From Psychrobacter sp. 5A.1 (lineage in GTDB: Bacteria > Pseudomonadota > Gammaproteobacteria > Pseudomonadales > Moraxellaceae), in NCBI RefSeq assembly GCF_030407455.1, contig NZ_JASDDJ010000003.1, positions 1 to 64,000 of the forward strand: a DNA stretch of 64,000 nucleotides. Reading direction: 5' to 3'. The position numbers and the translations under genes were made by a program. Below, in pieces: positions 1-64,000 of this stretch (its first letter is position 1; each line of letters begins with the position of its first letter). The notes beneath the pieces were generated by a model. That model was not told the DNA's origin and searched no databases. It was given only the letters and a program-made list of their open reading frames with translations.

Positions 1-471
1 ATAGATATTAAAGCTATATTTGAGAAACTAAATGAAGCAAAAAACACGCTATCAGAAGCTGAAATTATTAAAAACAAAAATATAACTAAGATAGCCTTAA
101 ATGACTTAGTTACTAATTATAAAGAGATAGCTACGGATTTGGTGAAATCAGGGTATAAGATATCTGAAACATTTGGCTCATCTAGCCACACTAAAACGGC
201 TCCTAAACACCTAACTATCTCATTTACTGACAATATAAATAAACCCGCTTTGGCGGAGTTATACGCTTTAGTTAAAAAATATGGATTTAATCGTATTGAT
301 TTTTCTGAAGGAGATATAGACGATTCGGATATATATATTGGTTCATATATTGACGATTTTACAGATGAGAGAAATTCTATATTGATATCTGAAGAAATAG
401 AATCAGCGATACTTAATAATGATATATCAGTAAAGGAGTTGGGGAGTTTGATCGTAATAAATAGAGAATAA
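1..471 (+). CDS. Hypothetical protein, 5' end outside the window
   Basis: The reading frame is open from the first base of the window to a TAA at 469-471, giving 156 visible residues, so the gene starts upstream of the window. A TTG at 139 is an internal codon of the same frame and need not be a start. The product is rich in Lys, Glu, Asn and Ile, and its first 45 residues look helical and possibly coiled-coil. I recognise no domain, signal peptide or membrane segment. The base composition is clearly more AT-rich than that of the molybdenum genes that follow, which suggests acquired DNA. A good terminator lies 180 bases downstream. Function unknown. Confidence 0.6.
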   Translation: MDIKAIFEKLNEAKNTLSEAEIIKNKNITKIALNDLVTNYKEIATDLVKSGYKISETFGSSSHTKTAPKHLTISFTDNINKPALAELYALVKKYGFNRIDFSEGDIDDSDIYIGSYIDDFTDERNSILISEEIESAILNNDISVKELGSLIVINRE

Positions 472-653
472 TACATCTCAGTAGGTTTGTAGTCAATAAG
501 TAGAATTTATCTCTCTAGACACTTCAATAATTTCACTATAATTTAACTGATGAGCTTTTCAGTATTTTTTTATCTTTTACATTATTGTTAAGAAGCCGTT
601 TTAGTAAACGTATAGAGATGTCATCTTTTGGAATTAAAATTTATACAAGTTTC

Positions 654-687
654 AACCTCAAGCATTAAATTGTTTGAGGTTTTTTTG
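654..687 (+). terminator. Rho-independent terminator after the truncated first gene
   Basis: Inverted repeat AACCTCAA / TTGAGGTT with a 12-base loop followed by a run of seven T on the plus strand. It fits the 3' end of the plus-strand gene that ends at 471. The 180 bases between are AT-rich and hold no other gene that I can support. Confidence 0.75.
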
Positions 688-760
688 TGTCTGTGAATTG
701 GTATAAGTAACTGATTTATGTAGATGCTGCACTACCTAATTAGCAATCAAGGTTTTAGCG

Positions 761-1462
761 CTACGGACGCTGACTCATGCGGCTCACACTGGCAATCAAA
801 GCCACCATCACCACGGCCATGACAATCAAAATGCCAGACATCATGTGCGCCGCCTCATAGTTGAGCGCCTCTACTTGCTCATATATCGCAATCGACACCA
901 CCTTAGTCTCGCCTGAGATGCTACCCCCTATCATCAATACCACACCAAACTCGCCAATCGTATGTGCGAAGCTCACCAAACCACCCAAAATGATACCTAC
1001 GCGCGCTTGCGGTAAGGCGACTTTCACAAACCGTCGCATTCGACTGGGTTCCAATAGGTGCGCGACTTCCGTAACGCTTTTTGGAATACGCAAAAACTGC
1101 GCATACACAGGCTGTATATAAAAAGGTAATGAGTAAATGATGGAGCCAATGACCAGACCTTCAAAGGTAAAAATTAATGGGCTAATACCATGTTCATTCA
1201 GCCATTTACCAATACCCACACTAGGACTCAGCAACAATAACAAATAAAAACCAATCACGGTAGGCGGTAGCACAAGAGGCATGGCAATGATGCCCATGAG
1301 TAGGACTTTGAGACGTGACACAACTTGCTTGCGGCTCGGCTTGGCAAGCCAATAAGCCACAGGCGTCGCAAATAGCAATAAGCAGAAGGTGGTCACGCAA
1401 GCGAGCTTAATGCTCACCCAAAACGGACTGAGCATATCTGACATAAGAGACGGGTCGATCAT
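761..1462 (-). CDS. modB: Molybdate ABC transporter permease ModB
   Basis: Inner-membrane channel subunit of the molybdate importer. The 233 residues are the usual ModB length and form about five hydrophobic segments, beginning near residue 14. The cytoplasmic EAA-type loop that contacts the ATPase is visible around residue 130 (VTEVAHLLEPSRMRRFVKVALP). The start is the ATG at 1462. It follows modA by 74 bases, and the gap carries a remnant of a repeat (family B). In most bacteria modC, the ATPase gene, comes next; here the gene is followed by 40 bases of spacer and then unrelated AT-rich DNA, so modC is not in this window. The permease itself looks intact. Confidence 0.95.
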   Translation of the reverse strand: MIDPSLMSDMLSPFWVSIKLACVTTFCLLLFATPVAYWLAKPSRKQVVSRLKVLLMGIIAMPLVLPPTVIGFYLLLLLSPSVGIGKWLNEHGISPLIFTFEGLVIGSIIYSLPFYIQPVYAQFLRIPKSVTEVAHLLEPSRMRRFVKVALPQARVGIILGGLVSFAHTIGEFGVVLMIGGSISGETKVVSIAIYEQVEALNYEAAHMMSGILIVMAVVMVALIASVSRMSQRP

Positions 1463-1498
1463 ATAATGTCACTGCTCGTTCTATGATGAGAGGGTTTA

Positions 1499-1525
1499 GG
1501 GTCTGTTGAACATTCGAATAACCCT
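1499..1525. repeat. Family B repeat end remnant
   Basis: GGGTCTGTTGAACATTC followed within ten bases by CCCTA matches the terminal inverted repeat of the 265-bp element at 27939-28203, flanked by TA. Only the end sequence survives. It sits in the modA-modB gap. Confidence 0.6.
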
Positions 1526-1536
1526 AGTCTAACCTA

Positions 1537-2409
1537 TTACTGAATGGCCAGATAGCCTGCTTGTAAGAAGTGCCGCTGCCCTACTTCTGAGCGCAAGTAA
1601 TTGGTGAAGTCTGCTGCTGGAGCGGTGTTATTGATAATTATGCCATCTTGTAAAATAGCTGGATAGGACGCTGGCAGTAAGGTAATAAACTGTTCAGGCT
1701 TGGCCCTAATCGCCACAAGCTGAGACTGTGCTACAAAACCATAGTCTACGCTACCTGTATGAGCGTATTGGAACGCTTGACCGATATTCTCTGACTGTAT
1801 CAAGCTTTTTTGAGCATTTAACTTATCGTACATGTCTTGTGATTGTAGATAGGCTTTTGCAGACGCACCATAAGGCGCAAGGTCAGGGTTCGCGATAGCT
1901 ACCTTGCTATCCTGAGTAAAGTCAGCACTGGTAAACACATAACCTAGCGATGTTGGCGTGAAATCGTTCAAAGGTTTGGTGACACTATAGAGTGCTAATT
2001 GACCTCTGGTATACGTAAAGGGCTTGGTTAACTTATTATTTTCATCAGTGCCGTCAGTTAAGGGTTCATTAGCCAATTTGGCAGGAAACGTTTGATTGGC
2101 TGACAAGAATATATCATACGGTGCCCCTGCTTTGATTTGCGCATATAACTTACCAGAAGAGGCATAAGTAACTTCAATATCTGAGATACCTGAAATATTT
2201 TGGACAGATGAGCTATTATCCGCTTGGTAGCTATCAATGATATTAGGGAGTACATCGGATAAATTAGCGGCGGCAGCGATACGCAATGTCTGGACTGGTT
2301 CAGTTGTATCAGCAGCATTTGCTATATTCGCTCCCCTGTCTTGTGTACACGCATTTAGAGCTAATAGCAAGCAAGCAGATACACAGACAGCGGCTGTTAA
2401 TTTAACCAT
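1537..2409 (-). CDS. modA: Molybdate-binding protein ModA, predicted lipoprotein
   Basis: Periplasmic substrate-binding subunit of the molybdate ABC importer, 290 residues. After the signal sequence, the mature protein starts the typical ModA fold (LRIAAAANLSDVLP), then VTYASSGKLYAQIKAGAPYDIFLSA, the oxyanion-binding part of the family, and ends with DFTNYLRSEVGQRHFLQAGY. The N-terminus has a hydrophobic segment ending in L-N-A-C (Cys21), a lipobox, so the protein is probably lipid-anchored rather than freely periplasmic. The start ATG overlaps the last 8 bases of moaE, so the two are probably translationally coupled. modB follows. Confidence 0.94.
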   Translation of the reverse strand: MVKLTAAVCVSACLLLALNACTQDRGANIANAADTTEPVQTLRIAAAANLSDVLPNIIDSYQADNSSSVQNISGISDIEVTYASSGKLYAQIKAGAPYDIFLSANQTFPAKLANEPLTDGTDENNKLTKPFTYTRGQLALYSVTKPLNDFTPTSLGYVFTSADFTQDSKVAIANPDLAPYGASAKAYLQSQDMYDKLNAQKSLIQSENIGQAFQYAHTGSVDYGFVAQSQLVAIRAKPEQFITLLPASYPAILQDGIIINNTAPAADFTNYLRSEVGQRHFLQAGYLAIQ

Positions 2410-2893
2410 TATTGCTAAGCCATTTAGACGAGTCGTCTTCGTAGTACTCTTGCTTCCACACAGGAATGTCCGCTTTGATAGTATCTAATATCCAGCGACA
2501 CGCATCGAATGCTGGATAACGGTGCGCTGACACTACCCCAACCCACACAGCCACATCGCCAATCTCTAACGCACCGATACGATGTATCGCAATAGCATGC
2601 GTAATTTCAAAACGCTTTTTGGCCTCTTCTATAATGGCACGGCCTTGATTGATGGCCAAATCTTCATAACCATAATAGGTAAGACGATCAACGCTCGTGG
2701 CATTATTATGGTTGCGCACTCGCCCTTCAAAACAAACAAACGCGCCGCAGCTGTCATTGTCTAACGTACTTTTTAGCCTATCTTCGTCAATCGCAATATC
2801 TAATAGCGCAAAACCATCGCGCTCAGCTATCAGGTAAGCGTCATCAGCAGTACGTTTGATGGTCATTGAATGGTCATGGACGTTGTCGGTCAT
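2402..2893 (-). CDS. moaE: Molybdopterin synthase catalytic subunit MoaE
   Basis: Large subunit of molybdopterin synthase, which with thiocarboxylated MoaD adds the dithiolene sulfurs to cyclic pyranopterin monophosphate. At 163 residues it is near the family length. Family features are GAFVCFEGRVRNHN near residue 50, LTYYGYEDLA, the ITHAIAIHRIGALEIGDVAVWVGV core and the C-terminal lysine region KADIPVWKQEYYEDDSSKW, which holds the catalytic Lys. It lies 77 bases after moaD and its end overlaps modA by 8 bases, tying cofactor synthesis to molybdate uptake. Confidence 0.97.
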   Translation of the reverse strand: MTDNVHDHSMTIKRTADDAYLIAERDGFALLDIAIDEDRLKSTLDNDSCGAFVCFEGRVRNHNNATSVDRLTYYGYEDLAINQGRAIIEEAKKRFEITHAIAIHRIGALEIGDVAVWVGVVSAHRYPAFDACRWILDTIKADIPVWKQEYYEDDSSKWLSNNG

Positions 2894-2970
2894 TTTTCTT
2901 CTCTATTTATTATTTTCTCTTTATCGCAACTGAATAGCCCCTGACAAAATGGACACTAATAAACGCTTGT

Positions 2971-3252
2971 CTAACCACCAGCGACTGGCGTAATAAAAAC
3001 CACGCTATCACCATCGTTTATCTGGTCAGTCCATTTAGCGAAGTAGTCATTCACTGCGACTCGTAGCTCTGACTGTGGACGGCTAAAGCGATGCTTTTGA
3101 CTAAGCTGTTCATATAGTTCAGTCAATGACGTATCCTGCTGTAAGCTTACTGTCTCTTGCTGACAATTGGCCTCGTCAGCCAAACTGGCAAAATACATGA
3201 CATTAATATTCATCGTTGATTCGATATCAGCTGTCACATCGATAGCACTCAT
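2971..3252 (-). CDS. moaD: Molybdopterin synthase sulfur carrier subunit MoaD
   Basis: Ubiquitin-like small subunit of molybdopterin synthase; its C-terminal Gly-Gly carries the thiocarboxylate. The protein ends FITPVAGG as required. The open frame extends to 3393, which would overlap moaC by 56 bases, but an ATG at 3252 is preceded by the strong ribosome-binding sequence GAGGGAGAGG three bases upstream, so I chose it. It gives 93 residues, close to the usual 80-90. The first residues before MNINVMYFASLADE are a short extra tail; a start at that Met is a second possibility. Confidence 0.93.
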   Translation of the reverse strand: MSAIDVTADIESTMNINVMYFASLADEANCQQETVSLQQDTSLTELYEQLSQKHRFSRPQSELRVAVNDYFAKWTDQINDGDSVVFITPVAGG

Positions 3253-3337
3253 AAACCTCTCCCTCTTATGCAAGCTTCCTTGCTTGGCACTTAGCATATT
3301 TTTATTAATTGATGACGCACTCTGCAACTTTGTCACT

Positions 3338-3844
3338 TTAGGCATGACTATAATCTGATTTGCCACCTGTTTTTTTAACCAGATGGATATCATCTATAAC
3401 GATGTCATGCGATAGTGCTTTGGTCATATCATAGATAGTTAAGCAGGCAACGCTCACCGCTGTTAGTGCCTCCATCTCAACCCCTGTCTTGTGCGTGACC
3501 TTGACCACAGCCCTGACCGTAATACTGCTGAGCGCGTCGTTATACTCAAAGCTTAGACCAATCTTATCTAGCGGTAGCGGATGACAAAGCGGTATAAGGT
3601 CATGAGTGCGTTTGGCCGCCATGATACCAGCGATATGAGCCGTTTGCGTGATGCTGCCTTTTTTGGTCATCCCATCAGCCGCTTTAATCTGTGTATAAAT
3701 CTCATCAGGAAAGCGTACTTGCCCAGTGGCATTGGCTTCTCGCGTCGTTGCGACCTTGCCACTGACATCAACCATGGTAATATCACCATCACTATCCAAG
3801 TGGGATAAAGTAGATTGCTGACTTATCTGAACGCTGTCACTCAT
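3338..3844 (-). CDS. moaC: Cyclic pyranopterin monophosphate synthase MoaC
   Basis: MoaC acts after MoaA to convert the GTP-derived 3',8-cyclo intermediate to cyclic pyranopterin monophosphate. At 168 residues it has the normal length. Highly conserved stretches are visible: KGSITQTAHIAGIMAAKRT and HDLIPLCHPLPL (about residues 62-93), then TGVEMEALTAVSVACLTIYD and DMTKALSHDI near the C-terminus, with the conserved catalytic Lys and Asp residues. It starts 30 bases after the mobA stop and is followed by moaD after 85 bases. Confidence 0.97.
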   Translation of the reverse strand: MSDSVQISQQSTLSHLDSDGDITMVDVSGKVATTREANATGQVRFPDEIYTQIKAADGMTKKGSITQTAHIAGIMAAKRTHDLIPLCHPLPLDKIGLSFEYNDALSSITVRAVVKVTHKTGVEMEALTAVSVACLTIYDMTKALSHDIVIDDIHLVKKTGGKSDYSHA

Positions 3845-3874
3845 TTATATAGCCTTTTCTTGGTGATTTCTTTA

Positions 3875-4579
3875 TTATTTTGATAGAGCGGCACATGCCC
3901 GCTTAAAATCTTCGGGCGTATTGAAGTTGGTCAAATTGTGCCACTCTTTGATAAATGGTACGGAGTGTACAATCGGTTGAATAAACTGCATCACTCTACG
4001 CTGACCACTATCTATATAGGCCTTCAAATCAGGCTCGATGCTTAACTGATACAGCCCTAATAGTGGATACAAATGACTGTCATCTTCTAGGCAAATAACC
4101 CTTTTGTCGGGCGCTTTAGATGCTGACTGCTGTAGCGTCTGCCATAAATCTGTCGCAGGTATTAAACTGTCACAGCTAATGACCAGTAACCATGATGCGT
4201 ATTGGTTTTTTGACACCTCTGAATCAGTCAAATCGAACAATCCTTGTAAGGCTGATTCGATAGCGACCAAAGCACCGCCAGCTTTGATCTGCTCATCATG
4301 CTCACTAGAGTCAACATCAGCACCATAATCAGCAATGTGAATAACAGGCGCATTAGGTTTTTCTGAATGGATATCTAAACCAGTCTGAAAGCCGCGCCCA
4401 TTATCTGCAATCAAAATAGGCACCTGTAACTTGCTCGCATGACGGACATGATAATCTAGCAGCTGCTCACCTGACGGTAGCGCTAGCATCGCCTTAGCCG
4501 TTCCCATGCGCTTAGATGCCCCGCCAGCCAAGATGACCACACCTGCCAATCTGTCCAAATTAGTTGAGCGCTCTGTCAT
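3875..4579 (-). CDS. mobA: Molybdenum cofactor guanylyltransferase MobA
   Basis: Predicted to transfer GMP from GTP to molybdopterin, making the guanine dinucleotide form of the cofactor used by DMSO-reductase-type enzymes such as nitrate reductase. The N-terminus has the nucleotidyltransferase signature LAGGASKRMGTAKAML (about residues 17-32), LLVISCDSLIP stands where MobA has its metal-binding Asp, and NFNTPEDF near the C-terminus is typical of MobA. The related CTP-using MocA is an alternative but less likely from these motifs. It lies between moaB and moaC in the run. Confidence 0.9.
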   Translation of the reverse strand: MTERSTNLDRLAGVVILAGGASKRMGTAKAMLALPSGEQLLDYHVRHASKLQVPILIADNGRGFQTGLDIHSEKPNAPVIHIADYGADVDSSEHDEQIKAGGALVAIESALQGLFDLTDSEVSKNQYASWLLVISCDSLIPATDLWQTLQQSASKAPDKRVICLEDDSHLYPLLGLYQLSIEPDLKAYIDSGQRRVMQFIQPIVHSVPFIKEWHNLTNFNTPEDFKRACAALSK

Positions 4580-4636
4580 TGTGCCATTACCTATCAGTTT
4601 TGATTTAATATCAATCTTGGCTCAATTATTTATAAC

Positions 4637-5167
4637 TCAATCATGGCTAGGGTTTTGTGCCAAAAAATGCGGTACAAAATTACACGGACGAGTACGGCTA
4701 TCAAACTGTTCCTTTAAGATATTTTCCCAACCAGTACGGCACGCACCAGAGGAACCTGGCAGACAAAATATACCCGTGCCATTGGCCATGCCAGCAACTG
4801 CTCGCGATTGTATAGTAGACATGCCAATCTCATCTCTTGAGATTAAACGGAACATTTCGCCAAAACCATCGATCGACTTGTCAAACAGTACACTCACCGC
4901 TTCTGGCATGCTATCTCTGATGAAGAACCCTGTGCCACCAGTTGTGATAACCGCATGAACGTTTGGACTAGCAATCCAACCACTGATAACTGCGCGAACT
5001 TGGTAAATATCGTCGGTAATTAACTGACGATCTGCTAAATGATGCCCTGCTTCGGTCAAGCTGTCTACTAAGTACTGGCCTGACGTATCTTCTGCCAGCG
5101 TACGGCTATCAGAAACGGTCAATACAGCAATATTAAGTGGTGTAAATTGTGCAGCAGGCTTACTCAT
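4637..5167 (-). CDS. moaB: Molybdopterin adenylyltransferase-type protein MoaB
   Basis: Member of the MoaB/Mog family, 176 residues, which activates molybdopterin by adenylylation before MoeA inserts molybdate; some MoaB proteins have no proven activity. Visible motifs are LTVSDSRTLAEDTSGQ near the N-terminus, VITTGGTGF near residue 96 (the molybdopterin-binding TGGTG), RDSMPEAV and the C-terminal GIFCLPGSSGACRTGWENIL. No separate mog gene is seen here, so this may be the functional adenylyltransferase. Confidence 0.92.
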   Translation of the reverse strand: MSKPAAQFTPLNIAVLTVSDSRTLAEDTSGQYLVDSLTEAGHHLADRQLITDDIYQVRAVISGWIASPNVHAVITTGGTGFFIRDSMPEAVSVLFDKSIDGFGEMFRLISRDEIGMSTIQSRAVAGMANGTGIFCLPGSSGACRTGWENILKEQFDSRTRPCNFVPHFLAQNPSHD

Positions 5168-5296
5168 AAATAATCCTTTATAGATGTCATTTTATAATTG
5201 TATTAAGAAGCGGTTGTATCAAAAAAAGCTATGTTGAAAAACGATTTCATTGGAAGACAATCTCTATCATCGTCATAATTACAGATTCAAAAACTT

Positions 5297-6409
5297 CTAT
5301 CCGCCGATTATCGACAGATTGTGCATGATGCCACTGTTAGAGTCATGCAAATGATGATGCTCAGGTTTGATCGGCATAAAGCTATGTAAAGTGTTCACCA
5401 GCCCTTGGATATCGTCTTGCTGTAAGTATGGACGGATATCGTAGTTGCCTTGGTCAAACAGACACAAATGCACCTTACCTTGGCTGCTTACGCGCAAGCG
5501 GTTACAGGTATCACAGAAGTGCGCCGCATATGGGGCAATCATACCGATACGACCGACATACTCAGGATGGCTGTACTCTACTGCTGGACCATCGGCACTA
5601 CCGCGCTCGTGCGGCTGCCAGCCATTCTCTAACAAATAATCGGTGATAATATCAGACTGAGCATGCTGAGCAAAAAACAAATCGCTATTATCACTGGTCT
5701 GCATAAATTCAATAAAGCGATAAGTCACTTGTCTGTCTTTAACATAGTCGATCGCCGTGATTAAGTTCTCAAAAGCAGTCTCTGCCATCAAGACACTATT
5801 TATTTTCAGTTTGATATCAGTCGTTTCTAACAACGTATCCATGTCAGCCAATATCTGCGGCAAGGTATCAAAGCCAGTCATTTTATGAAAGGTAGCAGCA
5901 TCGAAGCTGTCCATACTGATATTGAGCTGATCAAGTCCAGCAGCTTGCCAGTTGGCTATATGTTTACCCAATTTATAGCCGTTACTGGTCATCGCGACCG
6001 TCTCAATACCGTCAGTTTGCTTAATCGTTTCGATAATTTCGACAACATCACGACGAATAGAAGGCTCACCACCTGTAATTCTAACTTTTTTGGTACCTAC
6101 TTGAGCAAAGCCGCGCACCAAGGTTGCAATTTCAGAGATACTCAGCTCATCATCAGGGCGCTTACCTTGATAGCCATTTGGCAGGCAATACTCACAGCGA
6201 AAATTACAAAAGTCAGTAATAGACAGACGCAAGTATGTCAGACGCCGTGCAAACCCATCGGTTAGCGGCTGGTGATAGCCACTCATCTGCTCAGTAGGCA
6301 CGATCAAGGAAGGCTGTATGTAGCCATCAGATAATGCCGGTGCCAAGCTCGGTGAATACAGTTGCGGGCTGTCTATTTTATGTTTGTCATCTATGTTGTC
6401 ATCAATCAT
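5297..6409 (-). CDS. moaA: GTP 3',8-cyclase MoaA
   Basis: Radical-SAM enzyme for the first step of molybdenum cofactor synthesis, converting GTP to (8S)-3',8-cyclo-7,8-dihydroguanosine triphosphate. The SAM-cluster motif C-x3-C-x2-C is at Cys68, Cys72 and Cys75 (FCNFRCEYC), the second cluster that binds substrate is C-x2-C-x13-C near residue 300 (CDTCNR...HLC), and the protein ends in Gly-Gly as MoaA proteins do. TGGEPSIR near residue 113 binds SAM. At 370 residues it carries an N-terminal tail of about 45 residues longer than usual. Spacers of about 130 bases separate it from moeA and moaB. Confidence 0.97.
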   Translation of the reverse strand: MIDDNIDDKHKIDSPQLYSPSLAPALSDGYIQPSLIVPTEQMSGYHQPLTDGFARRLTYLRLSITDFCNFRCEYCLPNGYQGKRPDDELSISEIATLVRGFAQVGTKKVRITGGEPSIRRDVVEIIETIKQTDGIETVAMTSNGYKLGKHIANWQAAGLDQLNISMDSFDAATFHKMTGFDTLPQILADMDTLLETTDIKLKINSVLMAETAFENLITAIDYVKDRQVTYRFIEFMQTSDNSDLFFAQHAQSDIITDYLLENGWQPHERGSADGPAVEYSHPEYVGRIGMIAPYAAHFCDTCNRLRVSSQGKVHLCLFDQGNYDIRPYLQQDDIQGLVNTLHSFMPIKPEHHHLHDSNSGIMHNLSIIGG

Positions 6410-6539
6410 ATGTTACTGCCATCAATACTGCTTACTATAAGCACTACTTTGTTATTCGTGTTTAGCATACCAGTGTAAGGCTATAGGGTTACTCTCTGGC
6501 TTTATTTAGCCACCTTACAATAAATTGGCAAACGATGAA

Positions 6540-7835
6540 TTAGCGATGTAGCCAAGGAAACGGTTGTACAACGACGGCATTGCCAGCTGCTACGTTCCCA
6601 CTGTCTTTGTCCAAGACGATAAAGCAATTGGCGCGGCTCAGCTGTTTGATTCTATGTGACTGCTGACTTGAAAAGCACTCAACTTGATAATGACCTGTCT
6701 CGTCTTGTGACAATACGCCGCGCTGAAAATCTTTACGGCCGGAAGATTTTCTAATGTCACTAGTGAGCAAGGCTTTGATAGTTAGTGGCAGGGGTTGCTC
6801 CGATACACTAGCACCTGACATTTGCCACAATGCAGGTATTACAAACTGTAGCGCACCAACGACTGTCGAAAGCGGATTACCTGGTAGGCCAAAATACAAT
6901 ACTGGCTTATCGAGATTTTTGCTTAATTCACCAAATACAAAAGGCTTTCCAGGCTTCATTGCCACTTTATAATGATTAATCTGCCCTAGCGTTTCGATCA
7001 CAGTGGTCAAAAAATCATAGTCGCCAACTGAAACACCTGCTGTCGATATCAGTACATCACAGTCCTGCATGGCCTCATTGACCGCGATCGTTGTCTGCTC
7101 TAGGTCATCAGGAATGATGCCATAGTCACGAATGGTGACAGGCAAATCCGACAACATACTTTTAAGCGTTGGGGTGTTGGAGTTATATATTTGGGCTAGG
7201 CTTTGCAGCTCATTGCCAATAGCCACGAGCTCATCACCTGTTGCCAATACGCCTACGACGAGCGGCTGGAACACGCTGACTTGGCTAACGCCTAGATTTG
7301 CGAGTAAGCTGATATCAGCAGGATTGAGTCGTTTACCGATTTTTAAAACGGCTTCCCCAGACTCAATCTCTTCGCCCTGTGAGCGGATGTTATTGTCAAC
7401 TTTGGCGGTTTGCGTGAGGGTGATGTTGTAAGGTCGAGATTTATCAACGGTCGCTTTAATCTCTGCAAAGTTCGTATTCTCTTGCATAATGACCGTATCA
7501 CAGCTGTCTGGCACGACCGCACCCGTAAAAATCCGCACCCCTTGCCCCGCAGCTGTCTCACCAGTATAGGCACTGCCAGCTTGCGACTCACCAACGATTT
7601 CGATAGTACTGTTTTCTGATAACTCACTACCTTTGGCAATCGCATAGCCATCCATCGCAGACAGATTTTGTCGCGGCACATCGAAAGGTGAAGCGATATC
7701 TTGAGCCAGTATATGGTTTAGGCTGCCCAGCAACTCTAGAGTGTTAACGGCTCTTTTTTGTAGCGGAAAGTCAGTAATATGATAATTGTCTATCCGCTGC
7801 TTTATCGCAGCTTGTAATGCTTCCATGGTAATCAT
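6540..7835 (-). CDS. moeA: Molybdopterin molybdenumtransferase MoeA
   Basis: Inserts molybdate into adenylylated molybdopterin. The 431 residues show the family motifs in order: PRQNLSAMDGYA, GQGVRIFTGAVVP, VGVLATGDELV, STAGVSVGDYDF, KVAMKPGKPFVFG, YFGLPGNPLST, and a C-terminal domain ending in VVQPFPW. It is the first gene of the molybdenum run on the minus strand; moaA follows after 130 bases. The ATG at 7835 has no obvious strong ribosome-binding site; the Met at position 4 is a second possible start. Confidence 0.96.
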   Translation of the reverse strand: MITMEALQAAIKQRIDNYHITDFPLQKRAVNTLELLGSLNHILAQDIASPFDVPRQNLSAMDGYAIAKGSELSENSTIEIVGESQAGSAYTGETAAGQGVRIFTGAVVPDSCDTVIMQENTNFAEIKATVDKSRPYNITLTQTAKVDNNIRSQGEEIESGEAVLKIGKRLNPADISLLANLGVSQVSVFQPLVVGVLATGDELVAIGNELQSLAQIYNSNTPTLKSMLSDLPVTIRDYGIIPDDLEQTTIAVNEAMQDCDVLISTAGVSVGDYDFLTTVIETLGQINHYKVAMKPGKPFVFGELSKNLDKPVLYFGLPGNPLSTVVGALQFVIPALWQMSGASVSEQPLPLTIKALLTSDIRKSSGRKDFQRGVLSQDETGHYQVECFSSQQSHRIKQLSRANCFIVLDKDSGNVAAGNAVVVQPFPWLHR

Positions 7836-8121
7836 AAGGTCACGCTCTTTCTGTCGTTCTAGTTATTTATAATCGACACTGTTATTAAAAATGGTCGCTG
7901 GTCACCGTCGCTGAAAACTGTCACTAAAAACCATGAGTAAAAATCATCGTTAAAAAACACATTATCTAGAGTCTAGCATTCAAAGTATCAATTTTCTTGT
8001 ATTAACCTTGTCCTGATAAGTTTTGAATAACGCTAAATTGAACTGATCTCAATGCTTGATACTTATCGTATTGTCTATTGCATTGATAAATTTCAACAAA
8101 ATCAAACACAGACTGAGGCAA

Positions 8122-8149
8122 AAAAAGCACCTTGGCAAGGTGCTTTTTG
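8122..8149. terminator. Bidirectional terminator downstream of the lytic transglycosylase gene
   Basis: Perfect stem GCACCTT / AAGGTGC with a three-base GGC loop, flanked by runs of A and T. On the minus strand it would end transcription from the mltB-like gene, although a 170-bp repeat lies between. The remaining part of the 7836-8413 gap, upstream of moeA, shows nothing that I can name. Confidence 0.8.
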
Positions 8150-8180
8150 TAGAACAAAGTAAATTATCGTTTGATGGCTA

Positions 8181-8350
8181 GGGCGTGTCCTCAATTCAAA
8201 CGAGTGTTCTCTAAATGGGCTAAAAACAGCTAAATTTTGCCAAACATCGTCAAATAGTTGGTCAATATCTCGATATTATCTGCACTATTTTCCTCGTTTG
8301 ACGGCAATTTATCTCATTTTTATCACCATTTTTAAAATGAGGACACACCC
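8181..8350. repeat. Family A repeat (MITE-like), full copy 1
   Basis: A 170-bp non-coding element with terminal inverted repeats GGGCGTGTCCTCA / TGAGGACACACCC (one mismatch), flanked by TA on both sides, or CTAG if the outer G is counted as duplicated. It is the same length as, and in inverse orientation to, the copy at 12485-12654. Such ends and TA target duplications suggest movement by an IS5-superfamily transposase, which is inference. Confidence 0.85.
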
Positions 8351-8413
8351 TAGTGACTAAAAACGTTTAGAAATGGCAACTTTTATACAGTGTATAAATA
8401 CCGTCAGCCTACC

Positions 8414-9712
8414 TCACCACCCAGCCAATGAAGACGCACTACTTTGCGTAATGAATCCATCTGGCGTTTGGCCATTATCAGCTTGCCAGCGTTGGAACGC
8501 CAGACGCGTATTGGTACCAACGATACCATCCGCACCTTTGGTATCATAGCCCATGCCTGTCAAACGACGTTGTAGGTTAGTGACTTGCGTGGTCGATAAT
8601 GGGCGCTCATAACGAGGCCAAGATTTTTGCAAACCGCTTTGTCCATTAATCGTTTTGCCTAGTAAACTAACACCCAACGCATAGCTTGATGAGTTGTTAT
8701 AGACTTTGATCACATCAAAGTTTGGGCTTAACAATAATACTGGACCGTCTTTCCCAGCTGGCAACCATAGCTCCATCTGGGTATTGGCATCTAAGTAAAC
8801 ATCCGCGATTGTATCAACACCCATCGACGCCCATTTAGCAGCAGGTTGCTTAGTACCAACCACTGAGTAATCGAACGAAGCTGGCACAGTCGCCTCATAA
8901 AAAGGCGCTAAACCACGAACCCAACCTGAGTTACTGAGATAGTTGGCCGTCGAAGCCAATGCATCACCAGTGGCCCAAGGGTTGCGATGTCCATTACCAT
9001 CACCATCAACGCCTTGCTTGAGCCAAGTCTCAGGGATAAACTGCGTCTGTCCCATTCCGCCTGCCCAAGAGCCATCCAGCTGTGACCAAGACACATCGCC
9101 ACGTTGTAGCAGGGTCGCCAGTGACAGTAGTTGCGCTTCCGCAAACGCTTGACGACGACCGTCATAAGCAAGACTGGCAAGCGAGCTTGGCAAATCGCTA
9201 CTACCCGTCACAGCGCCATACGATGATTCCATACCCCATATCGCAGCGACAATCTCGGCATTAACCCCATACTGAGATTCTAGCTGAGAGAGATAAGCAC
9301 GCTGCTCGGCAAACTTACGCTTACCAGTACTGACGCGCCCACTCGATACCGCAGAATCCACATACTCCCATGGCATCTTAGAAAACTCAGGCTGCCCTGA
9401 GTCTAGTGAGATGACTTGCTGATTAAGATAAGCAGAATCAAGCAATCGGCCAATAACCTGTGCATCATAACCTGATGATATGGCACGCATATAAAAGTCC
9501 GACTTCCAATCAGAGAAGTTACTATAGCTTGGCTTGGGAGCTGGTTTTGGCGTCACGACTGGCGCGGGTGTCGGCTTTACCTGAATGGTTTGGGTCTGAG
9601 TAATCTCGACGCTGCCCTGACGAACGGGCTTATTTTGCATCGCCTGCTGGCTTGTACACCCAACCATCACTAACGCTGGCATAAAGGTGAGGTATTGCTT
9701 TTTTAATCTCAT
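8414..9712 (-). CDS. MltB-family lytic murein transglycosylase lipoprotein
   Basis: Predicted to cleave glycan strands of peptidoglycan without water, leaving anhydro-muramic ends. The frame opens at a TTG at 9757, but the ATG at 9712 gives a proper lipoprotein signal (MRLKKQYLTF then VMVGC), so I chose it; 432 residues. The SLT_2/MltB domain spans roughly residues 75-350 with the catalytic Glu in AAIWGMESSYG and the conserved GSWAGGMGQTQFIPETW. A C-terminal peptidoglycan-binding domain covers the last 65 residues (RRLTGMGYDTKGADGIVG, then TRLAFQRWQ). It is the last gene of a surE-nlpD-mltB run, 69 bases after nlpD. Confidence 0.93.
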   Translation of the reverse strand: MRLKKQYLTFMPALVMVGCTSQQAMQNKPVRQGSVEITQTQTIQVKPTPAPVVTPKPAPKPSYSNFSDWKSDFYMRAISSGYDAQVIGRLLDSAYLNQQVISLDSGQPEFSKMPWEYVDSAVSSGRVSTGKRKFAEQRAYLSQLESQYGVNAEIVAAIWGMESSYGAVTGSSDLPSSLASLAYDGRRQAFAEAQLLSLATLLQRGDVSWSQLDGSWAGGMGQTQFIPETWLKQGVDGDGNGHRNPWATGDALASTANYLSNSGWVRGLAPFYEATVPASFDYSVVGTKQPAAKWASMGVDTIADVYLDANTQMELWLPAGKDGPVLLLSPNFDVIKVYNNSSSYALGVSLLGKTINGQSGLQKSWPRYERPLSTTQVTNLQRRLTGMGYDTKGADGIVGTNTRLAFQRWQADNGQTPDGFITQSSASSLAGW

Positions 9713-9781
9713 AAAAAGTCTCAAACATGAATAAGTAAAATGGCTCACAGTCGCCAAGCTATCCGTCGCTATATTTTAAGC

Positions 9782-10537
9782 CTAACGCCCAAGTACGCTA
9801 CGTGGGTCAATAGGATTACCATTTAAGCGAACTTGAAATTCTAAGCCTACTTGATTGGTTTGACCGCTGCTACCCATATTGGCAATACGTTGACCGCGCT
9901 GTACTGCATCCCCTTCTTTCACGAGCAATTGGCTATTGTGTGCATAGGCAGTGATATAGTTATCACTATGGCGAATCATAATTAAGTTGCCATATTCTGA
10001 TAACCCGTTGCCTGAATAAAGCACCGTTCCTGATTGGCTGGCAAGCACTGGATCACCCACGTTTCCTGCAAACCACATTCCCATGTTGCCCGCAGCTGGA
10101 TCAATGTTACGAGTTACTTTATTGCTGGTGGGATACTCATATCCTGAGGTCGAGTTGGCAGTGACTTCATATGCTGGGGTTTGAGACTGAGTGGCAGGCG
10201 GCGTATAGGTTGGTTGCGACTGTGGTGCTGCGCTGCCTTGCCATAGCTTAAGCCACTGGCCACTATGAATCGTATATTTACTGTCTAAATTATTCATCGC
10301 CCCAATTTGGCGATAGCTGAGACGATAACGCGTCGCAATCTGGCTGACCGTATCGCCGCGTTGTACACGATGATAGTTAGGGACGCCTTGCGCATTCGTC
10401 GTAATCTTAGGTCCCGCTTGGCTGGCTGCTTGATACGTGGGCTTGGTTGCACAGCCGACGACAGACAGAGTAGCGACTGCCATAGTACCAATCAACGCTG
10501 CCTTGACAAGGTGCGATCCAGCTATGATTTTTTTCAT
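9782..10537 (-). CDS. nlpD: NlpD-like LysM/M23 lipoprotein, amidase activator type
   Basis: Outer-membrane-facing lipoprotein of 251 residues. The signal ends LSVVGC (Cys29). A LysM domain follows at about residues 54-98 (YHRVQRGDTVSQIATRYRLS) and binds peptidoglycan. The C-terminal half is an M23/LytM domain (GTVLYSGNGLSEYGNLIMIRH). The expected metal ligands are absent: the second motif reads GLEFQVR where active enzymes have HLHFE. This fits NlpD, which activates amidase AmiC at the septum and does not cut itself. It lies between surE and the transglycosylase gene, as in many gammaproteobacteria where surE and nlpD are close. Confidence 0.9.
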   Translation of the reverse strand: MKKIIAGSHLVKAALIGTMAVATLSVVGCATKPTYQAASQAGPKITTNAQGVPNYHRVQRGDTVSQIATRYRLSYRQIGAMNNLDSKYTIHSGQWLKLWQGSAAPQSQPTYTPPATQSQTPAYEVTANSTSGYEYPTSNKVTRNIDPAAGNMGMWFAGNVGDPVLASQSGTVLYSGNGLSEYGNLIMIRHSDNYITAYAHNSQLLVKEGDAVQRGQRIANMGSSGQTNQVGLEFQVRLNGNPIDPRSVLGR

Positions 10538-10601
10538 ACAAGGTTCCTATTCTTTGTGTTACTTATCCGTTGATTTATCATTTAAAAACTCTTGATATCA
10601 C

Positions 10602-11468
10602 TCAAAAGTCTCTGGGTATTCTCATGACACTTGACAGTTTAGCCAGTGCTGCCGTTGGCGTATGGTGTAGACGTACAGGTGATAAACTGATATACCCTGC
10701 CTCTACGGCTTGATAATCTGTCATATCCAACGCTGATGACATGGTTGCGCCTGCCATCGCACTCTGTTCTGGCGCTACCGTGTCAATTGACGTGTTTAAT
10801 GGTCGCTCATTTTTACGCTTGCGGAGTGACAACCAATACGCATCTCGACCACGTGGATCAATCATATGACGTACTGGCTGAGCAACTTGCTGGTGCCCTA
10901 GCGAGGTAATTTTTCGACCTTTGATATCACTGCTATTGCCCACATCAGGAATATTAACGTTTAATACATGATAGGGCAAATTTTTGAGAACCTCTAAAAC
11001 TGAGGTTTCAGTAAGCAGCTTGACAATCTCATGGGCCGCCACTTGATAATCAAGGGCCGATTCTTGCCCGCCATTTTTGACACCAGCACCGACCAAAGAC
11101 GTTGCGATGGCAGGGATTCCAGATAATTGCGCAGTCAGTGCAGCACCAAAGGTACCAGAAAACATCACATCTTGTCCCAAATTAGCACCTGAGTTGATAC
11201 CAGTAATCACGCAGTCAAAGTCCCTATCACGATACAATTCATGCAGCGCTAGATACACACAGTCAGCTGGTGAGCCATTTACTGCCATAAATCCAGAAGG
11301 CAGTTGATGCGTGTGCAATGGCTTCGAGACACTTAGGGCACTGGCATAGCCGCTTTGTTCGTCATTTGGAGCAACGACCACCACTTCTCCAATGGTCGAT
11401 AGCGCCTGAGACAACGCCAACAACCCTGGCGCATATACCCCATCATCATTACTAACTAAAAATCTCAT
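10602..11468 (-). CDS. surE: 5'/3'-nucleotidase SurE
   Basis: Metal-dependent phosphatase acting on nucleoside monophosphates and short polyphosphate. The N-terminus MRFLVSNDDGVYAPG places the metal-binding Asp8-Asp9; VVVAPNDEQSGYASALSV, VNGSPADCVYLAL and DCVITGINSGANLGQDVMFSGT are the other family blocks. At 288 residues it is longer than the usual 250, with extra sequence between about residues 150 and 250. First gene of the surE-nlpD-mltB run; nlpD begins 64 bases after its stop. Confidence 0.96.
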   Translation of the reverse strand: MRFLVSNDDGVYAPGLLALSQALSTIGEVVVVAPNDEQSGYASALSVSKPLHTHQLPSGFMAVNGSPADCVYLALHELYRDRDFDCVITGINSGANLGQDVMFSGTFGAALTAQLSGIPAIATSLVGAGVKNGGQESALDYQVAAHEIVKLLTETSVLEVLKNLPYHVLNVNIPDVGNSSDIKGRKITSLGHQQVAQPVRHMIDPRGRDAYWLSLRKRKNERPLNTSIDTVAPEQSAMAGATMSSALDMTDYQAVEAGYISLSPVRLHHTPTAALAKLSSVMRIPRDF

Positions 11469-11486
11469 TTTTGCTCAATATGTTAA

Positions 11487-11612
11487 GGTCTGTTGAACGA
11501 TAAAAATAGTGCAGATAATACCGAGATATTGATCAGCTATTTGACGATGCTTGGCAAAATTTAGCCATTTTTAGCCCATTTAGATGACTGTCGTTTGAAT
11601 TGAGGACAGGCC
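11487..11612. repeat. Chimeric repeat: family B left end joined to family A right part
   Basis: The left end GGTCTGTTGAACG matches the terminus of family B (27939), while the rest, from TAGTGCAGATAATA through the right end TGAGGACAGGCC, matches family A (12540-12654) with scattered changes. About 126 bp. No TA duplication is evident. It lies upstream of surE; the remainder of the 11469-11969 gap shows no gene I can support. Confidence 0.6.
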
Positions 11613-11969
11613 ATCGCGAGAATAAATCATCATAGCATGGCCGATTATAACTCAATAACCCATCGATACGAACGCCGTCTTTATCTAGGCGATGTCTCAT
11701 TCTATACCCACAATCACACCACCGCGTTGGTATTGATTCAACGACAACCATCACATTAAGTATTACGTTACAATCAGCAACACCCCACAACAATACAAAC
11801 AGATGTGCTGATACTAAGGCAACGTCTTTAGTGTATGCTACTGATATGTTGCTAAAAAATGGCTTTGGCTCACAAGATATCTACACATAAATCAATATTT
11901 TATGTGACTTTTGTTTTCTTACCGATTAACATATGACCATTCAATAAAGATGAGCGAGTGTAATACTGA

Positions 11970-12404
11970 ATGAAGAATCAATCGATATTATCTATAGCTT
12001 CTGTGATAGCAAAGACTGCCTCAAAAGTTGGGATTGCAGGATTGATAACGTCTGTGGCGATGCTGTCTCAAGCCTCCAATGCTGCCAACAACCCTGCGAC
12101 TACCATTCCGCTCGACCTGTCTGGTGTCAATATTACTAAGCATGAGATTGCTGTGATGCAGGTATTATCAGAGATATGCCCACCGATGTTAAATGGTAAG
12201 CAAAAGCAGCGGTTTTATAAATCGTACACTGTGCAGTTGCATGAGTTGATGCCTTCTTTAGAAGATCCAAAAGCAGCCATTCAATATCTGTCTACACAGC
12301 AAGACTATCGCCAGATATTGCAGGGTATTCGTAGCTGGACGATGGGATTCTCAAAACAAGAAAACAAAGCATTGTGTGAAGATTTAGCAAACGCAGATTA
12401 CTAA
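11970..12404 (+). CDS. Small secreted protein, possibly MCR_0457 family
   Basis: The 144-residue product has a long N-terminal signal peptide (positive start, hydrophobic stretch AGLITSVAMLSQASNA, cleavage likely near residue 38-40) and a mature part of about 105 residues, probably all helical, with two cysteines (EICPPML and ENKALCEDLA) that could form a disulfide. It resembles a small periplasmic protein family of Moraxellaceae that I recall as MCR_0457; this is from memory and not certain. Function unknown. It stands alone between repeats. Confidence 0.7.
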   Translation: MKNQSILSIASVIAKTASKVGIAGLITSVAMLSQASNAANNPATTIPLDLSGVNITKHEIAVMQVLSEICPPMLNGKQKQRFYKSYTVQLHELMPSLEDPKAAIQYLSTQQDYRQILQGIRSWTMGFSKQENKALCEDLANADY

Positions 12405-12484
12405 AAGACTGGCGAGTCAGTCTCAATGGTTAAAACGGTCTGTTTAATCTATTGGTCATGTTTTTTATGACTTCCGTTATATTA

Positions 12485-12654
12485 GGGCGTGTCCTCATTT
12501 TAAAAATGGTGATGAAAATGAGATAAATTGCCGTCAAACGAGGAAAATAGTGCAGATAATATCGAGATATTGACCAACTATTTGACGATGTTTGGCAAAA
12601 TTTAGCTATTTTTAGCCCATTTAGAGAACACTCGTTTGAATTGAGGACACGCCC
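12485..12654. repeat. Family A repeat (MITE-like), full copy 2
   Basis: A 170-bp element with perfect 13-base ends GGGCGTGTCCTCA / TGAGGACACGCCC, flanked by TA on both sides. Inverse orientation relative to the copy at 8181-8350 and about 95 percent similar by eye. It carries no gene; short frames inside it are by-products of the repeat. Confidence 0.88.
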
Positions 12655-12827
12655 TAGGGTGGTTTTAATAAACAGAGACATGAGTCAACGTTCAATTAAG
12701 TCGATACTTATAATTAAAATGATATTCCCAGTCAAAAACAACGACAATAAAACAAAAGTAATATTATCTTTAGAACGTTGGACAAGTCAGCATCATCTGT
12801 TGATTTTTTAGATATCTGTAGCATCAA

Positions 12828-12878
12828 AGCTTGCTGTAATGTTGCTTGTAAATCACAAGCCGTGCAGCAGGCTTTTTT
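12828..12878 (+). terminator. Two-stem terminator-like structure
   Basis: Outer stem AGCTTGCTG (12828-12836) with CAGCAGGCT (12865-12873), one G-U pair, enclosing a perfect inner hairpin GCTTGT-aaatc-ACAAGC (12844-12860), followed by a run of six T. It probably ends transcription from the gene finishing at 12404, from which it is now separated by the family A repeat. It could also be the 3' end of a small RNA. The rest of the 12655-13178 gap shows nothing I can name. Confidence 0.6.
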
Positions 12879-13178
12879 GTGAGCGTTGGCTTTGCCACTA
12901 TCACATACCCCTTAAAGTGCCGTAAAAACCACGCTCAAATAGGCACACTTTTTTCTTTTCAAACCTGCCTTATTTTTTGCATTTATCGATTCCCCATCGA
13001 TAGGCATTTTGCTAAGATAAGGCGTTAATTTTATGTCTATTGCGCAGTCGTTACTATTTTCGGTGATACATTATTTTAAACATTGCATTTTAGACATGCT
13101 GCTTAAAATAATGTATGGAAATTGGTACAGAACATAAGCGATAGATACATTTAGTTCCATGATGCGGTGTAATGATAT

Positions 13179-14345
13179 ATGACAGTAAAGCGTGTAAAAA
13201 ATCAGCTGGTACAGCTGGTAGTTGGTGTAAGTATCTCGATGAGTGCAGTAATGGCAAACGCAGCCATACAGCCACCTGAAATGGATAATACAGCCTATGT
13301 GTTGATGGACTATAACACTGGCGAAATTTTGGCACAAAAGAACGCAAACGAGGCGCTACCACCGGCCTCTCTTACTAAGATGATGACCAGTTATATCATT
13401 GAGCAACGCTTAGCATCAGGTGATCTCAAAGAAGATGAACAAGTGCTAATGAGTGCAAACGCATGGTGCCGTGGTAGTAGTAGCCAGTCTTGTATGTATG
13501 TACCAGTCAATAAAACCGCCAGCGTCATCGACATGCTACGCGGTATTATTATTCAATCAGGCAATGACGCATCAAAAGCCATGGCTGAACACATTGCTGG
13601 CAGCGAAGCCTCATTTGCCATTCTGATGAATGAGCAAGCGCAAAAAATTGGCATGGAAAACACCAATTTCGTCAACTCTACTGGTATGCCTGATGAAGGT
13701 CACCAAGCCTCAGCTCTAGATTTTGCCAAGCTTGCGCGCGCTATCATCAAAAACAGCGGCGACTACTATGGTATTTATGCAGAAAAAGAATTTACCTATA
13801 ACGGCATCACACAAGGTAACCGTAATGCACTGCTCTCAACTGACCCTACGGTAGACGGCCTAAAAACAGGACATACTGATGCGGCAGGCTACTGCTTGGT
13901 TGCATCAAGTAACCGTGAAGGCATGCGTCTCATCTCAGTTATCATGGGTACAAAGAGCCAGCAAGCTCGTGCCGATCAGTCACGCGAATTACTGAACTGG
14001 GGCTTCGGTCATTTCACGACTGTTACCAAGGCACCAGCAGGCCAATTCGTCAGCAAAGTCCCCGTATGGTTTGGGGAAGCAGAGGAAGTAGAGCTGGCAA
14101 CTGCTGACAACTTGCAAATTCTGACCAGTAAAACACAAAAAAATAAAATCACGACAGTGGTCGATATTCCTGAGAGCCTAGAAGCACCTATCAAAAAAGG
14201 TCAAGAAATTGGCAAGATGATGGCTGTTATCGATGGTAAAGCAGTCGCCTCAGTACCTATCATCGCAACCAATGATATCGAACAATCAGGCTTTATGAGT
14301 CGTACTTGGGAGCATATCGTACGTTGGGCACAGAACCTTTTCTAA
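13179..14345 (+). CDS. dacC: D-alanyl-D-alanine carboxypeptidase, PBP5/6 family
   Basis: Penicillin-binding protein that removes the terminal D-Ala from peptidoglycan stem peptides. Signal peptide cleaves after VMANA (about residue 29). The active-site triad is clear: Ser64-x-x-Lys67 (PPASLTKMM), SGN in IIQSGNDASKAMAEH near residue 128, and KTG in VDGLKTGHTDAAGY near residue 230. The C-terminus has the beta-rich PBP5 stalk domain and then an amphipathic tail (RTWEHIVRWAQNLF) that would bind the inner membrane. Length of 388 is normal for the family. The choice between dacA and dacC as a name is not decided by the sequence. Single gene between terminators. Confidence 0.94.
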   Translation: MTVKRVKNQLVQLVVGVSISMSAVMANAAIQPPEMDNTAYVLMDYNTGEILAQKNANEALPPASLTKMMTSYIIEQRLASGDLKEDEQVLMSANAWCRGSSSQSCMYVPVNKTASVIDMLRGIIIQSGNDASKAMAEHIAGSEASFAILMNEQAQKIGMENTNFVNSTGMPDEGHQASALDFAKLARAIIKNSGDYYGIYAEKEFTYNGITQGNRNALLSTDPTVDGLKTGHTDAAGYCLVASSNREGMRLISVIMGTKSQQARADQSRELLNWGFGHFTTVTKAPAGQFVSKVPVWFGEAEEVELATADNLQILTSKTQKNKITTVVDIPESLEAPIKKGQEIGKMMAVIDGKAVASVPIIATNDIEQSGFMSRTWEHIVRWAQNLF

Positions 14346-14367
14346 GAAAAACATCCTCTATAGATAG

Positions 14368-14476
14368 TATAGTCAAAGAACTCTAAAATGGGCACAAGGC
14401 AGCCGACTGCAGATTGTACAAATAGTACATCTAAGGAGGATAACGCCGTAGCGGTTTAGTAGTTCACCGACTATAG
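14368..14476. repeat. Family C repeat, divergent copy
   Basis: Starts TATAGTCAAAG and ends CCGACTATAG, with the internal landmarks CAAGGCAGCCGACTGCAGA, TACATCT and GGATAACGCCGTAGC in the same order as the copies at 18592, 54281 and 58188. It is the most divergent of the long copies. Lies downstream of dacC, before the terminator. Confidence 0.6.
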
Positions 14477-14496
14477 TGCTGATTGAACGTTCGTTA

Positions 14497-14531
14497 ATAA
14501 AAAAGACGCCTTAATATGGGCGTCTTTTTTT
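14497..14531 (+). terminator. Rho-independent terminator of dacC
   Basis: Stem AAAAGACGCC / GGCGTCTTTT with an 8-base loop and a run of seven T. It ends the plus-strand dacC transcript, after a family C repeat, and could also work towards the convergent kinase gene. Confidence 0.85.
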
Positions 14532-14682
14532 ATGGCTACTCTGACTTATAACAGCATTGATAATAAAAAAGGTCAAAAGCATAAAGTACCATCTCCAGTA
14601 GGCCAAGCAAGCCTGACTAGAGCATATTCTCAATCTAAACCCTAAACGGTAAATGGGCTAAGCAGGTCTCATAAGAATAGCA

Positions 14683-16662
14683 CTATGTCCAAACCAACCA
14701 TTGCTTTAATAAATCGCTCAGCGCTTTTTCTCTATAAGTCGCAATATGACAATAATCAATGCCTGCCGCTTTCAAACCATAATCAAAACTGTCTATATAG
14801 CGGGCCCGATGGTGCGGATACCAATAGACCAATAAGGCACGGTGCTCGTTCTTATTACTCTCATCACCTTCATATTGACGAATACGCTTGGCTAATGATT
14901 CAGCTTTATTCGGCAACACGTCTTCAGCAAACATCACCATATCAATCTTACGTTTATTCACTTCCTCCATCACCAATTGTGAATTTTGGTGACAAACAAT
15001 CGTTGCCCCTAAATACTCCAACTCACTTAACAAAGCACCTGTCTCATGATAATAGTAATAAACAATGCGCAACCCAGACAATAAGCGTTGCTGTTTGGAT
15101 TGCTGCTGATTGGGCATCGCTACGGTCAGAGTAAACTGCGAACCTACTCCGAACACACTATCGACCTCAATAGTCGCACCCATCAGCTGCGCCATTTGCT
15201 TGACGATAGGTAAGCCAACTCCAGACCCTTCATATTGGCGTGTTTGTGACGAATCTACCTGAAAAAATGGATTAAAAATATCGTCTATATGTTCGCTATC
15301 GATACCAATACCTGTATCTTTGACACTAATCTGCCAGCGGTTACTCTTATTGAAATGTGTGAGCTGCGATGTAATCGTAATCTGTCCGATAGGAGTAAAT
15401 TTAATCGCATTATTGAGCAATATCGATAAGATTTGATGTATTTTTTCTGAATCACCATAAAGACTATAGTCTATATGATGAATATTACTAATGAACTGTA
15501 GCCCTTTTTGAGTGGCAATGGATTCAAACTTTGCTAGGAGATCGGCAATTAATTGCAGGGGATTAAATTCATTTTTATGAATCCGAATCTGACCTTTTTG
15601 TATTTGGTTCAACTGTATAATATTGTCTAAGGACAACACCAACTTATCACTCCCATTACTGATAATTTCTACCGCATCTTTCTGCTCTCTGCTGAGGGTC
15701 TCATAATCTAATAGCTGCAACCCGCCCACGATGGCATTTAAGGAGGTTTTTAACTCGTGAGAAATCATGCTTTGAAAATTGTGCAGTTGTACATCGAGCG
15801 ATACATCTTTGTTGTGCAGTTGCTGCTCAAAGTCAGCAAGCGTTTCATAACCTTGTCTGGCTTCCTGTAAACGACTGAACAACACAATCAATGCTTTTTG
15901 AACCCGCACCAATTCTTGAAAATTAAACCGCTGCTGAATAACCGGTAACTGCGCTAGATTTGCATTGTTTATAACGATGTCACAAACATCCGTTAATGCT
16001 TCGATATCTTTGATAGGCCAATTGAGCTTTCGAAAAATATATAACGCAAAAATAACAATCAGCACGACTACTGCTAACCACAACCACAAAATATTGCGAA
16101 ACCAATGTAAGCGTAGTAACTCAACATCCATCGTAATATTGATATAACCAATCAATGTGCTGTTTTGGGTCGCTTCATCCGTTGATGCATCTGTCACCGA
16201 CGCTTCGCTCATAATATCTGATAAAGTCATCGCCAAGACTTGATTGGTATCAAACTTATTTGACACCACACTACTGGTATCAATATCTTTACTAATCACT
16301 GGATAGTTGAAACTGACGGTATCGGCAAACAATGCGTTTTTCCAGTCATCAAGCGACTGATTGATGTCATCAATTGGCTCAGAGGTTGAATAAAATACGA
16401 TGCTCTGAATGGTCGGCTCATTCTCTAACAAGACACTCACTTGCTCAGCAACGATATCTGCCCCATCTGCGGTCGATGCACTAATGGTGAGCAGTGTCGC
16501 CAGCTGTTGAATCTGCTGATTTTTATCTTGATAGTGATGCACTAAACCATAAATAAAAGGCAGCAAAAAACCTGCCAGTACGGCTAAAATTACAGCCTGT
16601 ATGACAGAACGCCAAATAAGTATGGGAATGGTTTGAGAAGAACGGTTGTTCATATCACTCAA
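14683..16662 (-). CDS. Membrane sensor histidine kinase with degenerate receiver domain
   Basis: A 659-residue kinase. Two membrane segments (about residues 17-40 and 187-208) bracket a periplasmic sensor region of about 145 residues; a short HAMP-like segment follows. The dimerisation domain has the phospho-acceptor His in MISHELKTSLNAIVGG, with Ser in place of the usual Pro (HELRTPLN). The ATPase domain shows the N box (ILLNNAIKFTP), G1 (VKDTGIGID), the F box (FNPFFQVDSS) and G2 (GSGVGLPIV). The last 125 residues look like a receiver fold but lack a clear phospho-accepting Asp pocket. It has no partner regulator beside it. Its layout recalls GacS/BarA-type kinases, but the Hpt domain is absent, so I give no name. 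Confidence 0.88.
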   Translation of the reverse strand: MSDMNNRSSQTIPILIWRSVIQAVILAVLAGFLLPFIYGLVHHYQDKNQQIQQLATLLTISASTADGADIVAEQVSVLLENEPTIQSIVFYSTSEPIDDINQSLDDWKNALFADTVSFNYPVISKDIDTSSVVSNKFDTNQVLAMTLSDIMSEASVTDASTDEATQNSTLIGYINITMDVELLRLHWFRNILWLWLAVVVLIVIFALYIFRKLNWPIKDIEALTDVCDIVINNANLAQLPVIQQRFNFQELVRVQKALIVLFSRLQEARQGYETLADFEQQLHNKDVSLDVQLHNFQSMISHELKTSLNAIVGGLQLLDYETLSREQKDAVEIISNGSDKLVLSLDNIIQLNQIQKGQIRIHKNEFNPLQLIADLLAKFESIATQKGLQFISNIHHIDYSLYGDSEKIHQILSILLNNAIKFTPIGQITITSQLTHFNKSNRWQISVKDTGIGIDSEHIDDIFNPFFQVDSSQTRQYEGSGVGLPIVKQMAQLMGATIEVDSVFGVGSQFTLTVAMPNQQQSKQQRLLSGLRIVYYYYHETGALLSELEYLGATIVCHQNSQLVMEEVNKRKIDMVMFAEDVLPNKAESLAKRIRQYEGDESNKNEHRALLVYWYPHHRARYIDSFDYGLKAAGIDYCHIATYREKALSDLLKQWLVWT

Positions 16663-16846
16663 CTGAGTTAAGACAACTTTTATTTATATTACAGGTATTT
16701 AGGCGGTGTGATAAGTGAAACATTCAGGTATTTTGGTATCAACTTGACGGACGTTAAAAAAAGCCATCAGGACAGTGTCAAACTAAGCTTACTTTATCGC
16801 ACCCTATGATGCGATAAAGCAAATAATACATCAGATAACTTTATGA

Positions 16847-18268
16847 TTAACGAGGCTTCTTGTCTTTGGTGGTGAATTTCTGAGTTCGATTACGCTCACG
16901 CTGACGCAATTGCTGCGCTTTAGCCTTGGTTGGCGTATCGCTCTTATTGGCATATGGGTTGTCATTTTGCTTCAAGATAACGTTAAGAGGTGTGCCTTCT
17001 AGCTTAAATACTTGACGGAATTGATTCTCTAGATAACGTTGATAGCTCTTCGGAAGCGCGCTGGTTTGGTTACCATGAATAACAATCACAGGTGGGTTGT
17101 GACCACCAATATGCGCATAACGCAACTTAATACGGCGACCAGCAACTGTCGGTGGCGGATTGGCCGTCACAGCATCTTGCAAAATCTGGGTCAAACGATT
17201 GGTCGATACTTCAAACATTGACGATTTGTACGCGCGCAAGATAGACGGATATAAATTGCCAACACCCGTACCATGTAATGCTGAGATCAGATGCACTTTT
17301 ACATAAGGAATAAAGCTAAAACGGCGATCCATTTCAATCTTGATATAGTTTCTTTGATCTTGCGTGAGACCATCCCACTTATTAATCGCAACCACCAAAG
17401 CACGACCTGCATCAAGTGCATAACCAATCATATGCAAATCTTGATCGACAATGCCTTCGTGGGCATCAATAACAATAACGGTGACGTTAGAATCTTCAAT
17501 CGCTTGCAATGTTTTGATAACAGAGAATTTTTCTACTTTTTCGTCGATTTTACCACGGCGGCGCACACCAGCGGTGTCAATCAGTACGTAATCTTTACCT
17601 TCACGCTGATAAGGAATGTAGATACTGTCACGCGTCGTGCCTGGCATATCGAATACCACTACTCGGTCTTCACCCAACAAGCGGTTCACTAGCGTTGATT
17701 TACCAACATTGGGACGACCAATAATGGCAAGCTTCAAGCCTCTTGGCTCTACAATATTCTCTTGCTCAGGCATATCTGCCGTCAATACTTCAAGCAAATT
17801 ACCCACACCGCGACCATGACTGGCCGCCATTGGGTACGGCTCGCCCAATCCTAATGCATAAAACTCAGCAGGCGCAGCATCGTGTACACCATCGACTTTA
17901 TTGGCAACGACATACACAGGCTTGCCTAGCGTATGCAAAAATTTGCCAATTTCTGCATCAGCGCCAATCATACCCGCACGGGCATCAACGACGAATACAA
18001 TGATGTCCGCTTCGTGAATGGCCGTGTGCGACTGTTCAGACATATAGTCATCGATGTTGCCACTACCGTCGTCTGCTTCACCAATACCACCAGTATCTAC
18101 AACGATAAAGGATTTGTCTTCATAGGTCGCATCACCGTATTGACGGTCACGAGTCAATCCTGATAAATCAGCAACCAATGCCTGCCGACTTTTTGTGAAC
18201 TGATTAAATAAGGTGGATTTACCGACGTTTGGACGACCAATTAAGGCGACCACAGGCTTGATACTCAT
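16847..18268 (-). CDS. der: Ribosome biogenesis GTPase Der
   Basis: Essential double GTPase acting in 50S subunit assembly. Two G domains in tandem each begin GRPNVGKST (about residues 11 and 187), with their NKVD and NKWD base-recognition motifs ([18 protein letters not shown]), followed by a C-terminal KH-like domain ([25 protein letters not shown]) and a basic tail. At 473 residues it is the normal length. It lies downstream of bamB with 473 bases between, a stretch that holds a family C repeat, so der probably has its own promoter. Confidence 0.98.
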
Positions 18269-18591
18269 GGGTTACTCTCAGTGAAAGGCACAATGACGGG
18301 CCGTACAGTTATTCTTATAACCAGTGACATAGCATTAGTAGCGAATATGCTGCACTTGACCGCAAATTAAAATGAATGATAGAACAATAGCAAAAATAAT
18401 AGATGGCTATTTTACGACAAAAAATAGTATATAAGATGACCTCATTATATACAGTACATATGGATAGCGCATCGGTCGCATAGAGTACGCGAAAGCCTGT
18501 GTTTAAACAAGCAATTTACACAAGGCACTAAACGCTGACTGAGCAGCGTTTGTATTTTATAACATCAAGGTCAACCCAATCGCATAATAGC

Positions 18592-18700
18592 ACTATAGTC
18601 AATCCTCTATAAAAGAGTTGCAGCGTTAACCTCGCTTGAAGTATCAGATATACATCTGCACTCGGTTGCCTTGGCTCTCTTTTAAACTGAATCAACTATA
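18592..18700. repeat. Family C repeat, full copy 1
   Basis: A 109-bp element beginning ACTATAGTCAATCCTCT and ending GAATCAACTATA, whose ends are imperfect inverted repeats of each other. Internal landmarks: GCAGCGTTAACCTCGCTTG, TACATCTGCACTCGGTTGCC and TTGGCTCTCTTTTAAACTG. It matches 54281-54380 and 58188-58296 in the opposite orientation. The rest of the 18269-18741 gap shows nothing I can name. Confidence 0.8.
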
Positions 18701-18741
18701 TTAAAACATACTATTTAATTTAATGCTTATGAATCAAAACC

Positions 18742-19950
18742 TTAGCGGGCCAATTGCCAAATCGCAACCTGTCCTGACGCGCTTTGAGTCATCAAGCGAC
18801 TGCCTTGTACTTGCAAATTAGTCAACGCGCCTTTTGTTTGTACACGGCTCACGATATCACCACTGGCAGGATCGAACAAATGCACGACGCCATCGAAATC
18901 ACCGATCGCGATATAGTTTCCAATCATCACAGGGTTGGTCAGATCGCGATACGCCAAGGCGTCACTTTCCCAAAGAACCTCACCATTGCTACGATTATAA
19001 GCGACTACTTTACCCTCTAAGCTAGTAGCAATGACTTGCTGAGAGTTGACCGCAAGTGATTTGAGACTTGCCATTTCATTGACAAACATGACCTGACGCG
19101 AGGCCAAATCAATGCCTAGCAACTGCCCACTATAACTGATCGCAAACAGTTGGCTTTTATCTACGACAGGTTTGCCATCGACATCACTCATGCGCTCGAC
19201 TTCACTACTACCAGCGCCTACGCCAACACGTCTGGACCACAGTGGAAGACCATTATCGATCGTAATCGCGTGCAGACGACCATCAGCCGTGGCCAGTAGT
19301 GCTGTCTCATTATCTAATAGCGTTGGCGCAGCACCACCTCGGACACTGATAGCAGGTACTTGAGTCGCAAACTGCCATACTGATTGCCCAGTTTGTAGAG
19401 ACAGACCATGCAAAAATCCATCATTCGCTGACAGTATCACACGATTGTTGGAAATGAGCGCTGGTGTCAAAACAGAGCCTGATAACTGTTGCTGCCAGCG
19501 CTTTGCACCAGTTGCACTGTCAAATGCCATTACTTGACCACCGCGAGTACTAACGACAGCCGTTTGGCTTAGCGCATCTACCGTAACGCCGCCTGTGATT
19601 TGATCACCAACATTGATTGACCACAAACGCTCGCCTTTAGTATTAAATCCTGTCAATTCACCACCACGTGATGCGGTAACAATCTGACCATTGGCATAGC
19701 CAACTTGCAAATCAAGCGGATCTTTTTTGCTGACTTTTTTATTACCGACATCGGTGCTAAAAACGGGCTGTAGCACACTGATTGGCTGCGCAATCTGTAC
19801 CAATTTGACGGGATCATTGACGACAGGCTTAATACCGCGGTTGCACCCAATGACTGCCGTGCTCATTACTGCCAATACGGCCACATGCATGACTGTCTTT
19901 TTGATGGTCTTGGTGCTTAACATTTTGCTAGAGCGAATAGATTGAGTCAT
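18742..19950 (-). CDS. bamB: Outer membrane assembly lipoprotein BamB
   Basis: Lipoprotein of the BAM complex that helps BamA insert beta-barrel proteins into the outer membrane. The signal ends STAVIGC (Cys36), and the rest is an eight-bladed PQQ-like beta-propeller with repeated W/G-rich strands, such as GERLWSINVGDQITGG, TGAKRWQQQL, TGQSVWQFATQVP, NGEVLWESD and FDPASGDIVSR. Length of 402 fits the family. It sits between yfgM and der, the same order as in other gammaproteobacteria. An internal Met at residue 10 could also be the start and would give a shorter, more usual signal. Confidence 0.96.
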   Translation of the reverse strand: MTQSIRSSKMLSTKTIKKTVMHVAVLAVMSTAVIGCNRGIKPVVNDPVKLVQIAQPISVLQPVFSTDVGNKKVSKKDPLDLQVGYANGQIVTASRGGELTGFNTKGERLWSINVGDQITGGVTVDALSQTAVVSTRGGQVMAFDSATGAKRWQQQLSGSVLTPALISNNRVILSANDGFLHGLSLQTGQSVWQFATQVPAISVRGGAAPTLLDNETALLATADGRLHAITIDNGLPLWSRRVGVGAGSSEVERMSDVDGKPVVDKSQLFAISYSGQLLGIDLASRQVMFVNEMASLKSLAVNSQQVIATSLEGKVVAYNRSNGEVLWESDALAYRDLTNPVMIGNYIAIGDFDGVVHLFDPASGDIVSRVQTKGALTNLQVQGSRLMTQSASGQVAIWQLAR

Positions 19951-20076
19951 TATATGTTCTCACTACAAATAAATTATTATTAATTGGTACATTGGCCAAC
20001 AGCAAATGAGTAATCATTAGGTCATATTAAAAAGGGGCTTTGGATGATTACCAATTCTCAATACTATCCTACTGAC

Positions 20077-20871
20077 TTACTGCCCAGCTTCAACCGTTGC
20101 ATCATTTGAACTATCCACAGCTAACGGCTGCGCAGCAACAGAGGGCACTTGAATAAGACTCGTTTGCTCAGCAATCGGTTCAGCAGTGATGCCCAAGCTT
20201 TCCATCTTTAATGCCAATACTGCACGCGTTTCTTGACGGCTACGTAATAGCTCCCAAGCATTGGTATAAGACTTAATCGCTGAATCTTTATTGTCTTGCG
20301 CCAAATAAATGTCGCCTAGCAGCTCTTGCTGACTGGCTTCAAACGAGCTTGGCATATCATTGTTTGCTTGCGCTAACGCTGCATCAGCATCGCCTGCGGC
20401 CAACAGTGTTTTTGCATAGCGTAAACGAGTAATCGCCTCCAAACCTGCATCACCCAAATCGATAGCCAATGCTTGCTTAAATGTCTCAGTTGCCGCCGAA
20501 AAATCATCACTATCTACTTGTTGGCGCGCCTTTATCATCAGTGCTTGCCACGCATAAACTGACTCACCATGCGTGCTCACCAAAGTATCAATATCTTTGT
20601 CTAACTGCGTGCGACTCTTTGCAAGTGCTTCTTGAGCTTCTGTTTCTAAGTCTGGGTTTTGTGAGGCCAAATTGACCTCTTCATTCAACTGCTGGATATC
20701 GGCATATTGGTCGGCAGCGACGGTATCTACTCGCGCATGATTGTCTTGCCAGTATGTCCACCCAAAGTAGGCGGCCAATGCTAACAAAATCGCAGTGACG
20801 ATATAACTGCCATATTGCTTTAATGCTTGCATAGAGTTATCTGCATTCGGCGAATTAGGTGTCAGAGCCAT
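20077..20871 (-). CDS. yfgM: YfgM-like tetratricopeptide membrane protein
   Basis: Inner-membrane protein of 264 residues with one N-terminal transmembrane helix (YIVTAILLALAAYFGWTYW, about residues 23-41) and a periplasmic TPR-like domain; YfgM in E. coli is an ancillary SecYEG/PpiD-linked chaperone partner. Recognised by the helix position, the YADIQQLNEEV heptad-like start, the TPR-like segments (AATETFKQALAIDL, LRYAKTLLAAGDADAALA) and its place between hisS and bamB. The C-terminal 40 residues are low-complexity. Confidence 0.9.
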   Translation of the reverse strand: MALTPNSPNADNSMQALKQYGSYIVTAILLALAAYFGWTYWQDNHARVDTVAADQYADIQQLNEEVNLASQNPDLETEAQEALAKSRTQLDKDIDTLVSTHGESVYAWQALMIKARQQVDSDDFSAATETFKQALAIDLGDAGLEAITRLRYAKTLLAAGDADAALAQANNDMPSSFEASQQELLGDIYLAQDNKDSAIKSYTNAWELLRSRQETRAVLALKMESLGITAEPIAEQTSLIQVPSVAAQPLAVDSSNDATVEAGQ

Positions 20872-20955
20872 ATATGTTTACCTGATAAAATTTACATTAA
20901 ATTGCGAGTGCTAAAATCAAAACCGATCAATTACGAGATGCTTAGCTAGAAGACA

Positions 20956-22245
20956 TTAGCTACGAGAAAAATTGTCTTTACTTGATAGCCAGTCTTGTGC
21001 GACGGTTTGTTGTTCACCCGTTTGCATGTCTTTGACACTAATCGTATTATCATCTAGCTCTTGCTGTGCGATGATAACCGTCAATGCCGCACCTGACTTA
21101 TCTGCCTTTTTCATTTGCGCCTTTAAACTCGTTGCACTTGCCATTTTTACTCGTACATCTGAACGGTTATAACGCAAGTTTTGTGCATAGCTTATACCAG
21201 CACTATATACATCAGGATGCGCCACAACGAATACATCACAAGCAGGCATATCAGCAATTGGTGCTACCGCTTCCATCAGTAATAACAGACGCTCCAGCCC
21301 CATCGCAAACCCAACACCAGGCTCGGATTTCACAGGATTACTACCATCTGTACCGATTGATTTTAGCTGCCCTATCAGACCATCATAACGACCACCAGCA
21401 CAAACGGTTGCTTGGCTTCCGAGCTTGTCTGTTACCCACTCAAAAACTGTTTTATTGTAATAATCAAGGCCACGTACTAAGTGCGGGTTGATTTCAAAAT
21501 CGATATTCAGCGCAGTCAAATAGGCTTTGACTTGCTCAAAATGCGCCACACTCTCTTCACCCAAGAAGTCCGCCAGCTTTGGCGCATCTGCCAATACTGC
21601 CTGTGTGTTCGCTTCTTTACTGTCTAGGATACGTAGTGGATTGGTCGTTAAACGGCGCTTACTGTCCTCGTCTAGCTGATCTTTTTTATCCGTCAGATAA
21701 GTGACCAGCGCTTCGCGATAAGCATAGCGCTCGTCCAATTCACCTAGGCTATTTAATTGCAGACGCATCTCATCTTTTAGCCCTAGCTCCTGCCACATCA
21801 AGTGAGTCATCGCAATCAGCTCAGCATCCGCATCTGGTAATGCACTACCAAAGCTCTCGACACCCAACTGATGAAACTGGCGGTAACGGCCTTTTTGCGG
21901 GCGCTCATAGCGGAACATCGGGCCGATGTACCAAAGTTTCGGGGTATCACCGCGCAATAAGTTATGCTCGATAACCGCGCGCACTGCCCCAGCTGTGCCT
22001 TCAGGACGTAGCGCCAATGGCGTTGGTGGCTCAGATTTATCAGTGAAGCTGTACATTTCTTTTTCGACAATGTCAGTAGCACCACCAATGGCACGTGCAA
22101 ACAGATCAGTTTGTTCAACGATAGGCAAGCGAATATGCTCGTAACCGTACCTGCCAAGTACATCAGCCAATATCGCTTCTAAATGCAACCACTTTGCTGA
22201 TTGATCAGGCAAAATATCATTGAACCCTTTAATAGCTTTGATCAT
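20956..22245 (-). CDS. hisS: Histidyl-tRNA synthetase
   Basis: Class II aminoacyl-tRNA synthetase charging tRNA-His. The N-terminus [13 protein letters not shown] is typical of HisRS, motif 2 is [12 protein letters not shown] (about residues 117-128), the histidine-specific loops are [15 protein letters not shown] and GGRYDGLI, and motif 3 is [12 protein letters not shown]-terminal anticodon-binding domain covers the last 100 residues. Length 429 is normal. Fits the conserved ispG-hisS-yfgM-bamB-der order. Confidence 0.98.
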
Positions 22246-22362
22246 GGTACGGTCATATCCTTAAATTTTTGACAAGTATTCTATTATTGTTGTCTAAACA
22301 CTCAAATGAGTTTTATACCTGACTTGAATGTCATGGCCTAAAATATCACATCGCTCTATGGC

Positions 22363-23478
22363 TTATTTTACGCGAATGATTTCATTTTCACGCTTTTTCG
22401 CCAAATCATCGGCATGAGCACGAACCATACTTTCTATTTCATCGACTAAATTGTCTGTATCGATAAGATGGCTTTTTTCGCCCATACGGTATACCAATGA
22501 TCTAGGTGCAGCACCAACGATACCAATATCCGCCTCTTTTGCCTCGCCTGGGCCATTGACCTTACAGCCAATCACGGATAGGTTCATCGGCTCACGAATG
22601 TCTTCGAGACGCGATTCTAAAGCCGTCATCACTCTAATCACGTCGAACTCTTGGCGCGAGCAACTTGGGCAAGCGATAAAGTTTACGCCGTTCGAGCGAA
22701 TATTAAGCGATTTTAAAATATCAAAACCAATCTTAATCTCTTCTTCAGGCTCAGCTGCTAAAGAAATACGAATGGTGTCGCCAATACCGTCTAGCAACAA
22801 TCCACCCAGTGCAATAGCAGATTTAACGGCACCCGTACGGTATACACCCGCCTCCGTCACACCCAAATGTAAAGGGTTGTCAATTTGTGCTGATATCAAA
22901 CGATAAGCATCTAATGTCAAAAACACATTACTGGCTTTGACAGACACTTTGTATTGGTCAAAGTTAAGACGCTCTAAGATATCGATATGACGCATTGCCG
23001 ATTCAAGCATTGCCTCGCCAGTCGGTTCAGTATATTTACGCTGGATGTCTTTTTCTAAAGAGCCTGCATTGACACCAATACGAATGGGAATATTGTGATA
23101 TTTGGCACAAGCGACCACTTCACGTACCTTCGCATCACTGCCAATATTGCCAGGATTGATACGTAAACAGTCCGCACCTGCTTCAGCGACCGCCAGAGCA
23201 ATTTTATGATCAAAATGCACATCAGCGATTAAAGGCACGCTCACCAATTTACGAATTTCACCAAAGGCTTTAACGGTATCCATCGTTGGCGTTGATACGC
23301 GCATCAGATCCGCACCCGCTTCAACACAGCGCTCGATTTGAGCAACGGTTGCTGCCACATCGCAAGTATCGGTATTGGTCATACTTTGTACGCTAATTGG
23401 TGCATCACCACCAATCGCGACATCACCGACATAGATTTTTTTGGTCAGACGGCGATTAATAGGCGATGGCATTGACAT
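22363..23478 (-). CDS. ispG: 4-hydroxy-3-methylbut-2-enyl diphosphate synthase IspG
   Basis: [4Fe-4S] enzyme of the methylerythritol phosphate route, converting MEcPP to HMBPP. The N-terminal TIM-barrel half has [16 protein letters not shown] and LRINPGNIG, and the cluster ligands are in the C-terminal half: [10 protein letters not shown] near residue 267 and [10 protein letters not shown] near residue 307. At 371 residues it is of bacterial length. Lies between rodZ and hisS as in many relatives. Confidence 0.98.
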
Positions 23479-23620
23479 ACATAAATCCTTGAATCAAAAA
23501 TTGAAAAGCGCTAGGCTTTTGCACATTAGACGTTTGCACATATGGTATAAACCAGCTAAATCGGCTTACACACGTGAGCATTTTATTGAAAAATCAGCGT
23601 TTATGAAACTAAGAGACCCA

Positions 23621-24442
23621 TTAAGGTGTCAACTCAAAGGTGGCTTGCTTGTCAGTTGCATAAGTCCCTAGGGCAATCGATTTTTGATTGAGCATTAAAC
23701 TGACATTGTCGATATTATCAATTTGTACATTAAATGGCGGCATACCAGACAGATCATAATCCCCAGGAGATTGAGTACCACTAATGAGGCTGTTGCCAGA
23801 TGCATCTGTAATACTGATAACCGCATCATTTGTCAGCTTAACATTCAAAAAAGCAGTGGTTGCACTGGTATCCCCTACATTCAATGCTGAACCTGAGGCA
23901 CCAACACCATTGGCATCACTATTGAATGCAGCACCTTGCGCTTGCTCTATAGACGACATATCTTCGAGGGTAGAGACAGGCTCTTGATTGTTTTCTTTAC
24001 TAGCGTTACTCACCATACGGAATAAAAATACCGCCAAAATAATTAACCCAATGACACCTATGATCAATAGGGGATTAAAACGAATTCGGTTATGGGTATC
24101 GCGCTGCAAAGTTCCCATCGGACGCAGTGGTGTATCAATGTTGCTCGTTGACTTGGCCTTTAGCTCATTGGGATAAGCGGCATCAAAGCTGCTAGCGATT
24201 CTGACTGAATCCAAGCCCAGATATTTGGCATAGTTAATCGCAAAACCACGGGCAAATGCAGCTTGTGGTAACTCAGCAAAGTTTTCGTTTTCTAGCGCTT
24301 GCAAATGACGCTTTAAAATAAATAGCTCGGCCGCCGCCGCTTCTAAGCTTACTTGCTTATTTTTGCGGGCTTGCTGCAACATGGCACCAAATGATCCCTG
24401 AGCGTTAGATTGAGTGTTAGTTGATGGGGTGATCATTTCCAT
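23621..24442 (-). CDS. rodZ: RodZ-like cytoskeletal helix-turn-helix membrane protein
   Basis: Predicted bitopic protein linking MreB to the cell-elongation machinery. An N-terminal Cro/CI-type helix-turn-helix (FGAMLQQARKNKQVSLEAAA, about residues 19-90, with FARGFAINYAKYLGLD), a linker, one transmembrane helix (LLIIGVIGLIILAVFLFRM, about residues 127-145) and a periplasmic DUF4115-type beta domain (LTNDAVISITDASGNSLISG). At 273 residues it is shorter than E. coli RodZ (337). The start overlaps the end of the pilF-like gene by 10 bases, so the two are coupled. Confidence 0.92.
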   Translation of the reverse strand: MEMITPSTNTQSNAQGSFGAMLQQARKNKQVSLEAAAAELFILKRHLQALENENFAELPQAAFARGFAINYAKYLGLDSVRIASSFDAAYPNELKAKSTSNIDTPLRPMGTLQRDTHNRIRFNPLLIIGVIGLIILAVFLFRMVSNASKENNQEPVSTLEDMSSIEQAQGAAFNSDANGVGASGSALNVGDTSATTAFLNVKLTNDAVISITDASGNSLISGTQSPGDYDLSGMPPFNVQIDNIDNVSLMLNQKSIALGTYATDKQATFELTP

Positions 24443-25299
24443 GGTGCCTCTGGATTGTTAAGCCAAGTCTTAAGTTGTTTTGCTTCATCGCTTAGTGGAT
24501 AAGCGGATAAAAGCTTCTGTGCCAATTGCTGGCGCGTCGTTATATTGTTTTGTGCTGCCGCAAGTTTGATACCTTGTAAGAGCAAACGCGGGCTAATACC
24601 CTGCCCCTGCACCAACATCAATGTCTCGTCATACAGTCTCTGTGCTTGCGGTACACGGTGCTGTTCAAGCAGCAAATCTACCAACTCGATATGGGCAATG
24701 ATGCTATTACGATTGCCATCAATCGCGCGCAAAAATGCCTTTGAAGCGGCACTACGGTCATCTAACTGAAGGTAAGTGCGCCCGAGGTTTTCTAACGCAC
24801 CAATACGGCCTTCGTAGCCTAATGATGCGCCTGCAATCTCAAACTGCTCTGCCGCTTCACGGTAGCGCTTTGTCTGTGACAGATAAACACCGTAATTATT
24901 GTGCGCTTGCACAAACTCTTTATCGAGCGTGATCGCTTTTTTAAAGTACTCATCGGCTTTTTCGAGATTGAGTCGGCTGCCTTCTTGCTGCAACAAAACG
25001 CCCATCATATCATAGGCTGGCGCATAACGGCTATCAGCAGCAAAGGCTTTTTCGAGTTGGCGCTGAGCCGTATCAAGCTCGTTTTTTCGGATGTATTGCG
25101 CGGCAAGTGAGGTACGCACACGGGCAATTTCCTGCTGATCTAAATTCCGATCATTATTTGGGCGCGTGGACGATTGATAAGGAGAGCTGCCCAGCAAATC
25201 ATTGGTCGATGTGCTTTGGCAACCAGTCAGCAGAACCACCGCAAACGCCGTTGCCAGCATCACATGCTTCGACGTCGCCATCTGGGAAGTTGCTGTCAT
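24433..25299 (-). CDS. pilF: Type IV pilus biogenesis lipoprotein PilF/PilW
   Basis: Outer-membrane lipoprotein pilotin helping the PilQ secretin assemble. The frame opens at a TTG at 25395, but the ATG at 25299 gives a compact lipoprotein signal (MTATSQMATSKHVML then VVLLTGC), so I chose it; ATGs at 25281, 25368 and 25380 are alternatives. The mature part is a stack of TPR repeats, including IRKNELDTAQRQLEKAFAAD, YAPAYDMMGVLLQQEG and FVQAHNNYGVYLSQTKRYRE. Gene order rlmN-pilF-rodZ-ispG-hisS is the classical one, supporting the assignment. Confidence 0.9.
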   Translation of the reverse strand: MTATSQMATSKHVMLATAFAVVLLTGCQSTSTNDLLGSSPYQSSTRPNNDRNLDQQEIARVRTSLAAQYIRKNELDTAQRQLEKAFAADSRYAPAYDMMGVLLQQEGSRLNLEKADEYFKKAITLDKEFVQAHNNYGVYLSQTKRYREAAEQFEIAGASLGYEGRIGALENLGRTYLQLDDRSAASKAFLRAIDGNRNSIIAHIELVDLLLEQHRVPQAQRLYDETLMLVQGQGISPRLLLQGIKLAAAQNNITTRQQLAQKLLSAYPLSDEAKQLKTWLNNPEAPWK

Positions 25300-25580
25300 C
25301 AACTGCTTACCATCTTTAGAAAATAATGTTTGATATTTGAACTGACAAGAATTTTTAGAAGTCATCATAGCCGCCATCATAAAACTGTGATTCAATGCGT
25401 TCGATCAAAGAAACATCAGTTTAATAGATTTAACCCCTATAAGTACAATTTAGTTGTTATTAATTGCTGTGTTCTTCAATCTCGACCGTTAATGATACAT
25501 TTTCATTACCATTGCGACAGATAAAAGAGAGCTAAAAATCTATACCAATCAGATATTAAGGCTATCTTCTGAAGAATCCC

Positions 25581-26810
25581 CTAAACGTTTTCACGGTCTT
25601 TGATACTCTGCTGCCATGCGGCTGAGCGTCTGGTACGATCCGCCACTTGCCCAACCAATTGGCCACAGGCCGCATCAATGTCATCGCCACGGGTTTGACG
25701 AATGGTACAAACAAAACCTGCTTCGCTCAGTATATTACTAAAAGCGTGAATGCGGTTGTTGCTTGATTTGTCATAGTTTGCATGCGGAAACGGATTGAAC
25801 GGAATCAAGTTAATCTTACTTGGTAGCCCTTCTAGTAATGCAACCAACTGATGAGCATGCTCGTTGCTGTCATTGACGCCATCAAGCATCACATACTCAA
25901 TCGTAACGTGCTTTTTGTGACGTGGATTGACGTCAAACACATAGTTTTTTGCCGCAGCAATCAACTCTTCTAAAGGATACTTTTTATTAATTGGCACTAG
26001 CTCATTGCGCAGCTCATCATTTGGTGCATGTAATGAAATAGCCAATGCCACATCGATATCTTGTGCTAGTTGATACATTTTTGGCACAACACCTGAAGTC
26101 GATAAGGTAACGCGACGCTTTGACAACCCGTAAGCATGATCGCTTAACATCAGCTCCATTGAGCCAACCACAGGCTTATAATTCAATAGCGGCTCACCCA
26201 TACCCATCATCACGACGTTGGTGACATTGTTTTCCCATAGGCTATGGTCGACGTTTTCTAAGCTGTCATTTTCGTCAGTCATATATGACGCATTGGCCAC
26301 CCACAACTGCCCGATAATCTCAGCAGCAGTTAAGTCACGCTCAAACCCTTGCTTGCCGGTACTACAAAAACTACAGTCCAGCGCGCAGCCCACTTGCGAA
26401 GACACACATAGTGTCTTGCGTCCATTCAGCTTGCTGTCATCTGCAGGGATAAGCACGGTCTCAACCAATGAGCCACCCGTGACTTCAAATACCCATTTAC
26501 GCGTGCCATCATCACTATATTGACGATGAATCACTTTTGGCGGAATCACACAAGCGTTGAGAGATAATTTATCACGCAATGATTTGCTCAAATTGGTCAT
26601 TTGCTCAAAATCTGTCACGCCTTGCTGATATATCCACCTAACCACCTGTGTTGAGCGAAAAGGCTTTTCGCCAATACTCTTAAAATACTCTGCAAGTTGC
26701 GCTTGCGTCATACCCAATAGATTAGTTTTGGCATGTGCCTCGTCGACCAACTTAATGCTATCAGTAATCTTAGCAGGTACGTGCTGGATGGGTGCTTGAA
26801 CAGTAGACAT
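25581..26810 (-). CDS. rlmN: Dual-specificity rRNA/tRNA adenine-C2 methyltransferase RlmN
   Basis: Radical-SAM methyltransferase making m2A2503 in 23S rRNA and m2A37 in some tRNAs. The cluster motif C-x3-C-x2-C is in [17 protein letters not shown] (about residues 143-155), [10 protein letters not shown] is the SAM-binding stretch, and the second catalytic Cys is in [20 protein letters not shown] at the C-terminus, with the mechanistic Cys provided by this region. Length 409 fits, with about 25 extra N-terminal residues. It lies upstream of pilF; ndk is the next gene further upstream. Confidence 0.97.
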
Positions 26811-27015
26811 AATAGGTAACCTTTTTGCAGGAGCTTAGATAAGCGGTGCAATTATTTATATGGATGTTGTCATACATACATAATATATGAGTGCATGAGC
26901 AATCCGTTATGAGCGCGGTTTTTCAAAGTGACAAAAACATGCTGATAAGGGATTGATAACGCTACGTAAAATTAATAATGAGGCAAGCCATTAAAAATTT
27001 CAATGAATAATAGCT

Positions 27016-27047
27016 AAAACGGCTTATACCCATAAGATATAAGCCGT
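27016..27047 (-). terminator. Rho-independent terminator of ndk
   Basis: Perfect 10-base stem ACGGCTTATA / TATAAGCCGT with a nine-base loop, followed on the minus strand by TTTT. It ends the ndk transcript. The rest of the 26811-27211 gap shows nothing I can name apart from the presumed rlmN promoter. Confidence 0.8.
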
Positions 27048-27211
27048 CTCGCGACACGACTGATTGACAGCTAATTTGCTACGTCAGTCGTATACAGTGA
27101 ATCAAATATAAAACCAGTACGAATAAGACCAGTGTAAATCCTAACTAGCTAATTATAGCAGTTACAGCAAACAAGTCTAATGCCGTCATTGTTTATAGTT
27201 GGTTTACTATA

Positions 27212-27643
27212 TTAGCGCGTACGTGCACAAACTTCATCATCGCTGAAGAAGTAGCTGATTTCACGTGCTGCTGATTCAGCTGAATCTGAACCATGTACTG
27301 CGTTTTCGTCGATGCTGCTAGCGAAGTCTGCACGGATAGTGCCTTCAGCAGCGTCTTTAGGGTTAGTTGCGCCCATGATTTCACGATGCTGAGCGATAGC
27401 GTTTTCGCCTTCTAGTACTGATACCAATACTGGACCTGACATCATGAACGATTTTAGATCATTGTAAAATGGACGCTCAGCGTGCTCAGCGTAAAAACCG
27501 CCTGCTTTTTCATCATCAAGTTGCATCATTTTAGCAGCAACGATTTTTAGACCAGCTTGTTCGAAGCGGCTATAGATAGCGCCGATGTGGTTGCCAGCAA
27601 CTGCATCAGGTTTGATGATAGATAGAGTACGTTCGTTAGCCAT
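27212..27643 (-). CDS. ndk: Nucleoside diphosphate kinase
   Basis: Transfers the gamma phosphate between nucleoside triphosphates and diphosphates. The 143 residues are the standard length. Visible are [18 protein letters not shown] at the N-terminus, the [18 protein letters not shown] substrate segment and the active-site motif NAVHGSDS with the phosphorylated His near residue 117. A monocistronic gene: terminator downstream and a 265-bp repeat upstream. GAAGCTCC-like purines before the ATG (gagaagctccta on the complementary sense) are weak as a ribosome-binding site, but the protein start is not in doubt. Confidence 0.98.
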
Positions 27644-27938
27644 GAGAAGCTCCTAATAAATGATAAATTCAATAAAGAATGAAAAGGTTGATACTTTGTT
27701 TTAGCTTTGGCCACCATGTTGACTTTAGCTGATTGGCACAACTCATGTCATATCAATACATAACCATGAGCATCAACATAGGATTGCTGCCTATTATAAT
27801 GATTAAGGCTATAAATGATAGGGTTAATTTATGACCATACCTTGCATAAAAGTAAATTTATAACAGTATTTAATCTCCCCACAAGGTGAGTATTCATCAA
27901 TAGCGAATGCTCACACTATCCATCTACTTGCTTTATTA

Positions 27939-28203
27939 GGGTCTGTTGAACATTCAAATATTAGGGCTGCTGATTGCTAAAATTGCACCAAATTAGGCGC
28001 AAGCCGACGATAATGTCGAGACCTTAACTAGGATTGCAACAACGTTTGGGGTGATTTTAGCATCAGCCTTTCAGGGCAGTACTATTTTCTGCCAATATAT
28101 GGCGAAATTGTTTAACCTAGAATGACTAGGCGTCAAAAATTTCACTGCATATTGTCTAAAAAATAGTGACTGCCAGCACCACATTTGAATGTTCAACAGA
28201 CCC
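27939..28203. repeat. Family B repeat (MITE-like), full copy
   Basis: A 265-bp non-coding element with perfect terminal inverted repeats of 21 bases starting GGGTCTGTTGAACATTC, flanked on each side by TA, the presumed target duplication. No open frame of note inside. Remnants of the same ends occur at 1499, 11487 and 42745. The TA duplication and ends point to a mobilising transposase of the IS5 superfamily or a similar group; this is inference. Confidence 0.9.
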
Positions 28204-28268
28204 TACTCATCACATTTATTATTTATAGTAGCAAGACTGAGTGAGATTTTTCTATAAATGTCACTAAC

Positions 28269-28300
28269 GAAAAAACCCTCAGCACATCACGCCAAGGGTT
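28269..28300 (-). terminator. Probable terminator downstream of the LprI-like gene
   Basis: AAAACCC / GGGTTTT stem with a loop of about 18 bases and T-rich flank on the minus strand. It probably served the gene that ends at 28439; a truncated family A repeat lies between. Confidence 0.55.
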
Positions 28301-28317
28301 TTATTAATCGCACATTA

Positions 28318-28417
28318 TATTGACCAGCTATTTGATGATGTTTGTTGACAACGTTTGGCAAAATTTAGCCATTTTTAGCCCAGTTAGATAACTATTGTTT
28401 GAATTGAGGACAGGCCC
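28318..28417. repeat. Family A repeat, truncated copy
   Basis: TATTGACCAGCTATTTGATG through TTGAGGACAGGCCC matches the right 100 bases of the family A element at 12485-12654, with a short insertion (TTGTTGACAACG region) and no left end. Confidence 0.7.
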
Positions 28418-28438
28418 TAACGCTATCACCCAAAATAA

Positions 28439-28855
28439 CTAATCATCTAAGCGACTGTCTCGGCAGCTGCCCGCATTACATTCACGCACACGTTCATTCA
28501 AAAAGTTAACTCGAGTTGTTGTCTTGTTAGTAGCACAGCTCATATTAACAAAAAAACCGCCATCATCATTGTAGCTACATCGATCGTTGCGCTCACGCAT
28601 CCATGCAAGCTGTCCACGTTTTAGCGTGGATTTTTGCTGTCTGTTCAGGAGTTTGCTTAATTTATTGTAAGAGTTATTGAGCTCTTTATCTGCTTCCAAA
28701 TAAACTTTTGTCAAACAATATAACCCATCAAAGTCATTATTAGGTCTATCACAATTTTCTGCACCCCAAGACAGCATAGGTAGCATAAAGGCTGCGGATG
28801 TGATGATTGCAAGAGAAGTATTACGAATAGAGCGCTTAATCACATTCGTTGTCAT
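28439..28855 (-). CDS. Secreted LprI/DUF1311-like protein
   Basis: Secreted protein of 138 residues from the chosen start. The ATG at 28855 has the strong ribosome-binding sequence AAGGA seven bases upstream, so I prefer it to the upstream ATG at 28894. The signal peptide ends near SWGA (about residue 31). The mature part fits the LprI-type lysozyme-inhibitor domain (DUF1311): CDRPNNDFDGLYCLTKVYLE, ADKELNNSYNKLSKLL and LKRGQLAWMRERNDRC, with six cysteines that may form disulfides. Some proteins of this group inhibit lysozyme; activity of this one is not known. Confidence 0.8.
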   Translation of the reverse strand: MTTNVIKRSIRNTSLAIITSAAFMLPMLSWGAENCDRPNNDFDGLYCLTKVYLEADKELNNSYNKLSKLLNRQQKSTLKRGQLAWMRERNDRCSYNDDGGFFVNMSCATNKTTTRVNFLNERVRECNAGSCRDSRLDD

Positions 28856-29000
28856 AGCAGATTCCTTTTCATATATTGATAAGAGTACATTCATTTATGG
28901 CATATTATACAAAATTAAACCAAAATAATGTCAGTAAATTCTGTTTAAATTACTTATAACTTTCTTCTTATCCTAGGGCCTGTCTTGAGACAGCAGGCAT

Positions 29001-29039
29001 AAAAAAATCCCAATGCTCATGCACTGGGATTTTTTTAAT
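29001..29039 (-). terminator. Rho-independent terminator of purA
   Basis: AAAAAATCCCA / TGGGATTTTTT stem with a 12-base loop, T-run on both strands. It ends the hisZ-purA transcript and could also act in the other direction. A repeat-end remnant (AGGGCCTGTCTTGAGACAG) lies just beside it at about 28976. Confidence 0.85.
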
Positions 29040-29073
29040 ACTAAAAGCAATTTAATCAACTTTATAGCAAAAA

Positions 29074-30372
<1,299 letters not shown>

Positions 30373-30544
30373 TTACCTTTATGTATTGAGGTGTGTGCGA
30401 TAACAGTTGAAAAATTAAAATGACTTTGTTAACTATATCTTTTTATCTCAGTGATTCATGAAATAGAAAAACTGAGATATTTAATGAATCACTTAACGTT
30501 TTAATAGCATGTGTCGAATACAGTTGTACTTAATGCATCAGCAA

Positions 30545-31840
30545 TTAAACCGTTTTTAGCTGCCATTGATGGTCTGCCATGCTCAACCGATGAGTGACGT
30601 CATCTGGACTGTCCTGTGCATCTAATGGCATCGTGACGCGATAGCCTTTCTGACGCAGACTCTCAACTTGTTGTAATAACGTCTGCATTTCATCTTCATT
30701 TGCGTTAGTCAATGCGGCAAAGTCTACCAAGACAACGGCGGGTGCATCCAGCTGCGTATGAGCCAGCAAGCGGCTGACATCCATACTAAAGCCCGTGGCT
30801 GCTCGCAACGTTTGTGTCTGACTTTGCATACCATCGAAGCGACCACCACGTACCAGTGGCTGAGTCTCATTATTGATATAGCCATTGAAGACGATGCCAG
30901 TATGGTAGTGATAGCCTGATAGCTCTGTCACATCGACACTGACTGGGCACTGCCATTGGTTTTCTAAGTAAGACTTTAGGCGTTGCAACTCGTCGATAGA
31001 CGTTGCGATTTGGCTGTCTTGCTGCGCCGCATCTGACAATTTTGATAATAAATTTGCGATATCATGACCAAAACGTGCCAACACATAAAAATCATCGCCC
31101 ATCGGTAAGGCGCGGCAAACACGCTTGAGCTCTGGCAAGTTTTTATTGGCATATAAGTACATCAATTGCTCAGTATCACTGTCTGACAACTCGGCCAATT
31201 CAGCCAAGCGCTTAAATATCGCCACGTGACCCAAGTCAATATGAAGCACTGCACTCATATTGAGCTTATTTATCATTGTAAATAGTACGTCTATCAGCTC
31301 AATATCTGCGGCTAATGACGCACAGCCAAATATCTCAGCACCCAATTGTAGTGGTGTTCGTGAGCCAAACAGACCTGATGGCAAAGTGTGAATCACATCA
31401 CCAACGTAGCAATAACGCGCAATACCCGTACCGCCATGATGCGCATCTATACGCAAAATCTGCGGGGTAATATCAGCGCGTACACCCATTAGACGGCCAG
31501 TCAACTGATCAATAATCTTAAAGGTTTGACGCTTAAGATCTTCTGAGGCATCACTCAGCAACGACTCAGTAAACTCGATCATCGGCGGACAAACCAGCTG
31601 ATAACCATGAGTGATAAGCTGCTCAATCAATTGATGTCTAAGCATTTCTTGCTTATGGGCATCTTCAAACAACACGTCAACCACCCCATCAGGCAACAAC
31701 CAGCTATTGGCAACATCACTACCAAAGTTGCTCAAATATGGCATGCGATTGGGTGCAGCATTGCTTTCAGCAGACTGAGTCACTGTTTCATTGATAGCAT
31801 TTGGCTGGGCAGGTTTTGCAGAATCAGAACGAACAGACAC
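30545..31840 (-). CDS. hisZ: ATP phosphoribosyltransferase regulatory subunit HisZ
   Basis: HisRS-like paralogue that has no tRNA-charging activity and forms, with the short HisG, the first enzyme of histidine synthesis. The class II fold is seen in GYQLVCPPMIEFTESLL, GVRADITPQILRIDAH and the FGSRTPLQLGAEIFGC block. The start is a GTG at 31840 with AAGGA six bases upstream. The first 35 residues are an unusual low-complexity extension. No hisG is in the window. Next gene is purA. Confidence 0.95.
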   Translation of the reverse strand: MSVRSDSAKPAQPNAINETVTQSAESNAAPNRMPYLSNFGSDVANSWLLPDGVVDVLFEDAHKQEMLRHQLIEQLITHGYQLVCPPMIEFTESLLSDASEDLKRQTFKIIDQLTGRLMGVRADITPQILRIDAHHGGTGIARYCYVGDVIHTLPSGLFGSRTPLQLGAEIFGCASLAADIELIDVLFTMINKLNMSAVLHIDLGHVAIFKRLAELAELSDSDTEQLMYLYANKNLPELKRVCRALPMGDDFYVLARFGHDIANLLSKLSDAAQQDSQIATSIDELQRLKSYLENQWQCPVSVDVTELSGYHYHTGIVFNGYINNETQPLVRGGRFDGMQSQTQTLRAATGFSMDVSRLLAHTQLDAPAVVLVDFAALTNANEDEMQTLLQQVESLRQKGYRVTMPLDAQDSPDDVTHRLSMADHQWQLKTV

Positions 31841-32328
31841 AATAAATCCTTGTTTGGTGTATCGCTTACCAAAAACGCGGTACTGATGCGGTACTTAAAA
31901 GGTGTTTTGCCAGGTATTGACGCCGTGTGTTTTTATTTTTAACGCGCAACATCATTGACCCAATTATTTATAAACAAACCAGGTAACCGCAAAAGGGTGA
32001 ATAATAAGTATAATTTAGAATGATAAGACGAATATCTTTATGCGCTAAAAAATTGCGACAAATAATCAAGGCACTTTATGCTTTAGTTTAGCATAGCACT
32101 CAAGGTTCGCCTAGTGACAATTAGCCACAATCACTATCTAATTACTGCCTAATTGCCACTTATTACCTTAGTCGATGCCACCGTGATAAGTGATATATTT
32201 AGCTCGATATTGCATTGATAACGATGAGATTTATTTTTTGTTATCCATAAGATAATGAGTGTCATTGCGGCAGCGTCTTCGGCACAGACTCATGATACAC
32301 TAACACATATTTTTATCTCGGAAGCCTT

Positions 32329-32718
32329 ATGTCATCTGATTACCACCCAAACCCTGCCACCAATCAAACCAACGTCCTAGGTACTGCACTTGCCAGCTGC
32401 TGCTTTGATCCTATTACTGGCTATTATCGCAATGGCTTTTGTCATACTGGCAACCATGATGTCGGTCAGCATACCGTTTGTGTCAAGATGACCAGCGAGT
32501 TTTTAAACTTTTCTGCCAGTCGCGGTAATGACCTTATTACCCCATTACCTGAATACAATTTTCCTGGTCTCAAACCTGGTGATTACTGGTGCATCTGTGC
32601 CCTACGCTGGGTTGAAGCATTGGACTTTGATATTGCACCGAAAATAAAGCTAGAAGCTTGTCATGAGAGCCTCTTGGCATTGGTAGACATCGACACGCTA
32701 AAAAGCTATGCCTTATAG
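32329..32718 (+). CDS. DUF2237 family protein
   Basis: A 129-residue soluble protein of the DUF2237 family, recognised from CCFDPITGYYRNGFCHTG, DVGQHTVCVKMTSEFLNFS, GNDLITPLPEYNFPGLKPGD and WCICALRWVEAL, the almost invariant blocks of the family. Several conserved Cys and His suggest metal or redox function, but no role is established. The start is the ATG at 32329. The 488-base gap before it, shared with hisZ, shows nothing I can name. Confidence 0.93.
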   Translation: MSSDYHPNPATNQTNVLGTALASCCFDPITGYYRNGFCHTGNHDVGQHTVCVKMTSEFLNFSASRGNDLITPLPEYNFPGLKPGDYWCICALRWVEALDFDIAPKIKLEACHESLLALVDIDTLKSYAL

Positions 32719-32803
32719 CTAACATTGGCACACGATAAGACAGTGGTAGCGCTCACGACATATTTGGATTATTGAAGTTTTTTATTATATGACAGGAAAG
32801 TAT

Positions 32804-34018
32804 ATGGAAAATGATAATAATCAATTGATTAAAAAAACAGCTCGTATTGCTCCTGACTCCAATATGAGTCATATCTATGCCAACATGGATGACAAACATC
32901 TCTATCTAGACGATGATGATAGCTACATCTATGGTGATGTAGACGCCACCACTGAGGATACCATCGAGACCATGACGGTCTACGATCCTGATTCCGAGCG
33001 CTATGAGGATATTGAATCATCGAGTGCGGATGAAGTGGTCAATTGCTACGCTTACTCACGAAAAACAGGTGAGAATCTTGACAGAGTGGCGCTCAATGAT
33101 GTGCATCGTGTGCTGAGTAACAATGGTCAGTTTATTTGGCTTGGGTTATATGATCCAAGTCTAAAAACCATGGTCAAAGTAAAAGAAGCCTTTGGCCTGC
33201 ATGAGCTGGCGATTGAAGATGCCTTTGCTGATCATCAACGTGCTAAGGTCGAAAACTACGACAATGACATGGTATTCGTGGTGCTACGTACGGCCAAGCT
33301 CGAAGACAATGTCATTCGTTATGGCACGACTGCGATATTTATGGGCAAAAACTACCTGATTACGATTCGTAATGGCCCGTCAAACTCCTACGCCCCTGTC
33401 CGTGAACACTGCCACCGTCGCCCCGAGAAGCTGCGTATGGGCCCTATCTTTGTGCTGCACGCCATACTCGATTTTATCGTTGATAACTATATGCCAATCA
33501 CCGATCGATTGGGTCGGTATTTGCGCGAACAAGAGCGCTATGTGTTTACTTCCGAGTTTGATAAAGGCACCCTAAAAAACCTCTACGAGCTCAAGTCGCA
33601 ACTGGTACATATGCGCGCTATTATCTTGCCCGTACAAGACATCTGTAGCTTTTTTATCAATCATAAGAAGAGTGAAATCGTCTCTGGGTTTTCTCAAGCA
33701 GCCAAGCCCTACTTCCGCGATGTTAATGACCATCTCTTACACTCACTAGATGCCATCAACGGTCTTAATGAGATGTTGAGCGTGGTGATGAATACCTATA
33801 TGGCGATGGTCAATATGGGTCAGAACGAAGTGGTACGTAAGCTCGCTGCGTGGGCAGGTATCTTAGCCGTGCCAACTGCCATCGCTGGCATCTATGGCAT
33901 GAACTTTGATTTTATGCCTGAGCTGCATTGGAAGTATGCTTACCTTGTTATTATGGCCATAATTATTACCTTGTGTAGCTATCTGTACTACAATTTTAAA
34001 AGACTCAAGTGGTTGTAA
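32804..34018 (+). CDS. corA: CorA-like magnesium/cobalt transporter
   Basis: Pentameric Mg2+ channel. Start at ATG 32804 chosen because of AGGA eight bases before it; an ATG at 32789 lies in frame upstream. The C-terminus has two transmembrane helices with the GMN selectivity motif in YGMNFDFMPEL between them (about residue 364). The cytoplasmic domain has the usual FGLHELAIEDAFADHQRAKVE. The N-terminus is unusual: about 75 very acidic residues with runs such as LDDDDSYIYGDVDATTED before the first CorA block. The protein length, 404, is longer than E. coli CorA (316). Confidence 0.95.
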   Translation: MENDNNQLIKKTARIAPDSNMSHIYANMDDKHLYLDDDDSYIYGDVDATTEDTIETMTVYDPDSERYEDIESSSADEVVNCYAYSRKTGENLDRVALNDVHRVLSNNGQFIWLGLYDPSLKTMVKVKEAFGLHELAIEDAFADHQRAKVENYDNDMVFVVLRTAKLEDNVIRYGTTAIFMGKNYLITIRNGPSNSYAPVREHCHRRPEKLRMGPIFVLHAILDFIVDNYMPITDRLGRYLREQERYVFTSEFDKGTLKNLYELKSQLVHMRAIILPVQDICSFFINHKKSEIVSGFSQAAKPYFRDVNDHLLHSLDAINGLNEMLSVVMNTYMAMVNMGQNEVVRKLAAWAGILAVPTAIAGIYGMNFDFMPELHWKYAYLVIMAIIITLCSYLYYNFKRLKWL

Positions 34019-34035
34019 TACCATGTGCTATGCAT

Positions 34036-34068
34036 AAAAAAAGAGCAACCAGTGGTCGCTCTTTTTTT
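34036..34068. terminator. Terminator between corA and psiE
   Basis: Convergent genes share a stem AAAAAGAGC...GCTCTTTTT with an ACC/GGT inner pair separated by one mismatch, and T runs on both strands. Suits both corA (plus) and the convergent psiE (minus). Confidence 0.8.
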
Positions 34069-34092
34069 ATGCCGTTTGCCGCGACTCGATCA

Positions 34093-34611
34093 TTATTCAC
34101 GGCGATGTTTCGTATGACTATCTGGTACTTTCGCATCATCTGGTAAAAGCGCTTTAACCGTTAGATTTGCATGCTGTTGGTCGAGATTGTCTTCGGGACG
34201 ACCGAACGTCCTTGCCGTCCATGTCAGCACTACGATAGAGGCGCTTAACATCAAAATAGCCAAAGAAATCGTCGCCAGCAGCCACAAATGAAAATAGTCT
34301 GAAACCGCCTGCACATCAACCACCAAATGTCGCGACAATGCAGTGATAGCAATAAATATCAAAAACTGTACTGGCAGTCGGTGGGTTTTAAAGTAAATAC
34401 CTATCATGGCCAACAGTTCAAGATAAATAAACAACATCAATATGTCTTTTAAATCCGCTGAACCTTTTTGAATAATACCAACAAACTCTTTGCCAGCCGT
34501 CCAAACGACTACCACACTGATTAAAAATAAAATAACGTAATGACAGATATCGACAAACTCTCTACCAATACTTTGTAATCGCTCATGAACCCCTATGTTT
34601 TTTTTAGCCAT
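34093..34611 (-). CDS. psiE: PsiE family membrane protein
   Basis: Inner-membrane protein of 172 residues with four hydrophobic segments (about residues 22-41, 61-77, 82-95, 108-130), related to the phosphate-starvation-inducible PsiE of E. coli. Shared features are the N-terminal VDICHYVILFLI, LKDILMLFIYLELLAMIGIYF and ALSRHLVVD. Role not known. No Pho box was seen upstream. Ends with a short charged tail. Confidence 0.86.
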   Translation of the reverse strand: MAKKNIGVHERLQSIGREFVDICHYVILFLISVVVVWTAGKEFVGIIQKGSADLKDILMLFIYLELLAMIGIYFKTHRLPVQFLIFIAITALSRHLVVDVQAVSDYFHLWLLATISLAILMLSASIVVLTWTARTFGRPEDNLDQQHANLTVKALLPDDAKVPDSHTKHRRE

Positions 34612-34710
34612 GCTTAGGTCCTATCAACTGAGATGTGGTTGATGTAGCCTGAGTCGGTGTTGCCTCAGGCCCCTTATCTATCGGCAATCAGCATTCATAT
34701 AGCCATATTT

Positions 34711-35589
34711 TTAGCGGACGTTCAAACCTGCTGATTTTTCAGCAGCATCGACAGTTTGGCGAATAAGTGTGTTGATGGTCATTGGGCCAACGCCGCCTGG
34801 TACTGGCGTATAAGCGCTGGCAATATTTTCCATGCCCTGCATTTCAATATCACCCATACCGCCATTATCCGTCGGGTGGAAACCAGCATCGACAACCACA
34901 GCGCCTGCTTTAATCCATTCGGCTTTAATCAGTTCAGGCACGCCCACAGCACCCACGATGATATCAGCACGCTGGATATGTGACGCCAAATCTTGGGTTC
35001 TTGAATGACACATAGTCACTGTACAGTTGGCATTCAATAGCATCATCGCCATTGGCTTACCCAAAATGGCACTGCGACCCACGACTACCGCCTCTTTGCC
35101 CGCAAGCTCGATACCGTAGTGTTCTAATAAATGCATGATACCTTGCGGTGTGCATGAGCCATAGGCAGGCTGCTGCATACCCATTCGACCAAAACCAAGA
35201 CAAGTCACACCATCGACATCTTTTGCCAAATCAATCTGCTCAAAGCAAGCACGCTCATCGATATGCTCAGGAACAGGATGCTGTAGTAAAATACCGTGTA
35301 CATCTGGATTGTTATTTAGCTCATCTATCTTTGCTTTGAGCTGTTCAGTGGTCGTGGCACTTGGCATCTCAACACGTATAGAGTCCATACCAACGCGCTG
35401 ACAAGCATTGCCTTTCATACGGACGTAAGTGGCAGAGGCTGGATCGTCACCAACCAATATCGTCGCTAAACTTGGGGTACGTCCAGTCTTATCCTTGATA
35501 GCATCCACGCGTGTGCGTAGTTGTTGTTCTATTTGTTTGGCAAGGGCTTTGCCGTCCAAAACAGTGGCTGACTCTTGGGTAGTAGACAT
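34711..35589 (-). CDS. folD: Bifunctional methylenetetrahydrofolate dehydrogenase/cyclohydrolase FolD
   Basis: Oxidises 5,10-methylene-THF and hydrolyses the product to 10-formyl-THF. Conserved blocks: [13 protein letters not shown] with the catalytic Lys, [28 protein letters not shown], the NADP-binding [18 protein letters not shown] and [14 protein letters not shown] near the C-terminus. Length 292 fits. Single gene; the 425-base gap upstream holds repeat remnants. Confidence 0.98.
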
Positions 35590-35777
35590 AGTAACTCCAA
35601 TAGAGGGTGCGATAAAAAAAAGAAAGACAGTGCCGCAATTACTTGCATGCCTGTCTTATCCTTGATCAAGGGGTGATTTATACTGATATTGTACCTGCCT
35701 GCGGCTAAAAATCCTAGCGTAAGATACAGCCAGCATCACTGTACTTGAGTAACTTATCTACGTTTGGCATGATTCAT

Positions 35778-35857
35778 AGATATAGTCCATCCACAATCAT
35801 ATCGATACAAGGAAACCGAGTGCAAGCGAGATATCATTCTGGCTAGGGCGTGTTGAG
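35778..35857. repeat. Remnants of family C and family A ends
   Basis: TATAGTCCATCC at 35779, then CAAGGAAACCGAGTGCAAGCG, are partial family C landmarks. Directly after it TAGGGCGTGTTGAG at 35844 matches the family A/B-type ends. No complete element. The rest of the 35590-36014 gap shows nothing I can name. Confidence 0.45.
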
Positions 35858-36020
35858 TCTACCTTATCATAAGCATTCATTTGTTAACGTTCACCTTTTT
35901 CTTGATATCGACCATTAGTAACAACAGGTTTGCGTGCTAAAGCCATCAAAATAGCGTAGAATAGTCAATCCAATTTTTTTACATTGAGAAATGTAAACCC
36001 ACCGACTCAAGGTTATGATT

Positions 36021-36968
36021 ATGAAAGACGAAAAATTACAGAAAGCCCTCGCCCGCATGGGACTTGGCTCACGCCGTCAGATGGAAGAAGTCATCAAAGC
36101 TGGTCGTGTCACTGTCAATAACGGCCCTGCAACCATTGGTGATCGCGTCGAGCAAGGCGATGAGATTCGCGTTGATGGCCGTCAGATTAAATACACCTCT
36201 GAAAACGAGAAGCGTCGCCGTGTTATCGCTTATTACAAACCTGAAGGCGAAGTCTGCTCTGCTAAAGATCCAGAAGGTCGCCCAACCGTTTTTGAGCGCT
36301 TGCCAAAGCTGACTCATGATCGCTGGGTCATGGTCGGACGCTTGGACATCAACTCAACGGGGCTGTTATTGTTTACCAATGATGGTGAAATGGCGCATCG
36401 CTTGATGCATCCCTCTGGTGAAGTGACTCGTGAATATGCGGTACGTGTATTGGGTGAAGTGACACCTGAGATTGCCCGTGCATTAACAGCTGGCGTCATG
36501 CTAGAAGATGGCCTTGCAAAGTTTGAAGATATCAAAGACGGTGGCGGTGAAGGTGTCAATAAGTGGTATCACGTCCAACTAAAAGAAGGCCGTAACCGTG
36601 AAGTACGTCGCTTATTTGAGTCGCAAGGTCTGAAAGTTAGCCGTCTACTACGCACGCGCTACGGTACGATTGCCCTACCAAAAGAGTTGCGTACTGGTCG
36701 TTTCTTAGAGCTCGACAAAAAAGAAATCAACACGTTGACGGATTTGGTGAGCTTACGCCCACGTTATGGCACTGGTCTACATGGCGCAGCCAAAGAAAAG
36801 CAAGAGCGTATCAGAAGCAAGCCGCTCAAAGCGCGTCGCGCTACTGACAGTCGTAGCGATACCCGTAGTGGTAGCGACAATCGTAACAGCAGCGCAAAAC
36901 CTAAAAGCAGTGCTAGCCCTGCCAGCCGTGGTACGCGCAATACCCGTGACCGCGACGACAAGCGCTAG
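36021..36968 (+). CDS. rluB: Ribosomal large subunit pseudouridine synthase RluB
   Basis: Modifies U2605 of 23S rRNA. An S4 RNA-binding domain occupies about residues 1-60 (KLQKALARMGLGSRRQMEEV, TVNNGPATIGDRVEQGDEIRV). The catalytic Asp is in VGRLDINSTGLLLFTND, and LKEGRNREVRRLFE is the conserved C-terminal block. Past residue 245 a low-complexity basic tail of about 70 residues, rich in Arg, Ser and Lys, is likely disordered and RNA-binding. ATG 36021 is preferred over 36015 because AAGG lies at the better distance. The assignment to RluB over RluE/RluF follows from similarity to YciL-type proteins. Confidence 0.93.
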   Translation: MKDEKLQKALARMGLGSRRQMEEVIKAGRVTVNNGPATIGDRVEQGDEIRVDGRQIKYTSENEKRRRVIAYYKPEGEVCSAKDPEGRPTVFERLPKLTHDRWVMVGRLDINSTGLLLFTNDGEMAHRLMHPSGEVTREYAVRVLGEVTPEIARALTAGVMLEDGLAKFEDIKDGGGEGVNKWYHVQLKEGRNREVRRLFESQGLKVSRLLRTRYGTIALPKELRTGRFLELDKKEINTLTDLVSLRPRYGTGLHGAAKEKQERIRSKPLKARRATDSRSDTRSGSDNRNSSAKPKSSASPASRGTRNTRDRDDKR

Positions 36969-37019
36969 TTAAGTTGGTTTAACATTATTCTAAATCTTTG
37001 ATAGGTTTAGCATAAACAT

Positions 37020-37061
37020 AAAAAAGCTGCCAGTGATTATTCATCATTGGCAGCTTTTTTT
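37020..37061 (+). terminator. Rho-independent terminator of rluB
   Basis: Long stem AAAAAAGCTGCCA / TGGCAGCTTTTTT, extended by TGAT/ATCA around a short loop, with a run of seven T. Serves rluB and, in the other direction, the three-gene minus-strand cassette that follows. Confidence 0.88.
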
Positions 37062-37103
37062 GTATCATTTATAGCAAGTCGTTGTAAATCTAATGACGTA
37101 GAC

Positions 37104-37655
37104 TTAGCTATCATGACTATTAATATAGTTTTTCATGACTCGTAACTCCTGCAACTGCTGCGTGTCCATTTGCGCCAGCAAATTATCTAAACGCTGCTCA
37201 ATATTATTTAACACGCTCTGTAATAATTCATTGGCTTCCGCTTCATTGTCATTACTTATATTATCGGCGCTTATATTTGTTAAATGGTAATGACTGGATA
37301 AAATTTCTGGAAGCCGAGTATGCAGCATCTTATTCAATACAAACTGCTGCTCTGTTATCGCAGGCGTCTTATGCTGAGCTTTTAGTGATTTCTGATACGC
37401 TTGATAGTGATTCACTTTTTCATCAATACGTTTTAATTGGCGCAATTGAAGCTCTGGCAAATTTTTTAGATGTTTCTTATGCAAATTTAATTGCTGCCAA
37501 CTGAGTTTGGATAATGGCAATAGTGCATTATCATTCTGATAGACGAGCACACCTGGCGAAATACCAACGGCCTTATGGAAAGCTTGCCAGCCTTTTTTAC
37601 CCAAATAAAAGGTAGTGACTGTCGTTACAATGCCAATGCCTATTAAGATGCTCAT
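37104..37655 (-). CDS. Membrane-anchored protein of unknown function, member 3 of a paralogue trio
   Basis: 183 residues, one N-terminal transmembrane helix (LIGIGIVTTVTTFYLG) followed by a basic GKKGWQAFHK turn, then a helical soluble part. I recognise no known domain. By eye it shares a pattern with the two genes upstream (37701-38384 and 38589-39341): a helix LxxI(D/N)xKxxxY (RQLKRIDEKVNHYQAY), then QFVLNKMLHTRLPEIL, and near the end LNNIEQRLDNLLAQM and LRVMKNYINS. It is the last of three genes in the same direction with short gaps (45 bases), so they probably form one transcript. Function unknown. Confidence 0.72.
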   Translation of the reverse strand: MSILIGIGIVTTVTTFYLGKKGWQAFHKAVGISPGVLVYQNDNALLPLSKLSWQQLNLHKKHLKNLPELQLRQLKRIDEKVNHYQAYQKSLKAQHKTPAITEQQFVLNKMLHTRLPEILSSHYHLTNISADNISNDNEAEANELLQSVLNNIEQRLDNLLAQMDTQQLQELRVMKNYINSHDS

Positions 37656-37700
37656 ATACGCTTACTCTTCATCTTGTCCTTTAATTATAAAACTCTGCAT

Positions 37701-38384
37701 TTATAGTTTAATGTCTTCGGCACTTACATTAGCACCCATTGGATTTTCAATCGCTTGAATATTTACATCACTGCTCACATCACTACTGGCATTGCTAATA
37801 TTACTATCGCGCTTTTGAATCTCTGTATTCACAGCAGGATTATCGAAGCGTTTTTGTAGATAGCGATTGGTCGCGAGCAGCTTTTGTCCGTCTTGATGAT
37901 AGGAAGCATTGAGCAGGTCATCGAACTGCGTATTAATCGTCTCAAGTACGTCTAACAATGCTTCTTTACCAGTGACGTTAGAGTGCTTAATCTTGGTCGT
38001 ATCAGCGAGCGCACCATCCCCCACATCTAAATCATGCAAGCGGCGATAGTCCGCCACGGCAAGCGGAATATGTCTGTCCATTAAATTTTGAATCATGATA
38101 TACGTTTCGTTAACGGTATCTTTATCATCAATTTTTCCATCATTATTGGTATCGCCATAAATGACACGCAGCTTCTCACCTTTTTCATTGATTTGGTCGA
38201 GGGCTGTTTTGACCTCAACGGGTAAGCTCTTTTCGGGAATATAACCTAACTGCGGCATCGCTTTATATTCAAGCATTTTGGGTGCAGTGAATTTTTTGAG
38301 ACCACGATATCCTAGGTACAATCCAGCTGCTGGTAGCAGCCCATATAGTACAAACATCACTAGCATCGCAGTCATTTGGGTCAT
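37701..38384 (-). CDS. Membrane-anchored protein with EF-hand-like loop, member 2 of a paralogue trio
   Basis: 227 residues with an N-terminal transmembrane helix (MLVMFVLYGLLPAAGLYLG) followed by YRGLKKFTAPK, much like the neighbour at 37104 (YLGKKGWQAFHK). The shared pattern continues: TALDQINEKGEKLRVIYG, then YIMIQNLMDRHIPLAV, and INTQFDDLLNAS and LLATNRYLQKR. In the spot where the others have a plain linker this one carries DTNNDGKIDDKD (about residues 77-88), which has the spacing of an EF-hand or dockerin calcium loop with Asp, not Glu, last. The C-terminal 40 residues are low-complexity Ser/Asn/Asp-rich. No known domain apart from the loop. Confidence 0.74.
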   Translation of the reverse strand: MTQMTAMLVMFVLYGLLPAAGLYLGYRGLKKFTAPKMLEYKAMPQLGYIPEKSLPVEVKTALDQINEKGEKLRVIYGDTNNDGKIDDKDTVNETYIMIQNLMDRHIPLAVADYRRLHDLDVGDGALADTTKIKHSNVTGKEALLDVLETINTQFDDLLNASYHQDGQKLLATNRYLQKRFDNPAVNTEIQKRDSNISNASSDVSSDVNIQAIENPMGANVSAEDIKL

Positions 38385-38440
38385 TAGATATTCCTCATTA
38401 CTTTTTAGAGTATGGCGGCAAGTTTCTTATTATGGATATG

Positions 38441-38454
38441 GGGGCGTGTTGAAC
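38441..38454. repeat. Family A/B-type repeat end remnant
   Basis: GGGGCGTGTTGAAC, a lone copy of the end motif found in the 55486-55508 and 35844 remnants, in the gap between the second and third genes of the paralogue trio. No partner end was seen nearby. Confidence 0.45.
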
Positions 38455-38588
38455 AAAAAAATAAGGCTCTATTAAAGCCCTATATTGTGGTGCATCATAC
38501 TGTTATGCGTCATATCGTATTGGGTCAATTGTATCGAATGACACCTAACTGTCTCAAGTTGGCAACGATCACTAAAAGCCATTACTCA

Positions 38589-39341
38589 CTAACTTTTTGT
38601 GCGGCTTTTGACATAACGATGCGTTGAGGCCAGACGATTCATCACTGTTTGGTGCAGCTCATCCAATAACTCGTCAAGCTCATAATCAATCTCAAGAAAC
38701 AAATCGGTCAACATATCGCCTGCGGTCATCTTACCTTGTACCGTGTTGTTTTTTGTACGATGTGGGCTGAACCGCTGTAGTTGCTCATAATGATGTAGCG
38801 CTTCTGGAATACTCTCAGACACCAGCTTATCGATGACGAACTGACGCTCATTATGCTGCTGCTGTTGCTGCTCGTTGAGCTCGCTGCTCCATTCACGGTA
38901 ACGCTTCAATTTACCATTAATTCGATCTAGAATTGCGACAGCCTCAATAGGCATGGCATTTAGGGTGGCTTCATCGACCACATCAACAAGCTCAGTCATA
39001 ATCGGACAGCGTCCATGTTTGAGATACCATAAAGTATCTGGGTCAAAAGGAGGTCTATTGGTCGGGCGCATTTGGGCACGATTGGACAAATAGCGATCGG
39101 TCAAAGGCGTCGGCGTTCGAATATCACTCACTTGTGCTAATGCATCACGAATACGACCTGCACGCTCAGGTGGTGTTAGCACAGAGCGCTGACTGATAGC
39201 TTGATCGTTTTCATCATTGCTATCCTCCACCTCTACATCTTGGCTGACACTCATCTGTTGAGCATTTTTAGCCGCTTGTGTTGGCAGGTCTTCTTGAGCT
39301 TGCCCAAATGACTTTAGCATTCTTGTCAAACTTACCACCAT
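38589..39341 (-). CDS. Cytoplasmic-looking protein of unknown function, member 1 of a paralogue trio
   Basis: 250 residues; no membrane segment or signal. The first 80 residues are low-complexity and charged (EVEDSNDENDQAISQ), then TDRYLSNRAQMRPTNRPPFDPDTLWYLKHG. The C-terminal half carries the trio pattern: VAILDRINGKLKRYREW, then ERQFVIDKLVSESIPEALHHYE, LEIDYELDELLDEL and RLASTHRYVKSR. It is the first gene of the minus-strand cassette, 204 bases upstream of the second. No family recognised. The start ATG at 39341 has no strong ribosome-binding site. Confidence 0.7.
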   Translation of the reverse strand: MVVSLTRMLKSFGQAQEDLPTQAAKNAQQMSVSQDVEVEDSNDENDQAISQRSVLTPPERAGRIRDALAQVSDIRTPTPLTDRYLSNRAQMRPTNRPPFDPDTLWYLKHGRCPIMTELVDVVDEATLNAMPIEAVAILDRINGKLKRYREWSSELNEQQQQQHNERQFVIDKLVSESIPEALHHYEQLQRFSPHRTKNNTVQGKMTAGDMLTDLFLEIDYELDELLDELHQTVMNRLASTHRYVKSRTKS

Positions 39342-39502
39342 GACCTACTTTGCCTCTCGTTCCGTGCACTCGTATTGTGCAAGTATTGCATATATTGATT
39401 CAATGACGTATCTTAACAGCTTTTTTTGGCACTGCCAGTAAGCAAAGTGTCAATATTCCTATACCCTAAAACATCTACTCTCTAAATGATAAGCACTTTA
39501 CT

Positions 39503-40105
39503 ATGAACGTGACTGATTATACCTCTGGCTTTTTGCTTGGGCTATCGCTTATCTTAGCAATTGGATCACAAAATGCTTTTGTACTTAAACAAGGCATTAA
39601 ACGTGAACACATCTTTTTTATCTGCTTATTCTGTGCCGTTAGTGATGCGTTGTTAATCTCAGCGGGCGTTGCTGGATTTGGTGCTGTAACCGCTCGTTAT
39701 CCACATGCAGTAGATATCGCCAGATTCGCAGGTGCGTTGTTTTTGCTGGTTTACGGTTTGCAAAGTTTATACGCCAGTATCAAACGCTCACATGCATTAA
39801 CCGTCGATGGTCAGGCCGTCACTAGTTTGAAAAAAGCACTGTTGCTGTGTTTTGGCTTTACCTGGCTCAATCCACACGTCTATCTAGATACATTGGTGCT
39901 CGTCGGTATGGTTTCAACGGGTGCTAGTAGCAAATTGGCCTTTGGTGTGGGTGCTGTCAGTGCTTCGTTCTTTTTCTTTTTTGCTTTGGGTTATGCTGCA
40001 CGACTGCTTAGACCGTTATTTTCCAAACCAAAGGCATGGAATATACTTGATGGATTAGTGGGTATATTGATGCTTTACTTAGCTTGGCACTTATATCATA
40101 GTTGA
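39503..40105 (+). CDS. argO: LysE/ArgO family basic amino-acid exporter
   Basis: Inner-membrane exporter of 200 residues with about six hydrophobic segments. Typical of LysE/ArgO: LILAIGSQNAFVLKQGIKREH near the N-terminus, CAVSDALLISAGVAGFG, and FGFTWLNPHVYLDTLVLVG in the middle. Substrate arginine or lysine is inferred from family. ArgO fits slightly better by length and the QGIKREH segment. Single gene; no divergent ArgP/LysG regulator is next to it. Confidence 0.88.
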   Translation: MNVTDYTSGFLLGLSLILAIGSQNAFVLKQGIKREHIFFICLFCAVSDALLISAGVAGFGAVTARYPHAVDIARFAGALFLLVYGLQSLYASIKRSHALTVDGQAVTSLKKALLLCFGFTWLNPHVYLDTLVLVGMVSTGASSKLAFGVGAVSASFFFFFALGYAARLLRPLFSKPKAWNILDGLVGILMLYLAWHLYHS

Positions 40106-40106
40106 T

Positions 40107-40171
40107 ATATAGCCAATCCTCTATAAATTGGATACTGTGTCAGTCTCCACATTATATTGAACCGACTATAG
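40107..40171. repeat. Family C repeat, short internally deleted copy
   Basis: TATAGCCAATCCTCTATAAA at 40117 and ACCGACTATAG at 40160 match the two ends of family C, but the middle 45 bases are missing. It lies between the argO stop and the following terminator. Confidence 0.55.
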
Positions 40172-40187
40172 TCGCTGAATGTACCAC

Positions 40188-40230
40188 GCACAAAAAAGCC
40201 AAATACATCTAAACGTATTTGGCTTTTTAT
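40188..40230. terminator. Terminator between argO and the FMO gene
   Basis: Stem AAAAAGCCAAATAC / GTATTTGGCTTTTT with an 8-base loop and T-rich tails on both strands; suits the converging argO and FMO transcripts. Confidence 0.87.
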
Positions 40231-40302
40231 TTTTTATATCAGATGCTTTTAATAGCAACTAATTTTTTACGGCCACTGCTCTTTGTAGCAGCGACTATCT
40301 AT

Positions 40303-41685
40303 CTACGATGCTTTCTTGCGCTTTTTAGGCTTAACAAAGCTTAAGTTCAAAAAATGCTCAAGCGAGTCATCAAGGACATCTAGCCAAGGCTCTGGCAATT
40401 CGGGTGATAGCGTACCTGTCAATGTTGAACGATAGCCTTTTTCTCTAAAAGTCATAATATTGTCGGTCTTATCTTTTTGCCATTCTTTTAGGATTTCACC
40501 CTGCTTCTCTACGGCAAACTCTGGATAATCTGTCGCATTGGTTAAATCGCGAATATAGGCAGCTTGGAAGTCAATTGAGTCGCTGACCGTGACACACTTA
40601 GCATACGTTGCCAACCATTCTTTTTCGTCGACCTCACGAGTCGCCAAATCAGGCAGCTCGATATCATCCATGATGACATCACGTGCATACCACGCTTGAG
40701 CATCAAACATGTTAAAGGTGAAATACTGATCATGCATGCCTAAATAAATGAGCTTTGGATTGGGCTGCCAAAAAGTCCCTTTGTATAGATTGGCTGGATA
40801 TAAGCAGTTATGGGTCTGTAAGCGTAGCTCATCCGGCATAAACGGGAAATGGAACAGGTAACCTGTGCACATAATGATTGCGTCAAATTTTTGGCTAGTA
40901 CCATCGGCAAAATGCGCCACGTCATCTTCAAAGTGAGTGACGAGCGGCACTTCTTTGATACCCTCTGGCCAGTCATAACCCAGTGCTTGTGTGCGATAGC
41001 TAATGGTCACTGATTTGGTGCCATATTTATAACACTGCGTGCCAATATCTTCGGCTGAATAACTACTGCCAATGAGTAAAATATCTTCGTCTTTAAATTC
41101 TAGCGCATCACGGAAGTCATGAGCATGCAAGATACGACCTGGGAAAGTCTCTAGACCTTCGAAATATGGCATATTTGGCGTTGAAAAGTGACCGGTCGCT
41201 ACCACGACATAATCGAACTCTTCGACTTCTTGCTCGTTCGTTTTATGGCTCATGACTGTCACAGTAAACTTCTGCGTATCATCATCGAATGAGACCCAAC
41301 GCACAGGACATTCAAAGCGGATATACTTTTGAATGTCTTGCTTATCGATACGGCCCATGATGTAGTCTTTTAGAACTTCACGTGGCGGATATGAAGGGAT
41401 GGCATCACCAAAGTGCTCATCAAATGAATAATCAGCAAACTCTAAGCATTCTTTTGGGCCATTCGACCACAAATAACGGTACATACTGCCGTGAACGGGT
41501 TCACCGTTTCTATCCAAACCAGTACGCCAACTATAATTCCACATACCGCCGATAGCATTTTGCTTTTCATAACAAACTATCTCAGGTAGGTCGGTTGCAC
41601 CAGCCAATCGTGCTGCCTCAAAAGCGCGTAATTGTGCTAAACCACTTGGACCTGCCCCTAAAATAGCAATTCTTTTATTACTCAA
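40303..41685 (-). CDS. tmm: Flavin-containing monooxygenase, trimethylamine monooxygenase type
   Basis: FAD/NADPH enzyme oxidising amines or sulfides at the heteroatom. The N-terminal FAD motif is AILGAGPSGL (about residues 6-15), the second nucleotide motif LLIGSSYSAEDIG lies near residue 203, and the FMO fingerprint is FPGRILHAHDFRDA. The sequence is strikingly like bacterial trimethylamine monooxygenase (Tmm) as I recall it, including HGSMYRYLWSNGPKE, FADYSFDEHFG, SYPPREVLKDYI, TGYLFHFPF and FTFNMFDAQAWYARDVIM. Length 460 fits. It has no neighbouring trimethylamine genes in the window. Substrate range (trimethylamine, dimethyl sulfide, indole) cannot be read from the sequence. Confidence 0.88.
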   Translation of the reverse strand: MSNKRIAILGAGPSGLAQLRAFEAARLAGATDLPEIVCYEKQNAIGGMWNYSWRTGLDRNGEPVHGSMYRYLWSNGPKECLEFADYSFDEHFGDAIPSYPPREVLKDYIMGRIDKQDIQKYIRFECPVRWVSFDDDTQKFTVTVMSHKTNEQEVEEFDYVVVATGHFSTPNMPYFEGLETFPGRILHAHDFRDALEFKDEDILLIGSSYSAEDIGTQCYKYGTKSVTISYRTQALGYDWPEGIKEVPLVTHFEDDVAHFADGTSQKFDAIIMCTGYLFHFPFMPDELRLQTHNCLYPANLYKGTFWQPNPKLIYLGMHDQYFTFNMFDAQAWYARDVIMDDIELPDLATREVDEKEWLATYAKCVTVSDSIDFQAAYIRDLTNATDYPEFAVEKQGEILKEWQKDKTDNIMTFREKGYRSTLTGTLSPELPEPWLDVLDDSLEHFLNLSFVKPKKRKKAS

Positions 41686-41790
41686 GTTTAACTCCTATAA
41701 TATTAGTTGTCCCTCCACTGTAACATGTTTTTATAGGTAGCATTTTTTCGGATACTTTTGGTGATTGATAACATTATTTTAGACATAGCT

Positions 41791-41826
41791 ATTCTATAAA
41801 AATCGCTTTTAGCCATTTTATAGAAT
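41791..41826. promoter_or_regulatory. Perfect inverted repeat upstream of the FMO gene
   Basis: ATTCTATAAAA / TTTTATAGAAT, 11-base perfect arms 14 bases apart, 106 bases upstream of the FMO start. AT-rich; may be an operator or a chance hairpin. The rest of the 41686-41958 gap shows nothing I can name. Confidence 0.35.
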
Positions 41827-41958
41827 ATTTATGATTTTGGGGCGTTTTAGAGGTTTTTAGCTAATAGTAGAAGTAAGATATAAGCTTTCTTTACAACCTA
41901 AAAATTGAGGGGTAACTCTAAATAAAATAAACAAAGGTACAGGCAATCAATTTTTTCG

Positions 41959-42600
41959 TTAAACTAAAGCAGGAAACAGCGTGCGTAGACCATTAACGAT
42001 GATTTCAATAGAAACTGCCGCCAACAACATGCCCATGATTCTGCTCATAATGTTCAGACCCGTATCACCCAATAAACGGCTAATACGACCTGCTGCCATC
42101 AATGCCAAATAACAAAACAAACTGATCAACAACCCAGCTATTAATATGGCCGATACTTGTAGTACACCAGAAACTTGTGAAGAATAAATAATCACCGTTG
42201 AGATACCGCCCGGCCCAATCATCATTGGGATAGCGAGTGGAACGACAGCAGCTGCCATTGATACTGGCGAATCTTGTACATGATCGACATCGAAGTTTTC
42301 TTGATCAGGCTTAACGGGATTACCTTCACCATTCATCATATTCAGGGCAATCAAAAACACCAGAATACCACCCGCCAACTGAAACGAGCCAATTGAGATA
42401 CCAAGCGCTTTTAGGAGCGTCTCACCTGCGACCGTAAAAAAGCTGATCGTGATAAAAATTGTTAAACAAGCCACACGCGCCACTTTGCGTCGATTATTCA
42501 TTGAATAACCACGGGTCAAATCCAAAAATAACGTCAAAGCGCTAAAGGGATTAATCAACACCATAAAGGCTAGGATTATCTTGATGATTTCAGTATTCAC
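41959..42600 (-). CDS. MarC family integral membrane protein
   Basis: 213 residues, six hydrophobic segments. Typical MarC/UPF0056 features are FMVLINPFSALTLFLDLTRGY at the N-terminus (NPFSA near residue 17), GGILVFLIALNMMNG, VPLAIPMMIGPGGISTVI and LGDTGLNIMSRIMGMLLAA near the end. Function is unknown; the old link to multiple antibiotic resistance is not supported. Stands alone. Confidence 0.93.
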   Translation of the reverse strand: MNTEIIKIILAFMVLINPFSALTLFLDLTRGYSMNNRRKVARVACLTIFITISFFTVAGETLLKALGISIGSFQLAGGILVFLIALNMMNGEGNPVKPDQENFDVDHVQDSPVSMAAAVVPLAIPMMIGPGGISTVIIYSSQVSGVLQVSAILIAGLLISLFCYLALMAAGRISRLLGDTGLNIMSRIMGMLLAAVSIEIIVNGLRTLFPALV

Positions 42601-42744
42601 TGAGCGCTCGCTTATCTATTCGTCAAACCGGGCAAAAAGATAAGGTCATCGTGCGAGTGCAACGATGACCCAATAGATGGTTAAAATGGCCTTGTCGCTT
42701 ATATTGTAACATAGGCAGATAAGCCAATTAAATCATTAACTTTG

Positions 42745-42757
42745 CTCAACAGACCCT
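42745..42757. repeat. Family B repeat end remnant
   Basis: CTCAACAGACCCTA, the complement of the family B end, followed by TA. Only one end is present. Otherwise the 42601-42880 gap shows nothing I can name. Confidence 0.45.
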
Positions 42758-42880
42758 ATATACTATCTTGTCGAATCTTCTGTGTGAAAACAAGCCTTTA
42801 ATAAGCGGTGAATCTATCAGTTCAGTGATAATGCCTTCGATAAAACTAGGCCGTGTTATTCGCTTTTGGTACGCCGTTAC

Positions 42881-43741
42881 TTATGCGCTAAAATCCAGAC
42901 CAATATCCAATGCAGTGGTACTGTGCGTTAGATAACCCATAGCGATAAAATCAACCCCCGTACTGGCAGCCGCTTGTACCGTTTCAGGGGTAATACCACC
43001 TGAAGCTTCTGTTCTGGCTCGACCTTTACACATAGCAACCGCTTGCGACAAAGTTTCAGGCGACATATTATCTAGTAACACCAAGCTCACACCTGCATCC
43101 AGTGCCTGTGCTAATTGCTCTAGCGTATCAACTTCGACTTCAATGGGAATCAAATGCCCAGCAAATTTCTGTGCTTGCTGAATGGCTGTCGTGATGTCAC
43201 CCGCAATGGCGATATGATTGTCTTTGATCAAAATCGCATCATCCAACCCCAAGCGATGATTGCGCCCACCACCGCAGCGTACTGCGTATTTTTGTACGAT
43301 ACGCAAGCCTGGGATGGTCTTACGTGTACAAGTGATTTGCGCAGGATATTGCACCACACTATCAACAATTTGACGGGTCGCTGTCGCAATACCGCTGAGA
43401 TGGGTCATAAAATTCAGTGCGGTGCGTTCTGCTGTCAACAAGTGGCGTGCGTTACCCCGAACGGTGGCCAATACTGTGCCAGCTTCAACCAACTCGCCAT
43501 CCTGTACTTGTGCAATAAACTCAATTTGTGCATCGACTAAAGCAAATGACAACCGTGCCAAATCTATACCGCATATCACGCCCGCTTGCCGCGCTTTGAT
43601 CTGTAGCTGCGCTTGCATCTCAGCTGGAATAGTGGCTTGTGACGTCACATCACCACGCCTACCCAAGTCTTCAATTAGCGCATTTTCAACCAATGGTTTA
43701 AGCAATACCACATCCAATGCTGGCTCTTTTTCAATTGTCAT
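42881..43741 (-). CDS. nadC: Nicotinate-nucleotide pyrophosphorylase (quinolinate phosphoribosyltransferase) NadC
   Basis: Third step of de novo NAD synthesis: quinolinate plus PRPP gives nicotinate mononucleotide. Visible blocks: ALIEDLGRRGDVTSQATIP, LNFMTHLSGIATATRQIVD, the substrate-binding CTRKTIPGLRIVQKYAVRCGG (about residues 139-159), NHRLGLDDAILIKDNHI and EASGGITPETV near the C-terminus. Length 286 fits. A palindromic site resembling that before nadA lies 45 bases upstream of its start, so the same regulator probably controls it. Confidence 0.97.
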   Translation of the reverse strand: MTIEKEPALDVVLLKPLVENALIEDLGRRGDVTSQATIPAEMQAQLQIKARQAGVICGIDLARLSFALVDAQIEFIAQVQDGELVEAGTVLATVRGNARHLLTAERTALNFMTHLSGIATATRQIVDSVVQYPAQITCTRKTIPGLRIVQKYAVRCGGGRNHRLGLDDAILIKDNHIAIAGDITTAIQQAQKFAGHLIPIEVEVDTLEQLAQALDAGVSLVLLDNMSPETLSQAVAMCKGRARTEASGGITPETVQAAASTGVDFIAMGYLTHSTTALDIGLDFSA

Positions 43742-43785
43742 CTTTAACCCTTATGTAGGCATGATATTGATAGAAACGTCTCAAT

Positions 43786-43810
43786 ATTTAAACTCAAAAT
43801 GAGCATAAAT
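43786..43810. promoter_or_regulatory. Palindromic operator upstream of nadC
   Basis: ATTTAAACTCA-AAA-TGAGCATAAAT: 11-base arms with two mismatches and a 3-base spacer, centred on TCA-AAA-TGA. Same core (ATGCTCA-N3-TGAGCAT) as the perfect palindrome at 45126-45152. It lies 45 bases upstream of the nadC start, in the promoter position. Predicted site for the NrtR/NadQ-like regulator. Confidence 0.7.
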
Positions 43811-43901
43811 ATAGCGCAAAGTTAGCGACCCTGCAAGGAAAGGTGACAAGTTTTTCGTTTTACAAACCACTTTAGAGATAAAACGGACTGGCTTGAAATG
43901 A

Positions 43902-44933
43902 CTATTTGCGCTTGGGAAGTTTGCTGTCCATCAATAAACTCTGTAGCTCGATATCATGGCGAAAACGATACAGCTTGGCAGGGCGACCGCGCTGAGCACT
44001 GCTACTCTCCCCAGTCTCCATCACTAGATTCTGTGAATCAAGCAAGCGACGAAAGTTTTGTTTATGCAAGCGCACCCCTGATAATGCCTCAACACTCTGC
44101 TGCAACTGCGATAAGGTAAAGACATCTGGCATCAAACCAAAAATAAGCGGCCTGTATTCAATCTTTGCGCGCAGTCTTGAGATAGCCGTGGCAATCACGC
44201 GACGGTGATCGTAATACATCGGTACACCTATGCGCTGTGACCAGTCCTCTGGTAAAACAACGGCCTGATGGTTGGGTGGATAATTGGGCGCTTCGGGTAT
44301 CAGTCCTGCTTCATAGAGCATCTCATAACGTAGCAATACATGCTCTGCGATCCATTCTCTGCTTTCATTATCCTGCTCGCTAACTGATTGGCTGTCTGGC
44401 AGTTGACCATTTGCCAAAAATGCTTCACTGAGTCCCCAACACAAACCAATACGCTGACGTCGGCGCTGTTGAACAATCGAATCCTCTGCGGTATTGGCCC
44501 ATTCCAACAGTACAGGCACAATGAAGTCCATGATGATACTGGGCATACCATCCAAGTGATTTTCCCATGGGAAATAATCATACCAATCTCGCCATAGCGC
44601 TTTGCTTTGGAGTGCCCGTGTTTGCGTCTCTTGCACCAAGCCCAAATAACTCACATACACCAACGCATGACCGTCGATGTTACGTCTATTGGTGTCAACA
44701 AAGGTATATAGCTGCTCCAAATATCCGAGCGGTTGCTGTGTTTGTTCTTCTACCCACTGACGCACGCCTGCCTGTAGCGAGCGATGTAGCGGCATAAGTG
44801 GTCCATTTGGCAACAGCTTGCCTTGGTCAACGGTTAGGACACGCGCGATATGATCTGTGATAGCGACCAACACGGCGACCACTTCTGTCGTGCCGCTACC
44901 TTGCTGGTGCGCATGTGAATAAGACAACGTCAT
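43902..44933 (-). CDS. nadQ: NrtR/NadQ-like transcriptional regulator of NAD biosynthesis
   Basis: 343 residues: an N-terminal Nudix-like domain (EVVAVLVAITDHIARVLTV, then YLEQLYTFVDTNRRN, ALVYVSYLGLV) and a C-terminal winged helix (PDVFTLSQLQQSVEALSG, QNFRRLLDSQNLV, QRGRPAKLYRFR). The Nudix box is degenerate: where active enzymes have G-x5-E-x7-RE-x2-EE it reads RSLQAGVRQWVEEQT, so it probably senses an NAD-related ligand and does not hydrolyse it. It lies between nadC and the divergent nadA-nadB and should repress all of them. Whether to call it NrtR or NadQ is a naming choice. Confidence 0.87.
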   Translation of the reverse strand: MTLSYSHAHQQGSGTTEVVAVLVAITDHIARVLTVDQGKLLPNGPLMPLHRSLQAGVRQWVEEQTQQPLGYLEQLYTFVDTNRRNIDGHALVYVSYLGLVQETQTRALQSKALWRDWYDYFPWENHLDGMPSIIMDFIVPVLLEWANTAEDSIVQQRRRQRIGLCWGLSEAFLANGQLPDSQSVSEQDNESREWIAEHVLLRYEMLYEAGLIPEAPNYPPNHQAVVLPEDWSQRIGVPMYYDHRRVIATAISRLRAKIEYRPLIFGLMPDVFTLSQLQQSVEALSGVRLHKQNFRRLLDSQNLVMETGESSSAQRGRPAKLYRFRHDIELQSLLMDSKLPKRK

Positions 44934-45122
44934 GGCTTTGGGGATTATCCTTTTTCTCTGAAAAACAAAAGGCTATCAAGGTTAATAGCTACCGTACGGC
45001 TTAGTATAGCTTGAATCTAAAACTATCATAGTCTGTCGTTGTAAGTATAAAAAATCAATATCGATATACCGTTTTGAAAGGCTAAAACCGAATGTATTGA
45101 ATAGATCAGTATAAAAAAATAC

Positions 45123-45150
45123 TTGTAATTATGCTCAAAATGAGCATAAT
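45123..45150 (+). promoter_or_regulatory. Predicted nadA promoter
   Basis: TTGTAA and CATAAT separated by 16 bases, a fair match to the sigma-70 consensus. The palindrome at 45126-45152 fills the spacer and -10 box, so a bound repressor would block polymerase. By symmetry a similar, weaker pair is readable on the minus strand towards nadQ. Confidence 0.55.
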
Positions 45151-45152
45151 TA
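45126..45152. promoter_or_regulatory. Perfect palindromic operator between nadQ and nadA
   Basis: Two perfect 12-base arms (TAATTATGCTCA / TGAGCATAATTA) with AAA between. It is 84 bases upstream of nadA and about 190 upstream of the nadQ start, and shares its core with the site at 43786. Predicted operator of the NadQ-like regulator for nadAB and for itself. Confidence 0.8.
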
Positions 45153-45236
45153 AGACAACTTATAAATTGACTATGTTCAATTCCCACATTTTTAGCACAC
45201 ACATTTATCGTTATCGCACCAACAAAGGCTGCCATT

Positions 45237-46376
45237 ATGAAAAACTATCCTTACGACGCACCCATCATGAGTACGGACAATCGCATCGCCACTCAGATGA
45301 ATATCGAATATGCCAAAGCTAAGATGCCAGTGGATCTGCCGCGTTCAGAGCGTATCGTGGTTGAAGAAAATATTAAACAATTATTGAAAGACAATAATGC
45401 TGTATTGGTCGCGCATTATTATGTCGATCCTTTTATACAGGATTTGGCATTGGCAACGGGTGGCTGTGTCGGCGATTCGCTTGAGATGGCACGCTTTGGT
45501 CAAGCACATAGTGCACAGACATTAGTGGTAGCAGGTGTACGCTTCATGGGTGAATCGGCAAAGATATTGAGCATGGAAAAGACCGTACTGATGCCAGATT
45601 TGGAAGCCGAGTGTTCACTTGATTTGGGCTGCCCTGCTGATGAATTTTCAGCGTTCTGCGATGCCCATCCTGAACGTACCGTTGTAGTCTATGCCAATAC
45701 CAGCGCCGCGGTAAAAGCACGCGCAGACTGGGTAGTAACTTCATCCGTTGGTATCGACATCGTCCGTCACTTACATGCTCAAGGCGAGCCTATCATTTGG
45801 GGGCCTGATCGCCATTTGGGTAAATACATCGCTGGTGAGACTGGCGCAGATATGCTGCTTTGGCAAGGATCTTGCCTTGTACATAATGAGTTTAAGGCAA
45901 CTGAACTCCTGCAACTAAAAGAGGAATACCCAGATGCCAAAGTCTTGGTGCATCCTGAGTCACCTGATAGCGTCGTTGAGCTAGCGGATGTGGTCGGCTC
46001 TACTAGCAAGCTATTGCAATCAACCTATGAGATGGATGCCGATACCTTTATCGTTGCTACCGATTTGGGCATATTGCACGAGATGCAAAAACGCTCGCCA
46101 AACAAACGCTTTTTGGCAGCGCCAACCGCTGGTGAAAGTGCAAGCTGTAAGAGCTGTGCGTTTTGCCCTTGGATGGCAATGAACGGCTTAAAAGGTATCG
46201 AGCAATGCTTGACCAATCAAAGCGGTGAGGTTCTGATGACACCTGAGCTGGCCGTAGCAGCCAAAAAACCTTTACAACGGATGCTCGATTTTGCCGAATC
46301 ACAAAAGCAACGCGTGGCCGCCAGTGGCGATATTGTCAAAGACCGTGTGCTGTTTGCTAATGTTGGGGCTGCCTAG
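45237..46376 (+). CDS. nadA: Quinolinate synthase NadA
   Basis: [4Fe-4S] enzyme joining iminoaspartate and dihydroxyacetone phosphate to give quinolinate. Family blocks: [78 protein letters not shown] and the C-terminal [15 protein letters not shown]. The three cluster cysteines are expected in this order: near residues 125, 212 and 300. The start is ATG 45237. nadB starts two bases after its stop, so both are one operon. Confidence 0.97.
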
Positions 46377-46377
46377 T

Positions 46378-48288
46378 ATGAGCGCGGATAATGTCAGGCA
46401 AACAGACGTACTTATTATCGGTGCAGGATTGGCGGGTTTAAGTACTGCGCTATCATTACCAAAATCGCTAAGTATCATGGTACTGAGCAAAGCCGCTTTG
46501 GAGGTTTGCTCAAGCCATTACGCGCAAGGTGGTATCGCTGCAAGTTTGGACCAAAATGACTCCGTGACCGACCATGTCGCTGACACCTTAATCGCAGGCG
46601 CAGGGTTATGCGATGCTGATAATACGACGGAGATACTAAGTGAAGGACAGCAGGCCATACAGTGGCTATGCGAACAAGGTGTCCCTTTTACTCAGAACTC
46701 ACAACAAGATACGAAGCAAAGAACTTTAACTGATTTAAATAGTACTGATTTGAATACTAGTAACTTAGAAATTAACAGCTTACACCTTACCAAAGAAGGT
46801 GGTCATGGCTGCAGGCGAGTGGCTCATGCTGATGACGCAACGGGTCGGCACGTTATGGAAGCTTTAATTATAAAGGCACATGCTGCAAGTAATATCACGA
46901 TATTACCGTATCATGAAGCGTTAAGTCTGCTGAAAGACAATAGAGATAACCACTGCCAAGGTGCACGCGTTTTTGACCACAATAGTCATCGTCAACTCAC
47001 TGTTTATAGTCGCGCAGTCGTACTGGCCAGTGGCGGCCTAGGGCAGCTGTTTCAACGTGCTAGCGCGCCCAATGTTTGTGTCGGTGACGGCGTCATGATG
47101 GCTTGGCAAGCGGGTTGCCGTTTGGCAAATTTAGAATTCATTCAATTTCATCCCACGGGCTTAGCATTAGATGACAGCAGTTTCTTAATCTCTGAAGCGT
47201 TACGCGGTGAAGGTGGACGGCTGTACTGTCCGCAGACAGGTCGACGATTTATGCTAGACGTTGATGAGCGTGCTGAATTGGCACCCAGAGACATCGTTGC
47301 ACGAGCGATCGCTGAGCAGATTAATGTAAATGGTCTTGGCTACGTACATCTTGATGTCAGTCATCTACCAGCGCCATTTTTACAAGAGCATTTTCCGCAA
47401 ATTTATCAGACGTTGCTAACGCTTGGCATTGATATCACGACGGATCCAATACCAGTCGCTCCTACCGCCCACTATAGTTGCGGGGGTGTCGTCACATCTG
47501 TGAACGGTATGACCGATGTCGCAGGGCTGTATGCAGCAGGTGAAGTTGCTCATACCGGCTTGCATGGAGCAAATCGCTTAGCAAGTAATTCATTATTGGA
47601 GTGTGTGGTCGTAGGACGAAATATCGCTGCTGACTTGCCTCGTTATTTGACAGAAATTGAAGTATTAGATGCAGAGCTACATACATCGGCGTATCGTCAT
47701 AATTTGAATGTAAGCGCTGATGATATTTGGAAAACACCCATACTGAAAAACACCCAAACTATTACTCTGCCATATTTTGCATCATCGACATCAAATTTAT
47801 ACGATTATCATGAAGCTAATAAGCACTGCCGTTCTGATGCTGATATGACAGACATCATTGCAAAACTAAAAGCGCTGATGACCGCCAATATGGGTATCAC
47901 ACGTAGTGCTAAAGAGTTAGAGGAAGCGCTTGAACAGATACAACAATGGCAGCAATGGTTGACAAAACCTGAGTTAAGTTCGCTCAATAGTAATGATAGT
48001 GATAGCAATATCAATCGCAAAAAGAGCAATATCAGCATTGATGAGCTTACACATTTACAGTTAGCAAGACAATTACAATTAGCGACATTGATTGTACAGT
48101 CTGCCTCTCAGCGCATTGAAAGTCGTGGTGGGCATTATCGAGAGGATTATCCAAATCTAGCCGTCACACCTCAGACGAGTGTGATTAATCCATTATTAAA
48201 CACGAGAGAAGGTAGTATTGACTGGCTCATTCAGCCTATAATTGTTCATTCAGGAGCTAGAACAATAAAAGCGACGACTGCCACCTAA
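46378..48288 (+). CDS. nadB: L-aspartate oxidase NadB
   Basis: FAD enzyme oxidising aspartate to iminoaspartate for NadA. The frame is open from 46291, overlapping nadA, but ATG 46378 lies one base after the nadA stop and opens directly on the FAD motif (TDVLIIGAGLAGLSTAL), so I chose it: 636 residues. Other blocks are SSHYAQGGIAASL, GGHGCRRVAHADDATG, LEFIQFHPTGLALD, RRFMLDVDERAELAPRD, PTAHYSCGGVVT and GLHGANRLASNSLLE. It is about 100 residues longer than usual because of Asn/Ser-rich inserts, one near residue 110-135 (LTDLNSTDLNTSNLEIN) and one near residue 560 (SNDSDSNINRKKSN), in surface positions. Confidence 0.96.
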   Translation: MSADNVRQTDVLIIGAGLAGLSTALSLPKSLSIMVLSKAALEVCSSHYAQGGIAASLDQNDSVTDHVADTLIAGAGLCDADNTTEILSEGQQAIQWLCEQGVPFTQNSQQDTKQRTLTDLNSTDLNTSNLEINSLHLTKEGGHGCRRVAHADDATGRHVMEALIIKAHAASNITILPYHEALSLLKDNRDNHCQGARVFDHNSHRQLTVYSRAVVLASGGLGQLFQRASAPNVCVGDGVMMAWQAGCRLANLEFIQFHPTGLALDDSSFLISEALRGEGGRLYCPQTGRRFMLDVDERAELAPRDIVARAIAEQINVNGLGYVHLDVSHLPAPFLQEHFPQIYQTLLTLGIDITTDPIPVAPTAHYSCGGVVTSVNGMTDVAGLYAAGEVAHTGLHGANRLASNSLLECVVVGRNIAADLPRYLTEIEVLDAELHTSAYRHNLNVSADDIWKTPILKNTQTITLPYFASSTSNLYDYHEANKHCRSDADMTDIIAKLKALMTANMGITRSAKELEEALEQIQQWQQWLTKPELSSLNSNDSDSNINRKKSNISIDELTHLQLARQLQLATLIVQSASQRIESRGGHYREDYPNLAVTPQTSVINPLLNTREGSIDWLIQPIIVHSGARTIKATTAT

Positions 48289-48328
48289 AAGCAGTAGTCA
48301 ATTGGCATTCTAGTCATTCTTAAAGTGG

Positions 48329-49243
48329 TTGATGACTGCTTTTTATATCTCTCAAAGTGTTAAAAACATGTCTACTGATACGTTGTTTGTGATTGCCCTG
48401 ATGACGGTGGTCAGTTTGGTTTGGGGCATACTGGCTATCCCTCGTCTACGTACTCGCTTGCCTAAGATTTATCTGATTGCTCGCTCTTGGTGGCTCATGT
48501 TAGTGGCTCTGTGCGCATGCTACGTTATCGCCAAAATAGATAATAGTCAGCATGGCCACCCTTATCAATGGGTACTCATTGCGTTTTTTATGTTAATCGG
48601 GCTACGTGGCTGCTATGAGATTAAACGCGTATGGAGCATATATGACAAAGCGGGGCTGATTAGCAAACTCCAAGCACGCGGGCTACAACCAAAAATAATA
48701 CCTGATAAACCAAAATCAGTACTGATACACGCCTATACGCGTCTCAATCTATTGGACATCATATTTAGTAGCGCCTTTATCTCTCTGATTCTGAGCCTTA
48801 TCGTATTGCAGCAATTGACATGGCAGCGTGAGCAATATGGCATCTTACTTTTTGTATTTTTTGCCAGCCAGTTCAACGATATTGCCCAATATTTATGTGG
48901 GCGATTACTGGGACGCAAACTGTTTAAGCGAGGTCTCGCTCCTACTGTTAGCCCAAATAAAAGCATTGAAGGGGCGATTTTTGGCAGTTTGTGTGCTGCT
49001 ATATTGGCTTCATCGTTAGGATTATGGCTCACGCCTTTTAGCGGGTGGCTTTGTTTATTAGCAGCCTACGGTTTGGCAGTTAGTGGTATCGCGGGAGATT
49101 TATTAGAGTCAGCATTTAAGCGTCAACATGGCGTAAAAGACACTGGAACGATGCTCGCTGGACATGGCGGCGTATTAGATCGGATAGACAGCTTACTGAT
49201 TGGAGTGCCCGTATTTACCTTGCTTTATTGGCTGTTTGGATGA
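48329..49243 (+). CDS. CdsA-like phosphatidate cytidylyltransferase (YnbB type)
   Basis: Integral membrane protein of 304 residues with about eight hydrophobic segments. The C-terminal signature of CDP-diglyceride synthases is clear: GDLLESAFKRQHGVKDTGTM followed by GHGGVLDRIDSLLIG (about residues 255-290). Converts phosphatidate and CTP to CDP-diacylglycerol by family. The position, next to the lipid genes at 49323-54178 and not beside the usual uppS-dxr-rseP genes, suggests a second, dedicated copy like YnbB of E. coli, the partner of the YnbA-like domain encoded on the opposite strand. It is 40 bases downstream of nadB and may be read through from it. An in-frame ATG at 48368 is a second possible start. 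Confidence 0.85.
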   Translation: MMTAFYISQSVKNMSTDTLFVIALMTVVSLVWGILAIPRLRTRLPKIYLIARSWWLMLVALCACYVIAKIDNSQHGHPYQWVLIAFFMLIGLRGCYEIKRVWSIYDKAGLISKLQARGLQPKIIPDKPKSVLIHAYTRLNLLDIIFSSAFISLILSLIVLQQLTWQREQYGILLFVFFASQFNDIAQYLCGRLLGRKLFKRGLAPTVSPNKSIEGAIFGSLCAAILASSLGLWLTPFSGWLCLLAAYGLAVSGIAGDLLESAFKRQHGVKDTGTMLAGHGGVLDRIDSLLIGVPVFTLLYWLFG

Positions 49244-49254
49244 GCAGCCCATTT

Positions 49255-49330
49255 TTGATTAGGACAGTGCTTGATTAAGACAATGCTTGATTAAGACAAT
49301 GCTTGATTAAGACAATGCTTGGTTAAGAAG
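49255..49330. repeat. 16-bp tandem repeat, about 4.5 units
   Basis: Units of TTGATTAAGACAATGC at 49271, 49287 and 49303, preceded by a variant unit (TTGATTAGGACAGTGC) at 49255 and followed by a partial one running into the end of the next gene. The unit length is not a multiple of three and the block fills the 79-base gap between converging genes. Confidence 0.9.
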
Positions 49331-50138
49331 ACTTATCTAGCTTACTGCGCAATATCCAATTGAGTAATGGCTTGGGTAAGTGGTTTAACGCCCGAGTAAT
49401 ATAGCGCATTGAGCGTGGGAATATTGCCAATGCAACATCATTATAAATCGCCTGCATAACCTCATCAACCGCTGTTGGCGTGCTCATGATAAAGGGTTTA
49501 TGACTGGCATCACCGTCATTTAAATCGCGCAATGCTTGGGTATCGATATAGCCTGAGGCAATACAATTCACTTGGATATTATAAGGCGCAAGTGCTGCTC
49601 GATAAGCGCTAGCAGCCGCAATCATCGCGCGCTTACTCTTTGCATAAAGACTGGCATAAGGATAATCCATCGTGCCAGCGATAGAGGCAATACAAATTAG
49701 GCTTGGTCTATCGCTTTTGCTAACGCCCAATGACTGATGTTGCTGCTTTGACTGCGCGCTTGCCCATCTAAAAACCTGCGCAAATGCCTGCAAGTTAATC
49801 GCTAGCATTTTATCACTGTCTGCTTGGTTTAGATGATGAACACGCTCATTGGTATAACTGCCAGCACTATAGACAAGCCTTTGAAAGCTTGTAGCTGACA
49901 ATTTATCTAACAAACTCTGTGTTTGGATAACATCCGTTAAGTCGCAAGCATAAGTCACGATGGTAGGATGCTGGTTATTAATGTCGGCTATCTTTGCCTC
50001 GTTACTACCAACAACGCTCACCTGCCAGCCAAGCTGCAAATGATGCAGAGCCAATGCCAAGCCAAGACCACTCGTACCACCAACGACAATAATATGCGGC
50101 GTATGATTTTCAGCGGTATCTTCTACGTGAGTTTTCAT
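49323..50138 (-). CDS. Short-chain dehydrogenase/reductase
   Basis: NAD(P)-dependent oxidoreductase of 271 residues of the classical SDR family. The nucleotide-binding motif GGTSGLGLALALH lies near residue 20, the active-site Tyr-x3-Lys is YAKSKRAM near residue 165 with the Ser in ICIASIAGT, and LVYSAGS replaces the usual NNAG. The start ATG overlaps the stop of the patatin-like gene by 4 bases (ATGA), so they are translationally coupled. Substrate unknown; a lipid or fatty-acyl substrate is suggested by the neighbours only. There is a membrane-binding or hydrophobic C-terminal stretch (LPKPLLNWILRSKL). Confidence 0.88.
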   Translation of the reverse strand: MKTHVEDTAENHTPHIIVVGGTSGLGLALALHHLQLGWQVSVVGSNEAKIADINNQHPTIVTYACDLTDVIQTQSLLDKLSATSFQRLVYSAGSYTNERVHHLNQADSDKMLAINLQAFAQVFRWASAQSKQQHQSLGVSKSDRPSLICIASIAGTMDYPYASLYAKSKRAMIAAASAYRAALAPYNIQVNCIASGYIDTQALRDLNDGDASHKPFIMSTPTAVDEVMQAIYNDVALAIFPRSMRYITRALNHLPKPLLNWILRSKLDKSS

Positions 50139-51322
50139 AAATTATGCTGCTGTATGTAATCAGCCGTACGCTGGTAGCCATATTGCCATTGCGCCTGCAT
50201 TTGCTGCACAAAGCCGTCGTAATTACTGTGTATCAGCTCAACAGTCATTTGTTTTATATTAAAACGCTTTTGCACATTTTGGCCCGCTAACTGCTGCGCA
50301 TTATCGGCAAAGGGTAGCCAGTGTAGCCAATGTTTTTCGCTAGCAGTATTAGTGTGCGACGACACTTCCATCGGTTGATAACCGTGTACTGCTGCCAGTC
50401 GCTCATTAGGATCAAAACCAAAAACACGCTGAATCGCGGGAGCAGCCAGCCATGAGTCATACCCTGCCTTAGTCTCTGCAAATACGCTATCACCCAACTG
50501 ACAGGCTAGCTCAATCGGTGTGAGATTAATCACCCCACCTAAGCACCAGCCAACCGCTGTGATGTGTGTGGGCGGCAAGTAATACATGTCTGCCATAGAA
50601 GCACGAACCACTGGGGCAAAATCCCATTGTGTTTCTACCTTTACAGACGGATGTATGCGCTCATTTGCAAATGCCTGCGCTGGTGATCTCAATTTCTCGT
50701 CAGTCAGATTTGATGCAGAATGCTCAAAGCGTGGCGGTGCAAATAATAATTCTTGTAGCTTTAATTGTTCATTATATAAACCATCAATAGGCGCTTGATA
50801 AAGACGACTGGCAATGATGGCTATCTCAGGGATGCTAGCATTAGACTGACGACTGCCATTTTCGCTAGATGCAAAGCTAGACAGCTCATCAAGCCATCGC
50901 GCCTCGTCATCGATACGAAACATAGCCAACTGCTGTAACTCGTCTAATAATTGCCCATAGCTGTCTGCTTGCTGCTGTCTTTGTCCATTGCCTTGTTGCT
51001 TTGACAATCGCCAACGGTTGAGCGCACTGGTCATATAACGCATTTTTGCACGCCTGTTGGCTTCATCTGGCGCGACATGCCTAATCGCAGCAATGGTACG
51101 AGACAATTCGCGACTGCACATCAGCGCTTGCAAATCTTTGGGGTCAGGCGCAAGTTGCACCAAGTAAGCGGATAAGCTCCCACCGCAAGTACCGACAATA
51201 ATATCTGGCGTCAAATCATGTGCCACTAGGGCTGCATAACTACCCAGATAGTAACCAAAACGTGAGCCACCTCCGGAAAAAAGTTGGACACGCTCGTACG
51301 GCTTGGTACGGTTATTAGTCAT
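50135..51322 (-). CDS. Patatin-like protein with substituted catalytic residues
   Basis: 395 residues. The patatin fold is recognised from the glycine-rich oxyanion loop FSGGGSRFGYYLG (about residues 15-27), the nucleophile elbow GTCGGSLSA and the block VVRASMADMYYLPP followed by LGGVINLTPIELA. In active patatin phospholipases the elbow is GxSxG and the second block has DG(G/A). Here the nucleophile Ser is Cys46 and the Asp is Leu261, so both members of the Ser-Asp dyad are replaced. It is either a pseudoenzyme or works by a different route. Starts three bases after the fusion gene at 51326 and is coupled to the SDR gene downstream. Confidence 0.85.
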   Translation of the reverse strand: MTNNRTKPYERVQLFSGGGSRFGYYLGSYAALVAHDLTPDIIVGTCGGSLSAYLVQLAPDPKDLQALMCSRELSRTIAAIRHVAPDEANRRAKMRYMTSALNRWRLSKQQGNGQRQQQADSYGQLLDELQQLAMFRIDDEARWLDELSSFASSENGSRQSNASIPEIAIIASRLYQAPIDGLYNEQLKLQELLFAPPRFEHSASNLTDEKLRSPAQAFANERIHPSVKVETQWDFAPVVRASMADMYYLPPTHITAVGWCLGGVINLTPIELACQLGDSVFAETKAGYDSWLAAPAIQRVFGFDPNERLAAVHGYQPMEVSSHTNTASEKHWLHWLPFADNAQQLAGQNVQKRFNIKQMTVELIHSNYDGFVQQMQAQWQYGYQRTADYIQQHNL

Positions 51323-51325
51323 TTG

Positions 51326-54178
51326 TTACTTATCATCGATTGGTGCCGTTTTAATCGCCAATGATACGGTAAAGATACCAAAACGGTCGATACGCATGGC
51401 GACTTTCTTGAAGCCAGCACGCTCAACCAATTGATCCATCTCGGCTTGCGAGCGACAACGCATCACCCAACTGCTGCCACGATGATTGTTCAACGTCTTA
51501 CTGATAAACTCTTGCTCAGGATGCCACGGCTGATTGGTATAAATTAAATAGCCATCCGCTTTTAAACTGTCATAAATCCCCGCCAATGCCGTTTCGGGTA
51601 GTGTATTGTCAGAAAACAATTCAAACACGCCTGAGCTGATGGCAATATCAAAGCCTGACGTTTTCAACGGTTTTCCTTTAACGTTTGTGCTTACCTTCTC
51701 TACCGACTGATAACTTTTGGCATCAAACGCATCCTTTTGACAAGCAATGACTCGATCAGCAATCGCTAACTGCTCCGCTTTTGCTTGCAGTGCCTGAATA
51801 TTATGCATCTCATAATCTCGTAGCTCCGCATGCAAATCGGTAAACGCTGTCAACAAATCAAATGCGTAAAAACCATGGCCACTAGCGATATCCAACAGTT
51901 TTGGTTGATATGGTTTGGCGTTACTCTGGTTTTTCTCTTCGATATCTGCGAGTGCTAAACGTGCCAGCTCTAATATATGCTCACGGCGAATACGAATACC
52001 TTGCCAGCCGATATTGTTCAAATAAAATTTATCGATTGCGTGACCAAATTTATTCTGACCACTGGGCTGATTATAATAAACATGATCCAGCGAATGACCC
52101 GAGTCAAATCCATGCTCAAGCCCTGTCGCAATCGCATCGCTGACATGACCGAACTTCTGCATCGCAAAACGCGTAATGGCAAAACTCGGATTAAACGGCT
52201 TAATCGCTAAGCGGTCTACCTTGTCTTTACTGGCGCTATTCAAATGAGCGGTACTCAAATCAGGTGCTTGGACGTGTGTGCTAAATACTTGCTCAGCGAA
52301 ATCAATGCAGTCGGAAAAGACATCTGCTTTATTGGTCTCATGAAAAATCGCATGATAGCTGTCTGGGTACAACTGCCAGCGTTTGGTAGGTGTATTAATC
52401 GCTTCATAAAACGTGCGTTCAGCCTGCTTATCGACCACATAGTCCTTGCCTGCACACAATACAAACGTCGGTACAGTGATAGCCCCTGCATCGTCTAGCA
52501 AGCGCTGACCCGTCGCATGGGTATCGATGAGTAAGTCGGTTGAAATGCTATTCGATATCAATGGATCAGCATTATAAGCTTGCTGCGCGTCTTTATCATG
52601 AGTCAATACTTGCGCTTTGACATAGCTACTAACACGCGACATCAAACCCAATGTCCGTGCTACCTTTAATGACGGTATCGCAAAAGGCATATATAAGCGA
52701 ATGCTTAGCGCAGGTGTGCCGAGTATCATCCCGCGAATACTGGGCGCATAGTCATGTACCCATGCTGCTGCAAGCACCGCACCGATACTGCTGGCGACGA
52801 TTAAGGTATCCTCGATAGCAATACCCGTTTGCCCGATGACCAACTGCACAAAACCGTCTAAATCGCGCTCAAGCTCAGTGACGCTCTCGGCATGGTCTTT
52901 GATACCACCCGAGCGCCCATTGCCGCGCGCATCCCAAGCAAAGACTTGATAGCCAGCTGTTGCAAACTGCTCTCCTAACTCTGCTAATCGACCCGAATGC
53001 TCGTGTCCACGATGCAATAGAATAACTTGACGCAGAGGCTGACTGGCTTTGTTTATGTGCGATTTTTTTATATCGGCTAAAGGCATCGTTAACCAATAGC
53101 GATAATAAATAGCAGTGCCGTCATAAGCGTTGTAGCAACTTTCACCATTTATGATTTTGATTACAGGCGAGTCAAAACCAATGTCATCTTGTGCGAGTGT
53201 TGATTGGCTCTTGAGCTGATTTTGGTTATTGAGTTGATCGTTGCTAGGTGTAACGGGCATCGTGTTGGACTCCAAAAAGGAAGTTTGAGTAGCAGAATTT
53301 GACATAGAAAGGGTTGCTGTAGAACCATCAACAGATAACGTATCAGCTTGACCAAACTCAGTATGACGACTCATGAGAGAAATGGAGTTATCTGACGCTT
53401 CTTTGGTCAATTTAAAACTGTCTGAATTCACAGACCGAAGCAAAGGTGGGTCACGCATCAAGTACAACGCTGCCATATAACGCATGCGGTTGAGGCAAGT
53501 CTTTAGTAGCATTACCTCTGTCAGTATAAATAATCGACCCTTTCTGATATGAGGCAATGACATCGGTGCTTTAATACATACTGGTGCTTTAGCTTTAACA
53601 CCCATAAAAGCACCAAGCACGCCTAGCACCAAAGCACGATCACTTTTGCCCAATGGCCCTTGGTTAGCCCGCATGCCTAACATCGTATGGCTAGCGATAC
53701 CAAGTAGCTCGGTGCCAATACTAAGCGCGATGAGACTGGCAATATGGTGCTGATGGGTTGGTACATTAGTTAATACATTAGCCGATGAATTAGTCGGTGA
53801 ATCAACTACTGCGCTTGAGCATTTTTTATTACTAACATGAGGGGTCAGGCTCGCCAATAATGCCGTATCGGCAATAATATCGCCCATTTCATTCAGCATG
53901 GCTCCTAGCGTTGACGCCTGACCATGCTCACGCGCCATCATACCGTCGATGGCATTGAGCGCCATACGCACGAACAATGATGATGGCAGTAAAAGCCATA
54001 GCGCTTGCTGCTCAGCTGCTGGCTTGGCAATCACATACGCTGTACCCACACTCAATAATACTGCGGATACGGTTACTTGATTGGCCGTAAAATTTTTCTC
54101 AACTAAGGTATCGCTTATCGGGCGCAATTGATCTTGAAATTGAGATTTGAGCTGATATAGCGACATGATGCTAGCCAA
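51326..54178 (-). CDS. Trifunctional fusion: CDP-alcohol phosphotransferase, alpha/beta hydrolase and methyltransferase
   Basis: 950 residues. Residues 1-235: membrane CDP-alcohol phosphatidyltransferase of YnbA type, with RMALNAIDGMMAREHGQ, LGAMLNEMGDIIAD and GPLGKSDRALVLG; in the signature the first and third Asp are Asn75 and Asn96, as in the YnbA group as I recall it. Residues 235-340: Ser/Asn-rich linker. Residues 345-640: alpha/beta hydrolase of the monoacylglycerol-lipase type (LHRGHEHSGR, WDARGNGRS, elbow VASSIGAVLAAAW, KDYVVD, SYHAIFHE). Residues 700-945: class I SAM methyltransferase (LLDIASGHGFYAFDLL). The hydrolase-methyltransferase part corresponds to YnbC of E. coli. The gene is first in an operon with the patatin-like and SDR genes. 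Substrates unknown; a special phospholipid head group is the inference. Confidence 0.87.
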   Translation of the reverse strand: MASIMSLYQLKSQFQDQLRPISDTLVEKNFTANQVTVSAVLLSVGTAYVIAKPAAEQQALWLLLPSSLFVRMALNAIDGMMAREHGQASTLGAMLNEMGDIIADTALLASLTPHVSNKKCSSAVVDSPTNSSANVLTNVPTHQHHIASLIALSIGTELLGIASHTMLGMRANQGPLGKSDRALVLGVLGAFMGVKAKAPVCIKAPMSLPHIRKGRLFILTEVMLLKTCLNRMRYMAALYLMRDPPLLRSVNSDSFKLTKEASDNSISLMSRHTEFGQADTLSVDGSTATLSMSNSATQTSFLESNTMPVTPSNDQLNNQNQLKSQSTLAQDDIGFDSPVIKIINGESCYNAYDGTAIYYRYWLTMPLADIKKSHINKASQPLRQVILLHRGHEHSGRLAELGEQFATAGYQVFAWDARGNGRSGGIKDHAESVTELERDLDGFVQLVIGQTGIAIEDTLIVASSIGAVLAAAWVHDYAPSIRGMILGTPALSIRLYMPFAIPSLKVARTLGLMSRVSSYVKAQVLTHDKDAQQAYNADPLISNSISTDLLIDTHATGQRLLDDAGAITVPTFVLCAGKDYVVDKQAERTFYEAINTPTKRWQLYPDSYHAIFHETNKADVFSDCIDFAEQVFSTHVQAPDLSTAHLNSASKDKVDRLAIKPFNPSFAITRFAMQKFGHVSDAIATGLEHGFDSGHSLDHVYYNQPSGQNKFGHAIDKFYLNNIGWQGIRIRREHILELARLALADIEEKNQSNAKPYQPKLLDIASGHGFYAFDLLTAFTDLHAELRDYEMHNIQALQAKAEQLAIADRVIACQKDAFDAKSYQSVEKVSTNVKGKPLKTSGFDIAISSGVFELFSDNTLPETALAGIYDSLKADGYLIYTNQPWHPEQEFISKTLNNHRGSSWVMRCRSQAEMDQLVERAGFKKVAMRIDRFGIFTVSLAIKTAPIDDK

Positions 54179-54280
54179 ATATTTTTGATGCCATAATGTA
54201 ACAACAAAAGTTTGTTAGGTAAAGCATTACCAATCATTCAAAATTGCTCAAATATGTTTAAAAAGACAACTATTATCATG

Positions 54281-54380
54281 ACTATAGTTTAGAAGAGAGT
54301 CCAGGCAACCGAGTGCAGCTGTATGTGTGATACCTCAAGCGAGGTTAACGCTGTCATACTTTCATAGTGGATTGACTATA
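54281..54380. repeat. Family C repeat, full copy 2
   Basis: ACTATAGTTTAGAAGAGAG at the left, GAGGTTAACGCTGTCA inside and GTGGATTGACTATA at the right, in the opposite orientation to the copy at 18592. It lies between the fusion gene and the divergent lysO gene. The rest of the 54179-54526 gap shows nothing I can name. Confidence 0.75.
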
Positions 54381-54526
54381 TAACCGTCTAAGCCTTCACT
54401 TCTGCATCAATAAAGACCCTGATTTACCATGAATATCAGTTGCTCATGTCAGTATTGCTAGCCTGATATGATACAATCTTCAGCTTCTTAAAAACGCCTT
54501 GTTAAAAACGCTGCGAGCCTATCATC

Positions 54527-55438
54527 ATGCAAAGCCTCATTACCCTTGTTCTGGTCCTAATGCCAATGTTTATTGGCTTTGCCATTCCTTCTAATCCCAC
54601 CATGACGAAGTTGGCTGACAAAGGCTTATCTTATTTGGTTTACGTCATCTTGGCACTGATCGGTATTGAGCTGTCACAGGTAGAAGGGCTAGGTAATCAG
54701 CTGGGTGAAATTGCGCTGTATGTCACTGTATTATCGATACTGACAATTGGCATGGGTTTATTTGGGCTGATGTTGTTCGATCACCTGCGCCCATGGCATG
54801 CCAAAAAACCCAGCGTAAAATCCAAAGAGCATCGCGTCAGTATTCGAGGCAGCCTCGCCCAAGTCGTTTGCGTAGTAATCGGCATGGCAATTGGCTATTT
54901 CCTACCCGCTGATTATATGCCGCACGAAAACTCTATGACCGTCATGCTGATGATCTTGATTTTATTGGTCGGTATCGGTTTAAAAGGTTCAGGAATTACC
55001 TTAAAGGAAGTGCTCCTCAATAAACGCGGCGTAGAAATGAGCATCATTTTTACGCTATCAGTATTGGTCGGTGGGCTTGTTTTTGCGCTATTGTTTACGG
55101 ATGTATCGTGGACGAAAGGCTTGGCACTGTCATCAGGATTTGGTTGGTACTCCCTATCCGCCATTGTGATGACAGACGCTTATGGCGCGGTCTGGGGTAG
55201 TGTCGCCTTATTCAATGACTTGGTACGTGAGTTCTTTGCGTTACTATTTATTCCCGTATTTATGCGCAAATACCCATCAGCAGCGGTAGGGCTTGGTGGC
55301 GCGACCAGCCTAGATTTTACCTTGCCAATCATTCAACAATCAGGCGGTCTAAAGGTCGTGCCATTGGCGATTAGTTTTGGCTTTTTGATTAATATTGTCT
55401 CGCCCGTACTAATGGTGTTGTTCTCGTCTTTGGGGTAA
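54527..55438 (+). CDS. lysO: LysO family lysine exporter
   Basis: Inner-membrane transporter (formerly YbjE/DUF340) that exports lysine and its analogues. 303 residues and about eight to nine hydrophobic segments. The family blocks are DKGLSYLVYVILALIGIEL, GSGITLKEVLLNKRGVEM, SGFGWYSLSAIVMTDAYGAVWGS, FNDLVREFFALLFIPVFM and GGATSLDFTLPIIQQSGG. An ArgO/LysE exporter is present at 39503, so the organism has two export routes for basic amino acids in this window. Confidence 0.93.
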   Translation: MQSLITLVLVLMPMFIGFAIPSNPTMTKLADKGLSYLVYVILALIGIELSQVEGLGNQLGEIALYVTVLSILTIGMGLFGLMLFDHLRPWHAKKPSVKSKEHRVSIRGSLAQVVCVVIGMAIGYFLPADYMPHENSMTVMLMILILLVGIGLKGSGITLKEVLLNKRGVEMSIIFTLSVLVGGLVFALLFTDVSWTKGLALSSGFGWYSLSAIVMTDAYGAVWGSVALFNDLVREFFALLFIPVFMRKYPSAAVGLGGATSLDFTLPIIQQSGGLKVVPLAISFGFLINIVSPVLMVLFSSLG

Positions 55439-55460
55439 CGTTAAGTTTTGACTCACATAT

Positions 55461-55508
55461 AGGGCGTGTCATTATGATTAGTGATTAGGGCGCGTTGAAC
55501 ACGCCCTA
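55461..55508. repeat. Nested family A/B-type repeat ends
   Basis: AGGGCGTGTCA at 55461, then a 23-base near-palindrome TAGGGCGCGTTGAACACGCCCTA at 55486-55508 made of two facing ends with nothing between. The last bases of this end (CTA on the plus strand) form the TAG stop codon of the gene that ends at 55506. Confidence 0.65.
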
Positions 55509-56789
55509 AGCCATCTCCAGCTCTTTATCCACCTGACAGGCATCGTCATGCCACTTGATAAAAGCATCAATGGCTTGCGTAGAGGCTGTATTTCTATCAA
55601 TACCTTCTTTACCAGTAAAGCGCTCCACATAGCGACAGGCTCTATAGTTTTTAGCATACTTATCGTAATTGTTAATCCACTCTTTCCGAGCCTTTAACTC
55701 TTTTTGACGTTGCTCAATACTACTATCTACGTTCATACTCTCGACATCAAACCAAAAGTTTTTGGCAGGGATCTCTTTAGTCAGTTTTTTATCCTCAACC
55801 TCAGCCATACGCCACGGCTTAGCAGTTAGCCGCGCTCGAAAGCACTGCTGCGCTTGACAGAGACGCACGTAATTAGTGTCTGCATGAAAATACTCAAACC
55901 AGTCCGCAACTAATGCATCACTTGACGAGATAGTATCGTGGGTAGCAATAATACGAAAGCCTGCAGGTGTCTCATATAAACGAAAGGACTCCTGTGGATG
56001 GCTGATAATGCGTTGTTGAATCAAGTCCATTATATAGGTCTGCAATGAGGCAATATGACCCATATATCTTTGATGCTGTTCCTGATCATACTTACTGGCT
56101 TGCTGCCATAGTATTGCCGTCGCTACTCCTAAAAATAAAAGCAGCCATAGCCATGATAATGATTTCATCGCGATAAAAGTTGCTAAAATAATTGCCGCAA
56201 TCACGACAGTCCATACAAATGATTTCATCGATACTGGTTTATCATAGTTATTTAGTGATGACTGATCCGGGTCGTTTGCCTTAGATTTATTTGAGACATT
56301 ATTCGACTTCCTAACTACCCCTATAAAGCCATGACTGTCATACTCATCAGGATATTTTTGATGCAATAAGTCGTTATTATCAACATCGATAATCGCAATA
56401 TCATTGACATTGGCAACCTGTGCACCGTAACTGTTACGCGTGACAATCAACTGCGTATTATAGGCCTTATTCTCTAAACCAGTTGTAGTTAAGCCATTCT
56501 CTGAAAAATTCTGTTCAGAAATAATCTGCTCACGAATGGGAATGCCATTACTTTCGTTATACTCTTCCCTACGCTCACGTCTGACAATATCCTCACCATC
56601 TAGCCAGCGTTGATGAGCTTCTTTCACTCGAGCCTTAGCATGAGCCAAGGCATCTGCTTGACTGATATCTGACCAACCATAGCGCTTAATAGTTGCTTGC
56701 TTAGAATTAAAGTCATCGGATGCGTTATCAGCTGTTTCTGACAATTCAAAGCGCTGCTTATATTGCGCCCAGTATTTAGGGATGAGCAT
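55506..56789 (-). CDS. Conserved membrane protein of unknown function
   Basis: 427 residues. The N-terminal 110 residues are soluble and start LIPKYWAQYKQRFEL with YGWSDISQADALAHAKAR and REEYNESNGIPIREQI. VTRNSYGAQVANVNDIAIIDVD (about residues 113-134) is followed, after a linker, by two transmembrane helices (about residues 190-228). The C-terminal 190 residues contain SFRLYETPAGFRIIATHDTI, YVRLCQAQQCFRARLTAKPWRM and a final Cys pair. I recall the same blocks (TRNSYGA, LYETPAG, CFRARLTAKPWR) in uncharacterised proteins of many proteobacteria, so it is a real family, without a function. Its stop codon is in a repeat end. Confidence 0.8.
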   Translation of the reverse strand: MLIPKYWAQYKQRFELSETADNASDDFNSKQATIKRYGWSDISQADALAHAKARVKEAHQRWLDGEDIVRRERREEYNESNGIPIREQIISEQNFSENGLTTTGLENKAYNTQLIVTRNSYGAQVANVNDIAIIDVDNNDLLHQKYPDEYDSHGFIGVVRKSNNVSNKSKANDPDQSSLNNYDKPVSMKSFVWTVVIAAIILATFIAMKSLSWLWLLLFLGVATAILWQQASKYDQEQHQRYMGHIASLQTYIMDLIQQRIISHPQESFRLYETPAGFRIIATHDTISSSDALVADWFEYFHADTNYVRLCQAQQCFRARLTAKPWRMAEVEDKKLTKEIPAKNFWFDVESMNVDSSIEQRQKELKARKEWINNYDKYAKNYRACRYVERFTGKEGIDRNTASTQAIDAFIKWHDDACQVDKELEMA

Positions 56790-56845
56790 AAGGGGTTACC
56801 TTAGGGTATTTGGTTTAAGATAGACGGTGGTTAAGCTTTAGGCGC

Positions 56846-58132
56846 TTAGACCCCACTCGCCTGCTTAGCAAACAAGCGCATCAATGGCTTCATTTTGCCA
56901 ACACGGTACATGCCTTCGCTACGTATCTGCTGTACGGGACGTAATTGCGCCAGCGACCCTGCAAACAACCAGTTAAGGGCAGAAAAGCTGTGCATCATCA
57001 GGCTATTATGCGGACGACGCAGACGCTCATAACGACGCAACGTTTGATTACTGCCCCAAATCGTACCGCCACTACGAGTAAAATCATGCGCTAATTGCTC
57101 GCTCAATACTTGCACATCAAGCATGCCCAGATTCAGCCCTTGACCCGCCAGCGGATGCACACCATGTGCCGCATCACCGATTAATACCAAGTTATCAGCG
57201 ACATAGCTTTTCGCTTGTTGCGCGGTTAGCGGAAAGCTAGCAATGGATTCAATCTGACTGATAGCGCCTAGCTCATAATGACAGGCAGCAGCCAGTTTAT
57301 CAGCGATAACGCGGCCATCTTCCTCTATCAACGCCAATGCTTGATTGCGTGGCAATGTCCATACAATCGATTGCCAATGCTGTGGATTGGCTTTATCGTC
57401 ATCGGTAATATCCGCTAATGGCAATAACGCCAGTGTACCCGTGGGCAACATCGCCTGACGCGCGGTTGCTTGATGCGGTTTTTCGGTATGAATCGCACAA
57501 CAAATCGCGGTTTGATTATAATCGAGTGTGTCTAGACCAATCGCTGCCTGTTTACGCACAAATGAACCCCGACCATCAGCACCGACCAGTAGTGCTGCGT
57601 CAATAGTCGTATGATTGTCTAAAGTCACACGATAGCCTTGCTGCGCACCCAGCCAATCCATGTTTGTGACTTTTTTCCCCGCGATAATGGTTAGATAATC
57701 ACTGACGTCATCCTCACACAAGCGCTGCCATAATGCATGCTCGATGACGGCTGGCTCAACCATACTGCCTAATAATTTAGACTCACGATTTTCAGTACTA
57801 TTATCCTCAGCACCACTACTGTCTTCACTTTCCCCAAATAACAGCTCACCCATGCCATTCAATTGCCAGACCTGCATTTGTGAGTAGTCAGCCTTACGCT
57901 CAGAGCTAGCAATCTTTTGCCACGCGCCAATATCTTTAAGCAAATTAATACTGGCCATACTGAGCGCATAAACTCGAGCATCACGCTTACTGAGCACAGT
58001 TTGCCAAGCTGAGGCATCACGATCCGGACGAGCATCAATCAATGTCACAGGCATTTTTGCTTGTGCCAGTTTTAGCGCAAGCGTTGCACCAACGATACCG
58101 CTACCGATAATCAGCGTATGGTTGTTTTTCAT
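56846..58132 (-). CDS. UbiI/VisC-like FAD hydroxylase of ubiquinone biosynthesis
   Basis: Class A flavoprotein monooxygenase of 428 residues. The ATG at 58132 is chosen over the frame start at 58177 because GAGAG lies before it and the FAD motif (LIIGSGIVGATLALKLA) then starts at residue 7. A DG motif (LLVGADGRGSFVR) and the GD motif (LVLIGDAAHGVHPLAGQGLN) are present. Member of the UbiH/UbiF/VisC/COQ6 group; the ring position it hydroxylates cannot be decided. Lies 166 bases after ubiH, from which a family C repeat separates it. Confidence 0.88.
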   Translation of the reverse strand: MKNNHTLIIGSGIVGATLALKLAQAKMPVTLIDARPDRDASAWQTVLSKRDARVYALSMASINLLKDIGAWQKIASSERKADYSQMQVWQLNGMGELLFGESEDSSGAEDNSTENRESKLLGSMVEPAVIEHALWQRLCEDDVSDYLTIIAGKKVTNMDWLGAQQGYRVTLDNHTTIDAALLVGADGRGSFVRKQAAIGLDTLDYNQTAICCAIHTEKPHQATARQAMLPTGTLALLPLADITDDDKANPQHWQSIVWTLPRNQALALIEEDGRVIADKLAAACHYELGAISQIESIASFPLTAQQAKSYVADNLVLIGDAAHGVHPLAGQGLNLGMLDVQVLSEQLAHDFTRSGGTIWGSNQTLRRYERLRRPHNSLMMHSFSALNWLFAGSLAQLRPVQQIRSEGMYRVGKMKPLMRLFAKQASGV

Positions 58133-58187
58133 AAGGTGTCTCTCAATACTGGTCAATATTAGAATGCTTATTATCAATCTTACTTAT

Positions 58188-58296
58188 ATATAGTTGATTC
58201 AGTTTAAAAGAGAGCCAAGGCAACCAAGTGTAGATGTATATGTAATACTTCAATCGAGGTTAACGCTGTCACTCTTTTAAAGAGGATTGGCTATAG
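58188..58296. repeat. Family C repeat, full copy 3
   Basis: TATAGTTGATTCAGTTTAAA at the left, AAGGCAACCAAGTG, then GAGGTTAACGCTGTCAC, and AGAGGATTGGCTATAG at the right. It is the closest match to the copy at 18592, in the opposite orientation. Located between ubiH and the second hydroxylase gene, inside a likely operon. Confidence 0.78.
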
Positions 58297-58298
58297 CA

Positions 58299-59609
58299 CT
58301 ACGATTTTAAGCCCATCGCGTAAGTGGCAACCAATGGCTTGATGTTTGGCAGTTTATCAAAGGCCACCAATGCCACATTCCGTGCCAGCTTAATCGCTGG
58401 GTTAGGATGAGTAAAGCCATGTACGACGGCATCGCAGAAGCGAATGACCCGTTTTTGATCGCTTAGACGCGCTTTCTCATAGCGCTTGAGTAGCGTTGGA
58501 TCACCCATGTCTGCGCCTTTGAGCACTTGTGCATTCAGCATTTGCGCCAATACATGGGCATCACGCATACAGAGATTGAATCCTTGTCCAGCGACAGGGT
58601 GTAAGGTGTGAGCAGCGTTGCCCATAATGACGCAGCGGCCCTCTACTTGCTTGTCGGCTAGCACGCGTGTCAGTGGATAAGCCCCGCGGCGACCAGCCGC
58701 GACAAACGTGCCAGCACGTTGACCAAAAGCTTGCTGTAGCGTCTGTAAAAAATGCGCATCATCTTCTAGATAGCGTTTTTCTTCACCCGTCGGGCACACC
58801 CACACGACAGAGCGTCTAAAGCCCTGTTGATACTCATCATTGCCATCACCTTCTGGATCGGTCAGTGGTAACACGGCAAGCGGGCCAGCTGGACTAAAAC
58901 GCTCAATCGCCACATGCTCATGCGCTTTGTCTGTCTCCACCACCCCAACGATAGCCGTTTGCTGATAGTCATATGTTGTCGTACCGATATCCAATAGCTG
59001 ACGCACGGTAGAGTCGCGGCCATCACAAGCAACCAGTACGCTGGCTTGCAGCTGCTGCTCATGTGCCACGTTACCGTTATAACTAAAGCTCAGCGTTACC
59101 CCATCCGCTTTTTGTGTCACTGCGCTGACATTGGCATTATCAATCAAGGTAATCAATGGCGCCTGTTGCGCGGCTAATAAAAGCTTACGCCCCAGCCAAG
59201 CATTTTCAATGACTTGACCAAATGACTCTACCTTTTCTTCAGCTTTATTGAGCTTTGCACGGCCAAAACTACCCTGTTCGCTAATCTGTACGGCATCGAT
59301 ACGGCAAGCATGGCTTTGTAGTTCATCCCACAGTCCAATCTCTTGGTAAATTTGTACCGTACGCCGTGATAGTGCGGTGTTACGACTGTCCAAATAATGA
59401 CTGCGATTGTTGTCATACTTTGGACTGATACTTGGGTAAATATTTTTTTCTAATAACGTGCTCGCAATACCATGATTCGCGAGCAATAGTGCAAAGGATA
59501 AACCAACGTGACCACCACCCGCGATAAGCACTTGCTGGTCGGTTACTGTGTCTGTTTTTTGAGATAGGTTTTTAGCATTCGATAAATGTGAATCAGTATT
59601 TTGCATCAT
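58299..59609 (-). CDS. ubiH: 2-octaprenyl-6-methoxyphenol hydroxylase-type UbiH
   Basis: FAD monooxygenase of 436 residues. The FAD motif LIAGGGHVGLSFALLLA begins near residue 28; VQISEQGSFGRAKL and GQVIENAWLGRKLL are characteristic of UbiH, and the second FAD motif is VIMGNAAHTLHPVAGQGFN with the Asn form (GNAAH) typical of UbiH. The first 25 residues are a polar tail before the Rossmann fold, so a start further downstream is possible. With the next gene it forms the frequent ubiH-ubiI pair. The 550-base gap upstream, shared with the phoH gene, shows nothing I can name. Confidence 0.93.
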   Translation of the reverse strand: MMQNTDSHLSNAKNLSQKTDTVTDQQVLIAGGGHVGLSFALLLANHGIASTLLEKNIYPSISPKYDNNRSHYLDSRNTALSRRTVQIYQEIGLWDELQSHACRIDAVQISEQGSFGRAKLNKAEEKVESFGQVIENAWLGRKLLLAAQQAPLITLIDNANVSAVTQKADGVTLSFSYNGNVAHEQQLQASVLVACDGRDSTVRQLLDIGTTTYDYQQTAIVGVVETDKAHEHVAIERFSPAGPLAVLPLTDPEGDGNDEYQQGFRRSVVWVCPTGEEKRYLEDDAHFLQTLQQAFGQRAGTFVAAGRRGAYPLTRVLADKQVEGRCVIMGNAAHTLHPVAGQGFNLCMRDAHVLAQMLNAQVLKGADMGDPTLLKRYEKARLSDQKRVIRFCDAVVHGFTHPNPAIKLARNVALVAFDKLPNIKPLVATYAMGLKS

Positions 59610-60159
59610 TATTTTTCCTATTATAATTTTTGAATATACGCTTTATTAGTGATGAATAACCGCTCGTCACTGACGTTATTTTATAATCTCAATCAGGTGG
59701 CGGTCATTTTTTGCGTACTCGAAAAGCGCTATGATATCGCTCATAGATTACCACAAATTGTCTATCATACCGTGCTCTTAACGGTAGACGAATCGTTTAT
59801 CTACTCTCATTGTCAGCAAGGTTTATAGTCGGACGTGCTGAGCCGACCGCAAAATGACAGCCATGAATAATACGTGATTGATAGATACCGTGATTCAATC
59901 CAAAGACAGCCTGCATAGAGATTGCAATCCGCATACAAAAACAGTGTCATCTATCCAATATATGGCTTGAAATTTAAAAATTCTCTACCATAATGAAGGC
60001 AAGACTTTTATTTATCATCCACCACAAAACCAATAATAATATTACCGTTATCTTTATCATCCAAACCCAATATAACGCTACCGACCACTTTATCTCTTAA
60101 GCCCGCCACGCCATTAAAATCAGATCATAGCGTCGGGCACACAATAAAAGGATAATCGC

Positions 60160-61263
60160 TTGACTGACTCCATGAGCCGCCGTATAAAGTTTGAATCTTT
60201 GACGCCAGCACAGCTAAAGACCGTGCTAGGTGAATACAACAATCACATGAAATATATCCAAAAACGCCTCGATATCAAAATCATGCAACGTCAAGGTGAC
60301 TTTTGCCTGAGTGGCGACGTGACAGGTGTTGAGCGTGGTGAACGTATTATTTATAAGATGGTGGATGAAGCTCAAAACAAAAAAGACATCAGTGCCGAAG
60401 AGCTGCATCTCATTATCCAATCGAGTATCTCACGCGATGAAGATATGGCCGCCGATGAGCAAGAGGCAGATGATGATGCAGACATTGAAGCATTAGAAGC
60501 AGCTCACGAGTTTACGCCGGTTAGCTTGCGCACGCGTAAAGGTCGCATCATTCCTCGCGGTGGCAATCAGCAAAGCTACGTCCAAAATGTATTGAACTCT
60601 GACGTGTCATTCGGTATTGGGCCTGCTGGTACAGGTAAGACTTACCTAGCCGTTGCTTGTGCGGTTGATATGCTAGAGCGTAATGAAATCGAGCGGATTT
60701 TACTCGTGCGTCCAGCCGTAGAAGCTGGTGAAAAACTGGGATTTTTACCAGGTGATTTAACACAAAAAATTGATCCTTACTTGCGCCCATTGTACGATGC
60801 GCTATATGAGATGATTGGTGTTGAAAAAGTGGGCAAACTGATTGAAAAGCAAGTCATCGAAATCGCACCTCTTGCCTATATGCGTGGTCGTACATTAAAC
60901 AATTCATTTGTCATCTTGGATGAAGCGCAAAACACCACGCCTGAGCAGATGAAAATGTTTTTGACGCGTTTGGGTTTTGGCTCAAGAGCCGTGATTACTG
61001 GTGACGTGACCCAAGTAGATTTGCCACGGGGTCATAAGTCTGGCTTGGCCCAAGCGATGGAAATCTTAAGCGGTATCGAAGAGATTCATATCACTAAGTT
61101 TGACTCAAAAGATGTGGTACGCCATCAACTGGTGCAAAAAATTGTCGAAGCGTATGATGTGTTTGATGAAGAACAAATCATATTAGAAGAAAAACGTAAG
61201 TTTGAGCGCATCAAAGAGCAAGAGCGTAGACAAGCCATTGCTAATGCCGCAGCCAAACTATAG
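60160..61263 (+). CDS. ybeZ: PhoH-like ATPase (YbeZ)
   Basis: Cytosolic ATPase of 367 residues. The start is a TTG at 60160 with AAAGGA eight bases upstream; the next ATG at 60172 has no such site. The P-loop is GIGPAGTGKTYLAV (about residues 151-164), Walker B is VILDEAQNTTPEQM, followed by TRLGFGSRAVITGDVTQVDLP. The N-terminal part has the PhoH KH-like segment. Next gene is ybeY, its usual partner; PhoH-like proteins work with YbeY in rRNA processing. Confidence 0.95.
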   Translation: MTDSMSRRIKFESLTPAQLKTVLGEYNNHMKYIQKRLDIKIMQRQGDFCLSGDVTGVERGERIIYKMVDEAQNKKDISAEELHLIIQSSISRDEDMAADEQEADDDADIEALEAAHEFTPVSLRTRKGRIIPRGGNQQSYVQNVLNSDVSFGIGPAGTGKTYLAVACAVDMLERNEIERILLVRPAVEAGEKLGFLPGDLTQKIDPYLRPLYDALYEMIGVEKVGKLIEKQVIEIAPLAYMRGRTLNNSFVILDEAQNTTPEQMKMFLTRLGFGSRAVITGDVTQVDLPRGHKSGLAQAMEILSGIEEIHITKFDSKDVVRHQLVQKIVEAYDVFDEEQIILEEKRKFERIKEQERRQAIANAAAKL

Positions 61264-61307
61264 AGTGGCAGGCTTGATATTTGCCACCTTAGAAACGCAA
61301 ATATAGA

Positions 61308-61347
61308 AATACAAAACCGGATTACTGATTAGTAGTCCGGTTTTTTA
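61308..61347 (+). terminator. Terminator-like hairpin between ybeZ and ybeY
   Basis: AAAACCGGA / TCCGGTTTT stem with a loop of about 14 bases and a run of T. It would end or weaken transcription out of ybeZ before ybeY, unusual for a pair that is normally co-transcribed. Confidence 0.7.
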
Positions 61348-61453
61348 CTGTTAGACTGATAGTTAGCGTCGTAGATTAGAGTTAGTAAGTTAGCCTTGAG
61401 CAGTTTTGGCAAATTAAACAAACGACAACACAATAAAATAAGGGGAGAACCAT

Positions 61454-62068
61454 ATGAGCCAGTATAATGACGATGACAATTTTAACCAAAATGACGCTAC
61501 TGACATCACTAGCAATCATGCCAGCTTAGCCGCACTCGATATCAATGCGACCGACAGTATCGACGACGCATTGCTGGACATGTTCTATCATCGCGATCAC
61601 CTATTGCCTATCATGATGGCAACTTTGGATTATATTGATGAGTGTATCAAAGACAGTCTAACGCTACCCTACTTTGCAGATATTGAGCCTGAGCTATGGC
61701 AAGATAAATCTAAAGCGCTTGATATATACATTACAGATGACACTGAGGGCCGTGCATTAAATCTAGAAGCCCGTGGTAAGGATTATGCGACCAATATTTT
61801 GTCTTATCCAAGTGACCTGCCAGCCGCTGTCATCGAGCTGATGCCAACGCTACCACTAGGCGAGCTGATTATCTGTCATGATGTAATCGTGCGCGAAGCC
61901 GCAGAACAAGAAAAGACCGTCGCACAGCACATCAGCCATTTACTGGTACATGGCGTGCTGCATCTACTGGGTTTCGATCATGAGCTCGGACAAGCTGAAC
62001 AAGATGAGATGGAACAGTTGGAGATTGATATTTTGGCAGGCCTAAACCTACCAAACCCCTATATTTAA
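61454..62068 (+). CDS. ybeY: Endoribonuclease YbeY
   Basis: Zinc-dependent single-strand RNase acting in 16S rRNA maturation and ribosome quality control. The metal motif H-x3-H-x5-H is in HLLVHGVLHLLGFDHEL (about residues 159-175). It has the conserved ATNILSYPSDLP and GELIICHDVIVREA. At 204 residues it is longer than E. coli YbeY (155), mainly by an acidic N-terminal tail of about 45 residues. The ATG at 61454 has GGGGAGAA seven bases upstream. Confidence 0.95.
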   Translation: MSQYNDDDNFNQNDATDITSNHASLAALDINATDSIDDALLDMFYHRDHLLPIMMATLDYIDECIKDSLTLPYFADIEPELWQDKSKALDIYITDDTEGRALNLEARGKDYATNILSYPSDLPAAVIELMPTLPLGELIICHDVIVREAAEQEKTVAQHISHLLVHGVLHLLGFDHELGQAEQDEMEQLEIDILAGLNLPNPYI

Positions 62069-62129
62069 CTCGGTTCTTTATTCAACAGTCTTTTATGAAC
62101 CAGCTTTTTATGAAACAGCCTTCTATCAA

Positions 62130-63005
62130 CTAGTCTTTAGCGAGTGGTAGCTTTTGCGCTTGACCCATTTGATTGATCATATGATCCAGACCCTTTACAT
62201 GGACACTACGCTGCGGGAATGGAATTTCGATTTTCTCATCGTCCAACGCTTGTTTGAATTGCTCCAGTAAGTCGCACTGCATCGTCCACCAGTCCGCATT
62301 GGTTGTCCAAACATTCAAAGTGAGATCCACTGAGTTGTCACCCAGATTGGTCACTCGAACGATAGGCTCGGGATCAGCGAAAGCCAACGGGTTGTTTTTT
62401 GCCAAACTTAACATCACATCTTTGGCAGTTTTGATATTGGCATCATAACCAATACCAACCGTAATATCGACACGGCGATTGGGTAGCGCGGTATAATTGA
62501 CCACAGCTGAGGTAGTGATATCGCTGTTGGGAATGATGATATCGTGATTATTAATAGTCGTCAGATGGGTGTTGACCAACGTAATCTCAGTCACCGTACC
62601 TGTATAGCTGCTGATCTGTACATAATCGCCGCGCACAAATGGCCGAAATGTCACAATCATGATACCAGCGGCGAAGTTTGACAGCTGATCCTTTAATGAC
62701 AGACCGATGGCAACAGCTGCACCACCCAATATGGCGACGACCGAGGTGGTCTGGACGCCGACTTTGCTAAGGGCGGCTAAAGCAACCACTACTAATAGCA
62801 CACCGTATAATAGACGGCTTAAAAAGCTGGCGACTGTCTCATCCAAATGACTACGTGCCATAAGACGATCAGAAAGAGCAACGGCCTTTTTGGCAAGCCA
62901 ACGTCCGATGATAAATATAAGTATTGCTAAAGCGACTTTAATGACAAGATCTAAAGCGTTGCTGGTGAGTGTGGCGACATCTACTGTAAAACCTAAAAAT
63001 TCCAT
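62130..63005 (-). CDS. mscS: Small-conductance mechanosensitive channel MscS
   Basis: Stretch-gated inner-membrane channel of 291 residues, near E. coli MscS (286). Three transmembrane helices at the N-terminus, the pore helix ILGGAAVAIGLSLKDQLSNFAAG, then the beta domain with RPFVRGDYVQI. The gene is convergent with ybeY and sits downstream of the tonB-like gene with a long hairpin between. Confidence 0.95.
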   Translation of the reverse strand: MEFLGFTVDVATLTSNALDLVIKVALAILIFIIGRWLAKKAVALSDRLMARSHLDETVASFLSRLLYGVLLVVVALAALSKVGVQTTSVVAILGGAAVAIGLSLKDQLSNFAAGIMIVTFRPFVRGDYVQISSYTGTVTEITLVNTHLTTINNHDIIIPNSDITTSAVVNYTALPNRRVDITVGIGYDANIKTAKDVMLSLAKNNPLAFADPEPIVRVTNLGDNSVDLTLNVWTTNADWWTMQCDLLEQFKQALDDEKIEIPFPQRSVHVKGLDHMINQMGQAQKLPLAKD

Positions 63006-63061
63006 ACTGACTCTTTATTCTATAGCGGTGTGTTATAAACTTGAACATCCATCATTCAAAA

Positions 63062-63102
63062 AACGACGCAGCCATCATTTTTTGAATGATGGCTGCGTCG
63101 TT
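63062..63102 (-). terminator. Long perfect hairpin terminator of the tonB-like gene
   Basis: Sixteen-base perfect arms AACGACGCAGCCATCA / TGATGGCTGCGTCGTT around a 9-base loop, followed on the minus strand by a run of six T. An alternative perfect 15-base hairpin (63049-63063 with 63078-63092) overlaps it and cannot form at the same time. Confidence 0.88.
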
Positions 63103-63110
63103 TCCCAACT

Positions 63111-63998
63111 TTAATAAGTGACCTCGACCTTATCACTATAACGATAGGTACGTATCAAACGTAGCTCCACGATATCGTTCATGTCTTTAGTGAATTTTCC
63201 AAAAGGCGCAGCTTGGCGTACCGACTGCTTGGCCGCTTCATCTAGTAGCGTTGAGCTGGAGCTTTCCAGCAAGCGGATGGCTTTAATATTACCATCACTG
63301 CTAATGATCACCATCAGACGTACTTCGCCAGTGATACCTTGCGCCCGCGCTTGCATGGGATAATGCAAGTTACCCACACGCTCGACATGTTCACGAAACG
63401 TATTGATATAGTCTGCTGCCGCACCGCGCGTGGTCGAATTACTATCGACCGTCACTACTTTCGATTTGGTCGCATAGACTTGCTGGCGCTGAGACAGCTG
63501 CGTCTCTAAAGTAGCAATTTGTTTGCGCAGACGCTCTTCTTGCGCCATCATATCATCTTGTGCTTGCTTGCTATCATTGTCAGATTCCACGCTCGCTTGA
63601 CGCCAGCTTAAGGTGGTACGCAGATAGCTCTCTTGGTAATTCTGTTGGCGAACTTGACGCTGTAAGCTAATCACATCTTGCGTTTCACTCATTTGCTCAG
63701 CAGGCAATGGGCTCAACTGATCATTCTCTTGTCTCAGCCGCTCCTCTACTGTGCCGCCCCCTTCTTGTGAGGCGTTGGCAATAAAGTGCGCATCCTCATT
63801 TGGCTGCATGTTATCGGTTAGTGCTTTTGCCACATCTTGCATCATGGCAGCAGGGCCTTTTCCGATAGAGAAGCTGATACCAAAAATAATCAGCACATGA
63901 ACAGCTATTGCAATAACAATAGCGACAGGCAGGCTCACATCACGCTTGGGAGCTTGCGCAGAAAAATGATAGCTTTGTGAGTCTTTTATATAGGCCAC
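63111..63998 (-). CDS. TonB-like energy transducer, start at the window edge
   Basis: Inner-membrane protein of at least 295 residues; the GTG at 63998 is possible, but the frame is still open at the window edge, so the gene may extend. One transmembrane helix (VAIVIAIAVHVLIIFGISF, about residues 25-43) and a C-terminal TonB domain (NLHYPMQARAQGITGEVRLMV, LLESSSSTLLDEAAKQSV). Between them there is no proline-rich spacer; it is a Gln/Glu-rich likely coiled coil. The EGGGTVEERLR region and the HVERVGNLHYPMQAR segment resemble TonB-like proteins encoded next to gshB in Pseudomonas (TonB3). gshB may lie just outside the window. Confidence 0.85.
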   Translation of the reverse strand: MAYIKDSQSYHFSAQAPKRDVSLPVAIVIAIAVHVLIIFGISFSIGKGPAAMMQDVAKALTDNMQPNEDAHFIANASQEGGGTVEERLRQENDQLSPLPAEQMSETQDVISLQRQVRQQNYQESYLRTTLSWRQASVESDNDSKQAQDDMMAQEERLRKQIATLETQLSQRQQVYATKSKVVTVDSNSTTRGAAADYINTFREHVERVGNLHYPMQARAQGITGEVRLMVIISSDGNIKAIRLLESSSSTLLDEAAKQSVRQAAPFGKFTKDMNDIVELRLIRTYRYSDKVEVTY

Positions 63999-64000
63999 AA

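Follow-up and report, generated by a model that had tools for sequence, protein, structure and literature searches.

The window analysed here, a 64,000-nucleotide stretch of a Psychrobacter genome, carries a conserved module of the ynb type in which a YnbA-like CDP-alcohol phosphotransferase domain is fused to YnbC and is encoded next to a patatin-family protein with a cysteine at the nucleophile position. Our observations cover the component genes, how they are linked and co-occur, the fused protein and the altered residues; in addition, none of the loci examined had both PlsC and the patatin. The reading that we favor, and to which we give an even chance, is that the module encodes an accessory ynb-type pathway that would make and tailor a non-housekeeping phospholipid, with the cysteine patatin (and a short-chain dehydrogenase/reductase, SDR) replacing the PlsC-like acyltransferase. 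The YnbA-YnbC fusion with a cysteine patatin is a variant of the known ynb module type.

A family profile search found four open reading frames between positions 48329 and 54178, each above its curated Pfam cut-off, bearing out the initial annotation's description of four gene families side by side. A second CdsA/YnbB-like CTP:phosphatidate cytidylyltransferase, cdsA2, is on the plus strand (48329..49243; CTP_transf_1, 140.4 bits, E 1.2e-40; motif SAFKRQHGVKDTGTMLAGHGGVLDRID). The minus strand carries the SDR (49323..50138; adh_short, 101.8 bits, E 4.3e-29), with a Gly-rich loop and YxxxK in a 41-row alignment, the patatin-family protein (50135..51322; Patatin, 56.4 bits, E 6e-15) and the fusion (51326..54166; 946 aa). 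This trio is as tightly packed as had been described: the SDR and patatin genes share 4 bases, and 3 bases separate the start of the patatin gene from the stop codon of the fusion. The fusion frame is open from a TTG at 54178 (950 aa); judging by related YnbA proteins, whose first residue corresponds to the ATG at 54166, translation probably starts there. Base composition gives no signal of a foreign module, an idea that we dropped (G+C of the four genes 0.442-0.475, of the window 0.439, of nadAB and the lysO-like gene about 0.46).

Our same-genus sample comprised 66 genomes, 38 with the fusion (window included) and 28 without. The fusion is a single reading frame in all 38 genomes that have the PF12147 methyltransferase domain, window included, and all four genes were found together, in the stretch searched, in 36 of these 38 (again counting the window), so the genes are not just occasional neighbors. 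In counts that ignore shared descent, the second CdsA is present in 38/38 genomes with the fusion vs 2/28 without, the patatin in 37/38 vs 0/28, and a match to YnbD in 25/38 vs 4/28. This co-occurrence, combined with the four-gene linkage, rules out chance adjacency. Two observations count against our preferred explanation: the YnbD match is absent from 13 of the 38 fusion genomes, and one genome lacking the fusion (G111) nevertheless has a cdsA2 with an intact signature. Another fusion-less genome, G136, speaks in its favor: its cdsA2 is still next to nadB but has a decayed CdsA signature, the sole row of 58 without HGG. YnbD is split in G088 and present only as fragments in G057 (G085 and G140 were left out), and a general decay of YnbD in fusion-less genomes was not adopted.

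The cdsA2 protein matches CTP_transf_1 and has the C-terminal signature of the CdsA/YnbB family, and membership of that family makes it a putative supplier of CDP-diacylglycerol. It could have been simply the main cdsA, as the initial annotation had cautioned, but the same genome has another cdsA (G000:C1:119067-119831) that scores higher against the family, which rules out the housekeeping role for the gene at 48329.

The fusion begins with the YnbA-like domain (53489..54166, minus strand), which is 37% identical to YnbA of one E. coli record and 43% to that of one Citrobacter record. It narrowly passes the CDP-OH_P_transf cut-off of 22, at 24.3 bits (E. coli YnbA, 36.1). The eight signature residues D1xxD2G1xxAR...G2xxxD3xxxD4 are termed absolutely conserved in CDP-alcohol phosphotransferases in a structural paper (PMC4634129). 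In the window domain (signature at 53879..53956, minus strand) the first and third Asp are Asn, in 60/60 and 19/19 rows of two alignments. Among the 60 rows D2, G1, A, G2 and D4 are invariant and the Arg is R in 52 and K in 8; three other CDP-alcohol phosphotransferases of the same genome have all four signature Asp. The loss of two Asp called absolutely conserved in PMC4634129 counts against our preferred reading and leaves even YnbA a merely putative transferase. The alpha/beta hydrolase domain is monoacylglycerol-lipase-like (52331..53041, minus strand; Hydrolase_4, 189.6 bits, E 7.1e-56; PDB match 7p0y, E 3.4e-17) and retains its Ser, Asp and His motifs. The Methyltransf_20 domain, PF12147 (51353..52303, minus strand; 285.5 bits, E 6.2e-85), has a SAM-type motif; its profile gave weak matches only, to varied SAM methyltransferases. 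The initial annotation had treated the functions of E. coli ynbA, ynbB and ynbC as fully separate, which is wrong: E. coli YnbC alone is already a hydrolase plus methyltransferase, so the fusion joins two E. coli genes, not three. The idea of a dedicated lipid module thus keeps its support in the conserved ynb-type module, the second CdsA and the co-occurring parts, although the gene split was misstated and the comparison was incomplete, since a YnbD-like gene is also in the genome, on another contig.

The patatin passes the Pfam test (56.4 vs a cut-off of 27.7 bits; nine of nine diverse members match at E <= 0.001), yet both catalytic residues expected of the family are replaced. The serine of GxSxG is Cys46 (codon 51185..51187, minus strand), with Cys in 42/42 rows of a first alignment and in all 68 rows with a letter in a larger one (gap in 2/70); two other patatins of the same genome have Ser. 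The aspartate of DGG/DGA is Leu261 (codon 50540..50542, minus strand), and none of the 70 rows has Asp there (L 47, T 8, I 6, M 4, S 3, F 2). D245 and S242, candidates for a substitute base close to Cys46, are invariant in 70/70 rows, and the rows with the invariant Cys have the GGG-x-R oxyanion motif. PlpD (5fqu) can be aligned with the protein at the GGxxR loop, at the nucleophile elbow and at the GG strand, but the Ser of PlpD is Cys here and its DGG Asp is a Leu-type residue. It should be noted that the initial annotation had overlooked this loss of canonical residues; hydrolysis by the patatin, which it had proposed, is doubtful, as the Ser-Asp dyad is missing in aligned relatives. With both dyad positions replaced, the protein might be a dead enzyme that merely binds or presents lipid, a possibility that we take seriously while leaning away from it: decay would not keep a single residue, Cys in 68 of 68, together with the oxyanion motif. 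Moreover, PHA synthases, a group of acyl transferases, use a Cys at the lipase elbow as their nucleophile. These features hint that the cysteine patatin may transfer fatty acids instead of cleaving them off. A search of literature listings by title found none on cysteine in patatins.

The form with Cys and without Asp occurs in members of the Moraxellaceae, Vibrionaceae, Oxalobacteraceae and Neisseriaceae. Separate-gene loci with the same patatin and SDR and matches to ynbA, B, C and D were found in four Moraxella, one Aliivibrio and four Oxalobacteraceae. The cysteine patatin is not bound to YnbC everywhere, however, because 11 of the 12 Oxalobacteraceae genomes with a solo copy have no PF12147 at all, which rules out a strict tie to ynbC; in a 24-row tree the ynb-linked patatins did not form a group separate from the solo ones. 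The patatin was missing from all 16 loci in which PlsC was detected; the patatin loci searched gave no PlsC match, and no examined locus had both. Eight of 38 ynb loci had neither in the stretch, so acylation may not be needed or its gene may lie apart from the others. The patatin-bearing YnbC rows as one clade were not rejected (p-AU 0.226), so the patatin association may have arisen once, and two independent patatin gains by ynb modules are unsupported.

Other readings of the whole module seem to us improbable to differing degrees. It could degrade phospholipid, with the hydrolase and patatin as the active enzymes and the YnbA domain as a lipid-binding pseudoenzyme; the likeness of the hydrolase domain to monoacylglycerol lipases, with its Ser, Asp and His motifs, and the loss of two signature Asp from YnbA are consistent with such turnover. 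We consider it unlikely, as the hydrolytic dyad is missing from the patatin, D2, D4 and the Gly residues of the YnbA signature do not vary, and a second CdsA in 38/38 fusion genomes points to synthesis. About equally unlikely is a role in supplying or altering an MPIase-like glycolipid, in which the CdsA would make GlcNAc-PP-diacylglycerol, a reaction proposed for E. coli YnbB, and its partners would trim, acylate or methylate this lipid. In favor of this role, PMC6362211 reports that YnbB overproduction raised MPIase, that YnbB failed to rescue a cdsA knockout (data not shown in that paper) and that a ynbB knockout kept its MPIase level, but the same authors regard the YnbB effect as marginal or auxiliary. 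Such a role would also leave unexplained why a CDP-alcohol phosphotransferase domain is fused to tailoring enzymes. A function that has nothing to do with supplying membrane lipids, such as defence or another role of a mobile island, would fit the patchy distribution of PF12147 (56/199 genomes of the family) and its plasmid copies in Moraxella, Citrobacter and Burkholderia. We hold it to be very unlikely: none of the five proteins scanned matched a PADLOC family, which led us to reject an anti-phage system, and the module has a fixed site between nadB-like and lysO-like genes in 34 of the 38 same-genus genomes.

Under the preferred reading of an accessory lipid pathway, each step of which we infer from family membership, CdsA2 (YnbB) would supply CDP-diacylglycerol, from which the YnbA half of the fusion would pass the phosphatidyl group on to a polyol. 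The acceptor might be a polyol phosphate, as it is for phosphatidylinositol-phosphate synthases, and YnbD, whose gene is at another place in the genome, could then take the phosphate off. The hydrolase half would remove an acyl chain, the cysteine patatin would add one by acyl transfer, the task of a PlsC-like acyltransferase in other ynb modules, and the methyltransferase and SDR could alter the head group or a chain. More tentatively, and with less confidence than in the pathway as such, we suggest a cysteine-nucleophile patatin family that transfers acyl groups via a thioester and replaces PlsC, a product that would be an undescribed acylated, methylated phosphatidyl-polyol lipid, and an Asn-Asn variant metal site in a CDP-alcohol phosphotransferase. 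The Cys-containing, Asp-less patatin seen in members of four bacterial families would add a new type of catalysis to a large enzyme family. E. coli ynbABCD is a cluster for which no proven product was found in open-licence titles and abstract openings and the available part of one ynbB paper, and those titles and openings gave no function for ynbA or ynbC. Since the fused version is present in 38 of 66 sampled genomes of a culturable genus, the product may be findable by lipid comparison.

The best whole-domain PDB match of the YnbA profile was M. tuberculosis PgsA1 (6h53; E 5.6e-10), a phosphatidylinositol-phosphate synthase; the Arg of GKSDR is matched to the second of the two Arg in ERPER, where the posterior of the alignment is low, and PgsA1 differs from the window domain, in which D1 and D3 are Asn. 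E. coli YnbA likewise has Asn at both positions, and its top score was to archaetidylinositol phosphate synthase, yet below the cut-off. The E. coli ynbABCD cluster shares with our module a CDP-alcohol phosphotransferase, a CdsA paralogue, a hydrolase-methyltransferase and a PAP2/dual-specificity phosphatase. All four are in the window genome, YnbA, YnbB and YnbC within the window and the YnbD-like match at G000:C92:8639-10246. In E. coli, however, YnbA and YnbC are separate proteins, patatin and SDR are absent, and the four genes stand in a row on one strand, whereas here cdsA2 faces the other way from its neighbors and the YnbD gene is on a different contig. The plasmid ynb modules of Citrobacter and Burkholderia and the module of a genus of the same family as the window, perhaps Acinetobacter, share the A, B, C and D core but have a PlsC-like acyltransferase (10/14 stretches of that genus) and no patatin, and a single clade of YnbC from that genus and of the window type was rejected (p-AU 7e-128).

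The four ORFs proposed in the initial annotation were recovered at the same positions, each exceeding curated family cut-offs: a second CdsA-like gene (cdsA2, 48329..49243, plus strand) and, on the minus strand, an SDR (49323..50138), a patatin-like protein (50135..51322) and a YnbA-YnbC fusion (51326..54166). The tight packing claimed for the minus-strand genes also held, with one 3-base gap and one 4-base overlap. Within the fusion, an N-terminal CDP-OH_P_transf domain is followed by Hydrolase_4 (residues 380-616) and Methyltransf_20 (626-942; PF12147, the YnbC marker). cdsA2 is oriented toward the other three genes and starts 40 bases past a nadB-like ORF (the flanking-gene names nadA, nadB and lysO were assigned by eye). 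A stronger cdsA match than cdsA2 is present on a different contig of the genome, and the match to the phosphatase YnbD lies at 8639-10246 of contig C92.

PF12147 is uncommon, occurring in 56 of 199 Moraxellaceae genomes sampled. We compared stretches around 55 of these 56 places (the last being the window), plus four cdsA2 stretches, taking up to 8 kb per side where the contig allowed and using proteins of the window, E. coli and Citrobacter for annotation. Among the Psychrobacter genomes with PF12147, the window counted, the three fusion domains share a single ORF in 38/38, and fusion, patatin, SDR and cdsA2 occur together in 36 of the 38; the module lies between nadB-like and lysO-like genes in 34/38. 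The two four-gene exceptions keep cdsA2 beside nadB: in G023 the fusion and patatin neighbour a ggt-like gene (named by eye), and in G070 the fusion stands by itself. The ggt-like neighbour marks a second chromosomal site of the fusion, seen in two genomes (loci L056 and L079), which suggests that the module has moved within the genus. In four Moraxella genomes YnbA and YnbC occupy separate ORFs, with patatin, SDR, CdsA and a YnbD match close by. On the Moraxella osloensis plasmid pNP7-2 (L036 5983-8451), patatin, SDR, CdsA and a PAP2 gene adjoin a disrupted fusion gene that spans two reading frames. In another genus of the family (possibly Acinetobacter), ynbA, ynbC and ynbD are adjacent in 14/14 genomes, ynbC being divided between two ORFs in one (L042), and PlsC and CdsA lie within the stretch in 10/14. 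Between ynbD and plsC, loci of that genus also encode a small protein (about 146 aa; L037 6178-6618) without a Pfam match.

Co-occurrence was counted in 66 Psychrobacter genomes, 38 with the fusion and 28 without, using Fisher tests that ignore shared descent. A second CdsA, scored where the bits summed to more than 200 (about 85 for the housekeeping gene alone), was found in 38/38 versus 2/28 (p 2e-16), patatin (E <= 1e-10) in 37/38 versus 0/28 (p 8e-18), and YnbD (E <= 1e-5) in 25/38 versus 4/28 (p 4e-5); a YnbD match was also present in all 18 PF12147 genomes of Moraxella and the other genus. Two fusion-less genomes retain cdsA2. G136 has it by itself at the usual place, flanked by the nadB-like and lysO-like genes (L095 7610-8569), with a degraded signature, EHSG..DK for GHGG..DR, the sole row without HGG among 58; G111 keeps the signature.

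The patatin has Cys at the position of the nucleophile Ser in 42 aligned Moraxellaceae rows. A scan of 84,980 species genomes, using two patterns that cover neither the Cys nor the DGG strand, returned 69 loci; together with the window these show Cys in 68/68 rows bearing a letter (a gap in 2/70), and the DGG Asp is absent from 70/70. The two Cys counts share some genomes and are not additive, and because the patterns were derived from Cys-bearing members, a Ser-bearing sister group without them would escape. A nine-member profile matched PlpD (5fqu; E 5.5e-5), placing Cys on the GTSMG Ser and a Leu-type residue on the DGG Asp, each in a weak separate stretch. As a control, an elbow pattern allowing S, C, T or A was applied to 30 loci, a subset of the PF01734 matches from the same genome and its relatives: of 24 read, 21 gave Ser, two Cys and one Thr, with six unread. 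Both Cys loci carry this patatin's motif, and the Thr appears to be a reading shifted by one position at GTSA.

The YnbA domain departs from its family too. Asn replaces the first and third Asp of the CDP-alcohol phosphotransferase signature in 60/60 rows and in 19/19 of a broader set, an exchange common to the YnbA rows examined (e.g. L033 6001-6606), E. coli included; an HMMER alignment to PgsA1 gave the same exchanges, and three other family members of the window genome retain Asp. Four Oxalobacteraceae rows have the same two Asn, with the Arg following Ala also Asn. D2 and D4 are kept; in the published description, D1 to D3 coordinate the metal, with D4 probably acting as the base (PMC4634129).

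Beyond Moraxellaceae, ynbA, B, C, D and SDR matches accompany the patatin within a single stretch at one Aliivibrio locus (L179) and four Oxalobacteraceae loci (L169, L171, L172, L177); on a short Alysiella contig (L173) the patatin sits beside an SDR, with ynbA and ynbC matches elsewhere in the genome. The patatin loci that were searched yielded no PlsC-like protein, and none of the 16 PlsC loci has the patatin; among 38 YnbC rows, 18 have patatin, 12 PlsC, none both and eight neither. Solo cysteine patatins also occur (L168, L174, L185, L188 and similar, in Collimonas and Undibacterium). Of 12 Oxalobacteraceae genomes whose patatin stands alone, G584 has a ynb cluster at another place and the other 11 lack PF12147, which counts against a strict patatin-ynb link; the role of the cysteine patatin family extends beyond ynb modules.

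In a tree of the 38 YnbC rows, for which the program flagged long branches (L121, L122, L179), the window type grouped with Moraxella and Aliivibrio, and the other Moraxellaceae genus with E. coli, Burkholderia and others. A single Moraxellaceae clade was rejected (p-AU 7e-128); one uniting the patatin-bearing rows with that of G070 was not (p-AU 0.226). Moraxellaceae thus hold two different ynb modules.

Because the CdsA is dedicated, we favour synthesis over breakdown. Patatin plus SDR take the place of PlsC, which suggests an acylation step served by both. PHA synthases use a cysteine nucleophile for acyl transfer, and by analogy such a reaction would suit the putative cysteine nucleophile here. 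The phosphatase YnbD and the kinship to inositol-phosphate enzymes suggest that the acceptor is a polyol phosphate, later dephosphorylated. A rival reading makes the product a glycolipid: overproduction of E. coli YnbB raised the glycolipid MPIase, and YnbB did not replace CdsA (PMC6362211).

PF12147 is uncommon in the wider class as well, with matches in 16/369 sampled genomes at E <= 0.001, 13 of them exceeding the cut-off (window counted). Among nine further loci from that sample, seven had YnbA, YnbB and YnbC matches within the stretch; L119 had C and D, and L124, which ends at the contig end, B and C. The initial annotation placed the E. coli functions on separate genes, but ynbC is annotated there as a bifunctional hydrolase and methyltransferase, so that account needs correction; the novelty of the fusion is the YnbA-YnbC join only. 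Plasmid modules of Citrobacter and Burkholderia carry short hypothetical genes downstream of ynbD, and they differ from the module described here in having an extra PlsC-like acyltransferase.
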